Both the position numbers and the translations under genes were made by a program. From Candidatus Altarchaeum sp. (GTDB lineage: Archaea; Altiarchaeota; Altiarchaeia; Altiarchaeales; Altiarchaeaceae), in NCBI GenBank assembly GCA_018260755.1, contig JAGTWP010000004.1:1-42297 (forward strand): a stretch of DNA of 42,297 nucleotides, written 5' to 3'. The notes under the pieces were generated by a model. It saw only the letters and a program-made list of their open reading frames with translations. It did not search any database and was not told where the DNA came from. Shown in pieces: positions 1 to 42,297 of the stretch (the first letter of the stretch is position 1; each line of letters starts with the position of its first letter).

Positions 1-62
1 AAATTAATATAAATAAATTAAAAATTATAAATAAATTAATTATAAATTTTATTGTTTTTTTG

Positions 63-176
63 TTAAATTGGTTCTAAAATATAAGTTCCGCTAAAATTTA
101 CCCATATAAAATAAGAGGCTATAATTAATACAAATGCGATTATGATTATTTTTAGTTCTTTGTCTATCTTCTGCAT
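63..176 (-). CDS. possible small single-span membrane protein (37 aa)
   Basis: An open frame of 37 codons runs from ATG at 176 to a stop at 63-65. The product starts with a short charged segment (MQKIDKELK), continues with about 18 hydrophobic residues able to span a membrane, and ends in a short tail (GTYILEPI). I do not recognise a family. The hydrophobic segment and the clean start favour a real gene, but the sequence is very AT-rich, no Shine-Dalgarno motif is present, and a chance frame of this length is possible. It points away from the transposase remnant at 301-480. Confidence 0.35.
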   Translation of the reverse strand: MQKIDKELKIIIIAFVLIIASYFIWVNFSGTYILEPI

Positions 177-300
177 TTTATCTTTTTATGAAAAAATTAA
201 TTATCAATTAACTTTTATTAATTGAATATTAAATTAAAGTATTAATAAAGTATTAAGATTATATATAAATATATTAAAAATCAAAAAATATCCTTTTCAC

Positions 301-480
301 AGAGAACTAAAACAAACCACAGGTGTTGAAGAATGCGAATGCCGAAAACAAAGAATACAACGGAATCATATTGCCTGTTGTATGCTGGTTTGGGTTACTT
401 TGAAAGATTATGCATATAAAGTTAAAAAGACAATTTACCAACTCAAAGAAGGTCTTTTGCATAATTATCTGATAAACTAA
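301..480 (+). pseudogene. C-terminal remnant of a DDE transposase (IS4-like)
   Basis: The frame from 301 to the stop at 478-480 encodes about 59 residues that read like the last part of an IS4-type DDE transposase. It has a TGVEEC segment, an Arg/Gln-rich stretch with QRNHIACC, and the tail YQLKEGLLHNYLIN. In these families the conserved E followed by RNHI-type residues lies after the third catalytic acidic residue. The catalytic D, D and E regions are absent and no start codon serves the frame, so this is a dead 3' fragment. A 28-bp stretch just upstream (252-279) recurs with one mismatch inside the MITE-like element at 22198-22323. The exact IS family is uncertain. Confidence 0.6.
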
Positions 481-501
481 CTTAATAAAAAACTACTTAA
501 T

Positions 502-720
502 ATGAAAATTTCTGTTAAGGCAATTCCGAATGCCAAGAAAGACGAAGTAAAGCTGGCGGGAGAAAAGGTTGAAGACGGACTGATTGTAAAGGTTCATGCC
601 CCTCCGGAAAAGAACAAAGCAAACGACAAGGTTGTTGAAATTTTGAAGGATTATTTTAAAGCAGAGGTAAGAATAATTAGCGGTGAAAAAAGCAGAAGAA
701 AAATTGTTGAAATTTTATAA
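502..720 (+). CDS. DUF167 / YggU family protein
   Basis: This 72-residue protein matches the small DUF167 (YggU) family in length and motifs: an opening KISVKAIPNAKKDEV strand, the central HAPPEKNKANDKVVEIL segment and a closing segment with SGEKSRRKIVEI. The family is a compact alpha/beta fold, widespread in archaea and bacteria, of unknown biochemical role. It stands alone between a transposase remnant and hisG. The upstream sequence (482-501) is A/T-rich with no Shine-Dalgarno motif. Family assignment is secure; function is not known. Confidence 0.88.
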   Translation: MKISVKAIPNAKKDEVKLAGEKVEDGLIVKVHAPPEKNKANDKVVEILKDYFKAEVRIISGEKSRRKIVEIL

Positions 721-762
721 TTTAAAATTTTACCTACAAAGCGTAATTATGATTCATAAATT

Positions 763-798
763 TAAATATAAACTAAATATTAAATATAAACTAAATAT
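763..798 (+). promoter_or_regulatory. exact 18-bp tandem duplication in the hisG upstream region
   Basis: The 18-bp unit TAAATATAAACTAAATAT occurs twice head to tail (763-780 and 781-798) and ends 11 bp before the hisG start codon. Each copy contains TATA-box-like A/T sequence, so the duplication may double a promoter element. No mapped transcript supports this. In sequence this AT-rich it could also be neutral slippage. Confidence 0.45.
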
Positions 799-809
799 AA
801 AAAAGGAAA

Positions 810-1727
810 ATGATAAAATTTTATACTCCCGACGGACATTTGGAAGCAAAGACAATGGAATTACTAAAAAAAGCAGGTTTTGATATAAAAATTTCGGAAA
901 GAAATTATAAGCCGACAATTGATGATAAAGACATAATGTTGAAACGACTGCGACCTCAGGATTTTCCGTTTTTGCTTGCACTTGGAAAAGGAGATATAGG
1001 AATATGCGGATACGACATATTGACAGAATTTAAGACAACATACAAGGATTTAGCGGACAATGTCGTTGAATTGATGGATTTGAAATTAGGTGGGACACAA
1101 TTAGTGGCTGCAATATCTGAAGAAGTAATTCCGAATGTTAAAACGATTGATGACTTTGCAAAGTATGCAAAAGAGAGAAGCAAAAATAAAGATGATGTTG
1201 TTATTGTAAGCGAATATCCTGCAATTGCATCCGAATATTTAAGCAGGCACAACATTAAAGCAATTGTCCGAAGGCCAGCAGGAAAAACAGAAGCATGGCT
1301 CATTCCTCCTGATAATGAAGGAGATATGATAATAGAAACAACAGAAACAGGAACAACACTGAAAGCAAACAGATGTATAATTATAGATACACTCCTTGAA
1401 TCAACCGCTCATATTGTTGCCAACAGGGACTCCTTAAATTCTGAAAAGAAGGAAAGGATAATGGAAATTATTGACCTGATTAAAGGAGCAATACGTGCGG
1501 AAAATCAAGTTAATGTGTATATGAATGTTCTTGAGCCGAAAAATTTGGAAAATGTGATGAGTATAATAAAAAAATACTCCTCAAATCCCACAATATCCCG
1601 GCTTGATAATGGTGGGTATGACATATTTATTATTATAGATACAAAAGATTTAAAATATATTCTTCCAAAACTAAAGAAAGCAGGTGCAAGCGAAATTGCA
1701 GTAAGTGATGTAAGAATGCTATTGTGA
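810..1727 (+). CDS. hisG: ATP phosphoribosyltransferase, long form
   Basis: HisG catalyses the first step of histidine biosynthesis, joining ATP and PRPP to give phosphoribosyl-ATP. The 305-residue length is that of the long form, which carries its own C-terminal regulatory domain and needs no HisZ. Visible landmarks are the N-terminal strand with RLRPQDFPFLLALGKGDIGICG (periplasmic-binding-protein-like fold), the PRPP-binding loop ETTETGTTLKAN in the middle, and a C-terminal ACT-like domain after about residue 215 (NVYMNVLEPKNLENVMSII). The long-form C-terminal domain normally binds histidine for feedback inhibition. No other his genes lie in the window. An 18-bp tandem duplication precedes the start. 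Confidence 0.95.
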   Translation: MIKFYTPDGHLEAKTMELLKKAGFDIKISERNYKPTIDDKDIMLKRLRPQDFPFLLALGKGDIGICGYDILTEFKTTYKDLADNVVELMDLKLGGTQLVAAISEEVIPNVKTIDDFAKYAKERSKNKDDVVIVSEYPAIASEYLSRHNIKAIVRRPAGKTEAWLIPPDNEGDMIIETTETGTTLKANRCIIIDTLLESTAHIVANRDSLNSEKKERIMEIIDLIKGAIRAENQVNVYMNVLEPKNLENVMSIIKKYSSNPTISRLDNGGYDIFIIIDTKDLKYILPKLKKAGASEIAVSDVRMLL

Positions 1728-1747
1728 ATGTATAATTCTTAATTGAA

Positions 1748-2533
1748 ATGTTCGCAAAAATTATTGCCAAAAGGACTGAAAACGAAAATAAGACAATAGT
1801 AACTTTAAAATTTGACAAAGGAATTAATCAGGGATTAAAGACAAAACCAGGACAATTCCTGATGGTATGGATTCCTGGAATTAATGAAAAGCCGTTTTCT
1901 GTCTCAAAAATTTCGGCTAACTATTGCGAGGTCACCATCGCAAAGGTCGGGAATTTTACCGAAGCCCTCTTCAATAAAAATATTAATGACTGCATTGGAA
2001 TCAGAGGGCCTTTTGGCAATGGATTTGATGTGAATAACATCGGAAATGATTCCGGAAAGATAAAAGAAATAAAGGAAATTCTGGTTATTGCAGGAGGTGT
2101 AGGACTTGCACCTCTTGCCCAGCTTCCAGAAATTTACAACGCTCAAAATTTTACCTTTGCTGTCGGTTCAAAAACGAAAAACGAATTATTCTTCATTGAA
2201 CGACTCAAAGCCAACAAAAATACAAAAATTTTCATTTCAACTGATGACGGAAGCACCGGATTTAAGGGTTTTGTGACTGGCTTGGCAGAGGAAATTATAA
2301 AAAATACAAACCATAAATTTGATTTAATTATCGTATGTGGAAGAAGAGAAATGCTAAAAGCATCAGGGAAAATTTCAAAAAAATACAATATTCCCTTACA
2401 GATTTCAGCGGATGCCTTCATGAAATGCGGAATTGGAATTTGTGGCAGTTGTGCAATAGGAAAATTTTTGGTTTGTAAAGATGGACCTGTTTTTATGAAG
2501 GATGATGCGGATTATGTACTCAATTTTATGTAA
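1748..2533 (+). CDS. pyrK: dihydroorotate dehydrogenase electron transfer subunit
   Basis: PyrK passes electrons from dihydroorotate dehydrogenase B (PyrD) to NAD through FAD and a [2Fe-2S] cluster, in pyrimidine biosynthesis. The 261-residue protein has the ferredoxin-reductase-like layout: an FAD-binding beta barrel with KPFSVSK, a nucleotide-binding segment VIAGGVGLAPLAQLPE, and a C-terminal iron-sulphur region MKCGIGICGSCAIG followed by a fourth cysteine in FLVCKDGP, giving the four cluster ligands. It starts 20 bp after hisG ends. The partner pyrD is not in the window. A general sulphide-dehydrogenase-like flavoprotein is the alternative, but the cysteine pattern suits PyrK. Confidence 0.9.
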   Translation: MFAKIIAKRTENENKTIVTLKFDKGINQGLKTKPGQFLMVWIPGINEKPFSVSKISANYCEVTIAKVGNFTEALFNKNINDCIGIRGPFGNGFDVNNIGNDSGKIKEIKEILVIAGGVGLAPLAQLPEIYNAQNFTFAVGSKTKNELFFIERLKANKNTKIFISTDDGSTGFKGFVTGLAEEIIKNTNHKFDLIIVCGRREMLKASGKISKKYNIPLQISADAFMKCGIGICGSCAIGKFLVCKDGPVFMKDDADYVLNFM

Positions 2534-2607
2534 TCTGTAAATTTTATGGAATAAATTTTATAAAGGTAAATTTTAAAGAAACAAAAGAAACAAAAATATC
2601 TTGAAAA

Positions 2608-3729
2608 ATGAATGTTGATAAAAATTTTCTTGTGTTTTCCGTTGCTTTCGGACTTATATTTTTCAGTTTTGCAGCGGCACAACTATATCTTACGGTTGAA
2701 TTTAATAAGACCTCAAATTTAGATATAGCTTTTATGTCTATTCTTTTGATATATCTGTTTGCGGCAATATTCTCTCCTATATCCGCTTATGTTGTTTCAA
2801 AATTTAATCCGAAAAAAGGAATAATAATATCAGGCATTGTCTATTTGCTTTTTTGCGGAGTTCTCGTTACAAAAAACGAAATGGCAATTTATATTGTTTC
2901 CGCATTACTTGGAATTGCATCATCGGTTTTATGGACTTCCTGCGGAACATACATACTTTCAATTACCTCCAAGAACTATTACGGACGGGCGCTGGGAATA
3001 TTTAACACCGTATTTTCCCTTATGTGTATTTTAGGTATGCTTACGCTTGGAACCCTTCTTTCATATTATAACTTTAAAATTTCATATCTGCTGATATTAA
3101 TTCCAGGAATTGCGGGCTTTTTCATGCTGTTCCGGATCAATGACTTAAAAATTTCAAAATGTCCGAATTTTAAAGAAGGCCTTAAAAATTTCATTAGTCC
3201 GAAATTTCTGATATTCCTTCCTGTGTATGTTGCTCAGGGATTCCTGTTTTCACTTACAATAGGTATTATTCCTATTGAAATAAAAGATATGTTTTCGGAA
3301 ATTTTTGTTGGAATTTTCGGAATGTTGTTTTATTTAATTCCATTGTTTTCCGCTTACGGAGTGGGAAAAATTTCAGACCGTCTCGGAAGGCCTGTTTTGT
3401 TTATTGCATTCTATATTTTGATAGGAATCGCAATGCTTATAATGCTCAATAAAGAGAGCTTTATTTTAGGAATATTTATTTTTGCGATTACCTTTTCATT
3501 CACAAGGGTTTTGCTAATTGCTTATGTGGGGGACTTGTGCAAGGGCAAGAACCTGGAATCGGGAAATGCTTTGTTCAATACCGCTTTAAATTTAGGGGTC
3601 GTATTCGGATTTTTGACATTCATGTTAATTAAAAATAATAATTTAGGTGGCGATTTGATTTATATAATTTCATTTTTTATTACGATTTTTTCATTGCTTG
3701 GATTTGTTGTTGAAAAGAAATTTAGATAA
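2608..3729 (+). CDS. MFS transporter
   Basis: The 373-residue protein is almost wholly hydrophobic, with about twelve predicted membrane spans in two halves of six, the plan of the major facilitator superfamily. The loop between spans 2 and 3 has SKFNPKKG, and the equivalent loop of the second half has GKISDRLGRPVLF, the clearest MFS signature (D-R-x-G-R-[RP]). The substrate cannot be read from sequence. It lies between pyrK and cbf5 with gaps of 74 and 106 bp, so it is probably transcribed on its own. Confidence 0.85.
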   Translation: MNVDKNFLVFSVAFGLIFFSFAAAQLYLTVEFNKTSNLDIAFMSILLIYLFAAIFSPISAYVVSKFNPKKGIIISGIVYLLFCGVLVTKNEMAIYIVSALLGIASSVLWTSCGTYILSITSKNYYGRALGIFNTVFSLMCILGMLTLGTLLSYYNFKISYLLILIPGIAGFFMLFRINDLKISKCPNFKEGLKNFISPKFLIFLPVYVAQGFLFSLTIGIIPIEIKDMFSEIFVGIFGMLFYLIPLFSAYGVGKISDRLGRPVLFIAFYILIGIAMLIMLNKESFILGIFIFAITFSFTRVLLIAYVGDLCKGKNLESGNALFNTALNLGVVFGFLTFMLIKNNNLGGDLIYIISFFITIFSLLGFVVEKKFR

Positions 3730-3835
3730 AATTTCAGATAAAATGTAAAATTTTAAGGAAATTTTTAAAATTTTAAGTGTTCAATAATTCCATAAAAATC
3801 ATAATTGATTAATTACAAATAATTAATCACTTAAA

Positions 3836-4837
3836 ATGAAATTTAGCGTAAAAGAAGAGGATATTATAGTAAAACAGAACTGCGAAACAGACCCGAGATA
3901 CGGATGCGAGCCGGAGAACAGGAAAATTTCGGATTACATATCTTATGGAATTATAAACATAGATAAGGTGAAAGGACCGACATCACATCAGATTTCGTTT
4001 TGGGTTAAGCAAATGTTGGACTTAACAAAAGTCGGACACGGCGGAACACTGGATCCACATGTAACCGGACTGCTTACAATGCTGCCCCAGAATTCGACAA
4101 AGGTGGAGAGAATTCTTACATCTGTAAATAAAGAATATGTAGGGATAATAAATTTTAGCAAGCCTGTTGAAAAGAAAAAGGTTGAACGTTTATTTGAATA
4201 TTTTACAGGAGAAATTTATCAAAAACCGCCGTTAGAAGCTGCTGTTTCCAGAAAGATCAGAAGCAGAGAAGTGTATTTTATAAAATTTTTGGAAATAGAT
4301 GAAGATAAAATGAATGTATTATTCCGGGTCGGATGCGAAGCCGGGACTTATGTAAGGGTTTTATGTACGGATATCGGCTTAATGTTAGGTATGAATGCAG
4401 TAATGGCTGATTTAAGAAGAATAAGAAGCGGGATTTTTGATGAAAATTCCTGCGTGTATTTACAGGACTTAAAGGATGCGATTGAGATATGGAAAGAAAC
4501 CGGGGACGAAAAATTTTTAAGAAAAATAATTCATCCTGTTGAAGAGGTCTGCGACGGTGTTAAGAAAATCTGGGTAAAGGACTCTGCGGTCAATGCTGTT
4601 TGTTATGGTGCCGACTTAAATATTCCGGGAATTGTCCGATTTGAAAAGGGCATTAAAGTAAATGATGATATTGCAATTATGTCTTTAAAGAACGAACTTG
4701 TTGCAATTGGCAAATCATTAAGAACATCGGAGGAAATTAATGATATTGATAAAGGTGAAGTTGTGGATATAGAGAGAGTAATAATGGAAAGAGATGTGTA
4801 TCCGAGAGTGTGGAGTACAAAACCATCCGTGCAATGA
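3836..4837 (+). CDS. truB: tRNA/rRNA pseudouridine synthase Cbf5 (H/ACA RNP catalytic subunit)
   Basis: Cbf5 is the archaeal TruB-family enzyme. It makes pseudouridine in rRNA guided by H/ACA RNAs with Nop10, Gar1 and L7Ae, and can also act on tRNA U55. The 333-residue length is typical. Residues 39-50 (IINIDKVKGPTS) and the catalytic motif GGTLDPHVTG, with Asp73, are clear. The segment AGTYVRVLCTDIG is the second conserved core motif. A C-terminal PUA domain spans about residues 250-325. No partner gene is adjacent. The product is of interest here because the tRNA-Ala at 8102-8173 lacks U55, the TruB target. Confidence 0.95.
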   Translation: MKFSVKEEDIIVKQNCETDPRYGCEPENRKISDYISYGIINIDKVKGPTSHQISFWVKQMLDLTKVGHGGTLDPHVTGLLTMLPQNSTKVERILTSVNKEYVGIINFSKPVEKKKVERLFEYFTGEIYQKPPLEAAVSRKIRSREVYFIKFLEIDEDKMNVLFRVGCEAGTYVRVLCTDIGLMLGMNAVMADLRRIRSGIFDENSCVYLQDLKDAIEIWKETGDEKFLRKIIHPVEEVCDGVKKIWVKDSAVNAVCYGADLNIPGIVRFEKGIKVNDDIAIMSLKNELVAIGKSLRTSEEINDIDKGEVVDIERVIMERDVYPRVWSTKPSVQ

Positions 4838-4873
4838 AATTCGGAATAAAAATTTATTTCTTTCACCTTTTAA

Positions 4874-5101
4874 CATAAGCGAGATAGAAAGATAGAGACG
4901 ATATACAAAAAAGAAGGAACGGAAATAAAAACAGAGCTGGAAATAAAGCACGAAAATGTTAAAAATGGCGAAATTAAAAAGGACAAAATAGAAAAATGGC
5001 TTGACGCTCATTTTGAGTCACCTTTTTTTAAAACAAGATGTATACTTCTTGTTTTGGTTATTTGTTCTTTTATAGCCGCACTACTGGGCTGTTCAATATA
5101 G
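4874..5101 (+). other. start-less open frame encoding a charged segment plus a C-terminal membrane span
   Basis: After the stop at 4871-4873 the frame stays open to the TAG at 5099-5101, about 75 codons. The translation is a Lys/Glu-rich stretch (about 45 residues, including KWLDAHFESPFFK) followed by about 20 hydrophobic residues (CILLVLVICSFIAALLG). The charge pattern and tail anchor look like a real small membrane protein, but there is no ATG, GTG or TTG in the frame upstream of the charged region. It is therefore either a gene with a lost start, a remnant, or one with a rare start codon. No family recognised. Confidence 0.3.
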
Positions 5102-5450
5102 AGGATATTTTAAATTATTCTTCTTTCCATTTTTTGATCCCTAACTCAGCATGTTTTAGGTAATAGGTGTTCCTATCGTTTCTATAACATCTCTTGACAG
5201 GCTATAAGGGAATTACCAAAAACGAACCCCTGCTATTGTAACAATATATAAAAAGACAAACTTTGGACAATTTTTAAAGTTGGAATTTATGCGCATATAT
5301 TGTTATAGTATATAAAAGGTCTAAAAATTTTAGTTTCCTTACAACATGTTGAGTGAAAATTTAAAAATAAATTTCAATCAATTAAATTACAATTTTTAAA
5401 TTTTAATAATTTTTTATGTTAATCATAATTATAAACAGAAATTTATTACA
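5102..5450. other. intergenic stretch with a short - strand remnant and two TATA-like elements
   Basis: No intact gene is visible. On the - strand, 5201 down to a stop at 5115 reads 28 codons without a start, ending in YYLKHAELGIKKWKEE, which looks like a real protein C-terminus but which I cannot place. At 5231-5260 and 5300-5325 two similar stretches containing ATATATAAAAAG and GTATATAAAAGG occur with an inverted AACAATATAT/ATATATTGTT pair between them. The second resembles 22270-22290 inside the MITE-like element. The stretch may be decayed mobile DNA plus the cutA promoter. Confidence 0.3.
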
Positions 5451-5765
5451 ATGACTTATAGTATTGTTTATACAACTGCTGGTAGTGAAAAAGAAGCGGA
5501 AAATATAAGTAAAAATTTAATTGAAAAAAATTTAGCTGCCTGCATCAACACATTTCCTATAAAATCATTCTACAAATGGAAGGAAAAATTTGAAACAAGT
5601 AATGAAATAGCAATGCTCATAAAAACCAGAGGCGAATTGGCAGAAAAAGTTATGGAAGAGATTAAGAAAATTCATTCTTATGAGATTCCCGCAATATTCT
5701 CAATATCCATAGAAAAAGGAGATAATAACTTCTTTAACTGGATAGATAAAAATTTAAAAATTTAG
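5451..5765 (+). CDS. cutA: divalent-cation tolerance protein CutA1
   Basis: CutA1 is a small trimeric protein linked genetically to copper and other divalent cation tolerance; its exact biochemical role is unsettled. The 104-residue length fits. Family motifs are the N-terminal strand YSIVYTTAGSEKEAENISKN, the AACIN segment with a conserved Cys after LIEKNLAA, the SFYKWKEKFETSNE strand, and HSYEIPAIFSI near the C-terminus. It is followed 35 bp later by RNase J and then by a CDF metal exporter, a neighbourhood compatible with metal homeostasis. Confidence 0.93.
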   Translation: MTYSIVYTTAGSEKEAENISKNLIEKNLAACINTFPIKSFYKWKEKFETSNEIAMLIKTRGELAEKVMEEIKKIHSYEIPAIFSISIEKGDNNFFNWIDKNLKI

Positions 5766-5800
5766 ATAAAATTTAAAGACAAAGTTAAAATTTGTAAAAG

Positions 5801-7087
5801 ATGAAAATTTATGCTGTTGGCGGTTATAATGAAGTCGGAAAAAATATGACGGTTGTAAATGTGGAAGGAGATAGTATTGTAATAGATAACGGAATAAGAA
5901 TAGATGTTCTTCAGATGTATGACCTGGAGCCAGAAGCAATGCGGGTTGCGGAACAAAAAAAACGATTAGCTGAAGTGGGCGCTATTCCGAATATGGCCGG
6001 TGTTGAAGGAAACATACTTGCACAGGTAATTTCTCACGGACATTTGGATCATATCGGAGCAGTAGGAATAAACAATCTTAATGTTCCGCTCTTTGCAACA
6101 CCTTATGCGTCTGCAATAGGAAGAAGAATATCTCCTGAAAGTAAATTTAACCCGACGCAATATAAAAAAATTGTTCAAATAAATAATATCGGAATTGAAT
6201 TTGTTGAGGTTACACACAGTATTCCACAGGCATCAATAGTTGTTTTACACACAAAGGAAGGCAATGTGGTTTATGCTAATGATTTTAAATTAGATGATGC
6301 TTCTAATATCGCAAAGGTTGATTATGGACGATTAAAAGAAATCGGGAAAGAAGGAGTCAAAACATTCATTACGGAGTCGTTAAATGCTCATGAAAAAGGA
6401 AAAACCCCATCAGAATCCGTTGCTGCCAGAAATGTTGAAGATACTATTAAATTTGCCGATGACAGTGGAGGACTAACAATCGTATCAACATTTTCAACCC
6501 ATATTGAACGGCTTAAAACAATATTTGAAACGGCACACCGACTTAACAAAAAGGTTGTTGTAATGGGAAAATCACTTATCTCAAATTTAAAAAGCGCAGA
6601 GGACCTATCACTCATAAAAATTTCCAAAGATATAAAATTTATCAGAAAAATAAACTCCGTGATGGATTTACTGAAATCAATAGAAAATAAAAAAGAGGAA
6701 TATTTAATTATAGCAACGGGGCATCAGGGTGAGGAGCATTCTGTGTTGTCAAAAATTGTCAATTCCGATTTTAAATTTGATAAGAATGATTCAGTTATAT
6801 TTTCTTCAAATGTAATTCCTACGGCAACTAATATTGCAAACCGCGAAATTTTAGAGGCGAAATTTAAGGCAAACAAGGTTAAAATTTTCAGGGATGTTCA
6901 TGTAAGCGGGCATGCATCAAAAGAAGAACACCGAAGGATGATAAATTTGCTAAATCCGGAAATTATTATTCCTTCTCACGGAACAACGAAAATGAAAGGA
7001 GCTTATATGGATTTGGCATGTGAAGAAGGGTATAAAATAAATAAAAATCTTTTCATCTTAAATAATGGGGACAAAATAGAAATTTAA
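5801..7087 (+). CDS. rnj: archaeal ribonuclease J (metallo-beta-lactamase / beta-CASP)
   Basis: This 428-residue protein is a beta-CASP nuclease of the RNase J type, a 5'-3' exonuclease acting in RNA decay and processing. The zinc-binding motif SHGHLDHIG lies at residues 78-86 (H79, H81, D83, H84). A further metal-ligand segment is EVTHSIPQA, followed by VYANDFKLDD. The beta-CASP domain carries TGHQGEEHS and HVSGHASKEEH, and the C-terminus has IPSHGTTKM. The size excludes the archaeal CPSF homologue, which has extra KH domains. With the exosome subunit Rrp42 at 19877 the window holds parts of both archaeal RNA decay directions. Confidence 0.92.
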   Translation: MKIYAVGGYNEVGKNMTVVNVEGDSIVIDNGIRIDVLQMYDLEPEAMRVAEQKKRLAEVGAIPNMAGVEGNILAQVISHGHLDHIGAVGINNLNVPLFATPYASAIGRRISPESKFNPTQYKKIVQINNIGIEFVEVTHSIPQASIVVLHTKEGNVVYANDFKLDDASNIAKVDYGRLKEIGKEGVKTFITESLNAHEKGKTPSESVAARNVEDTIKFADDSGGLTIVSTFSTHIERLKTIFETAHRLNKKVVVMGKSLISNLKSAEDLSLIKISKDIKFIRKINSVMDLLKSIENKKEEYLIIATGHQGEEHSVLSKIVNSDFKFDKNDSVIFSSNVIPTATNIANREILEAKFKANKVKIFRDVHVSGHASKEEHRRMINLLNPEIIIPSHGTTKMKGAYMDLACEEGYKINKNLFILNNGDKIEI

Positions 7088-7146
7088 TTGTAACTATTAT
7101 ATGCTAAGTGCCAATTACCTAAAATCAGCAAAGTTACTGTTTAAAT

Positions 7147-8082
7147 ATGAAAAACACAGATAGCAATGCCGACAGGGAAAAAATTCGTGCTGCAAATATA
7201 TCAATTGCCTCAAATTTAATTTTGACTTTGCTTAAATTTATTGTTGGTTTTGCCACAGGAGCAATAAGTATAATTTCAGAGGCATTACACTCCTTAATGG
7301 ATTTGCTCGCTTCCCTGATTGCAAGATATACAGTCGGCCAGTCATCCAAACCACCGGACGAAGAACATCGCTACGGACATGGAAAGATAGAGGATATTTC
7401 GGCACTTATTGAAGGAATGCTCATAATTTTTGCTGTAATATTTATACTTTACGAGGCGGGCAGCAGAATCAGTATGATTATAAGCGGCGGAAAATTTGAG
7501 ATAGAGATTATTTGGGCAGGAATAGCAGTTATGCTTATTGCTACTGTTGTAAATTTTTTTGTTTCCCGATATCTTCATTCAATTGCCAGGAAAACAAATT
7601 CGTCGGCACTTGAAGCGGACTCGTTACATTTGATGACAGATGTATATACGGCATTTGGCATATTTCTCGGATTAGTTATTGTAGAATTTACAAAAATTTG
7701 GATTCTTGATTCAATAATTGCAATAGGAGTGGCAATAATTATTATCAGAGCGGCGGTTAGGATGATGTTGAAATCGGGTAAAAATTTAATGGATATAAAA
7801 CTGCCAAAAGACGAGGAAGATAAAATCATAGCAATATTGGACTCCCATAAGGAAAAATTTATTGACTATCATAAACTGAGAACGCGAAGTTCGGGGGCGG
7901 AAAAGTATATTGATGTGCACATTATATTTCCGAAACAAATAAGTGTTGAAGAAGCACACGGCATTGCGGGATATATTAAGAGCGACATAATTGAAAAAAT
8001 CGGAAAGATCAATGTAATAGTTCATATTGAGCCGTGTAACGGGAAATGTGAAATTTGTGAAAATAAAGGTAAATGCGATTGA
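7147..8082 (+). CDS. cation diffusion facilitator (CDF) metal exporter
   Basis: The 311-residue protein has six predicted membrane spans and a C-terminal cytosolic domain, the plan of CDF/ZitB/FieF exporters that use proton antiport. The metal-site motif SEALHSLMDLLAS in span 2 (DxxD-type with His) and the SSALEADSLHLMTDVY motif in span 5 are clear. HRYGHGKIEDISALIEG is the conserved loop after span 2. The C-terminal domain ends with VIVHIEP, after which a Cys-rich tail adds C297, C301, C304 and C310 (CX3CX2CX5C), which is not part of the standard fold. The metal is most likely Zn, Fe or Mn; the sequence does not decide. Confidence 0.92.
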   Translation: MKNTDSNADREKIRAANISIASNLILTLLKFIVGFATGAISIISEALHSLMDLLASLIARYTVGQSSKPPDEEHRYGHGKIEDISALIEGMLIIFAVIFILYEAGSRISMIISGGKFEIEIIWAGIAVMLIATVVNFFVSRYLHSIARKTNSSALEADSLHLMTDVYTAFGIFLGLVIVEFTKIWILDSIIAIGVAIIIIRAAVRMMLKSGKNLMDIKLPKDEEDKIIAILDSHKEKFIDYHKLRTRSSGAEKYIDVHIIFPKQISVEEAHGIAGYIKSDIIEKIGKINVIVHIEPCNGKCEICENKGKCD

Positions 8083-8101
8083 AAATAAATTATTTGTTTA
8101 A

Positions 8102-8173
8102 TGGACTCGTCGGGATTCGCACCCGAGGTCTCTTCCACGCCAAGGAAGCACGATACTGCTACGCTACGAGCCC
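8102..8173 (-). tRNA. tRNA-Ala (GGC), with unusual 18-55 positions
   Basis: On the - strand a 72-nt cloverleaf forms. The acceptor stem is GGGCTCG/CGAGTCC with the G3:U70 pair that marks alanine tRNAs; the anticodon stem is CTTCC/GGAAG; the loop TTGGCGT has anticodon GGC; the T stem is TCGGG/CCCGA. The CCA end is not encoded. Two positions are odd: the T loop reads TGCGAAT, with G at position 55 instead of the near-universal U, and the D loop reads AGCAGTA, with A in place of G18. G19-C56, the T8-A14 pair and the G15-C48 Levitt pair are kept. It lies 13 nt after tRNA-Ser and is probably cotranscribed with it. Confidence 0.85.
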
Positions 8174-8186
8174 AAAAATTTGTTTT

Positions 8187-8269
8187 CGCTGAGGCAGGGA
8201 TTCGAACCCTGGAACCCTCGCGGGCACAGACTTAGCAGGCCTGCGCGATAACCACTCTGCCACCTCAGC
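8187..8269 (-). tRNA. tRNA-Ser (GCT)
   Basis: The - strand encodes an 83-nt tRNA with a long variable arm, as expected for a class II serine tRNA. The acceptor stem is GCTGAGG/CCTCAGC with discriminator G. The anticodon stem is CAGGC/GTCTG around the loop CTGCTAA, giving anticodon GCT for AGC and AGU codons. The D loop contains the usual GG and the T loop is the canonical TTCGAAT. No CCA is encoded. It is the first gene of a two-tRNA unit with tRNA-Ala. Confidence 0.95.
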
Positions 8270-8283
8270 ATTTAAATCTCAAA

Positions 8284-8304
8284 ATTTATAATATTTTTAA
8301 TTTC
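8284..8304 (-). promoter_or_regulatory. probable TATA box (box A) for the tRNA-Ser/tRNA-Ala unit
   Basis: Upstream of tRNA-Ser on the - strand an A/T tract reads AAAATATTATAAATTTT, centred about 25 bp from the tRNA 5' end. That is the usual box A distance if transcription starts at or next to the mature 5' end. Background AT richness lowers confidence. Confidence 0.4.
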
Positions 8305-8354
8305 ATCTTTAATTTCAATAATTACAATTTCATTAAAATTTAATAATGATAAAT

Positions 8355-9443
8355 TTAAAGCATACTCTTAAATTCATCAAAAATACGCCCCAAACAGTAA
8401 GGCCCGGGGTGTGCTTCGGGATGGTATTGAACGCTAAACATCTTTGACTCCTTACTTCTTACACCCTCAACAGAACCGTCATTTAAATTTATCTGTGTTA
8501 CCTCTAAATTTGCATCTTTTGCACTTTTCGCATTCACCGCAAACCCATGATTTTGTGAGGTTATATAGCATCTTCCCGTTCTTAAATCCTTCACCGGCTG
8601 ATTGCCTCCGCGATGTCCAAATTTCAGTTTGTATGTGTCTGCCCCTGAAGCCAATGCCAAAATCTGATGTCCTAAACATATTCCAAAGACAGGTATTTTC
8701 TCTTTAATTAACTCCTGAACTGTTTTTATTACATAGTTGGCTTTTTTCGGATCACCAGGACCATTTGAGATTATAATTCCGTCCGGCGAGTATGCAAAAA
8801 TTTGAGCCGCACTAAAATTTGCAGGCACACTTATTAAATTTAAATTTCGCTCTGTGATATTTTTGGCGATACTTTCCTTTTCTCCGCAGTCAATCATCAC
8901 AACAGTCTTCTTTGCCCCTTTGACATTATAAATTTTTGGCTCTTTTATTGTCACCATACTCACGAGGTCATATTCCGAAATGCCTGCAATTTCTTTTGCT
9001 TTTTCTTTTAATTCCTCAATCTCGCCTTCATCATAAGGAAATTTTAAAATTCCGTTCATAACCCCGAAATTTCTCAACTTTCTCGTTAAAGCCCGTGTAT
9101 CAACGCCCTCAATTCCCGTAATGTTATGCTCTTCGAAAAATTTACTGACTGACTTTTTCATAAAAGTATGAAATGGTTTTTTGCACGCTTCTTTAACAAC
9201 AACTCCGCTTACATGTATATTATTTGACTCAAAGTCAGCCTCATTTATACCGTAATTTCCTATTAAAGGATATGTGAATGTTAAAATCTGGTGTTTATAA
9301 CTCGGGTCGCTTAAGGCCTCCTGATATCCTGTCATTGACGTATTAAACACTACTTCTCCTTCTTTATTACCCGAACATCCGAATCCACTGCCTTTTATTA
9401 CAGTTCCGTCTGCTAAAACAAGCACAGCATCTGAATCTGACAT
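8355..9443 (-). CDS. carA: carbamoyl-phosphate synthase small (glutaminase) subunit
   Basis: CarA releases ammonia from glutamine and channels it to CarB for carbamoyl phosphate, used in pyrimidine and arginine synthesis. The 362-residue length is standard. The N-terminal domain has ADGTVIKGSGFG and NTSMTGYQEALSDPSY. The class I glutamine amidotransferase domain carries the nucleophile loop GICLGHQILALA, HRGGNQPVKD, and the catalytic His/Glu in QYHPEAHPGP. CarB is not in the window, so the two subunits are encoded apart or carB lies outside. It is followed on the - strand by the two tRNA genes, 85 bp away. Confidence 0.95.
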   Translation of the reverse strand: MSDSDAVLVLADGTVIKGSGFGCSGNKEGEVVFNTSMTGYQEALSDPSYKHQILTFTYPLIGNYGINEADFESNNIHVSGVVVKEACKKPFHTFMKKSVSKFFEEHNITGIEGVDTRALTRKLRNFGVMNGILKFPYDEGEIEELKEKAKEIAGISEYDLVSMVTIKEPKIYNVKGAKKTVVMIDCGEKESIAKNITERNLNLISVPANFSAAQIFAYSPDGIIISNGPGDPKKANYVIKTVQELIKEKIPVFGICLGHQILALASGADTYKLKFGHRGGNQPVKDLRTGRCYITSQNHGFAVNAKSAKDANLEVTQINLNDGSVEGVRSKESKMFSVQYHPEAHPGPYCLGRIFDEFKSML

Positions 9444-9511
9444 TTTTAAAGTTTAAAAATTAGTTTTTGATAAATTTAACCTTCTTATAAATTTTTAAAT
9501 AAGCCAAAACA

Positions 9512-10579
9512 TCATCTTAAATTTTTCTTGACGAGGATTTTTACTTCATTACTTTGAAGGTATGCCAAATTTTCCAAAATCACAGTTAAATTTTTTATGT
9601 TTTCAAAATTTTTATCAGTAATTTTAGCGATGCTCTTTCCAATATCTTCATTCATAGACCTTGAAAACATTTCAACAAAATTTTGTGCATTCGCTATTTT
9701 TACATATTCCTCTTTATTGCATTTTTCAAGACAAACAGCAACCTCGCCAATAAAATCAATGTTCGCTTCCTCGTTCTCCGGTTCTATTTTTAATGTATCT
9801 CCTATTAGAAAATTTATTGCATCTGTCTTATTTCCTATTCTGCTAAAATACGTATCTATAAATTTCGCCAATCTCTTTTTTACATCAACAGGATAACTTA
9901 CCATTCCCAACGCACTTTTACCTATAAAGTCCGCCAGTCCTGTATTCATCTTTAAATCACTTTTTGCAAGACTTGTAATTACATGCTCTATTACATTCGG
10001 CTCAATTTTTTCAAAATCATCGTTCATAATATTTAGCAGTTTCATTGCATAATCACAGATATAATTGCTATCATCTACTTTTAAAAATTTTTCAAAAATA
10101 TTACTTGGGTTTAAAAATTTAAATATGTTTTGCCTGAAAGCATATAACGCGGCATCCCTTACATTTTCATCTTTATCTTCTGAAAATTTTTCTATTATCT
10201 TCGCAGATGTGCTATATTGAGCAAAATTTTCACTCAATTCCTCTGATAGTGCCAGTCGTATGTTTTTATTGCCTGCAGATAGTTTAAGTAACTCCTCGTC
10301 GCTTATTTTTTTGTTTTTCAAATTCTCTTTTAATTGAACTATTTCTTTTTCCCGTTCCTCCTCTAAAAGAGCTTTGTTTCTAAATTTTCTTTCAACAAAT
10401 ATGATTAACGTCAAACCCAAAAACAGATATACAAACCAAAAATCAGGAAAGATAATGAAAAGCAAAGCAAATCCCAAAATTGCAATAATTGAAATTAACT
10501 GTAAGCCCTTTTTATCTTCTAAAATACTATTATTATTGTTTGATTTTGCAGTAAGTTTATTTTTCAGATTTTTAATCAC
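9512..10579 (-). CDS. membrane-anchored helical (HEAT-like) repeat protein
   Basis: I do not recognise a named family for this 355-residue protein. Residues about 28-65 form two closely spaced hydrophobic segments (LISIIAILGFALLFIIF and WFVYLFLGLTLIIFV), followed by a Lys/Glu-rich coiled segment and then roughly 250 residues of alpha-helical, HEAT-like repeats, for example SEDKDENVRDAALYAFRQ, a typical HEAT helix pair. The likely picture is a cytosolic helical scaffold held at the membrane by an N-terminal hairpin. It sits 68 bp upstream of carA on the same strand, but no functional link is evident. Confidence 0.7.
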   Translation of the reverse strand: MIKNLKNKLTAKSNNNNSILEDKKGLQLISIIAILGFALLFIIFPDFWFVYLFLGLTLIIFVERKFRNKALLEEEREKEIVQLKENLKNKKISDEELLKLSAGNKNIRLALSEELSENFAQYSTSAKIIEKFSEDKDENVRDAALYAFRQNIFKFLNPSNIFEKFLKVDDSNYICDYAMKLLNIMNDDFEKIEPNVIEHVITSLAKSDLKMNTGLADFIGKSALGMVSYPVDVKKRLAKFIDTYFSRIGNKTDAINFLIGDTLKIEPENEEANIDFIGEVAVCLEKCNKEEYVKIANAQNFVEMFSRSMNEDIGKSIAKITDKNFENIKNLTVILENLAYLQSNEVKILVKKNLR

Positions 10580-10992
10580 TTTTATTAACTTTTATTATTT
10601 TTATTATTATTTTTATTAATCTTATCTTTATTAGGTAGTGCTAAAATGATAATGATAAAATTTAATATACTAATCCGCCAGTGAAATTGGTAACTTTTTC
10701 ATTATTTTTCATTAGAGTATTCTTAAAACTCATCGTAATAGTTACTTAAATTACCTAAAAATTACAAAAAATACTATCGGTTTAGTATATTTAAACTAAA
10801 ATTCAACATCTGGAAAGGGTGAAATGCATAAAATTCTTACAAAATATCATTACCTCTTTATCACTACCATTTATTAATCAAATTTTAATCAAATTTTAAT
10901 CAAATTTTAATTTAATTAGGAATTATAATTTAACACAGATTATTTAACACATAATTTTTATTAACACATATTATTTAAGTAATAAATCTAAA
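10580..10992. other. 413-bp intergenic region between divergent genes
   Basis: No open frame with gene-like content is seen. It should contain both the promoter of the - strand helical-repeat gene and that of the serpin gene. It holds three 11-bp direct repeats at 10876-10908 and a short A/T palindrome near 10785-10800 (TTTAGTATATTTAAACTAAA). Confidence 0.4.
10876..10908 (+). repeat. three tandem 11-bp repeats upstream of the serpin gene
   Basis: AATCAAATTTT occurs three times without spacers, ending about 85 bp before the serpin start codon. An 11-bp period is about one helical turn, so the copies would lie on one face of the DNA. This could be a regulator array or simple slippage. Confidence 0.5.
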
Positions 10993-13020
10993 ATGGAGAA
11001 AAAATCAAAAAATTTAAGTGTTGCTTTGATAATTGCAAGTATTGCAATTATATGGATTGTTTTATTGAGTGGATGTGTTGAAAACATTACAGATAGACAA
11101 CCACAAATTTCAAATGCGGTGACATGCTCAAATGTTACAAATACAAATTTTGCTTTAGCAGAACCGAATTTAAATACGAGCTCACACACTTTCTATGAAA
11201 ATTCTTCAATATATGTGTGTGCCAATATTACTACTTCCATAGGTGGAAGTGAATTGGGGGTTAGAATACTAAATTTATCAAATTCTATGGGGGAAAATTT
11301 ATCAAATCTTTCTGCTATTACATTTTTGGATGAAGGTTACGACATTAATGGAGAATGGCGTTGTCTAAACTTATCAGATAAATTGCAGGCAGGCAAATAT
11401 AATGTTAGAGTAATATTGGGTGAAAAAGAAAATCATGTCGTGGATATTTTATTGGAAATTTTAAATTATTCTTCGGAGAAATTTTGTAGTGCGGATTATG
11501 AATGTGCCTGCGGAATTCACATAAAAACAGGAGCATGCTTCTATGGAAATAAAAATTTTGTTGATACAACCAAACAATGCCCTGATTTTTGCACAGGAAT
11601 TGCCAGCAATTTTGAAATTAAATGTATTGACGGAGAATGTAAGCAAATTAATAAATTATCTTCGGAGAAATTTTGTAGTGTGGATTCTGACTGTGCCTGC
11701 GGAATTCACATAAAAACAGGAGCATGCTTCTATGGAAATAAAAATTTTGTTGATACAACCAAACAATGCCCTGATTTTTGCACGGGAATTGCCAGCAATT
11801 TTGAAATTAAATGTATTGACGGAGAATGTAAGCATAAGCAAATTAATAAATTATCCAATGACAGCAGTCCAAAACCAACACCAATTACAACCGATGTTGT
11901 TGAAGCCAACAACCAATTTGCATTTGAACTTTACTCCAAATACAAGGACAATGAAGGCAACATATTTTTTTCACCATACAGCATTTCAACGGCATTAGCA
12001 ATGACTTATGAAGGAGCAAGAGGAAAAACAGCAGAAGAGATACAAGCAGTTTTCCATTTTCCGAAAGACGCAAATGTTCGCAGACAGGAATTCACAAGCA
12101 TCTACAACCAGATAAACAAACCAGACAAGCAATATGAACTCAAAACTGCAAATGCTTTATGGGCACAAAAGGATTATAAATTTTTGGATGAATATTTTAA
12201 AACAATTGAGCAGTATTATGGTGGAAAAGTAACAAATCTTGATTTTACCGGAAATACTGAAAATTCACGAATAACAATCAATAATTGGGTTGAGGAGCAG
12301 ACAAACGACAAAATAAAGAATTTGATCCCGCCAGAATCTATTGATAGTCTGACGCGTTTGGTGATTACTAACGCAGTTTATTTCAAAGCTAATTGGTCAA
12401 TTCAATTTGATGCAAAAAACACATACGATCAGCAATTCAAATTAGGTTTCAATACAACCACGACTGCCAAAATGATGCATCAAACAGCATATTTTAACTA
12501 CAGCGAAACGGATGAAATCCAAATTTTGGAGATGGATTACCTCGGAAATGACCTTTCTATGCTCGTGATTCTACCGAAGGACGGACACAATATTGATAAT
12601 GTCGGAAGCACGATCAATATGGAAAAACTTAATAAGTGGAAGAGTAATATAAAATATGAAAGGGTAGCAGTTGCTTTTCCAAAATTTAAGTTCGAAATAA
12701 AATATTTTATGAAGGGAACATTGAGCGATATGGGAATGCCAAGTGCTTTTTCGATGGCTGATGCCGATTTCTCAGGGATGACCGGAACAAGGGATTTGTT
12801 TATTAGTGCAGTTATTCATCAGGCATTTGTTGATGTGAATGAGGAAGGAACCGAAGCTGCAGCTGCTACTGCGGTCGTTATGAGGACCACGACAGCTCCT
12901 GGAAAGATAGAACAACCAAAGATATTCAACGCAGACCATCCATTCATCTTTATAATCCAGGATAAAAAAACAGGAAATATTTTATTTTTAGGGAGAGTTA
13001 CTGACCCTAGCAAAAATTAA
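10993..13020 (+). CDS. lipoprotein serpin with two eight-cysteine modules
   Basis: A 675-residue exported protease inhibitor. Residues 1-28 are a lipoprotein signal with lipobox LLSGC and Cys28 as the anchor. Residues about 40-158 are a beta-rich segment with many NxS/T sequons. Residues 160-222 and 223-287 are two nearly identical modules, each with eight cysteines (CACGIH, TGACFYGN, QCPDFC and two more). Residues about 304-672 are a full-length serpin domain: NIFFSPYSISTALAM, TNAVYFKANW, and the hinge EEGTEAAAATAVV at 617-629, whose alanines suit an inhibitory serpin. Canonical counting puts P1 at Thr633; Arg631 is a possible alternative. It should act on the outer face of the membrane. The protease target is unknown. 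Confidence 0.92.
   Translation: MEKKSKNLSVALIIASIAIIWIVLLSGCVENITDRQPQISNAVTCSNVTNTNFALAEPNLNTSSHTFYENSSIYVCANITTSIGGSELGVRILNLSNSMGENLSNLSAITFLDEGYDINGEWRCLNLSDKLQAGKYNVRVILGEKENHVVDILLEILNYSSEKFCSADYECACGIHIKTGACFYGNKNFVDTTKQCPDFCTGIASNFEIKCIDGECKQINKLSSEKFCSVDSDCACGIHIKTGACFYGNKNFVDTTKQCPDFCTGIASNFEIKCIDGECKHKQINKLSNDSSPKPTPITTDVVEANNQFAFELYSKYKDNEGNIFFSPYSISTALAMTYEGARGKTAEEIQAVFHFPKDANVRRQEFTSIYNQINKPDKQYELKTANALWAQKDYKFLDEYFKTIEQYYGGKVTNLDFTGNTENSRITINNWVEEQTNDKIKNLIPPESIDSLTRLVITNAVYFKANWSIQFDAKNTYDQQFKLGFNTTTTAKMMHQTAYFNYSETDEIQILEMDYLGNDLSMLVILPKDGHNIDNVGSTINMEKLNKWKSNIKYERVAVAFPKFKFEIKYFMKGTLSDMGMPSAFSMADADFSGMTGTRDLFISAVIHQAFVDVNEEGTEAAAATAVVMRTTTAPGKIEQPKIFNADHPFIFIIQDKKTGNILFLGRVTDPSKN
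11470..11853 (+). repeat. tandem in-frame duplication of the eight-cysteine module
   Basis: Copy 1 (11470-11658, 189 bp) and copy 2 (11659-11853, 195 bp) differ by only a few bases. Copy 2 has GTGGATTCTGAC in place of GCGGATTATGAA, one silent A-to-G change, and a 6-bp insertion (CATAAG) near its end. The near identity at DNA level, including silent positions, points to a recent duplication or ongoing gene conversion. Confidence 0.9.
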
Positions 13021-13048
13021 ATTTAATTTAAAAATCAAAAGAACAAAA

Positions 13049-13642
13049 ATGGAAAAGCAACAAAAAAATTTAAAAAAAGATGGAACAAAAAGAGTATTGA
13101 ATTTATTTAATTTATTGAATATTCAGACAATTTTAGTTATTTCTGTATTAACAGGGATTGTCTTGATTAGCGGATGTGTTGAAGAAAAACCAAAACCTTT
13201 TAATCCCGATGATATAGGAAACCTTTCCGATATTGTTGAATCCGGTCCCGTTGATGAAAAAACAGTTATGAATCTTACTACAAAAGACAGAGTTGCATTT
13301 TTCTTTTTGCACAACCCGGGATGCGGACATTGTTTTGATGCGGAACAACACCTTCCTGAAATCCAGCAGATGTTTGGTCAGAGAATAATTATTTACAAAT
13401 TAAAAATAAGAGAGTCCGAGTCATTACCATGGACCAATGATGCTATAAATGCAGGCTTATTTAATTTTCCATTTACACTTGCAGTCGGATCCCACTCCGT
13501 TGAGAATGAAATTATAAACAAATCAAATATAGGTATGACTTCCGGTTCAGGTGTTTATGAAGAATGGAAAAAGAATATATGCCTGCAATTTAAAAACCCT
13601 CCGTCAAATTGCAGCAAATATCTGAATTCAAAGACCAAATAA
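13049..13642 (+). CDS. thioredoxin-fold lipoprotein with CGHC active site
   Basis: The 197-residue protein has a long N-terminal region, a hydrophobic stretch and lipobox LISGC with Cys43 as the lipid anchor, so it is exported. Residues about 82-180 look like a thioredoxin fold: a strand VAFFFLHNPG, the active site C92-G-H-C95, an amphipathic helix DAEQHLPEIQQMFG, and a candidate cis-proline at P141 (FNFPFTLAVG). CGHC is the active site of protein disulphide isomerases and suggests oxidase or isomerase activity. Two further cysteines lie near the C-terminus. It starts 28 bp after the serpin gene, so the two are probably cotranscribed, and it may handle disulphides of that Cys-rich protein. 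Confidence 0.8.
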   Translation: MEKQQKNLKKDGTKRVLNLFNLLNIQTILVISVLTGIVLISGCVEEKPKPFNPDDIGNLSDIVESGPVDEKTVMNLTTKDRVAFFFLHNPGCGHCFDAEQHLPEIQQMFGQRIIIYKLKIRESESLPWTNDAINAGLFNFPFTLAVGSHSVENEIINKSNIGMTSGSGVYEEWKKNICLQFKNPPSNCSKYLNSKTK

Positions 13643-13648
13643 AAAGAT

Positions 13649-13696
13649 AAATTTAATAAATTTTATGAACAAATTTAAAAATTTAATAAATTTTAT
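13649..13696 (+). promoter_or_regulatory. 18-bp direct repeat upstream of nikR, possible operator
   Basis: AAATTTAATAAATTTTAT occurs at 13649-13666 and again at 13679-13696, a spacing of 30 bp or close to three helical turns, just ahead of nikR. NikR binds paired half-sites as a tetramer, so autoregulation is conceivable. The sequence is not the known NikR operator and its AT richness makes chance likely. Confidence 0.3.
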
Positions 13697-13715
13697 TGCC
13701 GAATAAATTATCAAA

Positions 13716-14144
13716 ATGAAGGACACAAAAATCAAAGTAGAAAGGGCAAGCATTTCTCTGCCTGAATCACTATTGGAAAAATTTGACTGGTTAATAGCAA
13801 AGAAAGGTTATGCAAATCGCTCCGAGGCGTTAAGGGATCTGATAAGAAATTTATTAATTGAAGAAGAGTGGAATGAGAATGCCGATGTTGTTGCGACAGT
13901 TACACTAATTTACAATCATCACACATCCAATCTTTTGGACAAACTGACTGATGTGGAGCATGAAAGTATCGGAAAAATTATTTCAACGATGCATATTCAC
14001 ATTGATACCGATAATTGCCTTGAGGTCCTATGTCTGAAAGGAAAGTCATCTGTTGTTAAAGGCATCGGAGATAAACTAATATCTCAAAAAGGAGTAAAAT
14101 ACGGAAAAATGGTAATGGCAACAACGGGAAAGGAGGTTGATTAA
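13716..14144 (+). CDS. nikR: nickel-responsive regulator NikR
   Basis: NikR is a tetrameric repressor that senses Ni(II). This 142-residue protein has the N-terminal ribbon-helix-helix (RASISLPESLLEKFDWLI, then YANRSEALRDLIRN) and the C-terminal ACT-like metal-binding domain. The high-affinity nickel ligands are all present with the spacing of the E. coli protein: His82, His93, His95 and Cys101, in EHE, STMHIHID and DNCLEV. It lies 30 bp upstream of an ABC-3 type transporter, which it may control. Confidence 0.93.
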   Translation: MKDTKIKVERASISLPESLLEKFDWLIAKKGYANRSEALRDLIRNLLIEEEWNENADVVATVTLIYNHHTSNLLDKLTDVEHESIGKIISTMHIHIDTDNCLEVLCLKGKSSVVKGIGDKLISQKGVKYGKMVMATTGKEVD

Positions 14145-14174
14145 TGTGATTAGTTAAAAAGATAATCAGATAAA

Positions 14175-14945
14175 ATGAGTGAAACGAGCGACAAAATAGT
14201 TGAATTTAAAAATGTATCCTTGTCTTTGGATGAGCAAGTAATTCTTGAAGATATAAATTTTACCCTAAAAGAAAAAGAATTCCTAACAATAATAGGTCCG
14301 AATGGAGGTGGAAAAACGACAATTCTTAAAATTATTTTGGGCTTAATCAGGCCAACCAAAGGAATTGTGAATGTTTTCGGAATGAATCCGTGCAATTCTC
14401 CATCTGCCGGAAAATTTATAGGGTATCTACCGCAGCATATTCAAAGTGATTTAAAATTTCCCATAAATGTATTTGATGTTGTGTTAATTGGAAGATACAA
14501 CGGATTATTTAAGCGATATTCCAAAAAGGATAAGCAAAAAGTAATTGAAGCACTCAAAATTACAGGAATGGAAAATTTAAAGGATAGACAAATCGGAAAA
14601 TTATCCGGAGGGCAGATGCAGAGGGTCTTTTTAGCGAGGGCGTTAGTAAGGGATCCGAAATTGCTTTTACTTGATGAGCCAACTGCAAGTGCAGACCCTG
14701 AAATGCAGCAGTCATTTTATAAATTAGTAGAAGTCCTTAACGAAAAAATGGCGATTGTGATTGTAACCCATGATGTAAGTGCGGTCTTACAATATGGAAA
14801 GTCCGTTGCGTGTGTTAACAGAAAACTTTATTATCACGGAGAAAAAGAAGGCGCTATCGGGAAACTTCAGGATGCCTACAAATGTCCGATTGAAGTAATT
14901 GCTCACGGAGTTCCTCACAGAGTGCTTAAAGACCATAACAAATAA
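14175..14945 (+). CDS. metal ABC transporter ATP-binding protein (ZnuC/MntB-like)
   Basis: The 256-residue protein is an ABC ATPase: Walker A GPNGGGKTT, signature LSGGQMQR, Walker B KLLLLDEPTAS, and the switch His in VIVTHDVS. Overall it resembles ATPases that pair with ABC-3 family permeases for Zn, Mn or Fe uptake, and the next gene is such a permease. The C-terminal segment has Cys and His residues (KCPIEVIAHGVPHRV), a form seen in this family. It follows nikR at 30 bp, so metal control by NikR is plausible. Confidence 0.92.
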   Translation: MSETSDKIVEFKNVSLSLDEQVILEDINFTLKEKEFLTIIGPNGGGKTTILKIILGLIRPTKGIVNVFGMNPCNSPSAGKFIGYLPQHIQSDLKFPINVFDVVLIGRYNGLFKRYSKKDKQKVIEALKITGMENLKDRQIGKLSGGQMQRVFLARALVRDPKLLLLDEPTASADPEMQQSFYKLVEVLNEKMAIVIVTHDVSAVLQYGKSVACVNRKLYYHGEKEGAIGKLQDAYKCPIEVIAHGVPHRVLKDHNK

Positions 14946-15004
14946 ATTTAAAAATTTAACCAAAATTTAATTCAAAAATTTAATGATTTCCTAAAATTTT
15001 AAAA

Positions 15005-15811
15005 ATGTTTGAAATTTTTCAATACGAGTTCATGAGGAATGCTATAATTGCGATAATACTTGCGGGAATTGCCTGCGGAATTGTCGGAACTTATGTGGTA
15101 GCCAGAAAACTTGTATTTATCAGCGAAGGAATTTCTCATGCTGCATTCGGAGGGATTGGAATAGGATACTTTTTAAAGATAAATCCTGTAATTGCAGCAA
15201 TTCCTTTTGCTATTCTTGCAGCACTTGCTATCGGAATTATAACCAAAAAGACAAATGTTAACGAAGATACCGCTATCGGAATGACACTTGCTTTCGGAAT
15301 GGCAATAGGAATAATATTTATATATATAACGCCGGGATATGCAGCGGATTTATTTACTTATTTGTTCGGAAGTGTTATTACTGTTTCTATGTCAGATATA
15401 ATAATAATGGTTATACTTGATGCAATTATTATAAGTATATTTTTTATATTCAGAAGGGAAATTTTGGCAATATCATTTGATGAAGAATTTTCAAAGATTG
15501 CGGGGATTCCGACAAAATTTTTATATCTGCTTACTTTGTGCCTGATTGCATTAAGTGTTGTCGTGCTTATCAGAGTTGTAGGAATTATACTTATAATTGC
15601 ATTGCTTACAATTCCGCCGGCAATTGCAAAAAATTTTACGGAAAATTTTTATAAAATGTCTGCACTTTCGGTAATTACAGGTATTGTCATTTCTATTTTT
15701 GGTTTGCTTGTTGCAATAATTTACAATCTTCCGCCCGGAGCAACGATAATTGTGGTATTGGGAGCAACTTTTATTTTATTTGGTTTTACAAACAAAATTA
15801 TTAAAAATTAA
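15005..15811 (+). CDS. metal ABC transporter permease, ABC-3 family (ZnuB-like)
   Basis: The 268-residue protein has about eight hydrophobic spans. It carries the ABC-3 family hallmarks ARKLVFISEGISHAAFGGIGIGYF near the N-terminus and RVVGIILIIALLTIPPAIA in the second half. Family members form the channel for Zn, Mn or Fe uptake. It starts 59 bp after the ATPase gene. No substrate-binding lipoprotein is present in the window, so that part must be encoded elsewhere or is missing. Confidence 0.92.
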   Translation: MFEIFQYEFMRNAIIAIILAGIACGIVGTYVVARKLVFISEGISHAAFGGIGIGYFLKINPVIAAIPFAILAALAIGIITKKTNVNEDTAIGMTLAFGMAIGIIFIYITPGYAADLFTYLFGSVITVSMSDIIIMVILDAIIISIFFIFRREILAISFDEEFSKIAGIPTKFLYLLTLCLIALSVVVLIRVVGIILIIALLTIPPAIAKNFTENFYKMSALSVITGIVISIFGLLVAIIYNLPPGATIIVVLGATFILFGFTNKIIKN

Positions 15812-15820
15812 ATTTAAACA

Positions 15821-16978
15821 ATGGAAGAACAGGGATTAAGCTTAACTTTACAAATATCAATTGTATTGTTTTTTGCACTTTTAGGATACCTTATTGCAAT
15901 GAAAATAAACCAGTCAGCAGTTATAGGAGTAATATTAATCGGGATAATCGTTGGACCAAGTGTTTTAGGGTGGGTAAAATATACCGAATTTGTTGAAGCG
16001 CTTGCCCATATCGGTGCAATCGTTTTATTATTTGCTATTGGATTTGAATTTAAACTTAAAGAGGTCTATACCAAAGAGTCAACATTAATCGCAATCAGCG
16101 GAGTTACTGTGCCATGGATTTTAGGATATTTATTAGGAATGTTTTTTGGTTATTCTTCTTCAACATCAATATTAATCGGAACTGTATTGGTAGCAACAAG
16201 TATTGCAATAACCGCAATGGTACTTTTGGAATTGGGAAAATTACAGACAAAGAGTGCCAAGGCAATAATGGGCGCTGCCGTTGTGGATGATGTGATTGGA
16301 CTTATTTTGCTTTCTATATCGGTTCAGGTGATTAAAGGCACACCGGATGCTTTTGAGATAGGGATAATGGCTCTTAAAGCAGTTGCTTTTGTTGTGGTGG
16401 GCTTACTTGCCTCACAATACATTAGAAAATTTTTTGTATGGGTTGATGGAGGAAGAATGGCCAAAAAATTTCCTGATTTTTTATTCATACTTGCGATGAC
16501 AGTTGCTTTCGGATACAGTTTTGCTGCCGAATTAATCGGACTTTCAGCAATTGTAGGTGCATTTATCGCTGGTTCTTCCCTTTCGGGAATACATCCAAAA
16601 AACAGCAAGGACTTAAAAGAAGGTGCGGAATATATCCACATAATATTTGCGTCAATATTCTTTATTTCTCTCGGAATTCTTGTTGACTTTCATAAGGTCA
16701 CACCTGATGTAATTTTATTTTCAGTCGCGCTGATTGCCGTTGCGATAATTGGCAAAATGATTGGATGTTACTTACCTGCAAGATTATTAAAAGAAAGCCA
16801 TAAGGATTCGTTAATTATAGGAGTGGGAATGATTCCGAGGGGTGAAGTCGGAATGATTGTCGGAATGATTGGCTTAACAGCAGGGATATTTACACAGGAT
16901 ATTTACACTGCAGTTATAGTTATGTGTATTGTAACAACATTAATCGTGCCGCCGATGTTAAGAAAAGTTTATAAATAA
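15821..16978 (+). CDS. cation:proton antiporter, CPA2 (Kef/NapA) family
   Basis: The 385-residue membrane protein has about 12-13 spans and family motifs including NQSAVIGVILIGIIVGPSVLG near the N-terminus, AAVVDDVIGLILL with the paired aspartates used for ion binding, and the late segment GVGMIPRGEVGMIV. It exchanges Na+ or K+ for protons; the ion cannot be read here. It lacks the TrkA-N (RCK) domain of many Kef proteins. The start lies only 9 bp after the permease gene, so it is probably in the same transcript as the metal transporter. Confidence 0.9.
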   Translation: MEEQGLSLTLQISIVLFFALLGYLIAMKINQSAVIGVILIGIIVGPSVLGWVKYTEFVEALAHIGAIVLLFAIGFEFKLKEVYTKESTLIAISGVTVPWILGYLLGMFFGYSSSTSILIGTVLVATSIAITAMVLLELGKLQTKSAKAIMGAAVVDDVIGLILLSISVQVIKGTPDAFEIGIMALKAVAFVVVGLLASQYIRKFFVWVDGGRMAKKFPDFLFILAMTVAFGYSFAAELIGLSAIVGAFIAGSSLSGIHPKNSKDLKEGAEYIHIIFASIFFISLGILVDFHKVTPDVILFSVALIAVAIIGKMIGCYLPARLLKESHKDSLIIGVGMIPRGEVGMIVGMIGLTAGIFTQDIYTAVIVMCIVTTLIVPPMLRKVYK

Positions 16979-17022
16979 TCTGATTTTTACTTTTTAAAAT
17001 TTAAAAATGTAAAAACATTAAG

Positions 17023-17427
17023 ATGGGCTTCTGGATGAGACATACTAAAAAAGTAAAGATACATGCCCAAGATATGAAGTGGAATGTTTTAGCTCTCTAT
17101 CTTGCACGCAAAGATCCGAGAGTGCCACTAAAATCAAAAATTTTAATTGCTATTGCTGTCGGCTATCTTTTAAGTCCCATTGACTTAATTCCGGATTTCA
17201 TCCCTGTAATCGGGCAATTGGATGATATTTTAATTGTACCTGCATTAATAGTATATGCAGTCAAATCAATACCATCTGAAATATTAGATGCGTACAAAGA
17301 GAAAGCAAAAGTTGAGTTCAGAGAAGGAACACCAAAGTCGTACAAAGCAGCGATTATAATTGTTATAGTATGGATATTGATTCTTTCTATGATAATCTAT
17401 TGGATTAGCAATATTTTCCTGTGGTGA
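17023..17427 (+). CDS. DUF1232 (YkvA-like) membrane protein
   Basis: The 134-residue protein carries the DUF1232 core at about residues 25-80: DPRVPLKSKILIAIAVGYLL, then SPIDLIPDFIPVIGQLDD, the conserved motif of the family. A C-terminal hydrophobic segment (IIIVIVWILILSMIIYWI) forms a membrane span. The function of the family is unknown. It is the last + strand gene of the block that starts with nikR, 44 bp after the antiporter, and converges on the - strand gene that ends at 17445. Confidence 0.85.
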   Translation: MGFWMRHTKKVKIHAQDMKWNVLALYLARKDPRVPLKSKILIAIAVGYLLSPIDLIPDFIPVIGQLDDILIVPALIVYAVKSIPSEILDAYKEKAKVEFREGTPKSYKAAIIIVIVWILILSMIIYWISNIFLW

Positions 17428-17444
17428 GACAGTCAAAAAAATTT

Positions 17445-18401
17445 CTACACCTTCCCCAAAATTTCATCCCCTAGCGATACATCATACATTGCCTTTTTCC
17501 ATTCGGTTATTCTTAAAAATAAGTATGTTACAACCAGGAAAAATGCCAACGAAATCAAAAACAAAAATCCGAAAGCATCATGTTGAAGTATAGGCATAAT
17601 TTTGTCAATTTCATCGGTTTTTTCTTTACACTCATTTGTTAGTTCATCTTCATTGTGCGACTTATAAATAGCCGATGCATCGCTAAATTTTCCCCGTGCG
17701 GAACTGAATTTAACAATTGCATCAATTTTTTCGCTCATACTCATATCTGCAACATTGGTTATATTTATTAAATTTAATTCGCTTAAACCGTTTTTTACCA
17801 ATTCGTTTGCCTTTGTCATATCTTTATTGTACCTTTTCTCTGTTTCATCCGTTGAGACCTTTAAAGATGTACTCAAAACAACTTCCCCACAAAGAGAATA
17901 AGCATAAGTTGCGTTTTTATAATAAGAAATTTTCTTTTTTGTTACATTTTCATTATTTCCCAGATTTTCAAAAAACAATGCATCGTCGTAAATAAATTTA
18001 TTAATTAAATTATTTGCACTTTCCACTGCATCTATTTCTTCAATATACTTGGGATTTTTCGGAATCATCGCTCTTAAATTTGCACAATCTCTTATTGCCT
18101 GTTCTTTTGCGTTCAAATCGCCTCTTTTATCGGCAAGATAAATTTCATTAAATTTAACCAAAAAAATTTTCGTTTCGGATGCAAAAATTTCCATATCCTG
18201 AGGTAAATTTTTTCTTTCCGTTGTGTAAAGCATTATCAGCACATCCTGCTTTATGTCATCAACCTCTGGATAGGTAACACCTGCTTCAAGATTTAAATTT
18301 CTCAAATCATTAACTATGTCACCTTCCGCACTTACATTGCTTATATTAATCATGCAATAACTGAAACAAACGAGCAATAATAAAAAAATTTTCACATTCA
18401 T
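17445..18401 (-). CDS. secreted type I membrane protein, unknown function
   Basis: I do not recognise this 318-residue protein. It has a clear signal peptide (IFLLLLVCFSYCMINISNVSA), then about 250 residues of mostly helical, hydrophilic sequence outside the cell with several NxT sequons, a membrane span near residues 279-297 (FGFLFLISLAFFLVVTYLFL), and a short cytoplasmic tail ending in GDEILGKV. The helical part has regular spacing of charged residues compatible with a bundle or coiled-coil stalk. It stands alone, convergent with DUF1232 and divergent from the DUF4178 gene. Confidence 0.75.
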   Translation of the reverse strand: MNVKIFLLLLVCFSYCMINISNVSAEGDIVNDLRNLNLEAGVTYPEVDDIKQDVLIMLYTTERKNLPQDMEIFASETKIFLVKFNEIYLADKRGDLNAKEQAIRDCANLRAMIPKNPKYIEEIDAVESANNLINKFIYDDALFFENLGNNENVTKKKISYYKNATYAYSLCGEVVLSTSLKVSTDETEKRYNKDMTKANELVKNGLSELNLINITNVADMSMSEKIDAIVKFSSARGKFSDASAIYKSHNEDELTNECKEKTDEIDKIMPILQHDAFGFLFLISLAFFLVVTYLFLRITEWKKAMYDVSLGDEILGKV

Positions 18402-18589
18402 TTTGTTTTTAAAGACAAATTAAAACAATTAATTAAAATAAAATAATTAAAATTTCTTTGAAAAATTTTCAATCTTAAAAAACATTTCAAATATTTTTTA
18501 ATAATTAGAATTAAACTAAAATAATGCCCTCATCTTAATTTTATTATTCAATAAGATTTGGAAATTTAATAAATTAATAAATCCATCAA

Positions 18590-18674
18590 AATAATAAATC
18601 TACTAAAATAATAAATTTAGCAAAATAATAAATCTACTAAAATAATAAATCTACTAAAATAATAAATTTAGCAA
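18590..18674 (+). repeat. five tandem 17-bp repeats directly before the DUF4178 gene
   Basis: Five head-to-tail copies start at 18590, 18607, 18624, 18641 and 18658. The first ten bases are constant (AATAATAAAT) and the last seven take two forms, CTACTAA in copies 1, 3 and 4 and TTAGCAA in copies 2 and 5. A diverged sixth copy precedes them. The array ends 6 bp before the start codon at 18681, so it occupies the promoter and leader region. Confidence 0.9.
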
Positions 18675-18680
18675 AATAAA

Positions 18681-19217
18681 ATGGGTATATTTAACAAGCT
18701 CAGGAAAACATTTGATTTTGAGATGTGGAAAAGGAAAAAAGACGACAAAACAACACAGGACCTTGACCTTCCGATGACATTTAAAGTAGGAAGTGTCGGA
18801 GAAATTTTAAACGAGGAATTTGAGGATATAGGTCAGGTCAGATATGAATGGGGTGGCGGGATGTGGGACGAATGCCTACTTGAGATGAAAGACGGAAAGA
18901 AAAAATGGCTCCTTGTTGATGAGCCAACATTTATCCTGTTCAATGAGGAAATTTCTATACCTACGGGGAACATTAATGATGGGTGGAATTTAATAAATAA
19001 CAGGAAAATTTTTGTTGAATCAAAGAGAAAGATAACTGTAACAAACACAGGAGGTTATTCGGAAATCAAAGAAGGGACAGATGTCCAGTGCTATGATGGC
19101 TATGACGAAGGTAAAAATTTGAGCTCAATAAGGGAATATCTTGGCAAATATGAAAAAAACACCGTAATGAGAACTGGAAGAAAAATCAGCAAATTTGAAA
19201 TAGAAGTGTATGGATAA
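18681..19217 (+). CDS. DUF4178 domain protein
   Basis: The 178-residue soluble protein has a beta-rich core that resembles DUF4178: a strand with IGQVRYEWGGGMWDECLLEM, then DGKKKWLLVDE and a second W/G-rich region (SIREYLGKYEKNTVMRTGRK). No signal peptide or membrane span is seen. DUF4178 proteins have no established function; they often occur beside PspA/YdjF-type or membrane-stress genes, which are not seen here. The gene is preceded by a 17-bp tandem repeat array. Confidence 0.65.
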   Translation: MGIFNKLRKTFDFEMWKRKKDDKTTQDLDLPMTFKVGSVGEILNEEFEDIGQVRYEWGGGMWDECLLEMKDGKKKWLLVDEPTFILFNEEISIPTGNINDGWNLINNRKIFVESKRKITVTNTGGYSEIKEGTDVQCYDGYDEGKNLSSIREYLGKYEKNTVMRTGRKISKFEIEVYG

Positions 19218-19316
19218 ATTTAAAATTTATTTATGGACTTTTAATTTGTTTTGTAATTTTAATTAGAAAATAAATAAATAATAAAAATTTAAAAATAAAA
19301 ATTTAATAAATATAAA

Positions 19317-19631
19317 ATGGCATTTTTGCACGACCCGATGACTATGTTTGAAGTAATTTACAGCGCAGTAATAATTATAGGAATTGTAGTTATTAGCGGA
19401 TTTTGTTTAACACTTGCAATTTTTCCGAAAAAGAATGAAATTGAGATACTTGAACGACTTGGATTGAGCGTGATATTGGGATTTACGCCGTTTGTATTGC
19501 TGTATTTCTTTGATAAAAATTTCAATGTTCCGATAAATTTTATAACAAGTGTTTTGTTTGTTCTTGGGACATGCGTTATAGGATTGGCAGCATGGATGTT
19601 GAGGAAATCCAAAATAAAACAAGAGGGTTAA
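19317..19631 (+). CDS. small three-span membrane protein, DUF1616-like
   Basis: The 104-residue protein has three hydrophobic spans. The segment linking spans 1 and 2 has FPKKNEIEILERLGLSVILGF, which resembles the N-terminal part of DUF1616 archaeal membrane proteins (an LFPKK segment followed by a line of small and aliphatic residues). It would be a short version of that family or its N-terminal part only. Function unknown. It ends 7 bp before the first copy of the 56-bp repeat that precedes rrp42. Confidence 0.6.
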   Translation: MAFLHDPMTMFEVIYSAVIIIGIVVISGFCLTLAIFPKKNEIEILERLGLSVILGFTPFVLLYFFDKNFNVPINFITSVLFVLGTCVIGLAAWMLRKSKIKQEG

Positions 19632-19638
19632 ATTTACG

Positions 19639-19694
19639 AATTATAAATTAATTATAAAAGATGGATGTTGAAGCACAATTAAAAAAGGACTATG
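19639..19694 (+). repeat. 56-bp direct repeat, upstream copy (duplicated rrp42 5' end)
   Basis: These 56 bases are identical to 19855-19910. They include the leader and the first eleven codons of rrp42. This copy is followed by sequence unlike rrp42. The two copies bracket 160 bp of other DNA. Confidence 0.95.
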
Positions 19695-19717
19695 GGTTCC
19701 AACTTTTCTTTCTTTAA
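19661..19717 (+). pseudogene. truncated duplicate start of rrp42 (18 codons)
   Basis: The upstream 56-bp repeat carries an intact ATG and eleven rrp42 codons (MDVEAQLKKDY). The frame then runs into the insert and stops at 19715-19717 after seven unrelated residues. If transcribed from its old promoter it would make an 18-residue peptide ahead of the real gene. It may be only a scar, or it may act as an upstream open frame. Confidence 0.8.
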
Positions 19718-19730
19718 AAAAGAAAGAAAA
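19704..19730 (+). repeat. perfect 12-bp inverted repeat in the rrp42 upstream insert
   Basis: TTTTCTTTCTTT and AAAGAAAGAAAA are separated by three bases, giving a 12-bp hairpin within the 160-bp segment that separates the two 56-bp repeats. It lies right after the truncated frame. It could stop transcription or be a recombination relic. Confidence 0.7.
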
Positions 19731-19854
19731 CCTGTGAAAAGAAAGAAAAAGTAAACCTTTGAAATTAAATTTTTAAATATATAAATATATAAAAAAATTA
19801 TCATACTCTATATAACGATATAAAAAGTATAATAAAAGAATAAATTAAAGCACA

Positions 19855-19910
19855 AATTATAAATTAATTATAAAAGATGGATGTTGAAGCACAATTAAAA
19901 AAGGACTATG
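19855..19910 (+). repeat. 56-bp direct repeat, downstream copy (start of true rrp42)
   Basis: Identical to 19639-19694. This copy continues into the intact rrp42 gene. Just before it, 19775-19835 contains several TATA-like elements (ATATATAAATATATAAA and GATATAAAAAGTATAA), which are candidates for the promoter now in use. Confidence 0.95.
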
Positions 19911-20686
19911 TTCTTAATGTTATTAAAAACAATAAAAGAATAGACGAAAGGAAATTTGATGAATACAGAAAAATTTCAATAAAGAGGGACTTTGTTGAAG
20001 GAAAGGCAGAAGGTTCCGCTTATGTAAAAATCGGAGATACAGAGGTACTTGCAGGGGTAAAAATAGATGTAGGAAATCCGTATCCTGATACACCTGACGA
20101 AGGTGTTATAACCGTCGGTGCCGAATTCAGGCCCATTGCATCTCCTTCGTTTGGTTCCGGTCCGCCTACACCAGCAGCAATAGAATTGGCGAGAGTGGTA
20201 GACAGAGGAATAAGAGAATCAAAATGTATAACAACAACACAATTAATAGTACCAAATACAGAATCCGTTGATAGTAATGGAAAGAGCACAAAAAAGATCT
20301 GGATGGTAATTATAGATATTCATATAATAAATGATGCGGGAAATTTAATAGATGCAAGTGGAATTGCTGCAATGGCTGCATTACTTGATACAAAACTTCC
20401 GAAATACGAAGATGGAAAGATAATAAGAAATGAATTTACCGGAGGACTTCCGATTACAAAGGTTGCAATTCCTGTAACATTCAGAAAGATTGATGATAAA
20501 ATTTTACTTGATCTCGATTCGGATGAAGAAACAGCAATGGATACACGATTGACAGTCACAACAACAGATATGATAAACGCAATGCAAAAAGGAGGAACCG
20601 GAAAATGGACAATAGAAGAAATAAAGCAATGTGTTGAGACCGCATTCATCAAGGCAGAAGAAATAAGAAAGATTGTAGAGGCATGA
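19877..20686 (+). CDS. rrp42: exosome complex subunit Rrp42
   Basis: Rrp42 is the non-catalytic RNase PH-like subunit that alternates with Rrp41 in the hexameric ring of the archaeal exosome (3'-5' RNA decay and tailing). The 269-residue protein has NNKRIDERKFDEYRKISI near the N-terminus, GEGKAEGS-like sequence (VEGKAEGSAYVKIGDTEVLAGVK), and PASPSFGSG-like sequence followed by ELARVVDRGIRESKCI. The RNase PH catalytic aspartates of Rrp41 are not all kept, as expected. The usual upstream partners rrp4 and rrp41 are not adjacent here. The 5' end of this gene is duplicated 216 bp upstream. Confidence 0.95.
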   Translation: MDVEAQLKKDYVLNVIKNNKRIDERKFDEYRKISIKRDFVEGKAEGSAYVKIGDTEVLAGVKIDVGNPYPDTPDEGVITVGAEFRPIASPSFGSGPPTPAAIELARVVDRGIRESKCITTTQLIVPNTESVDSNGKSTKKIWMVIIDIHIINDAGNLIDASGIAAMAALLDTKLPKYEDGKIIRNEFTGGLPITKVAIPVTFRKIDDKILLDLDSDEETAMDTRLTVTTTDMINAMQKGGTGKWTIEEIKQCVETAFIKAEEIRKIVEA

Positions 20687-20848
20687 GAGTTTTTCAGGAA
20701 TGAGTAAAGAAAGTAAAGGAAGGGAAACTATGAAAGGATATTTTAGCAGAGATATGAACACAATATTATCATAAAATTTAGTTATATCTCCAAAGATGTT
20801 GTGACAATGAGGAAATTTTGAAATTTCTCAAAATTTTATGTTATTGAA
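20687..20848 (+). other. rrp42-purQ intergenic stretch with a 24-codon frame
   Basis: An ATG frame of 24 codons runs 20700-20774; its product is short, polar and unlike anything I recognise, so I do not call it a gene. The rest is the purQ leader, with a hairpin at 20808-20830. Confidence 0.35.
20808..20830 (+). promoter_or_regulatory. inverted repeat in the purQ leader
   Basis: TGAG plus AAATTT pairs with AAATTT plus CTCA, ten base pairs with one bulged G and a tight loop, 18 bp before the purQ start codon. It could be an operator for a dimeric repressor or an RNA hairpin. It is not followed by a T tract, so it is not an obvious terminator for rrp42. Confidence 0.4.
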
Positions 20849-21631
20849 ATGAAAAAAGTAAGAGCAATTATACTTTCTGGCTATGGAATTAACTGTGAGA
20901 TCGAAACAGCATATACCTTTAAAAAATGCAACGCCGATGCGGAAATCGTGCACATAAACGACCTTTTAAATAAGACAAAAGACCTTATGAATTATCAGAT
21001 TCTGGTAATTCCCGGCGGATTTTCTTTTGGCGATGATATTGCAAGCGGGAAGGTTCTGGCAAACAAGCTCAAATTTAAAATAGATGAAATTTATAAATTC
21101 ATAGATGCAGGAAATTTAATAATAGGAATTTGTAACGGATTTCAGGTTCTGGTTAAGTCAGGAATACTTCCGGGAACTGCTGAGCATAAAACACAGGAAG
21201 CAACATTAACCTTTAACGATTCCGGAAAATTTGAAGACAGATGGGTTTATTTAAATGTCAATGAAAAAACGAAATGTGTGTGGACAAAAAATTTACATAA
21301 TTTGTTTCTTCCGGTCAGGCATGGCGAGGGAAAATTTTTCTGTGGGAACAAAATTTTAGAATACCTCAAAGAAAACGAACAAATAGTTATGCAATATGTT
21401 GCTCAAAACGGAAATTTTGCGGACTATCCGGACAATCCCAATGGCTCAATTGAAAATATCGCCGGAATTTGCGACAAGACAGGGCGTCTTTTCGGACTGA
21501 TGCCGCATCCGGAAGCATATAACTGTTTTGAAAATAACCCGTTGTGGAGATCCAAAAACAAGAGCGTTTTTCCGCTCGGAATTGAAATCTTCAGGAATGG
21601 AATAAAATTTGCAGAAAAAAATTTAATATAA
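20849..21631 (+). CDS. purQ: phosphoribosylformylglycinamidine synthase glutaminase subunit
   Basis: PurQ supplies ammonia from glutamine for step four of purine biosynthesis, working with PurL and PurS. The 260-residue protein is a class I glutamine amidotransferase with GGFSFGDDIASGKVLANK, the nucleophile loop GICNGFQVL, and the closing catalytic segment GLMPHPEAYNC. The length is close to that of archaeal and Gram-positive type PurQ (about 220-270). purL and purS are not in the window; purC lies at 26712-27572 on the other strand. A 10-bp hairpin lies in the leader. Confidence 0.94.
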   Translation: MKKVRAIILSGYGINCEIETAYTFKKCNADAEIVHINDLLNKTKDLMNYQILVIPGGFSFGDDIASGKVLANKLKFKIDEIYKFIDAGNLIIGICNGFQVLVKSGILPGTAEHKTQEATLTFNDSGKFEDRWVYLNVNEKTKCVWTKNLHNLFLPVRHGEGKFFCGNKILEYLKENEQIVMQYVAQNGNFADYPDNPNGSIENIAGICDKTGRLFGLMPHPEAYNCFENNPLWRSKNKSVFPLGIEIFRNGIKFAEKNLI

Positions 21632-21636
21632 AATAT

Positions 21637-22134
21637 ATGAAATTCAGAAAACCCGACAGGAATGAAATTGAATTAATAAAGGAATGCGCGACTCATTTTA
21701 AAGGACATTTTGAAACAGATAAATTTTCTTTATTTGCGGATAAATTTAATAAGGTCTTTATCTACAATGGAACACCTGCAAATTTAAATTTAAGCAATTT
21801 GAGAGCGTTGTCCATCGGATTAAATATCGGGAAATTGGCTCAAAATATATTTGTTCCCACCCGGGAATTTGCGGACTTAATTGAGCCTACCACTCATATT
21901 TTTGAAATTGAAACAAAGTTAGAAGGTGCAAATTTTATGAAGGGATGGGACATTTACCCTGTTACAAATCCTGAATGCGTTCAAGAAATGTATAAAATTT
22001 ACACAAAAAAAAAATTAAATTTTGAAGAAAATACATTAATTGCGATAAAGTATAAAGGTATGACTTTAGGGATTGGAAAATTCACGACCGGAAAAATTAT
22101 AAATAAAATTTCAAAAAGAGAAAAATTACACTAA
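21637..22134 (+). CDS. PUA-like RNA-binding protein (Nip7 / RsmF C-terminal type)
   Basis: This 165-residue protein begins with an alpha/beta segment (KPDRNEIELIKECATHFKG) and then has LRALSIGLNIGKLAQNIFVP, which resembles the L-R-x-G-L-x-L-G-E-x(4)-F-x-P segment found in Nip7-like proteins and in the C-terminal domain of RsmF-type methyltransferases. It ends in strands typical of a PUA domain (LIAIKYKGMTLGIGKF). Such proteins bind structured RNA in ribosome biogenesis. It starts 5 bp after purQ. The exact family is uncertain. Confidence 0.6.
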   Translation: MKFRKPDRNEIELIKECATHFKGHFETDKFSLFADKFNKVFIYNGTPANLNLSNLRALSIGLNIGKLAQNIFVPTREFADLIEPTTHIFEIETKLEGANFMKGWDIYPVTNPECVQEMYKIYTKKKLNFEENTLIAIKYKGMTLGIGKFTTGKIINKISKREKLH

Positions 22135-22197
22135 CTCACCTCTTTTCGTTCGGAGATTTTCAAGAAGTTGAAAATGGCAAAATGAATAACTTATTAT

Positions 22198-22323
22198 AGG
22201 ACTTACGCAGTTTTAATATAAATTATTAGGATTATATATAAATATATTAAACAGGACTTACGCAGTCCAGTATATAAAAAGGTCTTAAAATCCCTAAATT
22301 TATGTATGTTTTGCGTAAGTTCT
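22198..22323. mobile_element. MITE-like element with AGGACTTACGCAG terminal repeats
   Basis: AGGACTTACGCAG occurs at 22198-22210 and again in direct orientation at 22254-22266. The inverted form TTGCGTAAGTTCT, two mismatches from the exact complement, is at 22311-22323. Ends of the type GGACTTACGCA are terminal repeats of known insertion sequences. The element has no coding capacity, so it is a non-autonomous remnant. The arrangement suggests one element inserted in or deleted against another. A 28-bp internal stretch matches 252-279 beside the transposase remnant with one mismatch. Confidence 0.7.
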
Positions 22324-22354
22324 ATTTAATTCCTTTATTTTTTATTTCTTAAAT

Positions 22355-25300
22355 TTATTCGTATCTCTTTACATTTATTTTGTTTTCTTCTGCCTTCTTT
22401 GCTGTTTCATCATTAGAAGTTAATAGGTCAACATTTAGTTGTTTTGCTCTTGCAACATGCTCATCGCCGCATTCTTTTAAGTAATTTTCGCCTTTTTCAT
22501 CTAAATCCACAAATTCAAATTTATTCTTTACTCTATTTTCTACATCCATTCCTTGTATGTTGTCATAAACCTTCCTTGAGACATAAATTTTGCTGTATTT
22601 ACTAGATATGTTTTCAAGTTGTTCTTCTTTAATTGCTTTATTTATGGATTCTTCATCTGCATAAATTTTCTTCTTTCTTAATAAGAGGAAAAGCAAAAGT
22701 GCTATTAATAACAATAATAGCAATAATATCCAGCAAGGCAATCCGAATATATTACATTCAGGACATGTCGTTTTACAAGTTGCTGTCCCTTCTTCACATC
22801 CGCATTTGCATTCCTTTGGACAAATAATTTCTACTGTTGTAATTTTACTTGTTGCAGTATCTGAATCCTTATATCCTTTTTTACTTGCTGCTGCTGTGAC
22901 ATCTCCTTCAATTTGTGTTTCGTTTGTGCAGACCTTTCCGTTTGCATCAGAAATTAATTGTATTTCTTTTCCACCTGGCATTGTAAGTTTAACATTTGCA
23001 CCTTCAACATTATTTCCATCCTGATCTTTTACATAACAACATAATGTTTCATTTACATTAACTTGTGGAGCACATGTTACTGTTAGTTTCGGCATTACAA
23101 TTGTTCCGGTTAATGTCTCATTTTCATAGCAGTCCTTTTGTGCAGTTAATGTATAACTTCCTTCTTTTTCTCCTACATTAAATGTTATTTTTCCCTCAAA
23201 ATCAGATGTTTTTACTATATTTCCATCCGGTAATACAATACTTACCTTTGCACCTTTAACTGCATTTCCGCCGTCATCTTTTATAATGTATGTTAAGACA
23301 TCATTAGTCATTGCTTTTGTTAAATCAGATGGTGTTATGTAAAGTTTTCCGTAAGTCGAAGTTATTGTCTTGCTGTATTCTTCACCGCAAACTCCTTTTG
23401 GAATAGTTATTGTATAAATACCGCATCCAAAGTTATAGCAAATTTCACCATTTGCATTTGTAGAAACATTCAAGTTATTACCATTCGGAAGTGTTAACAT
23501 TATGTTAGCTGCGCTTGGTACATTCTTTGTAGTGCTTGTTGTTAATTTTCCATCTTGATATGTATTTGTGGTGCACTCCATCTTAAAGCAATGACTTCCA
23601 GGGGTTGTTATATCTGGAATTGTTGGTGAAATTTGATGAGTTGTTGTTACTTCCCCGACAGGAATTCCCTGATATTGTTGCGGACCACATGTTGTGCAAT
23701 AACCTCCTCCACTACTGCCTGGTGGAGGACATGCTCCACAATCGCCTGGGCAGGAAGAGCATGTTTCACCCTTGTTTGCTTCGCATTGTCCGTTGTTGCA
23801 GCAGACATTATTTTCATCTATTTGGTTGTTGCAGTTATCATCAATTCCATTGCAGATTTCTTCTGCTCCTATGTCAACACATGTGACAGATACATTTACA
23901 GTTGCATTTGCTGTTGCATTTACGATTGTTCCTGAATAATTGCCTGTTACATTAGCAATGTTTGTTGTTGTGCTGTTTATTGTTGTTGAACAATTGCATT
24001 CCATGATTTCATTTACCGCTAATGTTGCATTTGGACAAGTTACATTACTGCATTTGTCATCTGTAACATTTATGTTTGTTAAATTTACATTTCCTGTGTT
24101 TGTTACATTGTAATAATAGGTTACACTTCCACCTCCTGCTGGCAATGTTGTTGGATTTGCTGTTTTAACTAGGGTTATATTTGGACACGCAACAAAAACA
24201 GTTGCATTTGTCGTTGCATTTACAATACTTCCTGAATAATTACCTGTTACTTTAGCAATATTTGTTACATTTCCACATTGTGTCAAGGTTGTTGAACAAT
24301 TGCATATCGTGCTTTCATTTACTACCAATGTTGCATTTGGACAGATAACAGAACTGCATCTGTCATCCGTAACATTTATATTGCTTAATGGAACATTTCC
24401 TGTATTTGTTACATTGTAATAATAGGTTACACTTCCACCTCCTGCTGGTAATGAATAATTACTTGCAGTTTTGTTTAAACTTATATTTGGGTTTACAGGC
24501 GTTACATTTACAGTTGCATTTGCACAACTATCTATTCCTGCCCCTTCTGATGAAACTGCACAAGCTATATTTGTAGTAGTATTATACAAAGGAGTGGTAA
24601 AGTTACATGTCTTACTTTCATTAACATTTAATGTAGATATTATACAGACAAATCCCAATTTGTCATCAAAAACTCTGACATTTGTAAGATTTACTCCACC
24701 AGTATTAGTAACATTATAGATATAGTTAACTAATTCTCCATATACTATACTTGTGGCATTTGGTGTCTTAGTAATTAATATATTTGGACACACTGGACAA
24801 GACGGCATAACATTGACAGTTGCATTTGCTGTTGCATTTACGATTGTTCCCGAATAATTACCTGTTACATTAGCAATATTTGTTGTTGTGATGTTTATTG
24901 TTGTTGAATAATTGCACATCATGCTTTCTCCTACTGCAAGTTGTGTTGCAGAACAATTTATTGCTCCGAGTTTATCATCACTTAACGAGATATTTGTTAA
25001 ATTTACATTTCCTGTGTTTGTTACAATGTAATAGTAAGTCACATTTCTTTCACTCATATTCAAACATGTCGGATTTGCTATTTTAATTAAAGATATATTT
25101 GGCTGTGCGGGTGATGCTATGGGCACTGTCACATTTGCACCTGGAACCCCTGGACCACCTCCAAATAGGGGTTGTAATCCATAAAATCCTGTAACATTTG
25201 CGATATTTGTTTCATTATCTGTTACTGTTTTTGTACAATTACACTTCATTGATTCGCTAACGCTAAGATTATTCTTTGGACAATTTACAGTAGGGCATTT

Positions 25301-26482
25301 ATCATCGCTAACTGTTATGTTACTTAATGGAACATTTCCCGTGTTTGTTACATTATAATAATAAGTTACATTTCCTCCGCCAACAGGTAATGTTGTTTGA
25401 TTCGCTGTTTTAATTAAAGTTATGTTTGGGTTTGCAGAGGTTACATTTACTATTACAGTTGCGTTTGCTGTTGCATTTAAGATTGTTCCTGGATAATTAC
25501 CTGTTACATTAGCAATATTTGTTACTGATTCATTTACGAACATTGAACAATTGCACATCATGCTTCCATTTATCGCCAATGTTGTTTTCGGACAAGTTAC
25601 ATTACTGCATTTGTCATCTGTAACAGTTATGTTTGTTAAATTTACCGGATTATTCAATGTGAAATTTCCCTGTTGAGTTTTTTCAACTGGTGATGAAACT
25701 GTTTTAACCGTAATTGTATCATTATATAATCCCGGATCCATTTCCGTAGTTAGCATATATGTGATTACATTGTAATAGTAAGTTACATTTCCTCCACCTG
25801 CTGATAATGAATAATTACTTGCTGTTTTATTTAAGGATATATTTACCTGTCCGCACGTATTGATTTTAATAGTATAATTCAATATTCCGCTGTTACAGTA
25901 ACCGTAGCCATAGCCATTATATCCGTATCCGTAGCCATATCCGTATCCGTAGCCATATCCGTATCCGTAGCCATATCCGTATCCGTAGCCATATCCGTAT
26001 CCGTAACCATAGCCATTTGTATAACCATATCCGTAACCATAATCATAATTACCGCAGAAACCTGTAAGAGTTACATTTACATAAATAATTTTTCCACTAC
26101 AATTATAATAGGGATTAAAATAATGACCTGTTGTAGATAAATTACTATCTAATGGCAAAGAACAATTCATAAAGATTCCATCGGAAGGATTTAAAATTTT
26201 TAAAGTAACATCAGTTACACGATCAGTACTTATATTTACAACTGCATTCAAAGTAATATTATCTGTACACATAGTATAATTATTATTTATACTATAATTT
26301 TCACTTCCAGGAGGCATATCCTTAAGATGGTTGAAATTTATCACAACATCACTGATAATCGGATTCCATAACAAACCTCCGATAATTACAGCAGTCAAAA
26401 TAAATGCAAAATATTTATTCATATTATTTTTAGTTCCCATGTCTGCTTTATTTGTTCCCTCTTTTTGAGAATTGTCGCTCAT
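22355..26482 (-). CDS. giant surface protein: DUF11 repeats, Gly-Tyr tract, Ig-like domains, membrane span, PIN-like tail
   Basis: A 1375-residue cell-surface protein. An N-terminal hydrophobic segment (FAFILTAVIIGGLLW) is the signal or signal anchor; Met21 (26422) is an alternative start. Residues about 144-195 are a Gly-Tyr tract. Residues about 205-866 hold six DUF11-type repeats (KTAN-x-TTLPAGGG, then YYYNVTNTGNV), dense in NxS/T sequons. About 868-920 is a Cys-rich EICNGIDDNCNNQIDE-type calcium-binding motif, then a Gly/Pro linker, then about three Ig-like or carboxypeptidase-regulatory-like units to 1240, ending in a Cys cluster. A membrane span lies at about 1246-1268. The 103-residue tail (1273-1375) reads like a PIN domain, with D1276, D1340 and D1358. 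It is probably an S-layer or surface-filament glycoprotein. Confidence 0.88.
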   Translation of the reverse strand: MSDNSQKEGTNKADMGTKNNMNKYFAFILTAVIIGGLLWNPIISDVVINFNHLKDMPPGSENYSINNNYTMCTDNITLNAVVNISTDRVTDVTLKILNPSDGIFMNCSLPLDSNLSTTGHYFNPYYNCSGKIIYVNVTLTGFCGNYDYGYGYGYTNGYGYGYGYGYGYGYGYGYGYGYGYGYGYGYGYNGYGYGYCNSGILNYTIKINTCGQVNISLNKTASNYSLSAGGGNVTYYYNVITYMLTTEMDPGLYNDTITVKTVSSPVEKTQQGNFTLNNPVNLTNITVTDDKCSNVTCPKTTLAINGSMMCNCSMFVNESVTNIANVTGNYPGTILNATANATVIVNVTSANPNITLIKTANQTTLPVGGGNVTYYYNVTNTGNVPLSNITVSDDKCPTVNCPKNNLSVSESMKCNCTKTVTDNETNIANVTGFYGLQPLFGGGPGVPGANVTVPIASPAQPNISLIKIANPTCLNMSERNVTYYYIVTNTGNVNLTNISLSDDKLGAINCSATQLAVGESMMCNYSTTINITTTNIANVTGNYSGTIVNATANATVNVMPSCPVCPNILITKTPNATSIVYGELVNYIYNVTNTGGVNLTNVRVFDDKLGFVCIISTLNVNESKTCNFTTPLYNTTTNIACAVSSEGAGIDSCANATVNVTPVNPNISLNKTASNYSLPAGGGSVTYYYNVTNTGNVPLSNINVTDDRCSSVICPNATLVVNESTICNCSTTLTQCGNVTNIAKVTGNYSGSIVNATTNATVFVACPNITLVKTANPTTLPAGGGSVTYYYNVTNTGNVNLTNINVTDDKCSNVTCPNATLAVNEIMECNCSTTINSTTTNIANVTGNYSGTIVNATANATVNVSVTCVDIGAEEICNGIDDNCNNQIDENNVCCNNGQCEANKGETCSSCPGDCGACPPPGSSGGGYCTTCGPQQYQGIPVGEVTTTHQISPTIPDITTPGSHCFKMECTTNTYQDGKLTTSTTKNVPSAANIMLTLPNGNNLNVSTNANGEICYNFGCGIYTITIPKGVCGEEYSKTITSTYGKLYITPSDLTKAMTNDVLTYIIKDDGGNAVKGAKVSIVLPDGNIVKTSDFEGKITFNVGEKEGSYTLTAQKDCYENETLTGTIVMPKLTVTCAPQVNVNETLCCYVKDQDGNNVEGANVKLTMPGGKEIQLISDANGKVCTNETQIEGDVTAAASKKGYKDSDTATSKITTVEIICPKECKCGCEEGTATCKTTCPECNIFGLPCWILLLLLLLIALLLFLLLRKKKIYADEESINKAIKEEQLENISSKYSKIYVSRKVYDNIQGMDVENRVKNKFEFVDLDEKGENYLKECGDEHVARAKQLNVDLLTSNDETAKKAEENKINVKRYE
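25921..26010 (-). repeat. five 18-bp tandem repeats coding the Gly-Tyr tract
   Basis: On the + strand the unit ATCCGTATCCGTAGCCAT occurs at 25921, 25939, 25957 and 25975, with a fifth copy at 25993 differing by one base. Each unit encodes six residues alternating Gly and Tyr. The wider tract with degenerate copies spans about 25898-26050. The period is a multiple of three, so gain or loss of units keeps the reading frame. Confidence 0.95.
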
Positions 26483-26563
26483 TTTACTTGGTTTAAATTT
26501 AAATTTATAAAAATTTTTTAAAATATTATAATAATTACATCTATAATTAAATAAATAAATAAA

Positions 26564-26604
26564 TTTTTTAAGTTTATATTATTGTCTTTTTTAAGTTTAT
26601 ATTA
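26564..26604 (-). promoter_or_regulatory. 18-bp direct repeat upstream of the giant surface gene
   Basis: TTTTTTAAGTTTATATTA occurs at 26564-26581 and 26587-26604. Read on the - strand each copy contains TAATATAAACTTAAAAAA, a good TATA-like element. The pair lies about 80-120 bp before the start codon at 26482, in a 229-bp spacer otherwise made of ATTAAATAAATA-type low-complexity sequence. Confidence 0.45.
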
Positions 26605-26711
26605 TAATAAACCGTTTATTAATTAATTTTGGATATTAAATAAATATTAAATAAATTGCATTAAATAAATAAATAAATATTAAATAAATAATTAAAGATT
26701 AAATAAATAAA

Positions 26712-27572
26712 TTAAAAATTTTTTCCAGTAATTCTTTCATACATTTCGGCATACAAATCCTCAACCTTCCTTATCATTTCATCAGATAAAGGCGGAATTA
26801 ACGGTTCGCTTAAATTTTTCTCCCTTTGTGCATAAAGAAAGTCCCTGTAACTAAATTTCTCACCACACTTCGGGCAAACATAAAATAAATTTTCATAATA
26901 CTGCCTGACAAATTCCTTGCTTAATTCAACGAAATTTCCCTTTTTATATTCTTCCGCATCCCAAAACCTGTCCTCATCAGGCGTTCCGAATGTATCAATA
27001 AGCAAAATTTCCCCGTCCAGAATCCCGAATTCCTTCTTTCCGTCAACATGGATTAAATTTCTCTTTCCTGCCTGGTTTTTAATTACATCATCTATCTTCA
27101 ATATAATTTCCTTAATATTTTCCAAATCAATCTTCTTTAACTTTGAAATTTCTAATACCTCTTCTTCTGTGAGTAATCTGTCGTATTTCTCAAATTTTGT
27201 CGTGATTTCAAAGATCGGCTCGCTAAATTTCTCACCGTATGTTCCTTTATGCTTTTTGTAATAAGAGCCGGCATTATAATGCCTTACTATAAATTCAAGC
27301 GGAATTACTTCTGTCTTTTTAACAAGCATCTCGTCGGACTTTGCCTTGTTCTTGCCGTCTGAAACATATTGGGTTTTACAAATTCCTTTTTTCTCAATCC
27401 TGTCAAACCAGAATTTTGCAATTCTGCATAAAACCTCACCCTTAACAGTAATCTCACTTGGAATTATCTGGTCAAACACAGATATTCTGTTTGAAAATTT
27501 AAATTTCAGCAAATGAGTATTAATTTCGTAAATATCCTTGACTTTTCCGCTTTTTAAAAATTTTTCGGACAT
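26712..27572 (-). CDS. purC: SAICAR synthetase
   Basis: PurC joins aspartate to CAIR in purine biosynthesis. The 286-residue protein has SGKVKDIYE at the ATP-binding N-terminus, ISVFDQIIPSEI, PLEFIVRHYNAGSYYK, and the late motif LIDTFGTPDEDRFWDAEEY. The C-terminal region includes a single CPKCGEKF segment, then PPLSDEMIRKVEDLYAEMYERITG, the usual closing helix. It lies 26 nt after a short T-rich stretch and is read toward the surface-protein gene. With purQ at 20849 it is one of two isolated pur genes here. Confidence 0.95.
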   Translation of the reverse strand: MSEKFLKSGKVKDIYEINTHLLKFKFSNRISVFDQIIPSEITVKGEVLCRIAKFWFDRIEKKGICKTQYVSDGKNKAKSDEMLVKKTEVIPLEFIVRHYNAGSYYKKHKGTYGEKFSEPIFEITTKFEKYDRLLTEEEVLEISKLKKIDLENIKEIILKIDDVIKNQAGKRNLIHVDGKKEFGILDGEILLIDTFGTPDEDRFWDAEEYKKGNFVELSKEFVRQYYENLFYVCPKCGEKFSYRDFLYAQREKNLSEPLIPPLSDEMIRKVEDLYAEMYERITGKNF

Positions 27573-27640
27573 TTTTTAAATTTCTTTTTTATTTCTTTTT
27601 TAAATTTATTGCTTTTTATTTCTTCTTTATTTTTTCTTCT

Positions 27641-28114
27641 TTATTTCTTTTTTATGACAACAACATCCCCCAATGTAAGCACATCCTTTGATTTATCAAT
27701 TTTCAGAAGCACAACTCTTTCTCGCTTTTTTATTAAATTTATATTTAAAAATTGCTCAATCTTTTCTATAACCGCTATCGGAGGAACAAACCCGGATTCT
27801 ATTCTTTTTACATAAGCAACAGGCTCATTTATGTGTTTTGCAAAATCCTCCTGCTTTAAATTTTTCTTTTCCCGAATATCCTTTATTTTATGGCTAAAAT
27901 TTTCAACAATTTCATATTCCGGCTCTCCGAGAACAGTTGCAGGGGAAATTTCTTTGTCTGCGTTGTCCTGCTTTTTCTTTTCAGCAACCTGTTCTCGGAC
28001 ATCTCCGATAATCCTTCCGTTAACTGCACACTCATCACAAACGATTACAGGTGCGCCCATAAACATAATTTTTTTTCCCTGTTTTATTTGTGCTCCGCAT
28101 AATTCGCATTTCAT
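27641..28114 (-). CDS. archaeal multiprotein bridging factor aMBF1
   Basis: aMBF1 is a conserved archaeal factor with a zinc ribbon and a Cro/C1-type helix-turn-helix, thought to act in transcription or at the ribosome. The 157-residue protein starts with CELCGAQIKQG and a second pair in CDECA, forming the zinc site. After a charged linker, the helix-turn-helix covers about residues 75-130 (IREKKNLKQEDFAKHINEPV and VKRIESGFVPP). The last part has LTLGDVVVIKKK. It lies 68 bp upstream of purC on the - strand and is divergent from GMP synthase. Confidence 0.93.
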   Translation of the reverse strand: MKCELCGAQIKQGKKIMFMGAPVIVCDECAVNGRIIGDVREQVAEKKKQDNADKEISPATVLGEPEYEIVENFSHKIKDIREKKNLKQEDFAKHINEPVAYVKRIESGFVPPIAVIEKIEQFLNINLIKKRERVVLLKIDKSKDVLTLGDVVVIKKK

Positions 28115-28241
28115 TTTTGGGTTTTTGAAATTTTTCTAAAAATATAAATTTAATTAAGTTTGTATTTTAATTAAGTTAGTATTTAAATTTTAATTTAAAT
28201 TCAATTAAATATCTTACTCATTATGTGAAAAAAAATTTAAA
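28115..28241. promoter_or_regulatory. divergent promoter region between aMBF1 and GMP synthase subunit B
   Basis: This 127-bp spacer must hold both promoters. It contains a near-repeat, TTTAATTAAGTTTGTATTTT followed by TTAATTAAGTTAGTATTT, about 20 bp apart. No Shine-Dalgarno motif precedes either start codon. Confidence 0.45.
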
Positions 28242-29159
28242 ATGTTTGATGCAGAAAAGTTCATTAAAAATGCAATTGAGGAAACAAAAGAAACAGTCGC
28301 TGGAACGACAATAATTGCATTATCAGGGGGTGTTGATTCATCAACCTGTGCAATGCTCGTCGGCAGGGCAATCGGAAAAAATTTGGTTTGTGTGTTTGTT
28401 GATAATGGCTTTATGAGAAAGAACGAGCCGGAAAGAATCAGGGAAATTTTTGAAACAAAAGTAAAATTTGAATTTGCCGATGCGAGTGAAAGATTTTTTG
28501 ATGCATTAAAAGGTATCACAGACCCGGAAGAAAAGAGAAAAATTATTGCAAGGACATATATTGAAATTTTTAACGAATACGCAGAAAAATATAATGCAAA
28601 ATTTCTGGTTCAGGGAACTATAGCACCTGACTGGATTGAAACAAAGGGAAATATAAAAAGCCATCATAATGTTGCATTGCCTTCCGGAATGACACTTGAA
28701 ATTTACGAACCGCTGAAGGATTTGTATAAAAACGAGGTCAGACAGGTTGCAAGAGCCCTTGGACTTTCCGAAGAAATTTCCGAAAGAATGCCGTTTCCCG
28801 GACCAGGACTGGCGATAAGGGTTTTAGGAGAAGTAACAAAGGAGAAGGTAGAAATTGTCAAAGAAGCGGATGCAATTGTCAGAGAAGAAATTTCAAACGC
28901 AAATTTAAAGGTCTGGCAGGCATTTGCCGTTTTACTTGAGGGAAAGACAACAGGAGTAAAAGGAGATAAACGGGATTACGGATACATGCTCGCTGTAAGA
29001 ATTGTTGAATCAACGGATGCAATGACTGCAAACGCAATGAATGTCAAATGGGAAATTTTGCAAAAAATAACAAGCAGAATAACAACGGAAATTTCCAATG
29101 TTACAAGGGTTTTGTATGATTTAACTAGCAAACCGCCTGCGACGATTGAGTTTGAATGA
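28242..29159 (+). CDS. guaAB: GMP synthase ATP-pyrophosphatase subunit (subunit B)
   Basis: In many archaea GMP synthase is split into a glutaminase (subunit A) and this ATP-pyrophosphatase subunit, which adenylates XMP for amination to GMP. The 305-residue protein has the P-loop SGGVDSSTCAMLV, FVDNGFMRKNEPERI, QGTIAPDWIET, and the C-terminal dimerisation domain with MPFPGPGLAIRVLGEV and a late DLTSKPPATIEFE tail, which is diagnostic for the family. Subunit A is not adjacent. Confidence 0.95.
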   Translation: MFDAEKFIKNAIEETKETVAGTTIIALSGGVDSSTCAMLVGRAIGKNLVCVFVDNGFMRKNEPERIREIFETKVKFEFADASERFFDALKGITDPEEKRKIIARTYIEIFNEYAEKYNAKFLVQGTIAPDWIETKGNIKSHHNVALPSGMTLEIYEPLKDLYKNEVRQVARALGLSEEISERMPFPGPGLAIRVLGEVTKEKVEIVKEADAIVREEISNANLKVWQAFAVLLEGKTTGVKGDKRDYGYMLAVRIVESTDAMTANAMNVKWEILQKITSRITTEISNVTRVLYDLTSKPPATIEFE

Positions 29160-29220
29160 AAAATTATAAAATTTGTAAAAATTTAATAATAAAATTCCAT
29201 TTATTTATCAAACCAATAAA

Positions 29221-29727
29221 ATGTCAATATCAAAAAATATTACTGAAATAATAGGAGATAGTGCAAGGTATCTGCTGCTCTTATTTATCGGATTTTTATT
29301 TATAAAAATTTACTTTCCGCAGGTTGAAAGATACATAGATATAAATTTATTTTTTATAATTACAATCGTAATTTTAATTGTGGCCATCTTGCTGGAAAAG
29401 AAATTTATGCCCGAAAGATATAAAGAGTATGCAGAAGATGAAACTGAAGATAAAGATGAAGGAACGGAAGTAAAAGAGGATGAAAAAATTTCATTAACAA
29501 AAAAAGAAATTTTGTATGTTGCTGCACTCTCTATTCTGGGGATGGTTCTTGTTTATTATACTTTAGCGTTAAATTATAAGTTACTTCCCATGTATCTACT
29601 TTTGCTTTTATCGGTAACTGCTGGAAGTTTGATTGCATTTTTGAGTTATGAGACGATGAAGGAAGATAAAAAGAAAATAAATCATACGGTGAAGGAAAAT
29701 TTAAATCAGGAAATTAAGGAAATTTAA
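29221..29727 (+). CDS. four-span membrane protein, unknown function
   Basis: I do not recognise this 168-residue protein. It has two pairs of membrane spans (about residues 15-31 and 40-58, then 98-115 and 120-140) joined by a strongly acidic loop (about residues 69-90, rich in Glu and Asp) and a charged, Lys/Glu-rich C-terminal tail. It follows GMP synthase subunit B by 61 bp. The decayed toxin-antitoxin fragments lie just downstream. Confidence 0.7.
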   Translation: MSISKNITEIIGDSARYLLLLFIGFLFIKIYFPQVERYIDINLFFIITIVILIVAILLEKKFMPERYKEYAEDETEDKDEGTEVKEDEKISLTKKEILYVAALSILGMVLVYYTLALNYKLLPMYLLLLLSVTAGSLIAFLSYETMKEDKKKINHTVKENLNQEIKEI

Positions 29728-29753
29728 AACGATTTCACTTGTGCAACCCAAAA

Positions 29754-29915
29754 ATGACCAATGAGAAAAGCGTCAAAAAATTATTTGAACTTGTAGGAAT
29801 AGACAAAGTTGCAGACATTTTTTATAAACAAACATCGCCTGAAAGGATGAGGGTTAATTACAGACCAAGAACCATTAATTTTTTCAGATTATATTTTAAG
29901 AAAAATGCACACTGA
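29754..29915 (+). pseudogene. C-terminal half of a toxin-associated small protein (AbiE-linked family)
   Basis: A 53-codon frame from ATG at 29754 to a stop at 29913-29915 contains VKKLFELVGIDKVADIFYKQ and ends in RPRTINFFRLYFKKNAH. From memory, this resembles the C-terminal half of a small protein that often precedes AbiEii-type nucleotidyltransferase toxins. Full members begin with an IKxFIRENSxLFW segment, which is missing here but present at 38975-39076. The frame overlaps the start of the toxin remnant by 11 bp, as in the intact pair. It might still be expressed as a short protein. Confidence 0.5.
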
Positions 29916-30170
29916 AGTTCTAACTAAAGAGCAGAAGGAGTTACTTCCCTTGATAAAGTTGTTTTCAAAGGAATATTATCTTGTTGAAGGAACGGCAATG
30001 CATTGGACAAATGAGTTGTTCAATGGTTTTTTAATGAAAAACTTTTTCGTGAACAATTGTCTTATTTTGAAGATGTAGATTATACAGAGTCCATTGAATT
30101 CATCGAAAAGGAAATTCCCGAAGATGAAATAAAGGACTTTTTAATTAAGTCTGCAACAATTCCTTTTTAA
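29905..30170 (+). pseudogene. decayed AbiEii-type nucleotidyltransferase toxin gene
   Basis: The frame from ATG at 29905 encodes LTKEQKELLPLIKLFSKEYYL followed by VEGTAMH, the N-terminus of AbiEii/AbiGii family toxins, where LVGGTALAL is normal. The match then stops. About 80 bp on, in another frame, the sequence encodes a family-like C-terminus (KLFREQLSYFEDVDY, then EDEIKDFLIKSATIPF) ending at 30168-30170. The middle, roughly 130 codons or more, is deleted and the frame is shifted, so no nucleotidyltransferase active site remains. Confidence 0.65.
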
Positions 30171-30201
30171 TTTTTATTTTTAATGTCTAATCAAAAAAAT
30201 T

Positions 30202-31374
30202 ATGAGAATTTTAAATATTACAAAATACTTTTATCCGAAGTACGGAGGAATTGAAACCAGAAATTTTGAGGTAAGCAGGTATTTATCGCAGAAGGGCTTT
30301 GAAATTTATGTTTCCACATCAAAGCACGCTCAAAATTTAGATGACTTTGAAGTTTATGAAGGAATAAATATAAGGAGGCATAAAATTTTATTTAAACCGT
30401 TTAATGATGTTTTTTATCCAGGCATTATAAAGGATATTTTCAGGTTGGACTTTGATTTGGTTCATGTTGACTTACCAGATCCAGTAAATTCTATATTTGC
30501 ATTTTTTGCATCTGTTATTAAAAACAAACCGTTAATTATAACTTATCATGCGGATATTGAAAAAGAAGAATTAGAGAAATTTCCAACGTCTATGATTTTG
30601 AAGGCATATAATATTATTCTTAAATTTATTCTGCAAAGAGCAAAGAAAATATTTGTAACATCAAAGGATTATGCAAAATCAAGCAAAAATCTGAGAAATT
30701 TTAAGTTTGAAGATGAAAGCAAAGATGGAAAACTGGTACTTTCTCCGAGTTTTATAGAGGGGGATGAATTAAATATTGAAAATTATGATGAGATTGAAAA
30801 AATAAAGAAAAATTTGGGGCTTGAAAATAAGAAAATCATACTTTTTGTAGGGCGACTTGTCCACTACAAAGGTGTTGAATATTTGCTCAAATCATTTAAA
30901 AAAGTTGAGAAAAATTTTAATGATGTTGTTCTTTTGATAATTGGCGATGGACCACTAAGGAATCAGCTTGAAAATATTGTAAAGAATGAAAATATAAAAA
31001 ATGTCCAATTTCTCGGAAAGGTTAAAGAGTTAAAATATTATTATGCTTTATGCGATATATTTGTTCTTCCGTCAATAACGAGACAGGAAGCATTCGGACT
31101 TGTTTTGATTGAGGCAATGTATTTTGGAAAACCCTGCATTACAACAAATATTGAGTCGGGAATGAAATATGTTGTTGATTATGGAAATGCAGGAATTTTG
31201 GTTAAAGAAAAAAATACGGAAGAACTTAAAGATGCAATTGAAAATTTAATTGTTAATGAAAATTTAAGAAAAGAAATTGGAAAAAAGGCAATAAAAAGGG
31301 TTTTGGAGAAATTTACATCAAGGGTTGTTTTGGAGAAATTTGAAAAGGAAATCAAATCAATAATCAAAAATTAA
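30202..31374 (+). CDS. glycosyltransferase, GT4 family
   Basis: The 390-residue protein has the two-domain GT-B plan. The N-terminus has KYFYPKYGGIETRNFEVSRYL (the GG-x-E sugar-acceptor loop) and the C-terminal domain has ILFVGRLVHYKGVEYLLKSF, IIGDGPLR, LGKVKELKYYYALCDIFVLPS and EAFGLVLIEAMYFGKP, the E-x7-E motif of retaining GT4 enzymes. It uses a nucleotide sugar. As the first gene of the cluster, beside the heptose operon, it may transfer heptose or start a glycan chain; donor and acceptor are not readable. It overlaps no neighbour; the next gene starts 9 bp later. Confidence 0.92.
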   Translation: MRILNITKYFYPKYGGIETRNFEVSRYLSQKGFEIYVSTSKHAQNLDDFEVYEGINIRRHKILFKPFNDVFYPGIIKDIFRLDFDLVHVDLPDPVNSIFAFFASVIKNKPLIITYHADIEKEELEKFPTSMILKAYNIILKFILQRAKKIFVTSKDYAKSSKNLRNFKFEDESKDGKLVLSPSFIEGDELNIENYDEIEKIKKNLGLENKKIILFVGRLVHYKGVEYLLKSFKKVEKNFNDVVLLIIGDGPLRNQLENIVKNENIKNVQFLGKVKELKYYYALCDIFVLPSITRQEAFGLVLIEAMYFGKPCITTNIESGMKYVVDYGNAGILVKEKNTEELKDAIENLIVNENLRKEIGKKAIKRVLEKFTSRVVLEKFEKEIKSIIKN

Positions 31375-31383
31375 CAATATAAT

Positions 31384-32400
31384 ATGGGGGAGTTAATTAA
31401 AAGCAGGACACCTATGCGAATAAGCTTTGCTGGAGGAGGAACTGATGTAGATCCGTTTCCTGAAAAGTACGGAGGGGTTGTTGTTAATGCGAGTATTAAC
31501 AAATATGTCACATCTACTTTGAAATTCAGAAAAGATAAAAAACTAAAAGTTGAAATTGTTGGCGAAGGAAAAGCAATTTATGATAATATAAATGCACTAA
31601 CTTATGGAGGGAAATTTGATATTGTAAAGGCCGTAGTTAAGTTTATGTATAAGGGAAATAAGGGCTTAGATATTTATATTTATAAAGATGTAGGGCCAAG
31701 ATCCGGATTAGGCGGGTCCGCTGCTTTATTTTTAAGTGTTATCGGACTTTTTAATGAATTATCTTATAAAAAATTAGATAAATACGAATGTGCAGAGTTG
31801 GCTTATAAATTAGAAAGAGAGGAATTAAAAAACTTAGGAGGAAGACAGGATCAGATTGCATGTGCATTCGGAGGAATAAATTTTATTGAATTTAAGGGAA
31901 AAGACTTTGTCAGGGTTATACCTTTAAATTTAAATAAAGAGACAATTTGCGGGTTAGAGGAAAATTTAATTTTGCTAAATTTAGGGGAAAGAAAGAACTC
32001 TGGAAAAATCCTTGAGCAACAAATTAAAAATGTCAAAACAAAAAAAGACACTATACAGGCGATGCTTGAAACAAAAAAAATATCTTATGAAATAAAAGAG
32101 GTATTACTTTCCGGGAATTTTGAAGAATTCGGGAAACTTTTAAATAATGGCTGGGAATTAAAGAAAAAATTTGCCGCTGAAATTTCAAACCAAGATATTG
32201 ATAAATTTTATGAAAAGCTAAAAAAGGTAGGTGTGATCGGAGGGAAGATAAGCGGTGCAGGAGGAGGAGGACACATGTTTGTGTTTGGCAAGTCATTTTA
32301 CAGAGATAAAATTGAAAAGGAAGTCCTAAAGTTTAATTATAGTTTAGTGCCATTCAAATTTGAAAATTCTGGACTAACAACATGGAGGTCAAAATATTGA
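31384..32400 (+). CDS. hddA: D-glycero-alpha-D-manno-heptose 7-phosphate kinase
   Basis: The 338-residue GHMP kinase phosphorylates heptose 7-phosphate at C1 in the alpha-anomer branch that leads to GDP-heptose. Motifs: SRTPMRISFAGGGTDVDPF at the N-terminus, the ATP-binding loop GPRSGLGGSAALF, GGRQDQIACAFGG, and GGKISGAGGGGHM near the C-terminus. The opening RTPMRISFAGGGTD is characteristic of HddA and related sugar kinases, and hddC, gmhA and gmhB follow at once, which settles the assignment. Confidence 0.92.
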   Translation: MGELIKSRTPMRISFAGGGTDVDPFPEKYGGVVVNASINKYVTSTLKFRKDKKLKVEIVGEGKAIYDNINALTYGGKFDIVKAVVKFMYKGNKGLDIYIYKDVGPRSGLGGSAALFLSVIGLFNELSYKKLDKYECAELAYKLEREELKNLGGRQDQIACAFGGINFIEFKGKDFVRVIPLNLNKETICGLEENLILLNLGERKNSGKILEQQIKNVKTKKDTIQAMLETKKISYEIKEVLLSGNFEEFGKLLNNGWELKKKFAAEISNQDIDKFYEKLKKVGVIGGKISGAGGGGHMFVFGKSFYRDKIEKEVLKFNYSLVPFKFENSGLTTWRSKY

Positions 32401-32401
32401 A

Positions 32402-33085
32402 ATGAAAGCATTAATACTTGCTGGCGGATTGGGAACAAGATTGAGACCATTAACATATAAAATTCCAAAAGCAATGGTTGAGGTTAATGGAAAGCCATTC
32501 CTTTATTACCTAATTAAATTTTTATCAAAGCAAAATATAAAAGATATTGTGATTTCTGTCGGATATTTAAAGGAAAATATTATGGAGTATTTTACGGATG
32601 GAAAAAATTTCGGAGTAAATATAGAATATGCAGTAGAAAATGAGCCGCTTGGAACGGGTGGTGCGATAAATAATGCAAAAAAATTTTTAAAAGAGAAATT
32701 TATAGTAATGAACGGAGATACTATTTTTAATATAAATTTAGAGGATTTTTCAAAATTTCACGAATATAAAAAAGGAGTATGTACAATTGCACTTGCAAAC
32801 ATTGATAATACGGAAAGATATGGAGCAGTAGAGGTTGATAAAGATGGCAGGATTGTTAAATTTTTAGAAAAAGGAATAAAAAAGAACGGATTGATAAACG
32901 GAGGGATATATATACTTGAGGAAGAAATTTTTAACTATCTGCTGGAAGTTGGCTCTCTTGAAAAGGATGTTTTTCCTTTGCTAATCGGAAAAATGTACGG
33001 ATATGTAAGCAATAGTTATTTCATAGACATAGGAATACCTGAATATTATAATCAAATAAAAGATAAATGCTTTGATTTTATTTAA
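32402..33085 (+). CDS. hddC: D-glycero-alpha-D-manno-heptose 1-phosphate guanylyltransferase
   Basis: The 227-residue nucleotidyltransferase has the N-terminal signature LAGGLGTRLRPLT and KAMVEVNGKPFLYYLI, the VMNGDTIFNI metal-binding region and a product-release segment near YFIDIGIPEYY. By itself it could be any NDP-sugar pyrophosphorylase of the short type. Its place between hddA and gmhA points to HddC, which makes GDP-D-glycero-alpha-D-manno-heptose. It starts one base after hddA stops. Confidence 0.9.
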   Translation: MKALILAGGLGTRLRPLTYKIPKAMVEVNGKPFLYYLIKFLSKQNIKDIVISVGYLKENIMEYFTDGKNFGVNIEYAVENEPLGTGGAINNAKKFLKEKFIVMNGDTIFNINLEDFSKFHEYKKGVCTIALANIDNTERYGAVEVDKDGRIVKFLEKGIKKNGLINGGIYILEEEIFNYLLEVGSLEKDVFPLLIGKMYGYVSNSYFIDIGIPEYYNQIKDKCFDFI

Positions 33086-33087
33086 AA

Positions 33088-33672
33088 ATGAAAGATATAA
33101 TAAAAAAAAGACTGGAGGAAAGTATTAAAGTAAAGGAAGATATGATAAAGGACGATAAGATTATAGAAAGCATAGCAGAAATTGCAAATATTATAATTGA
33201 TTGTTATAAGAAAGGGAACAAACTTGTAATATTTGGAAACGGAGGAAGTGCTGCCGATGCACAACACATTGCCGCTGAATTAGTAAGTAAATTTAAATTA
33301 GAAAGAAAGGCGCTGTGTGCGATTGCTTTAAATACAAACACTTCAATTATAACTGCTATTGCAAATGATTATGAATTTGGAAAAATTTTTGAAAGACAGG
33401 TTGAAGGTATTGTAAATAAAGGCGATGTTGTAATTGGAATTTCAACAAGCGGAAGCTCTGAAAATGTAATAAGGGGGCTTTTAAAGGCTAAGGAAAAAAA
33501 TGCAATACTTGTAGCGTTTACAGGGAAAAGCGGAGGGAAAATAAAAAACATAACAAACATAATTTTACAGATACCTTCCGATGAAACCCCAAGAATTCAG
33601 GAAGCACATATTACTGCAGGACATATAATTTGCGAAATTGTTGAAAAAGAATTAGCAAACATGGATAAATGA
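33088..33672 (+). CDS. gmhA: sedoheptulose 7-phosphate isomerase
   Basis: GmhA converts sedoheptulose 7-phosphate to D-glycero-D-manno-heptose 7-phosphate, the first step of heptose synthesis. The 194-residue SIS-domain protein has FGNGGSAADAQHIAAELVSK, the run ALNTNTSIITAIANDYEF, GISTSGSSENVIRGL and PSDETPRIQEAHI, all typical. It follows hddC by 2 bp and is followed at once by gmhB. Confidence 0.95.
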   Translation: MKDIIKKRLEESIKVKEDMIKDDKIIESIAEIANIIIDCYKKGNKLVIFGNGGSAADAQHIAAELVSKFKLERKALCAIALNTNTSIITAIANDYEFGKIFERQVEGIVNKGDVVIGISTSGSSENVIRGLLKAKEKNAILVAFTGKSGGKIKNITNIILQIPSDETPRIQEAHITAGHIICEIVEKELANMDK

Positions 33673-33702
33673 ATGAATAAAACGACTTTTAAAAGACAAA
33701 AA

Positions 33703-34233
33703 ATGAATAAAGCAGTATTTCTTGACAGGGACGGGGTTATAAATGAAGAAGTTAATTATTTAAGCAAGGTTAAGGAATTTAAATTTATCAAAAATGTAAT
33801 AGAAGCGTTAAAATTGCTTTCCAAGACAGGTTTCAAAATCATAATAATTACAAATCAGTCGGGAATTAACAGGGGATATTTCACTGTAGAAGACCTTAAA
33901 AGGATTCATGAATATATGCTCAAAGAATTTAAAAAGGAAAGTATAAGGATTGATAAAATATATGTTTGTCCTCACAGGCCAGATGAAAATTGTAATTGCA
34001 GGAAACCAAAAACAGGGCTGTTAATTAAAGCATCGGAGGACTTTAATATCAATATTTCAAAAAGTTATTTTATTGGAGACAAAACAGTAGATATTGAAAC
34101 GGGAAAAAACGCCAATTGTAAAACAATCCTTGTAAAAACCGGCTATGGGGGGAGTGATAATAATTATAAGGTAAAACCGGATTTTATTGTGGATGACTTA
34201 ATAGAAGCGGTAAAAGTTATAAATAAAATATGA
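33703..34233 (+). CDS. gmhB: D-glycero-D-manno-heptose 1,7-bisphosphate phosphatase
   Basis: GmhB is the HAD-family phosphatase that removes the C7 phosphate. It has the catalytic motif FLDRDGVINEEV, IITNQSGINRGYF and the zinc-loop CPHRPDENCNCRKPKTG with three Cys and one His. I choose the ATG at 33703 because MNKAVFLDRDG is the usual family start; an in-frame ATG at 33673, directly after the gmhA stop, would add ten residues. The next gene overlaps or follows closely. Confidence 0.93.
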   Translation: MNKAVFLDRDGVINEEVNYLSKVKEFKFIKNVIEALKLLSKTGFKIIIITNQSGINRGYFTVEDLKRIHEYMLKEFKKESIRIDKIYVCPHRPDENCNCRKPKTGLLIKASEDFNINISKSYFIGDKTVDIETGKNANCKTILVKTGYGGSDNNYKVKPDFIVDDLIEAVKVINKI

Positions 34234-34253
34234 ACAAAAAGATAAATATAACA

Positions 34254-35456
34254 ATGAAAATTTTAATAGTAAATGATACAATTCCATTTATAGGAGGTGC
34301 TGAGACATATCTGCATAATTTAAGCAATGCCTTAAATGAAAAAGGTCATGAAATAATCACCTTATCTGAAAAGCCAGATAAAGAAGAAATTTTCCCTCAC
34401 ATAAAAAAGCAGTATTTTTCAAAAACCTACCCCGACAAAAAATTTAATTGTCCTGTTTCAAGATATTGGAATATTTATGCAAAGAAAAAGATAAGAGAAA
34501 TTATCAAAAGCGAAAATCCTGATGTTGTTCATTTCCATAATGTTTTTTCGAGATTGTCGCCTGCTGTAATCTCTGAAGCAAGCAAATATAAACCAACAGT
34601 ATTAACTGTTCATGACACAAGATTTGACTGGCCGAAATTTATGTATCTGGATAAAAATTTTGATATATATCCAGGAACATTCGGATTTAAATGTTTATTC
34701 AATGGAGAAGTAAATCCATTTATGTTTTTTTATCAATATACAAGAAATTTTCTTTATAGGAGATCATTAGAAAAAATTAATGCAATAATAACCTTGAATA
34801 ATTTTGTTAAAAATAAGTTGGAGAAGCTAATAAAAAATGACAATATTTTTATTCAACCCTTGTTTATACCAGAAATGTCAGATTTATCAGATGCAGAAAG
34901 AGAAAATTTTATTCTGTTTGCCGGCAGGATAGAATATTATAAAGGTCTAAAATATCTTATAAAAGCAATGAAAATTGTTAACGAAAAATTCGATATTCCG
35001 CTAATCATTGCAGGCGACGGAAAAGAAAAAAAAGAATTGGAAGAATTGGCAAAAAAAATAAATGTTACGGCGAAATTTATTGGGAAAGTCAAACACGACG
35101 AAATGTTAAAATTATATCAAAAGGCAGGCATTGTCTGTGTTCCATCACTTGCAGATAACTCCCCAATGATAATATATGAAGCAATGTCTTGCGGAGCACC
35201 AGTAATAGCATCAAATGTTTGCGGGATCCCGGATCTAATAAACGATGGCATTGACGGATTTTTAGTAAAGCCAAAAAATAGTGAAGAAATCGCAGAAAAG
35301 ATAATAATTCTTTTGAGTGACGAAAAATTAAGAAAAAAAATTGAAAAAAATGCAAAAAATAAATCGGAAAAAGAATTTAGTAAGGAAAAACATATTAATA
35401 GTATTTTAGAAATTTATAATTTTGCAATTGAAAAATTTAAAAAGAAAAATGTATGA
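34254..35456 (+). CDS. glycosyltransferase, GT4 family
   Basis: A GT-B fold enzyme of about 400 residues. The N-terminus MKILIVNDTIPFIGGAETYLHN carries the GGAE acceptor loop. The C-terminal domain has ILFAGRIEYYKGLKYLIKAM, IIAGDGKEKKELEE, and the Glu pair segment SPMIIYEAMSCGAPVIAS. I choose the ATG at 34254, where the family-typical sequence begins; an earlier ATG at 34230 overlaps the gmhB stop as ATGA and would add eight residues. Donor unknown, possibly GDP-heptose given the location. Confidence 0.92.
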   Translation: MKILIVNDTIPFIGGAETYLHNLSNALNEKGHEIITLSEKPDKEEIFPHIKKQYFSKTYPDKKFNCPVSRYWNIYAKKKIREIIKSENPDVVHFHNVFSRLSPAVISEASKYKPTVLTVHDTRFDWPKFMYLDKNFDIYPGTFGFKCLFNGEVNPFMFFYQYTRNFLYRRSLEKINAIITLNNFVKNKLEKLIKNDNIFIQPLFIPEMSDLSDAERENFILFAGRIEYYKGLKYLIKAMKIVNEKFDIPLIIAGDGKEKKELEELAKKINVTAKFIGKVKHDEMLKLYQKAGIVCVPSLADNSPMIIYEAMSCGAPVIASNVCGIPDLINDGIDGFLVKPKNSEEIAEKIIILLSDEKLRKKIEKNAKNKSEKEFSKEKHINSILEIYNFAIEKFKKKNV

Positions 35457-36057
35457 CCTGCCAAATCACTGGGGGAGAGAAGGAATCACTTATAGGTGGA
35501 TGGGTGCTGGCGAGAGATTTTTAGATGTCGGTGCTGGAAGCGGAGTATTATGTGAATTTATGAAAGAAAAGTATAAAGAAGTTTATGGATGTGACATTTC
35601 AGATGAAGCGGTGAAAAATTTGAAGGATAAAGGTATAAATGCATTTAAGATAGATCTCAATAATGAAGATTTCCCATTTGAAGATGGGTATTTTGATGCA
35701 GTATCCCATTTAGGTGTTATAGAGCATGTTATAAACCCGCCTATGCTTGTCAATAAAATTCATAGAATATTAAGGAAAGGAGGTGTTTTTATAATAAGCA
35801 CACCTAATATAGCATATATTAAGCATAGGATAAGAGCAATAATTGGAAAATCCCCTTCAACATCTGATGATACAACAATATATAAAGGAGGGCATCTTCA
35901 TTACTTCACATTTAGTGAAATGAGGGAACTACTTGAAAAAGCAGGCTTTAAGGTTGTCGGTTGTAAAGGGACATTCAGCAGAGGAGTATTGCCTGAAAAT
36001 TTCCCGTTAAAAAATTTATTAGCAGCGGAGATAAATTTTAAGTTGATAAAAAAATGA
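35449..36057 (+). CDS. class I SAM-dependent methyltransferase
   Basis: This protein of about 200 residues has the SAM-binding motif I FLDVGAGSGVLCEFM, then YGCDISDEAVKNL, and the motif with AVSHLGVIEHVINPPMLV, followed by the LRKGGVFIISTPN strand typical of methionine-biosynthesis-like or sugar methyltransferases. The ATG at 35449 (MYDLPNHWG) overlaps the previous gene by 8 bp and is preferred to a TTG nine codons upstream. Its place in the cluster suggests O-methylation of a sugar, not shown. Confidence 0.88.
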   Translation: MYDLPNHWGREGITYRWMGAGERFLDVGAGSGVLCEFMKEKYKEVYGCDISDEAVKNLKDKGINAFKIDLNNEDFPFEDGYFDAVSHLGVIEHVINPPMLVNKIHRILRKGGVFIISTPNIAYIKHRIRAIIGKSPSTSDDTTIYKGGHLHYFTFSEMRELLEKAGFKVVGCKGTFSRGVLPENFPLKNLLAAEINFKLIKK

Positions 36058-36824
36058 GGGATAATCACGTAGATAAAAATAAAGAAATTTACGAAAATTT
36101 ATATGCTCGTAAATTAGGTTTTAGGTTTGCATTTGGAGTGCAGCAAAAGAGGAAAACAATAAAATATATCTTAAAAAAATTAAAGATAATTTTGAAAAAT
36201 AAAAAAGTTCTGGATATCGGATTTGGAAGCGGGGATATGTTATTTATTTTTGATAATTCTTGTGAGTTGTATGGGATTGAAATAAGTGAAAATGCAGTTG
36301 AAAGATGCTCTATTAAGGCAAAAAAGTTGGAATATAAACATGATTTTAGGGTGGCGGACCTATCTTTAGAACTGCCACCATGGAAAGAAAAATTTGATGT
36401 TATTATATGTTCTCATGTTTTAGAACATATTCCGAATGATGAAGATATTATAAAATGGATAGCAGAGCACCTGAGTAATTCGGGAATAGCAATTATAGCG
36501 GTGCCAATTAAGGAAAAGAAAATTTCTCAAGAGGAAGATAATAAAAATGAGCTGCACTACAGAGAATACACTCCTATTGAATTTAATAATAAATTAAATA
36601 ATCAAAACTTAGAGGTTATTAATATTGCAAGTATTGAGAACGATAGCATTGACCACTTTCTTAATTCCATAAGGAGAAAAGGCAAAGTTTTTGTTGTTAT
36701 AAGTAAAATGCTTGGAGCGGCATTTTCATTAACGCCCTTCCCAATACTTTCTTTTATTGATACAATATTTAATAAATTTTATCCTTATAAAAATTACACT
36801 GTGGTTGTTAAAGGTAATAAATAG
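36054..36824 (+). CDS. class I SAM-dependent methyltransferase
   Basis: A 256-residue methyltransferase overlapping the previous gene by 4 bp. Motif I is VLDIGFGSGDMLFIF, followed by LYGIEISENAVERCS, then FDVIICSHVLEHIPNDEDII and the strand GIAIIAVPI. It ends with a hydrophobic region (AFSLTPFPILSFI) that may contact the membrane. The two methyltransferases are only distantly alike, so they are probably not a recent duplication. Substrate unknown; a glycan or a lipid-linked sugar is likely from context. Confidence 0.85.
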   Translation: MRDNHVDKNKEIYENLYARKLGFRFAFGVQQKRKTIKYILKKLKIILKNKKVLDIGFGSGDMLFIFDNSCELYGIEISENAVERCSIKAKKLEYKHDFRVADLSLELPPWKEKFDVIICSHVLEHIPNDEDIIKWIAEHLSNSGIAIIAVPIKEKKISQEEDNKNELHYREYTPIEFNNKLNNQNLEVINIASIENDSIDHFLNSIRRKGKVFVVISKMLGAAFSLTPFPILSFIDTIFNKFYPYKNYTVVVKGNK

Positions 36825-36833
36825 ATTTCAAAA

Positions 36834-37838
36834 ATGAATCCAAAAATTTCAGTAATTATTGCTGCAAGGAATGAAGAAAAGAATATAGAAAAGTGTTTAA
36901 GAAATATTCCGAAGTATAAAAATTTAGAAGTTATTGTAGTTGATGATTCATCTAACGATAAAACCTATGAAATAGCTAAAAATTTTAAAGCAGATTATGA
37001 TTTAAAAATTTTCAGAAATGAAACCCCTAAAGGAAACGCATATAGCTGGGACTACGGTGTTAAAAAATCTTCAGGTGAACTAATATTTTTGCTTTCAGCA
37101 GATGCGGAATTAAATTCTTTTGATGATGCAGTAGCATATTTTGCTGATGAAAAAGTAGTTCAAGTTCATCAGAAAGTTGAAATTATGGGTGAAGAGAATA
37201 ATCTCATCTCTAAGTTTATGCCGATATATCAAAGATATGCAAATTATATCCCCTTTATAAAAAAAGGAATTAGAAAAGAAACCGAGTTAAAAAATGTTAG
37301 TGTTTGCGATTCTCATGCATTAATGCGTAAATCTTTTTACCTTGATGTTAACCCTCAGGTGGATAAAGCCTGCGGCGAAGAGTACCGGTTCAATGATATT
37401 GGAGGGAAAATATTAGATAATAAGGGATATAAGGTTGTTTATGAATCAAAATTTATTGAAACCAGAGAGCAAAATATGGATTTAAGGAGATTTCTTATTC
37501 AGCAAAGATGGTATGGAAGAAACATGCTCGTAGCATACGCCTTATTTGATAAAAGAAACATTTCAAAATTTTTCAGGTACACATTTATTGTGTTTATAAG
37601 CCTTACTTCCTTTTATTTTTTTACAAAAAATTACTTATTATTCGTTCTTACAATCTTTTCATGTATTTTTCTATTAGCAAGATTGTTTAGCGGAATACCA
37701 AGTTTAAAAAAGAAAGAAATAGTTTATCTTCCCTTTATCTTTGGAATTATTATAATAGGCGACTTTGCTTATAATTACGGATTTTTACAATCCCTTGTTA
37801 ACAAGATGTTTCATGGAAAGTGGATAATAAACAAATAA
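36834..37838 (+). CDS. membrane-anchored glycosyltransferase, GT2 family
   Basis: The 334-residue protein starts with the GT-A fold NPKISVIIAARNEEKNIEKC, VIVVDDSSNDKTYEIA, and a metal-binding-like region LLSADAEL. Further on, QQRWYGRNMLVAY is the QxxRW-type motif of processive-like GT2 enzymes. The C-terminal 90 residues form about three membrane spans (FIVFISLTSFYFF, LFVLTIFSCIFLLA, PFIFGIIIIGDFAY). It would work at the inner face of the membrane on a lipid-linked acceptor. It starts 9 bp after the second methyltransferase gene. Confidence 0.88.
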   Translation: MNPKISVIIAARNEEKNIEKCLRNIPKYKNLEVIVVDDSSNDKTYEIAKNFKADYDLKIFRNETPKGNAYSWDYGVKKSSGELIFLLSADAELNSFDDAVAYFADEKVVQVHQKVEIMGEENNLISKFMPIYQRYANYIPFIKKGIRKETELKNVSVCDSHALMRKSFYLDVNPQVDKACGEEYRFNDIGGKILDNKGYKVVYESKFIETREQNMDLRRFLIQQRWYGRNMLVAYALFDKRNISKFFRYTFIVFISLTSFYFFTKNYLLFVLTIFSCIFLLARLFSGIPSLKKKEIVYLPFIFGIIIIGDFAYNYGFLQSLVNKMFHGKWIINK

Positions 37839-37841
37839 AAA

Positions 37842-38930
37842 ATGATACCAATAGCAAATCCAATCATCGGAAAGGAAGAAGATCAGGCGGTTTTAGAAGT
37901 TTTAAGGTCAGGAATAATTGCTCAAGGCCCGAAAGTCGAGGAATTTGAGAAAAATTTTGCAGATTATTGCAATACAAAATATGCTGTTGCTGTCAATTCA
38001 GGAACTGCTGCTTTACATCTTGCTTTGATGGCTATGGATATTAAAGAAGGCGATGAAGTAATAACAACACCTTTCAGCTTTATTGCATCTGCAAATTGTA
38101 TTCTTTATGTTAAGGCAAAGCCAATTTTTGCAGATATTGATGAAAAGACATTTAACATTTCGCCGAAATCAATAATTGAAAAAATCACAAATAAAACAAA
38201 GGCAATTATTCCGGTTCATTTATACGGACAACCATGCGATATGAAATCTATAATGGAAATAGCGGAAGAATATCATTTGATGATTTTAGAGGATGCTTGT
38301 CAGGCACACGGAGCGGACTTTAACAATAAAAAGGTCGGTTCTTTTGGAGACGCATCTGCATTTTCATTTTACCCTACAAAAAACATGACAACAAGTGAAG
38401 GAGGTATGATAACAACTAACAATAAAGAAATTGCTGAAAAGGCAAAAATTTTTAGAAATCATGGGCAAATAAAAAGATATGAGCATGAATTCTTGGGATA
38501 TAACTTAAGAATGACTGATATTAGTGCTGCAATCGGAATAGAGCAATTAAAAAAACTTGATAAATTTAATCAAAAAAGAATAGAAAATGCAAAATATTTA
38601 AGCGGGAAATTAAAAAATATAAAAGAAATTGAAGTTCCTTATGTTCAAAGTAATGTTAAACATGTTTTTCACCAGTATACTGTAAAAATTGAAAACGGAA
38701 AAAGAGACGAAATTAATAAAAGTTTGAATGAAGCAGGGATTGGCACGGGAATTCATTATCCGATTCCGATAAATGACCAGCCATTTTACAAAAAAATGGG
38801 TTATAATGCCAATGAAACACCGGTTGCAAAGGAAACTGCAAAAAAGGTATTGTCTTTGCCAATTCATCCTTCAGTAACAAGAGAAAATCTGGATTATATT
38901 GCAGAAAAATTAAAAGAAATATTAAAATGA
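37842..38930 (+). CDS. DegT/DnrJ/EryC1/StrS aminotransferase, WbpE-like
   Basis: The 362-residue PLP enzyme transfers an amino group from glutamate to a keto-sugar nucleotide. It has [51 protein letters not shown] and the PLP lysine in [14 protein letters not shown]. With the Gfo/Idh dehydrogenase, the acetyltransferase and the 6-dehydrogenase downstream it completes the UDP-diacetamido-glucuronate pathway, where WbpE makes the C3 amine. It starts 3 bp after the GT2 gene. Confidence 0.9.
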
Positions 38931-38974
38931 CCTCACTTCGTTCGGACATTTTAGAATTCCATATAAATCCTAAA

Positions 38975-39076
38975 ATGACAAACTCACCTAAAATAAAAGC
39001 ATTCATTCGTGAGAACAGCATGCTGTTCTGGTGGATCAACGAAGAGGAAAGAAATTTTAAAAAAGAAAATGACTAA
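38975..39076 (+). pseudogene. N-terminal fragment of the AbiE-linked small protein family
   Basis: A 33-codon frame starts at 38975 with PKIKAFIRENSMLFWWINEEE and then stops. From memory the start of the family whose other end is seen at 29754-29915 reads IKxFIRENSxLFW, so this looks like the missing N-terminal part. The end overlaps the start of the DUF1016 remnant by 8 bp. It is too short to be functional as a full protein. Confidence 0.5.
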
Positions 39077-39428
39077 AACCAAAACACTCACTTCCCAGAA
39101 ATATAGCAAGATACTGGACAAAGTCATAAAACATATTGAGCAGTCTAAATTTAGAGCATTCTCTGAAGTAAACAAATCTCTTTTGCATGCCTATTGGAAT
39201 ATTGGAAAAGAACTCAGTGAAAATGCGGCTTATGGAAAATCAGTAGTAGAAAAACTATCCATAGATTTGAGGTTAAGATACCCTGATGTGAGAGGATATT
39301 CATAAAGAAACCTCTGGAATATGAAGAAATTTTACGATACTTATGAGAAACTGCAGCCAGTGGTTGCAGAATTGCTTTTCAAGGTATTATGGACTAATCA
39401 TGTAATTATTTTAAACAAAACTAGTTAA
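39069..39428 (+). pseudogene. decayed DUF1016 (YhcG-type nuclease) gene, N-terminal domain
   Basis: From the ATG at 39069 the frame encodes a DUF1016 N-terminal domain: QSKFRAFSEVNKSLLHAYWN, IGKELSENAAYGKSVVEKLS and RYPDVRGYS. At 39303-39305 a TAA stands where the family has a Lys or Arg codon (GYS-stop-RNLWNMKKFYDTY); the same frame then continues to 39428 with matching sequence (LQPVVAEL). The C-terminal PDDEXK-like nuclease domain is absent. So it has both a nonsense change and a 3' deletion. An upstream in-frame ATG at 39009 reads non-family sequence. Confidence 0.75.
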
Positions 39429-39434
39429 ATAAGA

Positions 39435-40037
39435 ATGACATTTATCCACCCCACAGCAGAGGTTTCAGAAAAAGTAAAGATTGGAGAAGGAACAAAAATC
39501 TGGCATCACGCACAAATCAGGGAAAATACCGAAATCGGAGAAAATTGTAATATTGGAAAGGGTGTCTATATTGATTTTGGTGTGAAAATCGGAAGCAACT
39601 GTAAAATCCAGAATTATGTTTCGATTTACCATGGTGTTACTATAGAAGATGATGTTTTTATTGGACCATCGGTAACATTCACAAACGATTTATATCCAAG
39701 AGCATTTATCTGGAGTGAGGAAAAGGTGAGCAAAACATTAATAAAGAAAGGCGCGTCAATAGGAGCAAATTCAACGATAATATGTGGAATTACGATTGGA
39801 AAATTTGCGATGATTGGAGCAGGAAGTGTTGTTACAAAAGATGTTCCTGATTATGCATTGGTTTACGGAAATCCTGCAAAAATAACCGGTTTTGTTTGTG
39901 AGTGCGGAAGAAAGATTGAGAAATTTGAAGATGACAACAAAGATAGTTTTGTAAAAGGAATATGTAAATTTTGTAAAAAGGAAATTTTTATAAATAAAGA
40001 AAATTTTAAAAGATGGAAAAAACAAAGGTTGCTGTAA
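39435..40037 (+). CDS. sugar N-acetyltransferase, left-handed beta-helix, WbpD-like
   Basis: The 200-residue protein has many hexapeptide turns (from about 5 to 160: [49 protein letters not shown]). It resembles WbpD/WlbB, which acetylates the 3-amino group of UDP-GlcNAc3[12 protein letters not shown] is characteristic. After the helix the C-terminus adds a zinc-ribbon-like segment with two Cys pairs (CECGRK and CKFCKKE), as in some archaeal homologues. It overlaps the next gene by 25 bp, so they are in one transcript. Confidence 0.9.
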
Positions 40038-40978
40038 TTGGCGCGGGAAATATGGGAAAAAATCATGTAAGGATTTATTCAGAAATGAACAATGTTGAGT
40101 TAATTGGCGTTGTTGATTTAAATGAAACCATTGGAAGGGAAATTGCAGGTAAATTTAATACAAATTATTTTTCAGATTACAAAGAAATTTTAAACGATGT
40201 TAATGCGGTAAGTATTGTTGTTCCGACAAAATATCATTATTACATAGCAAAGGAATTTTTGAATAGTAGAGTTGATGTGCTTATAGAAAAGCCAATAACT
40301 ATAAATTTGAATGAAGCAGATGAAATAATTAGTTTGGCAGATAAAAACAAATTGATTCTTCAGGTTGGTCATGTTGAAAGATTCAATCCTGCAATAATTG
40401 AATTAAGCAAATATATCAAGCCCGATGAAATAATTTCAATTGATGCGTCTCGTATTGGTCCATTCGGAGCGAGAATTACTGATTCAGGAGTTGTTCTTGA
40501 TTTGATGATTCACGATGTTGATATAATTTTAGGTCTGATAAAAGATGAAATCGCAAGCATTAACGCTTACGGAAGAAATATAAAGGGAAATCATGAGGAT
40601 TATGCAGCCGCATCAATAAAATTTAAGAATGGAATAATTGCAAATTTAACGGCAAGCAGAATAACACAGCGAAGACAGAGAACATTAAAGATAACCGAAA
40701 CGGAGAAATATATGAAGGTTGATTATATGAATAAAATTCTGGAAATTTATAGGCAGTCACAGGCAAAATATGTTACAAACGATAATGGTGTTAAATTTAT
40801 TTACAGCGATGTAGTTGAAAGACCTTACATTTCACAGGAAGAACCGTTGAAATTGGAATTGCAGTCGTTTGTTGAGTGTGTTAAAAGCAGAAAAAATCCG
40901 GTTGTTGATGGAATTGCGGGAAGAAAGGCACTTGATGTTGCGTTAAAAATTTTAGATAAAATCAATAAAAATGAATAA
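40013..40978 (+). CDS. Gfo/Idh/MocA dehydrogenase, WbpB-like (UDP-GlcNAcA 3-dehydrogenase)
   Basis: The 321-residue NAD-dependent enzyme has the Rossmann opening [20 protein letters not shown], the family motif [18 protein letters not shown], and the catalytic region [16 protein letters not shown]. Its similarity to WbpB/WlbA and its position directly behind the acetyltransferase (25-bp overlap) point to oxidation of C3 of UDP-GlcNAc uronate. It overlaps the following dehydrogenase gene by 8 bp. Confidence 0.9.
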
Positions 40979-42248
40979 AAATAAGGATATTAGTAAGGAT
41001 ATTAGAATATCTGTTTATGGGCAGGGAAAGATGGGATTGCCACTTGCTCAGGTAATGGCTCAATATTACAAAGTTATTGGAGTAGATGTAAACAAAAATT
41101 TAGTTGAAAATTTAAACAAAGGAATAAATCCGATTAAAGATGAGCCGGGATTGAGCGAACTTCTTGCCCAAAATTTGAAATCAAAAAATTACGAAGCAAC
41201 AACTGATTTTTCTTATGCATCAAAAAATTCAAATATTCATATAATTTTAGTTCCTACGCTTATAAAGGAAAATAAGCCGGATTTGAGTATTGTCAGAGAT
41301 GTTGCAAAAAAGATAATTAACGGATTGAAGAAGAACGACATTATAATTACAGAATGCACGATGCCTCCGGGTTCAACTGAAATGTTAATTCCAGTTCTTG
41401 AAGAAAGCGGATTGAAATACCTTGCTTACTTTGGGCTTGCTCACTGTCCCGAAAGAACGATGACAGGAACAGCAATTAGGGATATAACCGGACAATATCC
41501 TAAAATTATTGGTGCCGGTGATGAAAGAACATTAAAGATTGTTAAAGAAATTTATGAAAAAATAAACAATAAAGGCACGATAGTGATGTCTTCAATTGTT
41601 GCCGCTGAAATGGTTAAGGTTTTTGAGGGCTGTTACAGGGATGTTAATATTGCACTTGCAAACGAATTAAGTTATGTTTGTGAAAAGTACAAAGTTAATT
41701 CAGAAGAAATTTTTAAGGCGGCAAATTCCCAGCCATATTGCCATATTCACAATCCAGGTTATGTTGGTGGGCATTGTATTCCGTATTATCCGTGGTTTGT
41801 TATAGATGAGAATACAGAACTAATGCGAACAGCAAGAAAAATTAATGAAAATGTTATTAATACTCTGATTATGGATGTTATTGAGGGCTTAAATGAATGT
41901 AATGTTGCGATAAGGGACTCAAATATCCTGATTTTAGGACTTACATTCAGGGGAGATGTTTATGAATTTGAGCATACTCCCGCAAAACCATTCATTGAAA
42001 AATTAAAGAAATTTAATCCGAAAATTTATGCTTATGATCCGCTGTGTAAAGAAGATGATTATAAAAAATTTGGAGTGAAATTTAAGAATGACTTTAAAAA
42101 TATTGACTGCGTTGTAATTTTAGCAGACCATAAGGAATTCAAAAATTTAGATTTAAATTTAAAAAATATCAAAGTTATTGTTGACTCAAGAGGGGTCTTA
42201 GACAAAGAAAAAATTAAAGATTATGGAATAGTTTATAAAAGACTTTAA
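40971..42248 (+). CDS. UDP-N-acetylglucosamine/mannosamine 6-dehydrogenase
   Basis: The 425-residue protein is a UDP-sugar dehydrogenase of the UDP-GlcNAc or UDP-ManNAc type that oxidises C6 in two NAD-linked steps. It has the Rossmann motif VYGQGKMGLPLAQVMAQYY, TECTMPPGSTEML, HCPERTMTG and the catalytic Cys in GYVGGHCIPYYPW. In the context of the WbpB, WbpE and WbpD homologues it most likely acts on UDP-GlcNAc as WbpA does. UDP-ManNAc dehydrogenase (WecC-like) cannot be excluded. It starts 8 bp before the previous gene ends. Confidence 0.9.
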   Translation: MNKNKDISKDIRISVYGQGKMGLPLAQVMAQYYKVIGVDVNKNLVENLNKGINPIKDEPGLSELLAQNLKSKNYEATTDFSYASKNSNIHIILVPTLIKENKPDLSIVRDVAKKIINGLKKNDIIITECTMPPGSTEMLIPVLEESGLKYLAYFGLAHCPERTMTGTAIRDITGQYPKIIGAGDERTLKIVKEIYEKINNKGTIVMSSIVAAEMVKVFEGCYRDVNIALANELSYVCEKYKVNSEEIFKAANSQPYCHIHNPGYVGGHCIPYYPWFVIDENTELMRTARKINENVINTLIMDVIEGLNECNVAIRDSNILILGLTFRGDVYEFEHTPAKPFIEKLKKFNPKIYAYDPLCKEDDYKKFGVKFKNDFKNIDCVVILADHKEFKNLDLNLKNIKVIVDSRGVLDKEKIKDYGIVYKRL

Positions 42249-42249
42249 A

Positions 42250-42297
42250 ATGTGCGGAATTTGCGGCTTTAACTGGAATGATGAAAATCTATGTAAA
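42250..42297 (+). CDS. start of asparagine-synthase-type amidotransferase (partial)
   Basis: The last 48 bases encode MCGICGFNWNDENLCK. A Cys at position 2 followed by GI.GF is the nucleophile end of class II glutamine amidotransferases such as asparagine synthase. The gene starts one base after the dehydrogenase stop and runs off the window. In surface-sugar clusters such enzymes (WbpS/AsnB-like) often amidate a uronic acid. Only 16 residues are visible, so the assignment rests on the motif and place. Confidence 0.7.
   Translation, partial: MCGICGFNWNDENLCK

What the first reader, a model, noticed from the sequence alone, without database searches (positions are those of the whole stretch)
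22358..22745. PIN-like domain on the cytoplasmic side of a giant surface protein
The 1375-residue surface protein has a single late membrane span (about residues 1246-1268). The next 103 residues run from an IYADEES strand through YVSRKVYDNIQG to a final GDEHVARAKQ, LLTSNDETAKKAE and INVKRYE. This order and the acidic positions D1276, D1340 and D1358 match a PIN-type nuclease fold. A nuclease-like domain tethered beneath a heavily decorated extracellular filament or S-layer protein is unusual. It could couple surface state to RNA turnover, or be an inactivated PIN fold used as a binding module.
Basis: partly seen in the sequence, partly recalled or inferred. Interest (0 to 1): 0.65.

Follow-up and report, generated by a model that had tools for sequence, protein, structure and literature searches.

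The report
Nuclease-like inner tail on archaeal surface proteins
A giant surface protein of the archaeon Altiarchaeum ends, beneath its membrane anchor, in a small domain folded like a PIN RNA-cutting enzyme but lacking part of the cutting site; the same worn-out domain recurs under large surface proteins in several archaeal lineages, which suggests a shared inner foot or docking part rather than an active nuclease.

Summary
ORF 22355-26482 (-, 1375 aa) has one late membrane span (about residues 1246-1268), then RKKK and a 107-residue tail. AlphaFold2 folds the tail with pLDDT 94.9; nearly all the best structural matches are PIN domains. Profile comparison with free-standing archaeal PINs scores 69.8 against at most 19.0 in 100 shuffles. 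The genome belongs to the Candidatus Altiarchaeum group.

The fusion is not a one-off. The tail recurs behind a membrane span at the C-terminus of surface proteins across Altiarchaeia, and also in a Korarchaeum-like phylum, Archaeoglobaceae and Methanocaldococcus.

The nuclease reading is weak. D1276 and D1340 fill two acidic PIN positions, but the motif-2 glutamate is N1308 and the motif-4 aspartate is N1357 (D1358 is one residue off). Across tethered tails, motif 2 is acidic in 5 of 38 clusters and Lys/Arg in 22; in free PINs it is acidic in 22 of 24.

Most likely it is a cytoplasmic pseudo-PIN module acting as a docking or assembly foot for surface proteins. The fold is well supported, loss of catalysis probable, the docking role inferred.

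The parts
22355..26482 (-). Whole gene: 1375-aa giant surface protein
   Evidence: ORF; six DUF7507/DUF11-type repeats, CarboxypepD_reg
26339..26413 (-). N-terminal hydrophobic segment (residues about 24-48), signal peptide or signal anchor
   Evidence: Hydropathy
22763..26338 (-). Ectodomain (residues about 49-1240): DUF7507/DUF11 repeats, MopE-like motif, CarboxypepD_reg, 84 sequons
22679..22747 (-). Single late membrane span (residues about 1246-1268)
   Evidence: Hydropathy; followed by RKKK, positive inside
22358..22678 (-). PIN-like cytoplasmic tail (residues 1269-1375)
   Evidence: AF2 pLDDT 94.9; fold search; hhalign with shuffled controls
22655..22657 (-). D1276, PIN motif-1 Asp (kept)
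   Evidence: Alignment A3
22559..22561 (-). N1308, at the PIN motif-2 Glu position (acid lost)
22463..22465 (-). D1340, PIN motif-3 Asp, at the start of a helix (kept)
   Evidence: (alignment to 1o4w)
22412..22414 (-). N1357, at the PIN motif-4 Asp position; D1358 is the next residue
   Evidence: Alignment to 1o4w

Best explanation
The tail is a degenerate PIN-fold domain (a pseudo-nuclease) held on the cytoplasmic face of the membrane at the end of a large, probably glycosylated surface protein. It is one member of an archaeal family of membrane-tethered PIN-like tails fused to varied ectodomains. Most likely it does not cut RNA. It serves as a cytoplasmic foot that docks the surface protein to partners, possibly through PIN-PIN pairing, and so anchors, clusters or registers the surface protein. 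Shown here by computation: fold, homology to PINs, recurrence, loss of the motif-2 acid, purifying selection. Inferred: cytoplasmic side, lack of activity, docking role.
For: Fold. Homology to free-standing archaeal PINs with shuffled controls. Pfam PIN matches 4 of 19 members, best E 3.5e-4. Recurrence behind a span at the C-terminus in 15 of 29 Altiarchaeia genomes plus one contig-edge fragment (my reading), in 15 of 29 genomes of a second phylum (a span upstream in nearly all loci examined), in Archaeoglobaceae and in Methanocaldococcus. Ectodomains differ (DUF11/DUF7507, beta-helix/NosD, fn3, Ig-like) while the tail stays. Motif-2 acid kept in 5/38 tethered against 22/24 free clusters, Fisher p 5e-10; Lys/Arg in 22/38 against 0/24. 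Tail under purifying selection, dN/dS 0.15-0.30. Several copies per genome: six in G023, five in G026. PIN tails also come in twos: tandem in one Altiarchaeales protein and in an overlapping gene pair in Archaeoglobaceae. No toxin-antitoxin partner beside the gene: the same-strand neighbour is a SAICAR synthetase gene.
Against: D1276 and D1340 stay conserved, and two tandem copies in one relative keep D, E and D, so some members may still bind metal or be active. The tandem model has pTM 0.57, so no defined PIN-PIN contact was shown. In the M. jannaschii-size genome the two-span partner lacks a PIN tail, so pairing is not obligatory there. Altiarchaeum has two membranes (PMC4460559); which one holds this span is untested. 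No experiment exists.
Confidence: 0.5

Rival explanations
1. A working or conditionally working membrane-tethered RNase. The tail, alone or completed by a second PIN domain as SMG5 completes SMG6, cuts RNA near the membrane in response to surface state.
For: D1276 and D1340 conserved; two tandem PIN tails in L082 keep D, E and D; paired PIN tails in Archaeoglobaceae; precedent of a catalytically dead PIN completing an active one (PMC12923823).
Against: Motif-2 acid lost, mostly to Lys/Arg; motif 4 not conserved; no antitoxin or RNA-processing partner beside the window gene on its strand.
Confidence: 0.13
2. A binding sensor: the PIN pocket, with its metal site altered by Asn or Lys, binds RNA, a nucleotide or another cytoplasmic ligand without cutting it, and passes a signal to or from the surface.
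For: Pocket residues D1 and D3 kept while E2 is replaced, mostly by basic residues; in the M. jannaschii-size genome the gene cluster includes a membrane protein with a winged-helix-like cytoplasmic part (my reading of the sequence).
Against: No ligand known; no signalling gene beside the window copy; several copies per genome on varied ectodomains look more structural.
Confidence: 0.2
3. A passive folded plug: a compact domain that stops the chain from being pulled through the membrane and fixes topology, with no specific partner.
For: Nearly always last, right after the span and a basic cluster.
Against: Purifying selection and near-invariant residues; a plug would not need one fold kept across phyla; another large surface protein of the clade ends in the span plus a few residues (L099 ends ...KMFKKK), so no folded tail is needed for anchoring as such.
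Confidence: 0.15
4. Not PIN: another three-layer alpha/beta domain that resembles PIN by convergence.
For: Foldseek E-values are only 1e-3 to 1e-2 and no Pfam model covers the window tail itself.
Against: Structural top ranks filled by PIN domains, Pfam PIN found in four relatives, hhalign far above shuffles.
Confidence: 0.02

Closest known systems
PIN domain (PF01850) and free-standing archaeal DUF3368-type PINs
   Same: Fold, order of elements, motif-1 and motif-3 acids, hydrophobic core pattern; profile match
   Different: Tethered behind a membrane span at the C-terminus; motif-2 Glu lost, motif 4 not kept; about 105 residues, without the DUF3368 C-terminal part; no antitoxin partner
AF0591 / Fcf1-Utp24-like PINs (1o4w)
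   Same: Weak profile match over profile positions 13-103; GD...TND-like motif pattern
   Different: AF0591 is a soluble, free-standing domain with TND where the window has TSN
SMG5 PIN domain (pseudo-PIN completing SMG6)
   Same: A PIN fold without its full catalytic set, working through a partner PIN (PMC12923823)
   Different: Eukaryotic, soluble, NMD; no sign of common descent beyond the PIN fold was tested here
Membrane-linked PIN-TRAM (YacL-type) proteins
   Same: PIN domain joined to membrane spans (from general knowledge; the TTHA0540 structure 3ix7 is among the matches)
   Different: From general knowledge: several spans, no large ectodomain, and a TRAM domain
Altiarchaeal hami and other archaeal S-layer-like proteins
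   Same: Same organism group; large secreted repeat proteins. [quoted passage not shown]
   Different: The published hamus subunit is described as a 97-kDa soluble protein with an N-terminal span only; no link to this tail is shown

Membership tests
PIN-like superfamily (fold) | Three-layer alpha/beta/alpha PIN core with the PIN order of elements | tested here: met
   VIA-align Z up to 10.4, PIN entries fill the top ranks
PIN-like superfamily (fold) | Sequence homology to PIN families | tested here: met
   hhalign 97.6% with shuffled controls; Pfam PIN in 4 of 19 relatives; the window tail alone does not reach any Pfam cut-off
Catalytic PIN nucleases | Three to four conserved acids (D, E, D, D) | tested here: not met
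   D1276 and D1340 present; motif 2 is N1308 and motif 4 is N1357; family-wide loss of the motif-2 acid
Catalytic PIN nucleases | Metal-dependent nuclease activity | not testable with these tools
   Needs a biochemical assay
VapBC toxin-antitoxin | Small free PIN toxin encoded next to an antitoxin | tested here: not met
   Tail of a 1375-aa membrane protein; same-strand neighbour is a SAICAR synthetase gene, other side convergent
DUF3368 (PF11848) | DUF3368 C-terminal region | tested here: not met
   No PF11848 match in the window tail or the relatives listed; free-standing PIN relatives do match
Hamus subunit of Altiarchaeum | Identity or homology to the published hamus protein | not tested
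   Hamus sequence not at hand; published features differ (PMC4460559)

The most novel reading that the evidence does not exclude
An archaeal class of membrane-tethered pseudo-PIN tails that forms a common cytoplasmic interface for surface proteins, linking S-layer-like or hook-like structures to the inside of the cell by PIN-PIN pairing or by binding RNA.
Probability: 0.25. Interest if true: 0.8.

Novelty: new variant of a known kind. Interest (0 to 1): 0.55.

Why it matters
Little is known about what archaeal surface proteins do on the inside of the membrane. It also warns against annotating such tails as RNases or toxins.

Tried and rejected
Pfam on the tail alone gave no significant family; only relatives gave Pfam PIN. 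PDB sequence search gave weak matches, PIN structures among them but also unrelated proteins. Folding the tandem PIN tails to look for a PIN-PIN contact gave two well-folded domains but pTM 0.57, so the test was inconclusive. A domain tree of tethered and free PINs: one origin of the tethered tails is neither shown nor rejected (p-AU 0.254). No phage homologue. Literature: no paper in the held library joins Altiarchaeum with PIN domain or archaea, surface proteins, C-terminal transmembrane and PIN domain; the PIN superfamily classification paper I looked for by DOI is not held, so prior mention there cannot be excluded. PF11848 search of the own genome rang in no control genome, so it shows nothing.

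Full report
What was checked. The finding concerns the C-terminal end of a 1375-aa ORF at 22355-26482 on the minus strand. The ORF is there. Hydropathy shows an N-terminal hydrophobic segment and a single late span, with RKKK after it; D1276, D1340 and D1358 are as stated. The ectodomain carries six DUF7507/DUF11-type repeats and a CarboxypepD_reg domain and 84 N-x-S/T sequons against 1 in the tail. The window is a whole contig of a 1.32-Mb archaeal genome; the closest named relatives are Candidatus Altarchaeum/Altiarchaeum genomes.

The fold. Nine tails from the window and from fetched relatives were aligned and the window tail was predicted: mean pLDDT 94.9, pTM 0.86, elements in the PIN order. 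Foldseek's best PDB matches are PIN proteins such as 1y82, 1o4w, VapC4 and 2mdt, at modest E-values. VIA-align gives Z up to 10.4 with PIN entries (VapC, FitB, RNA-free RNase P, Nob1) filling the top ranks. By sequence, Pfam PIN matches four of nineteen family members, best E 3.5e-4, and a PDB profile search gives weak matches that include 2mdt, 1o4w and 3ix7. An independent test compared the window family with fourteen free-standing archaeal PINs: hhalign probability 97.6, score 69.8, against at most 19.0 in 100 column shuffles and 12.4 for the reversed alignment; the wider family scored 91.5. Of three of those free PINs scanned, two match DUF3368 above its cut-off and the third matches PIN just below it.

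Distribution. With a profile of the tail, 19 of 29 Altiarchaeia genomes have a match at E 0.001 or better. By my reading of the ORFs, 15 of them carry it at the C-terminus of a protein with a span just upstream and one more shows it on a contig-edge fragment; the remaining matches are free PINs or doubtful. Hosts of the tail range from about 550 to 3357 aa where the frame is not cut by a contig end. The window's genome has a second copy, at the end of an ORF of at least 1341 aa on another contig. One Altiarchaeales protein carries two tails in tandem. The names for these genomes rest on contig lengths and memory, not on labels. Ectodomains differ between hosts: DUF11, beta-helix/NosD, fn3, Ig-like. 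A domain tree neither shows nor rejects a single origin (p-AU 0.254).

Active site. PIN nucleases need three to four acids (established knowledge). In the window tail, motif 1 is D1276 and motif 3 is D1340. The motif-2 glutamate is N1308. The alignment to AF0591 (1o4w) places N1357, not D1358, at motif 4. Over the family, after clustering at 60% identity, the motif-2 residue is acidic in 5 of 38 tethered clusters and Lys or Arg in 22; in free PINs found by the same profile it is acidic in 22 of 24 and Lys or Arg in none (Fisher p 5e-10; at 40% clustering 3/24 against 17/19, p 4e-7). Five tethered ORFs were classed by hand, because the span is split off, weak or lies further upstream. Motif 3 shifts in register between subgroups, so its counts are less firm.

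Constraint. Between the window and its closest relatives dN/dS of the tail is 0.15-0.30. Against L077 the tail has dS 0.24 while the adjoining ectodomain has dS 1.03, which suggests that tails are exchanged or homogenised between paralogues.

How it probably works. The basic cluster after the span, the drop in sequons and the same layout in archaea with one membrane put the tail in the cytoplasm (inference). With motif 2 lost and often replaced by a basic residue, catalysis is unlikely in most members. A folded domain kept by selection at the end of varied surface proteins is best read as a docking or assembly foot. PIN domains often pair (established knowledge), and the tandem copies and the gene pair in Archaeoglobaceae fit pairing, but the tandem model did not fix a contact (pTM 0.57) and the two-span partner in the M. 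jannaschii-size genome has no PIN tail. A composite nuclease, as in SMG5-SMG6 (PMC12923823), and a ligand sensor remain open. Perras et al. [quoted passage not shown] Altiarchaeum (PMC4460559); a link to this tail is speculation.

Novelty. The fold is known; its use as a recurrent, apparently inactive cytoplasmic tail of archaeal surface proteins is not covered by the Pfam or NCBIfam models searched, and no held paper was found that describes it. The main PIN classification paper could not be read, so this is a new variant as far as could be tested.

Noticed in passing
L204:1921-4093 (minus); also L151, L153, L157, L171, L174: Archaeoglobaceae carry an overlapping gene pair: a ~180-aa protein with two spans and a PIN-like tail, and a ~420-544-aa ectodomain protein with one span and a PIN-like tail.
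   Followed up: partly
L197:1444-4354: In the M. jannaschii-size genome the homologous surface protein is followed by an 86-aa two-span protein that stops where the PIN tail would begin, then by a membrane protein with a winged-helix-like C-terminal part.
   Followed up: partly
L082:7998-8666: Two PIN-like tails in tandem at the end of one Altiarchaeales surface protein, both keeping D, E and D at motifs 1-3.
   Followed up: partly
L077 against window 22358-26482: Tail dS is about a quarter of ectodomain dS, which suggests gene conversion or exchange of tails between paralogues.
   Followed up: partly
window 25883-26050 (approximate): Long Gly-Tyr (GYGYGY) repeat inside the ectodomain of the surface protein.
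   Followed up: no
window 19877-20686: RNase PH-domain protein (exosome-like subunit) about 1.7 kb from the finding, on the other strand; probably unrelated.
   Followed up: no
window 20849-29159: The surface protein gene sits among purine-pathway genes (glutamine amidotransferase, SAICAR synthetase, GMP synthase C-terminal).
   Followed up: no
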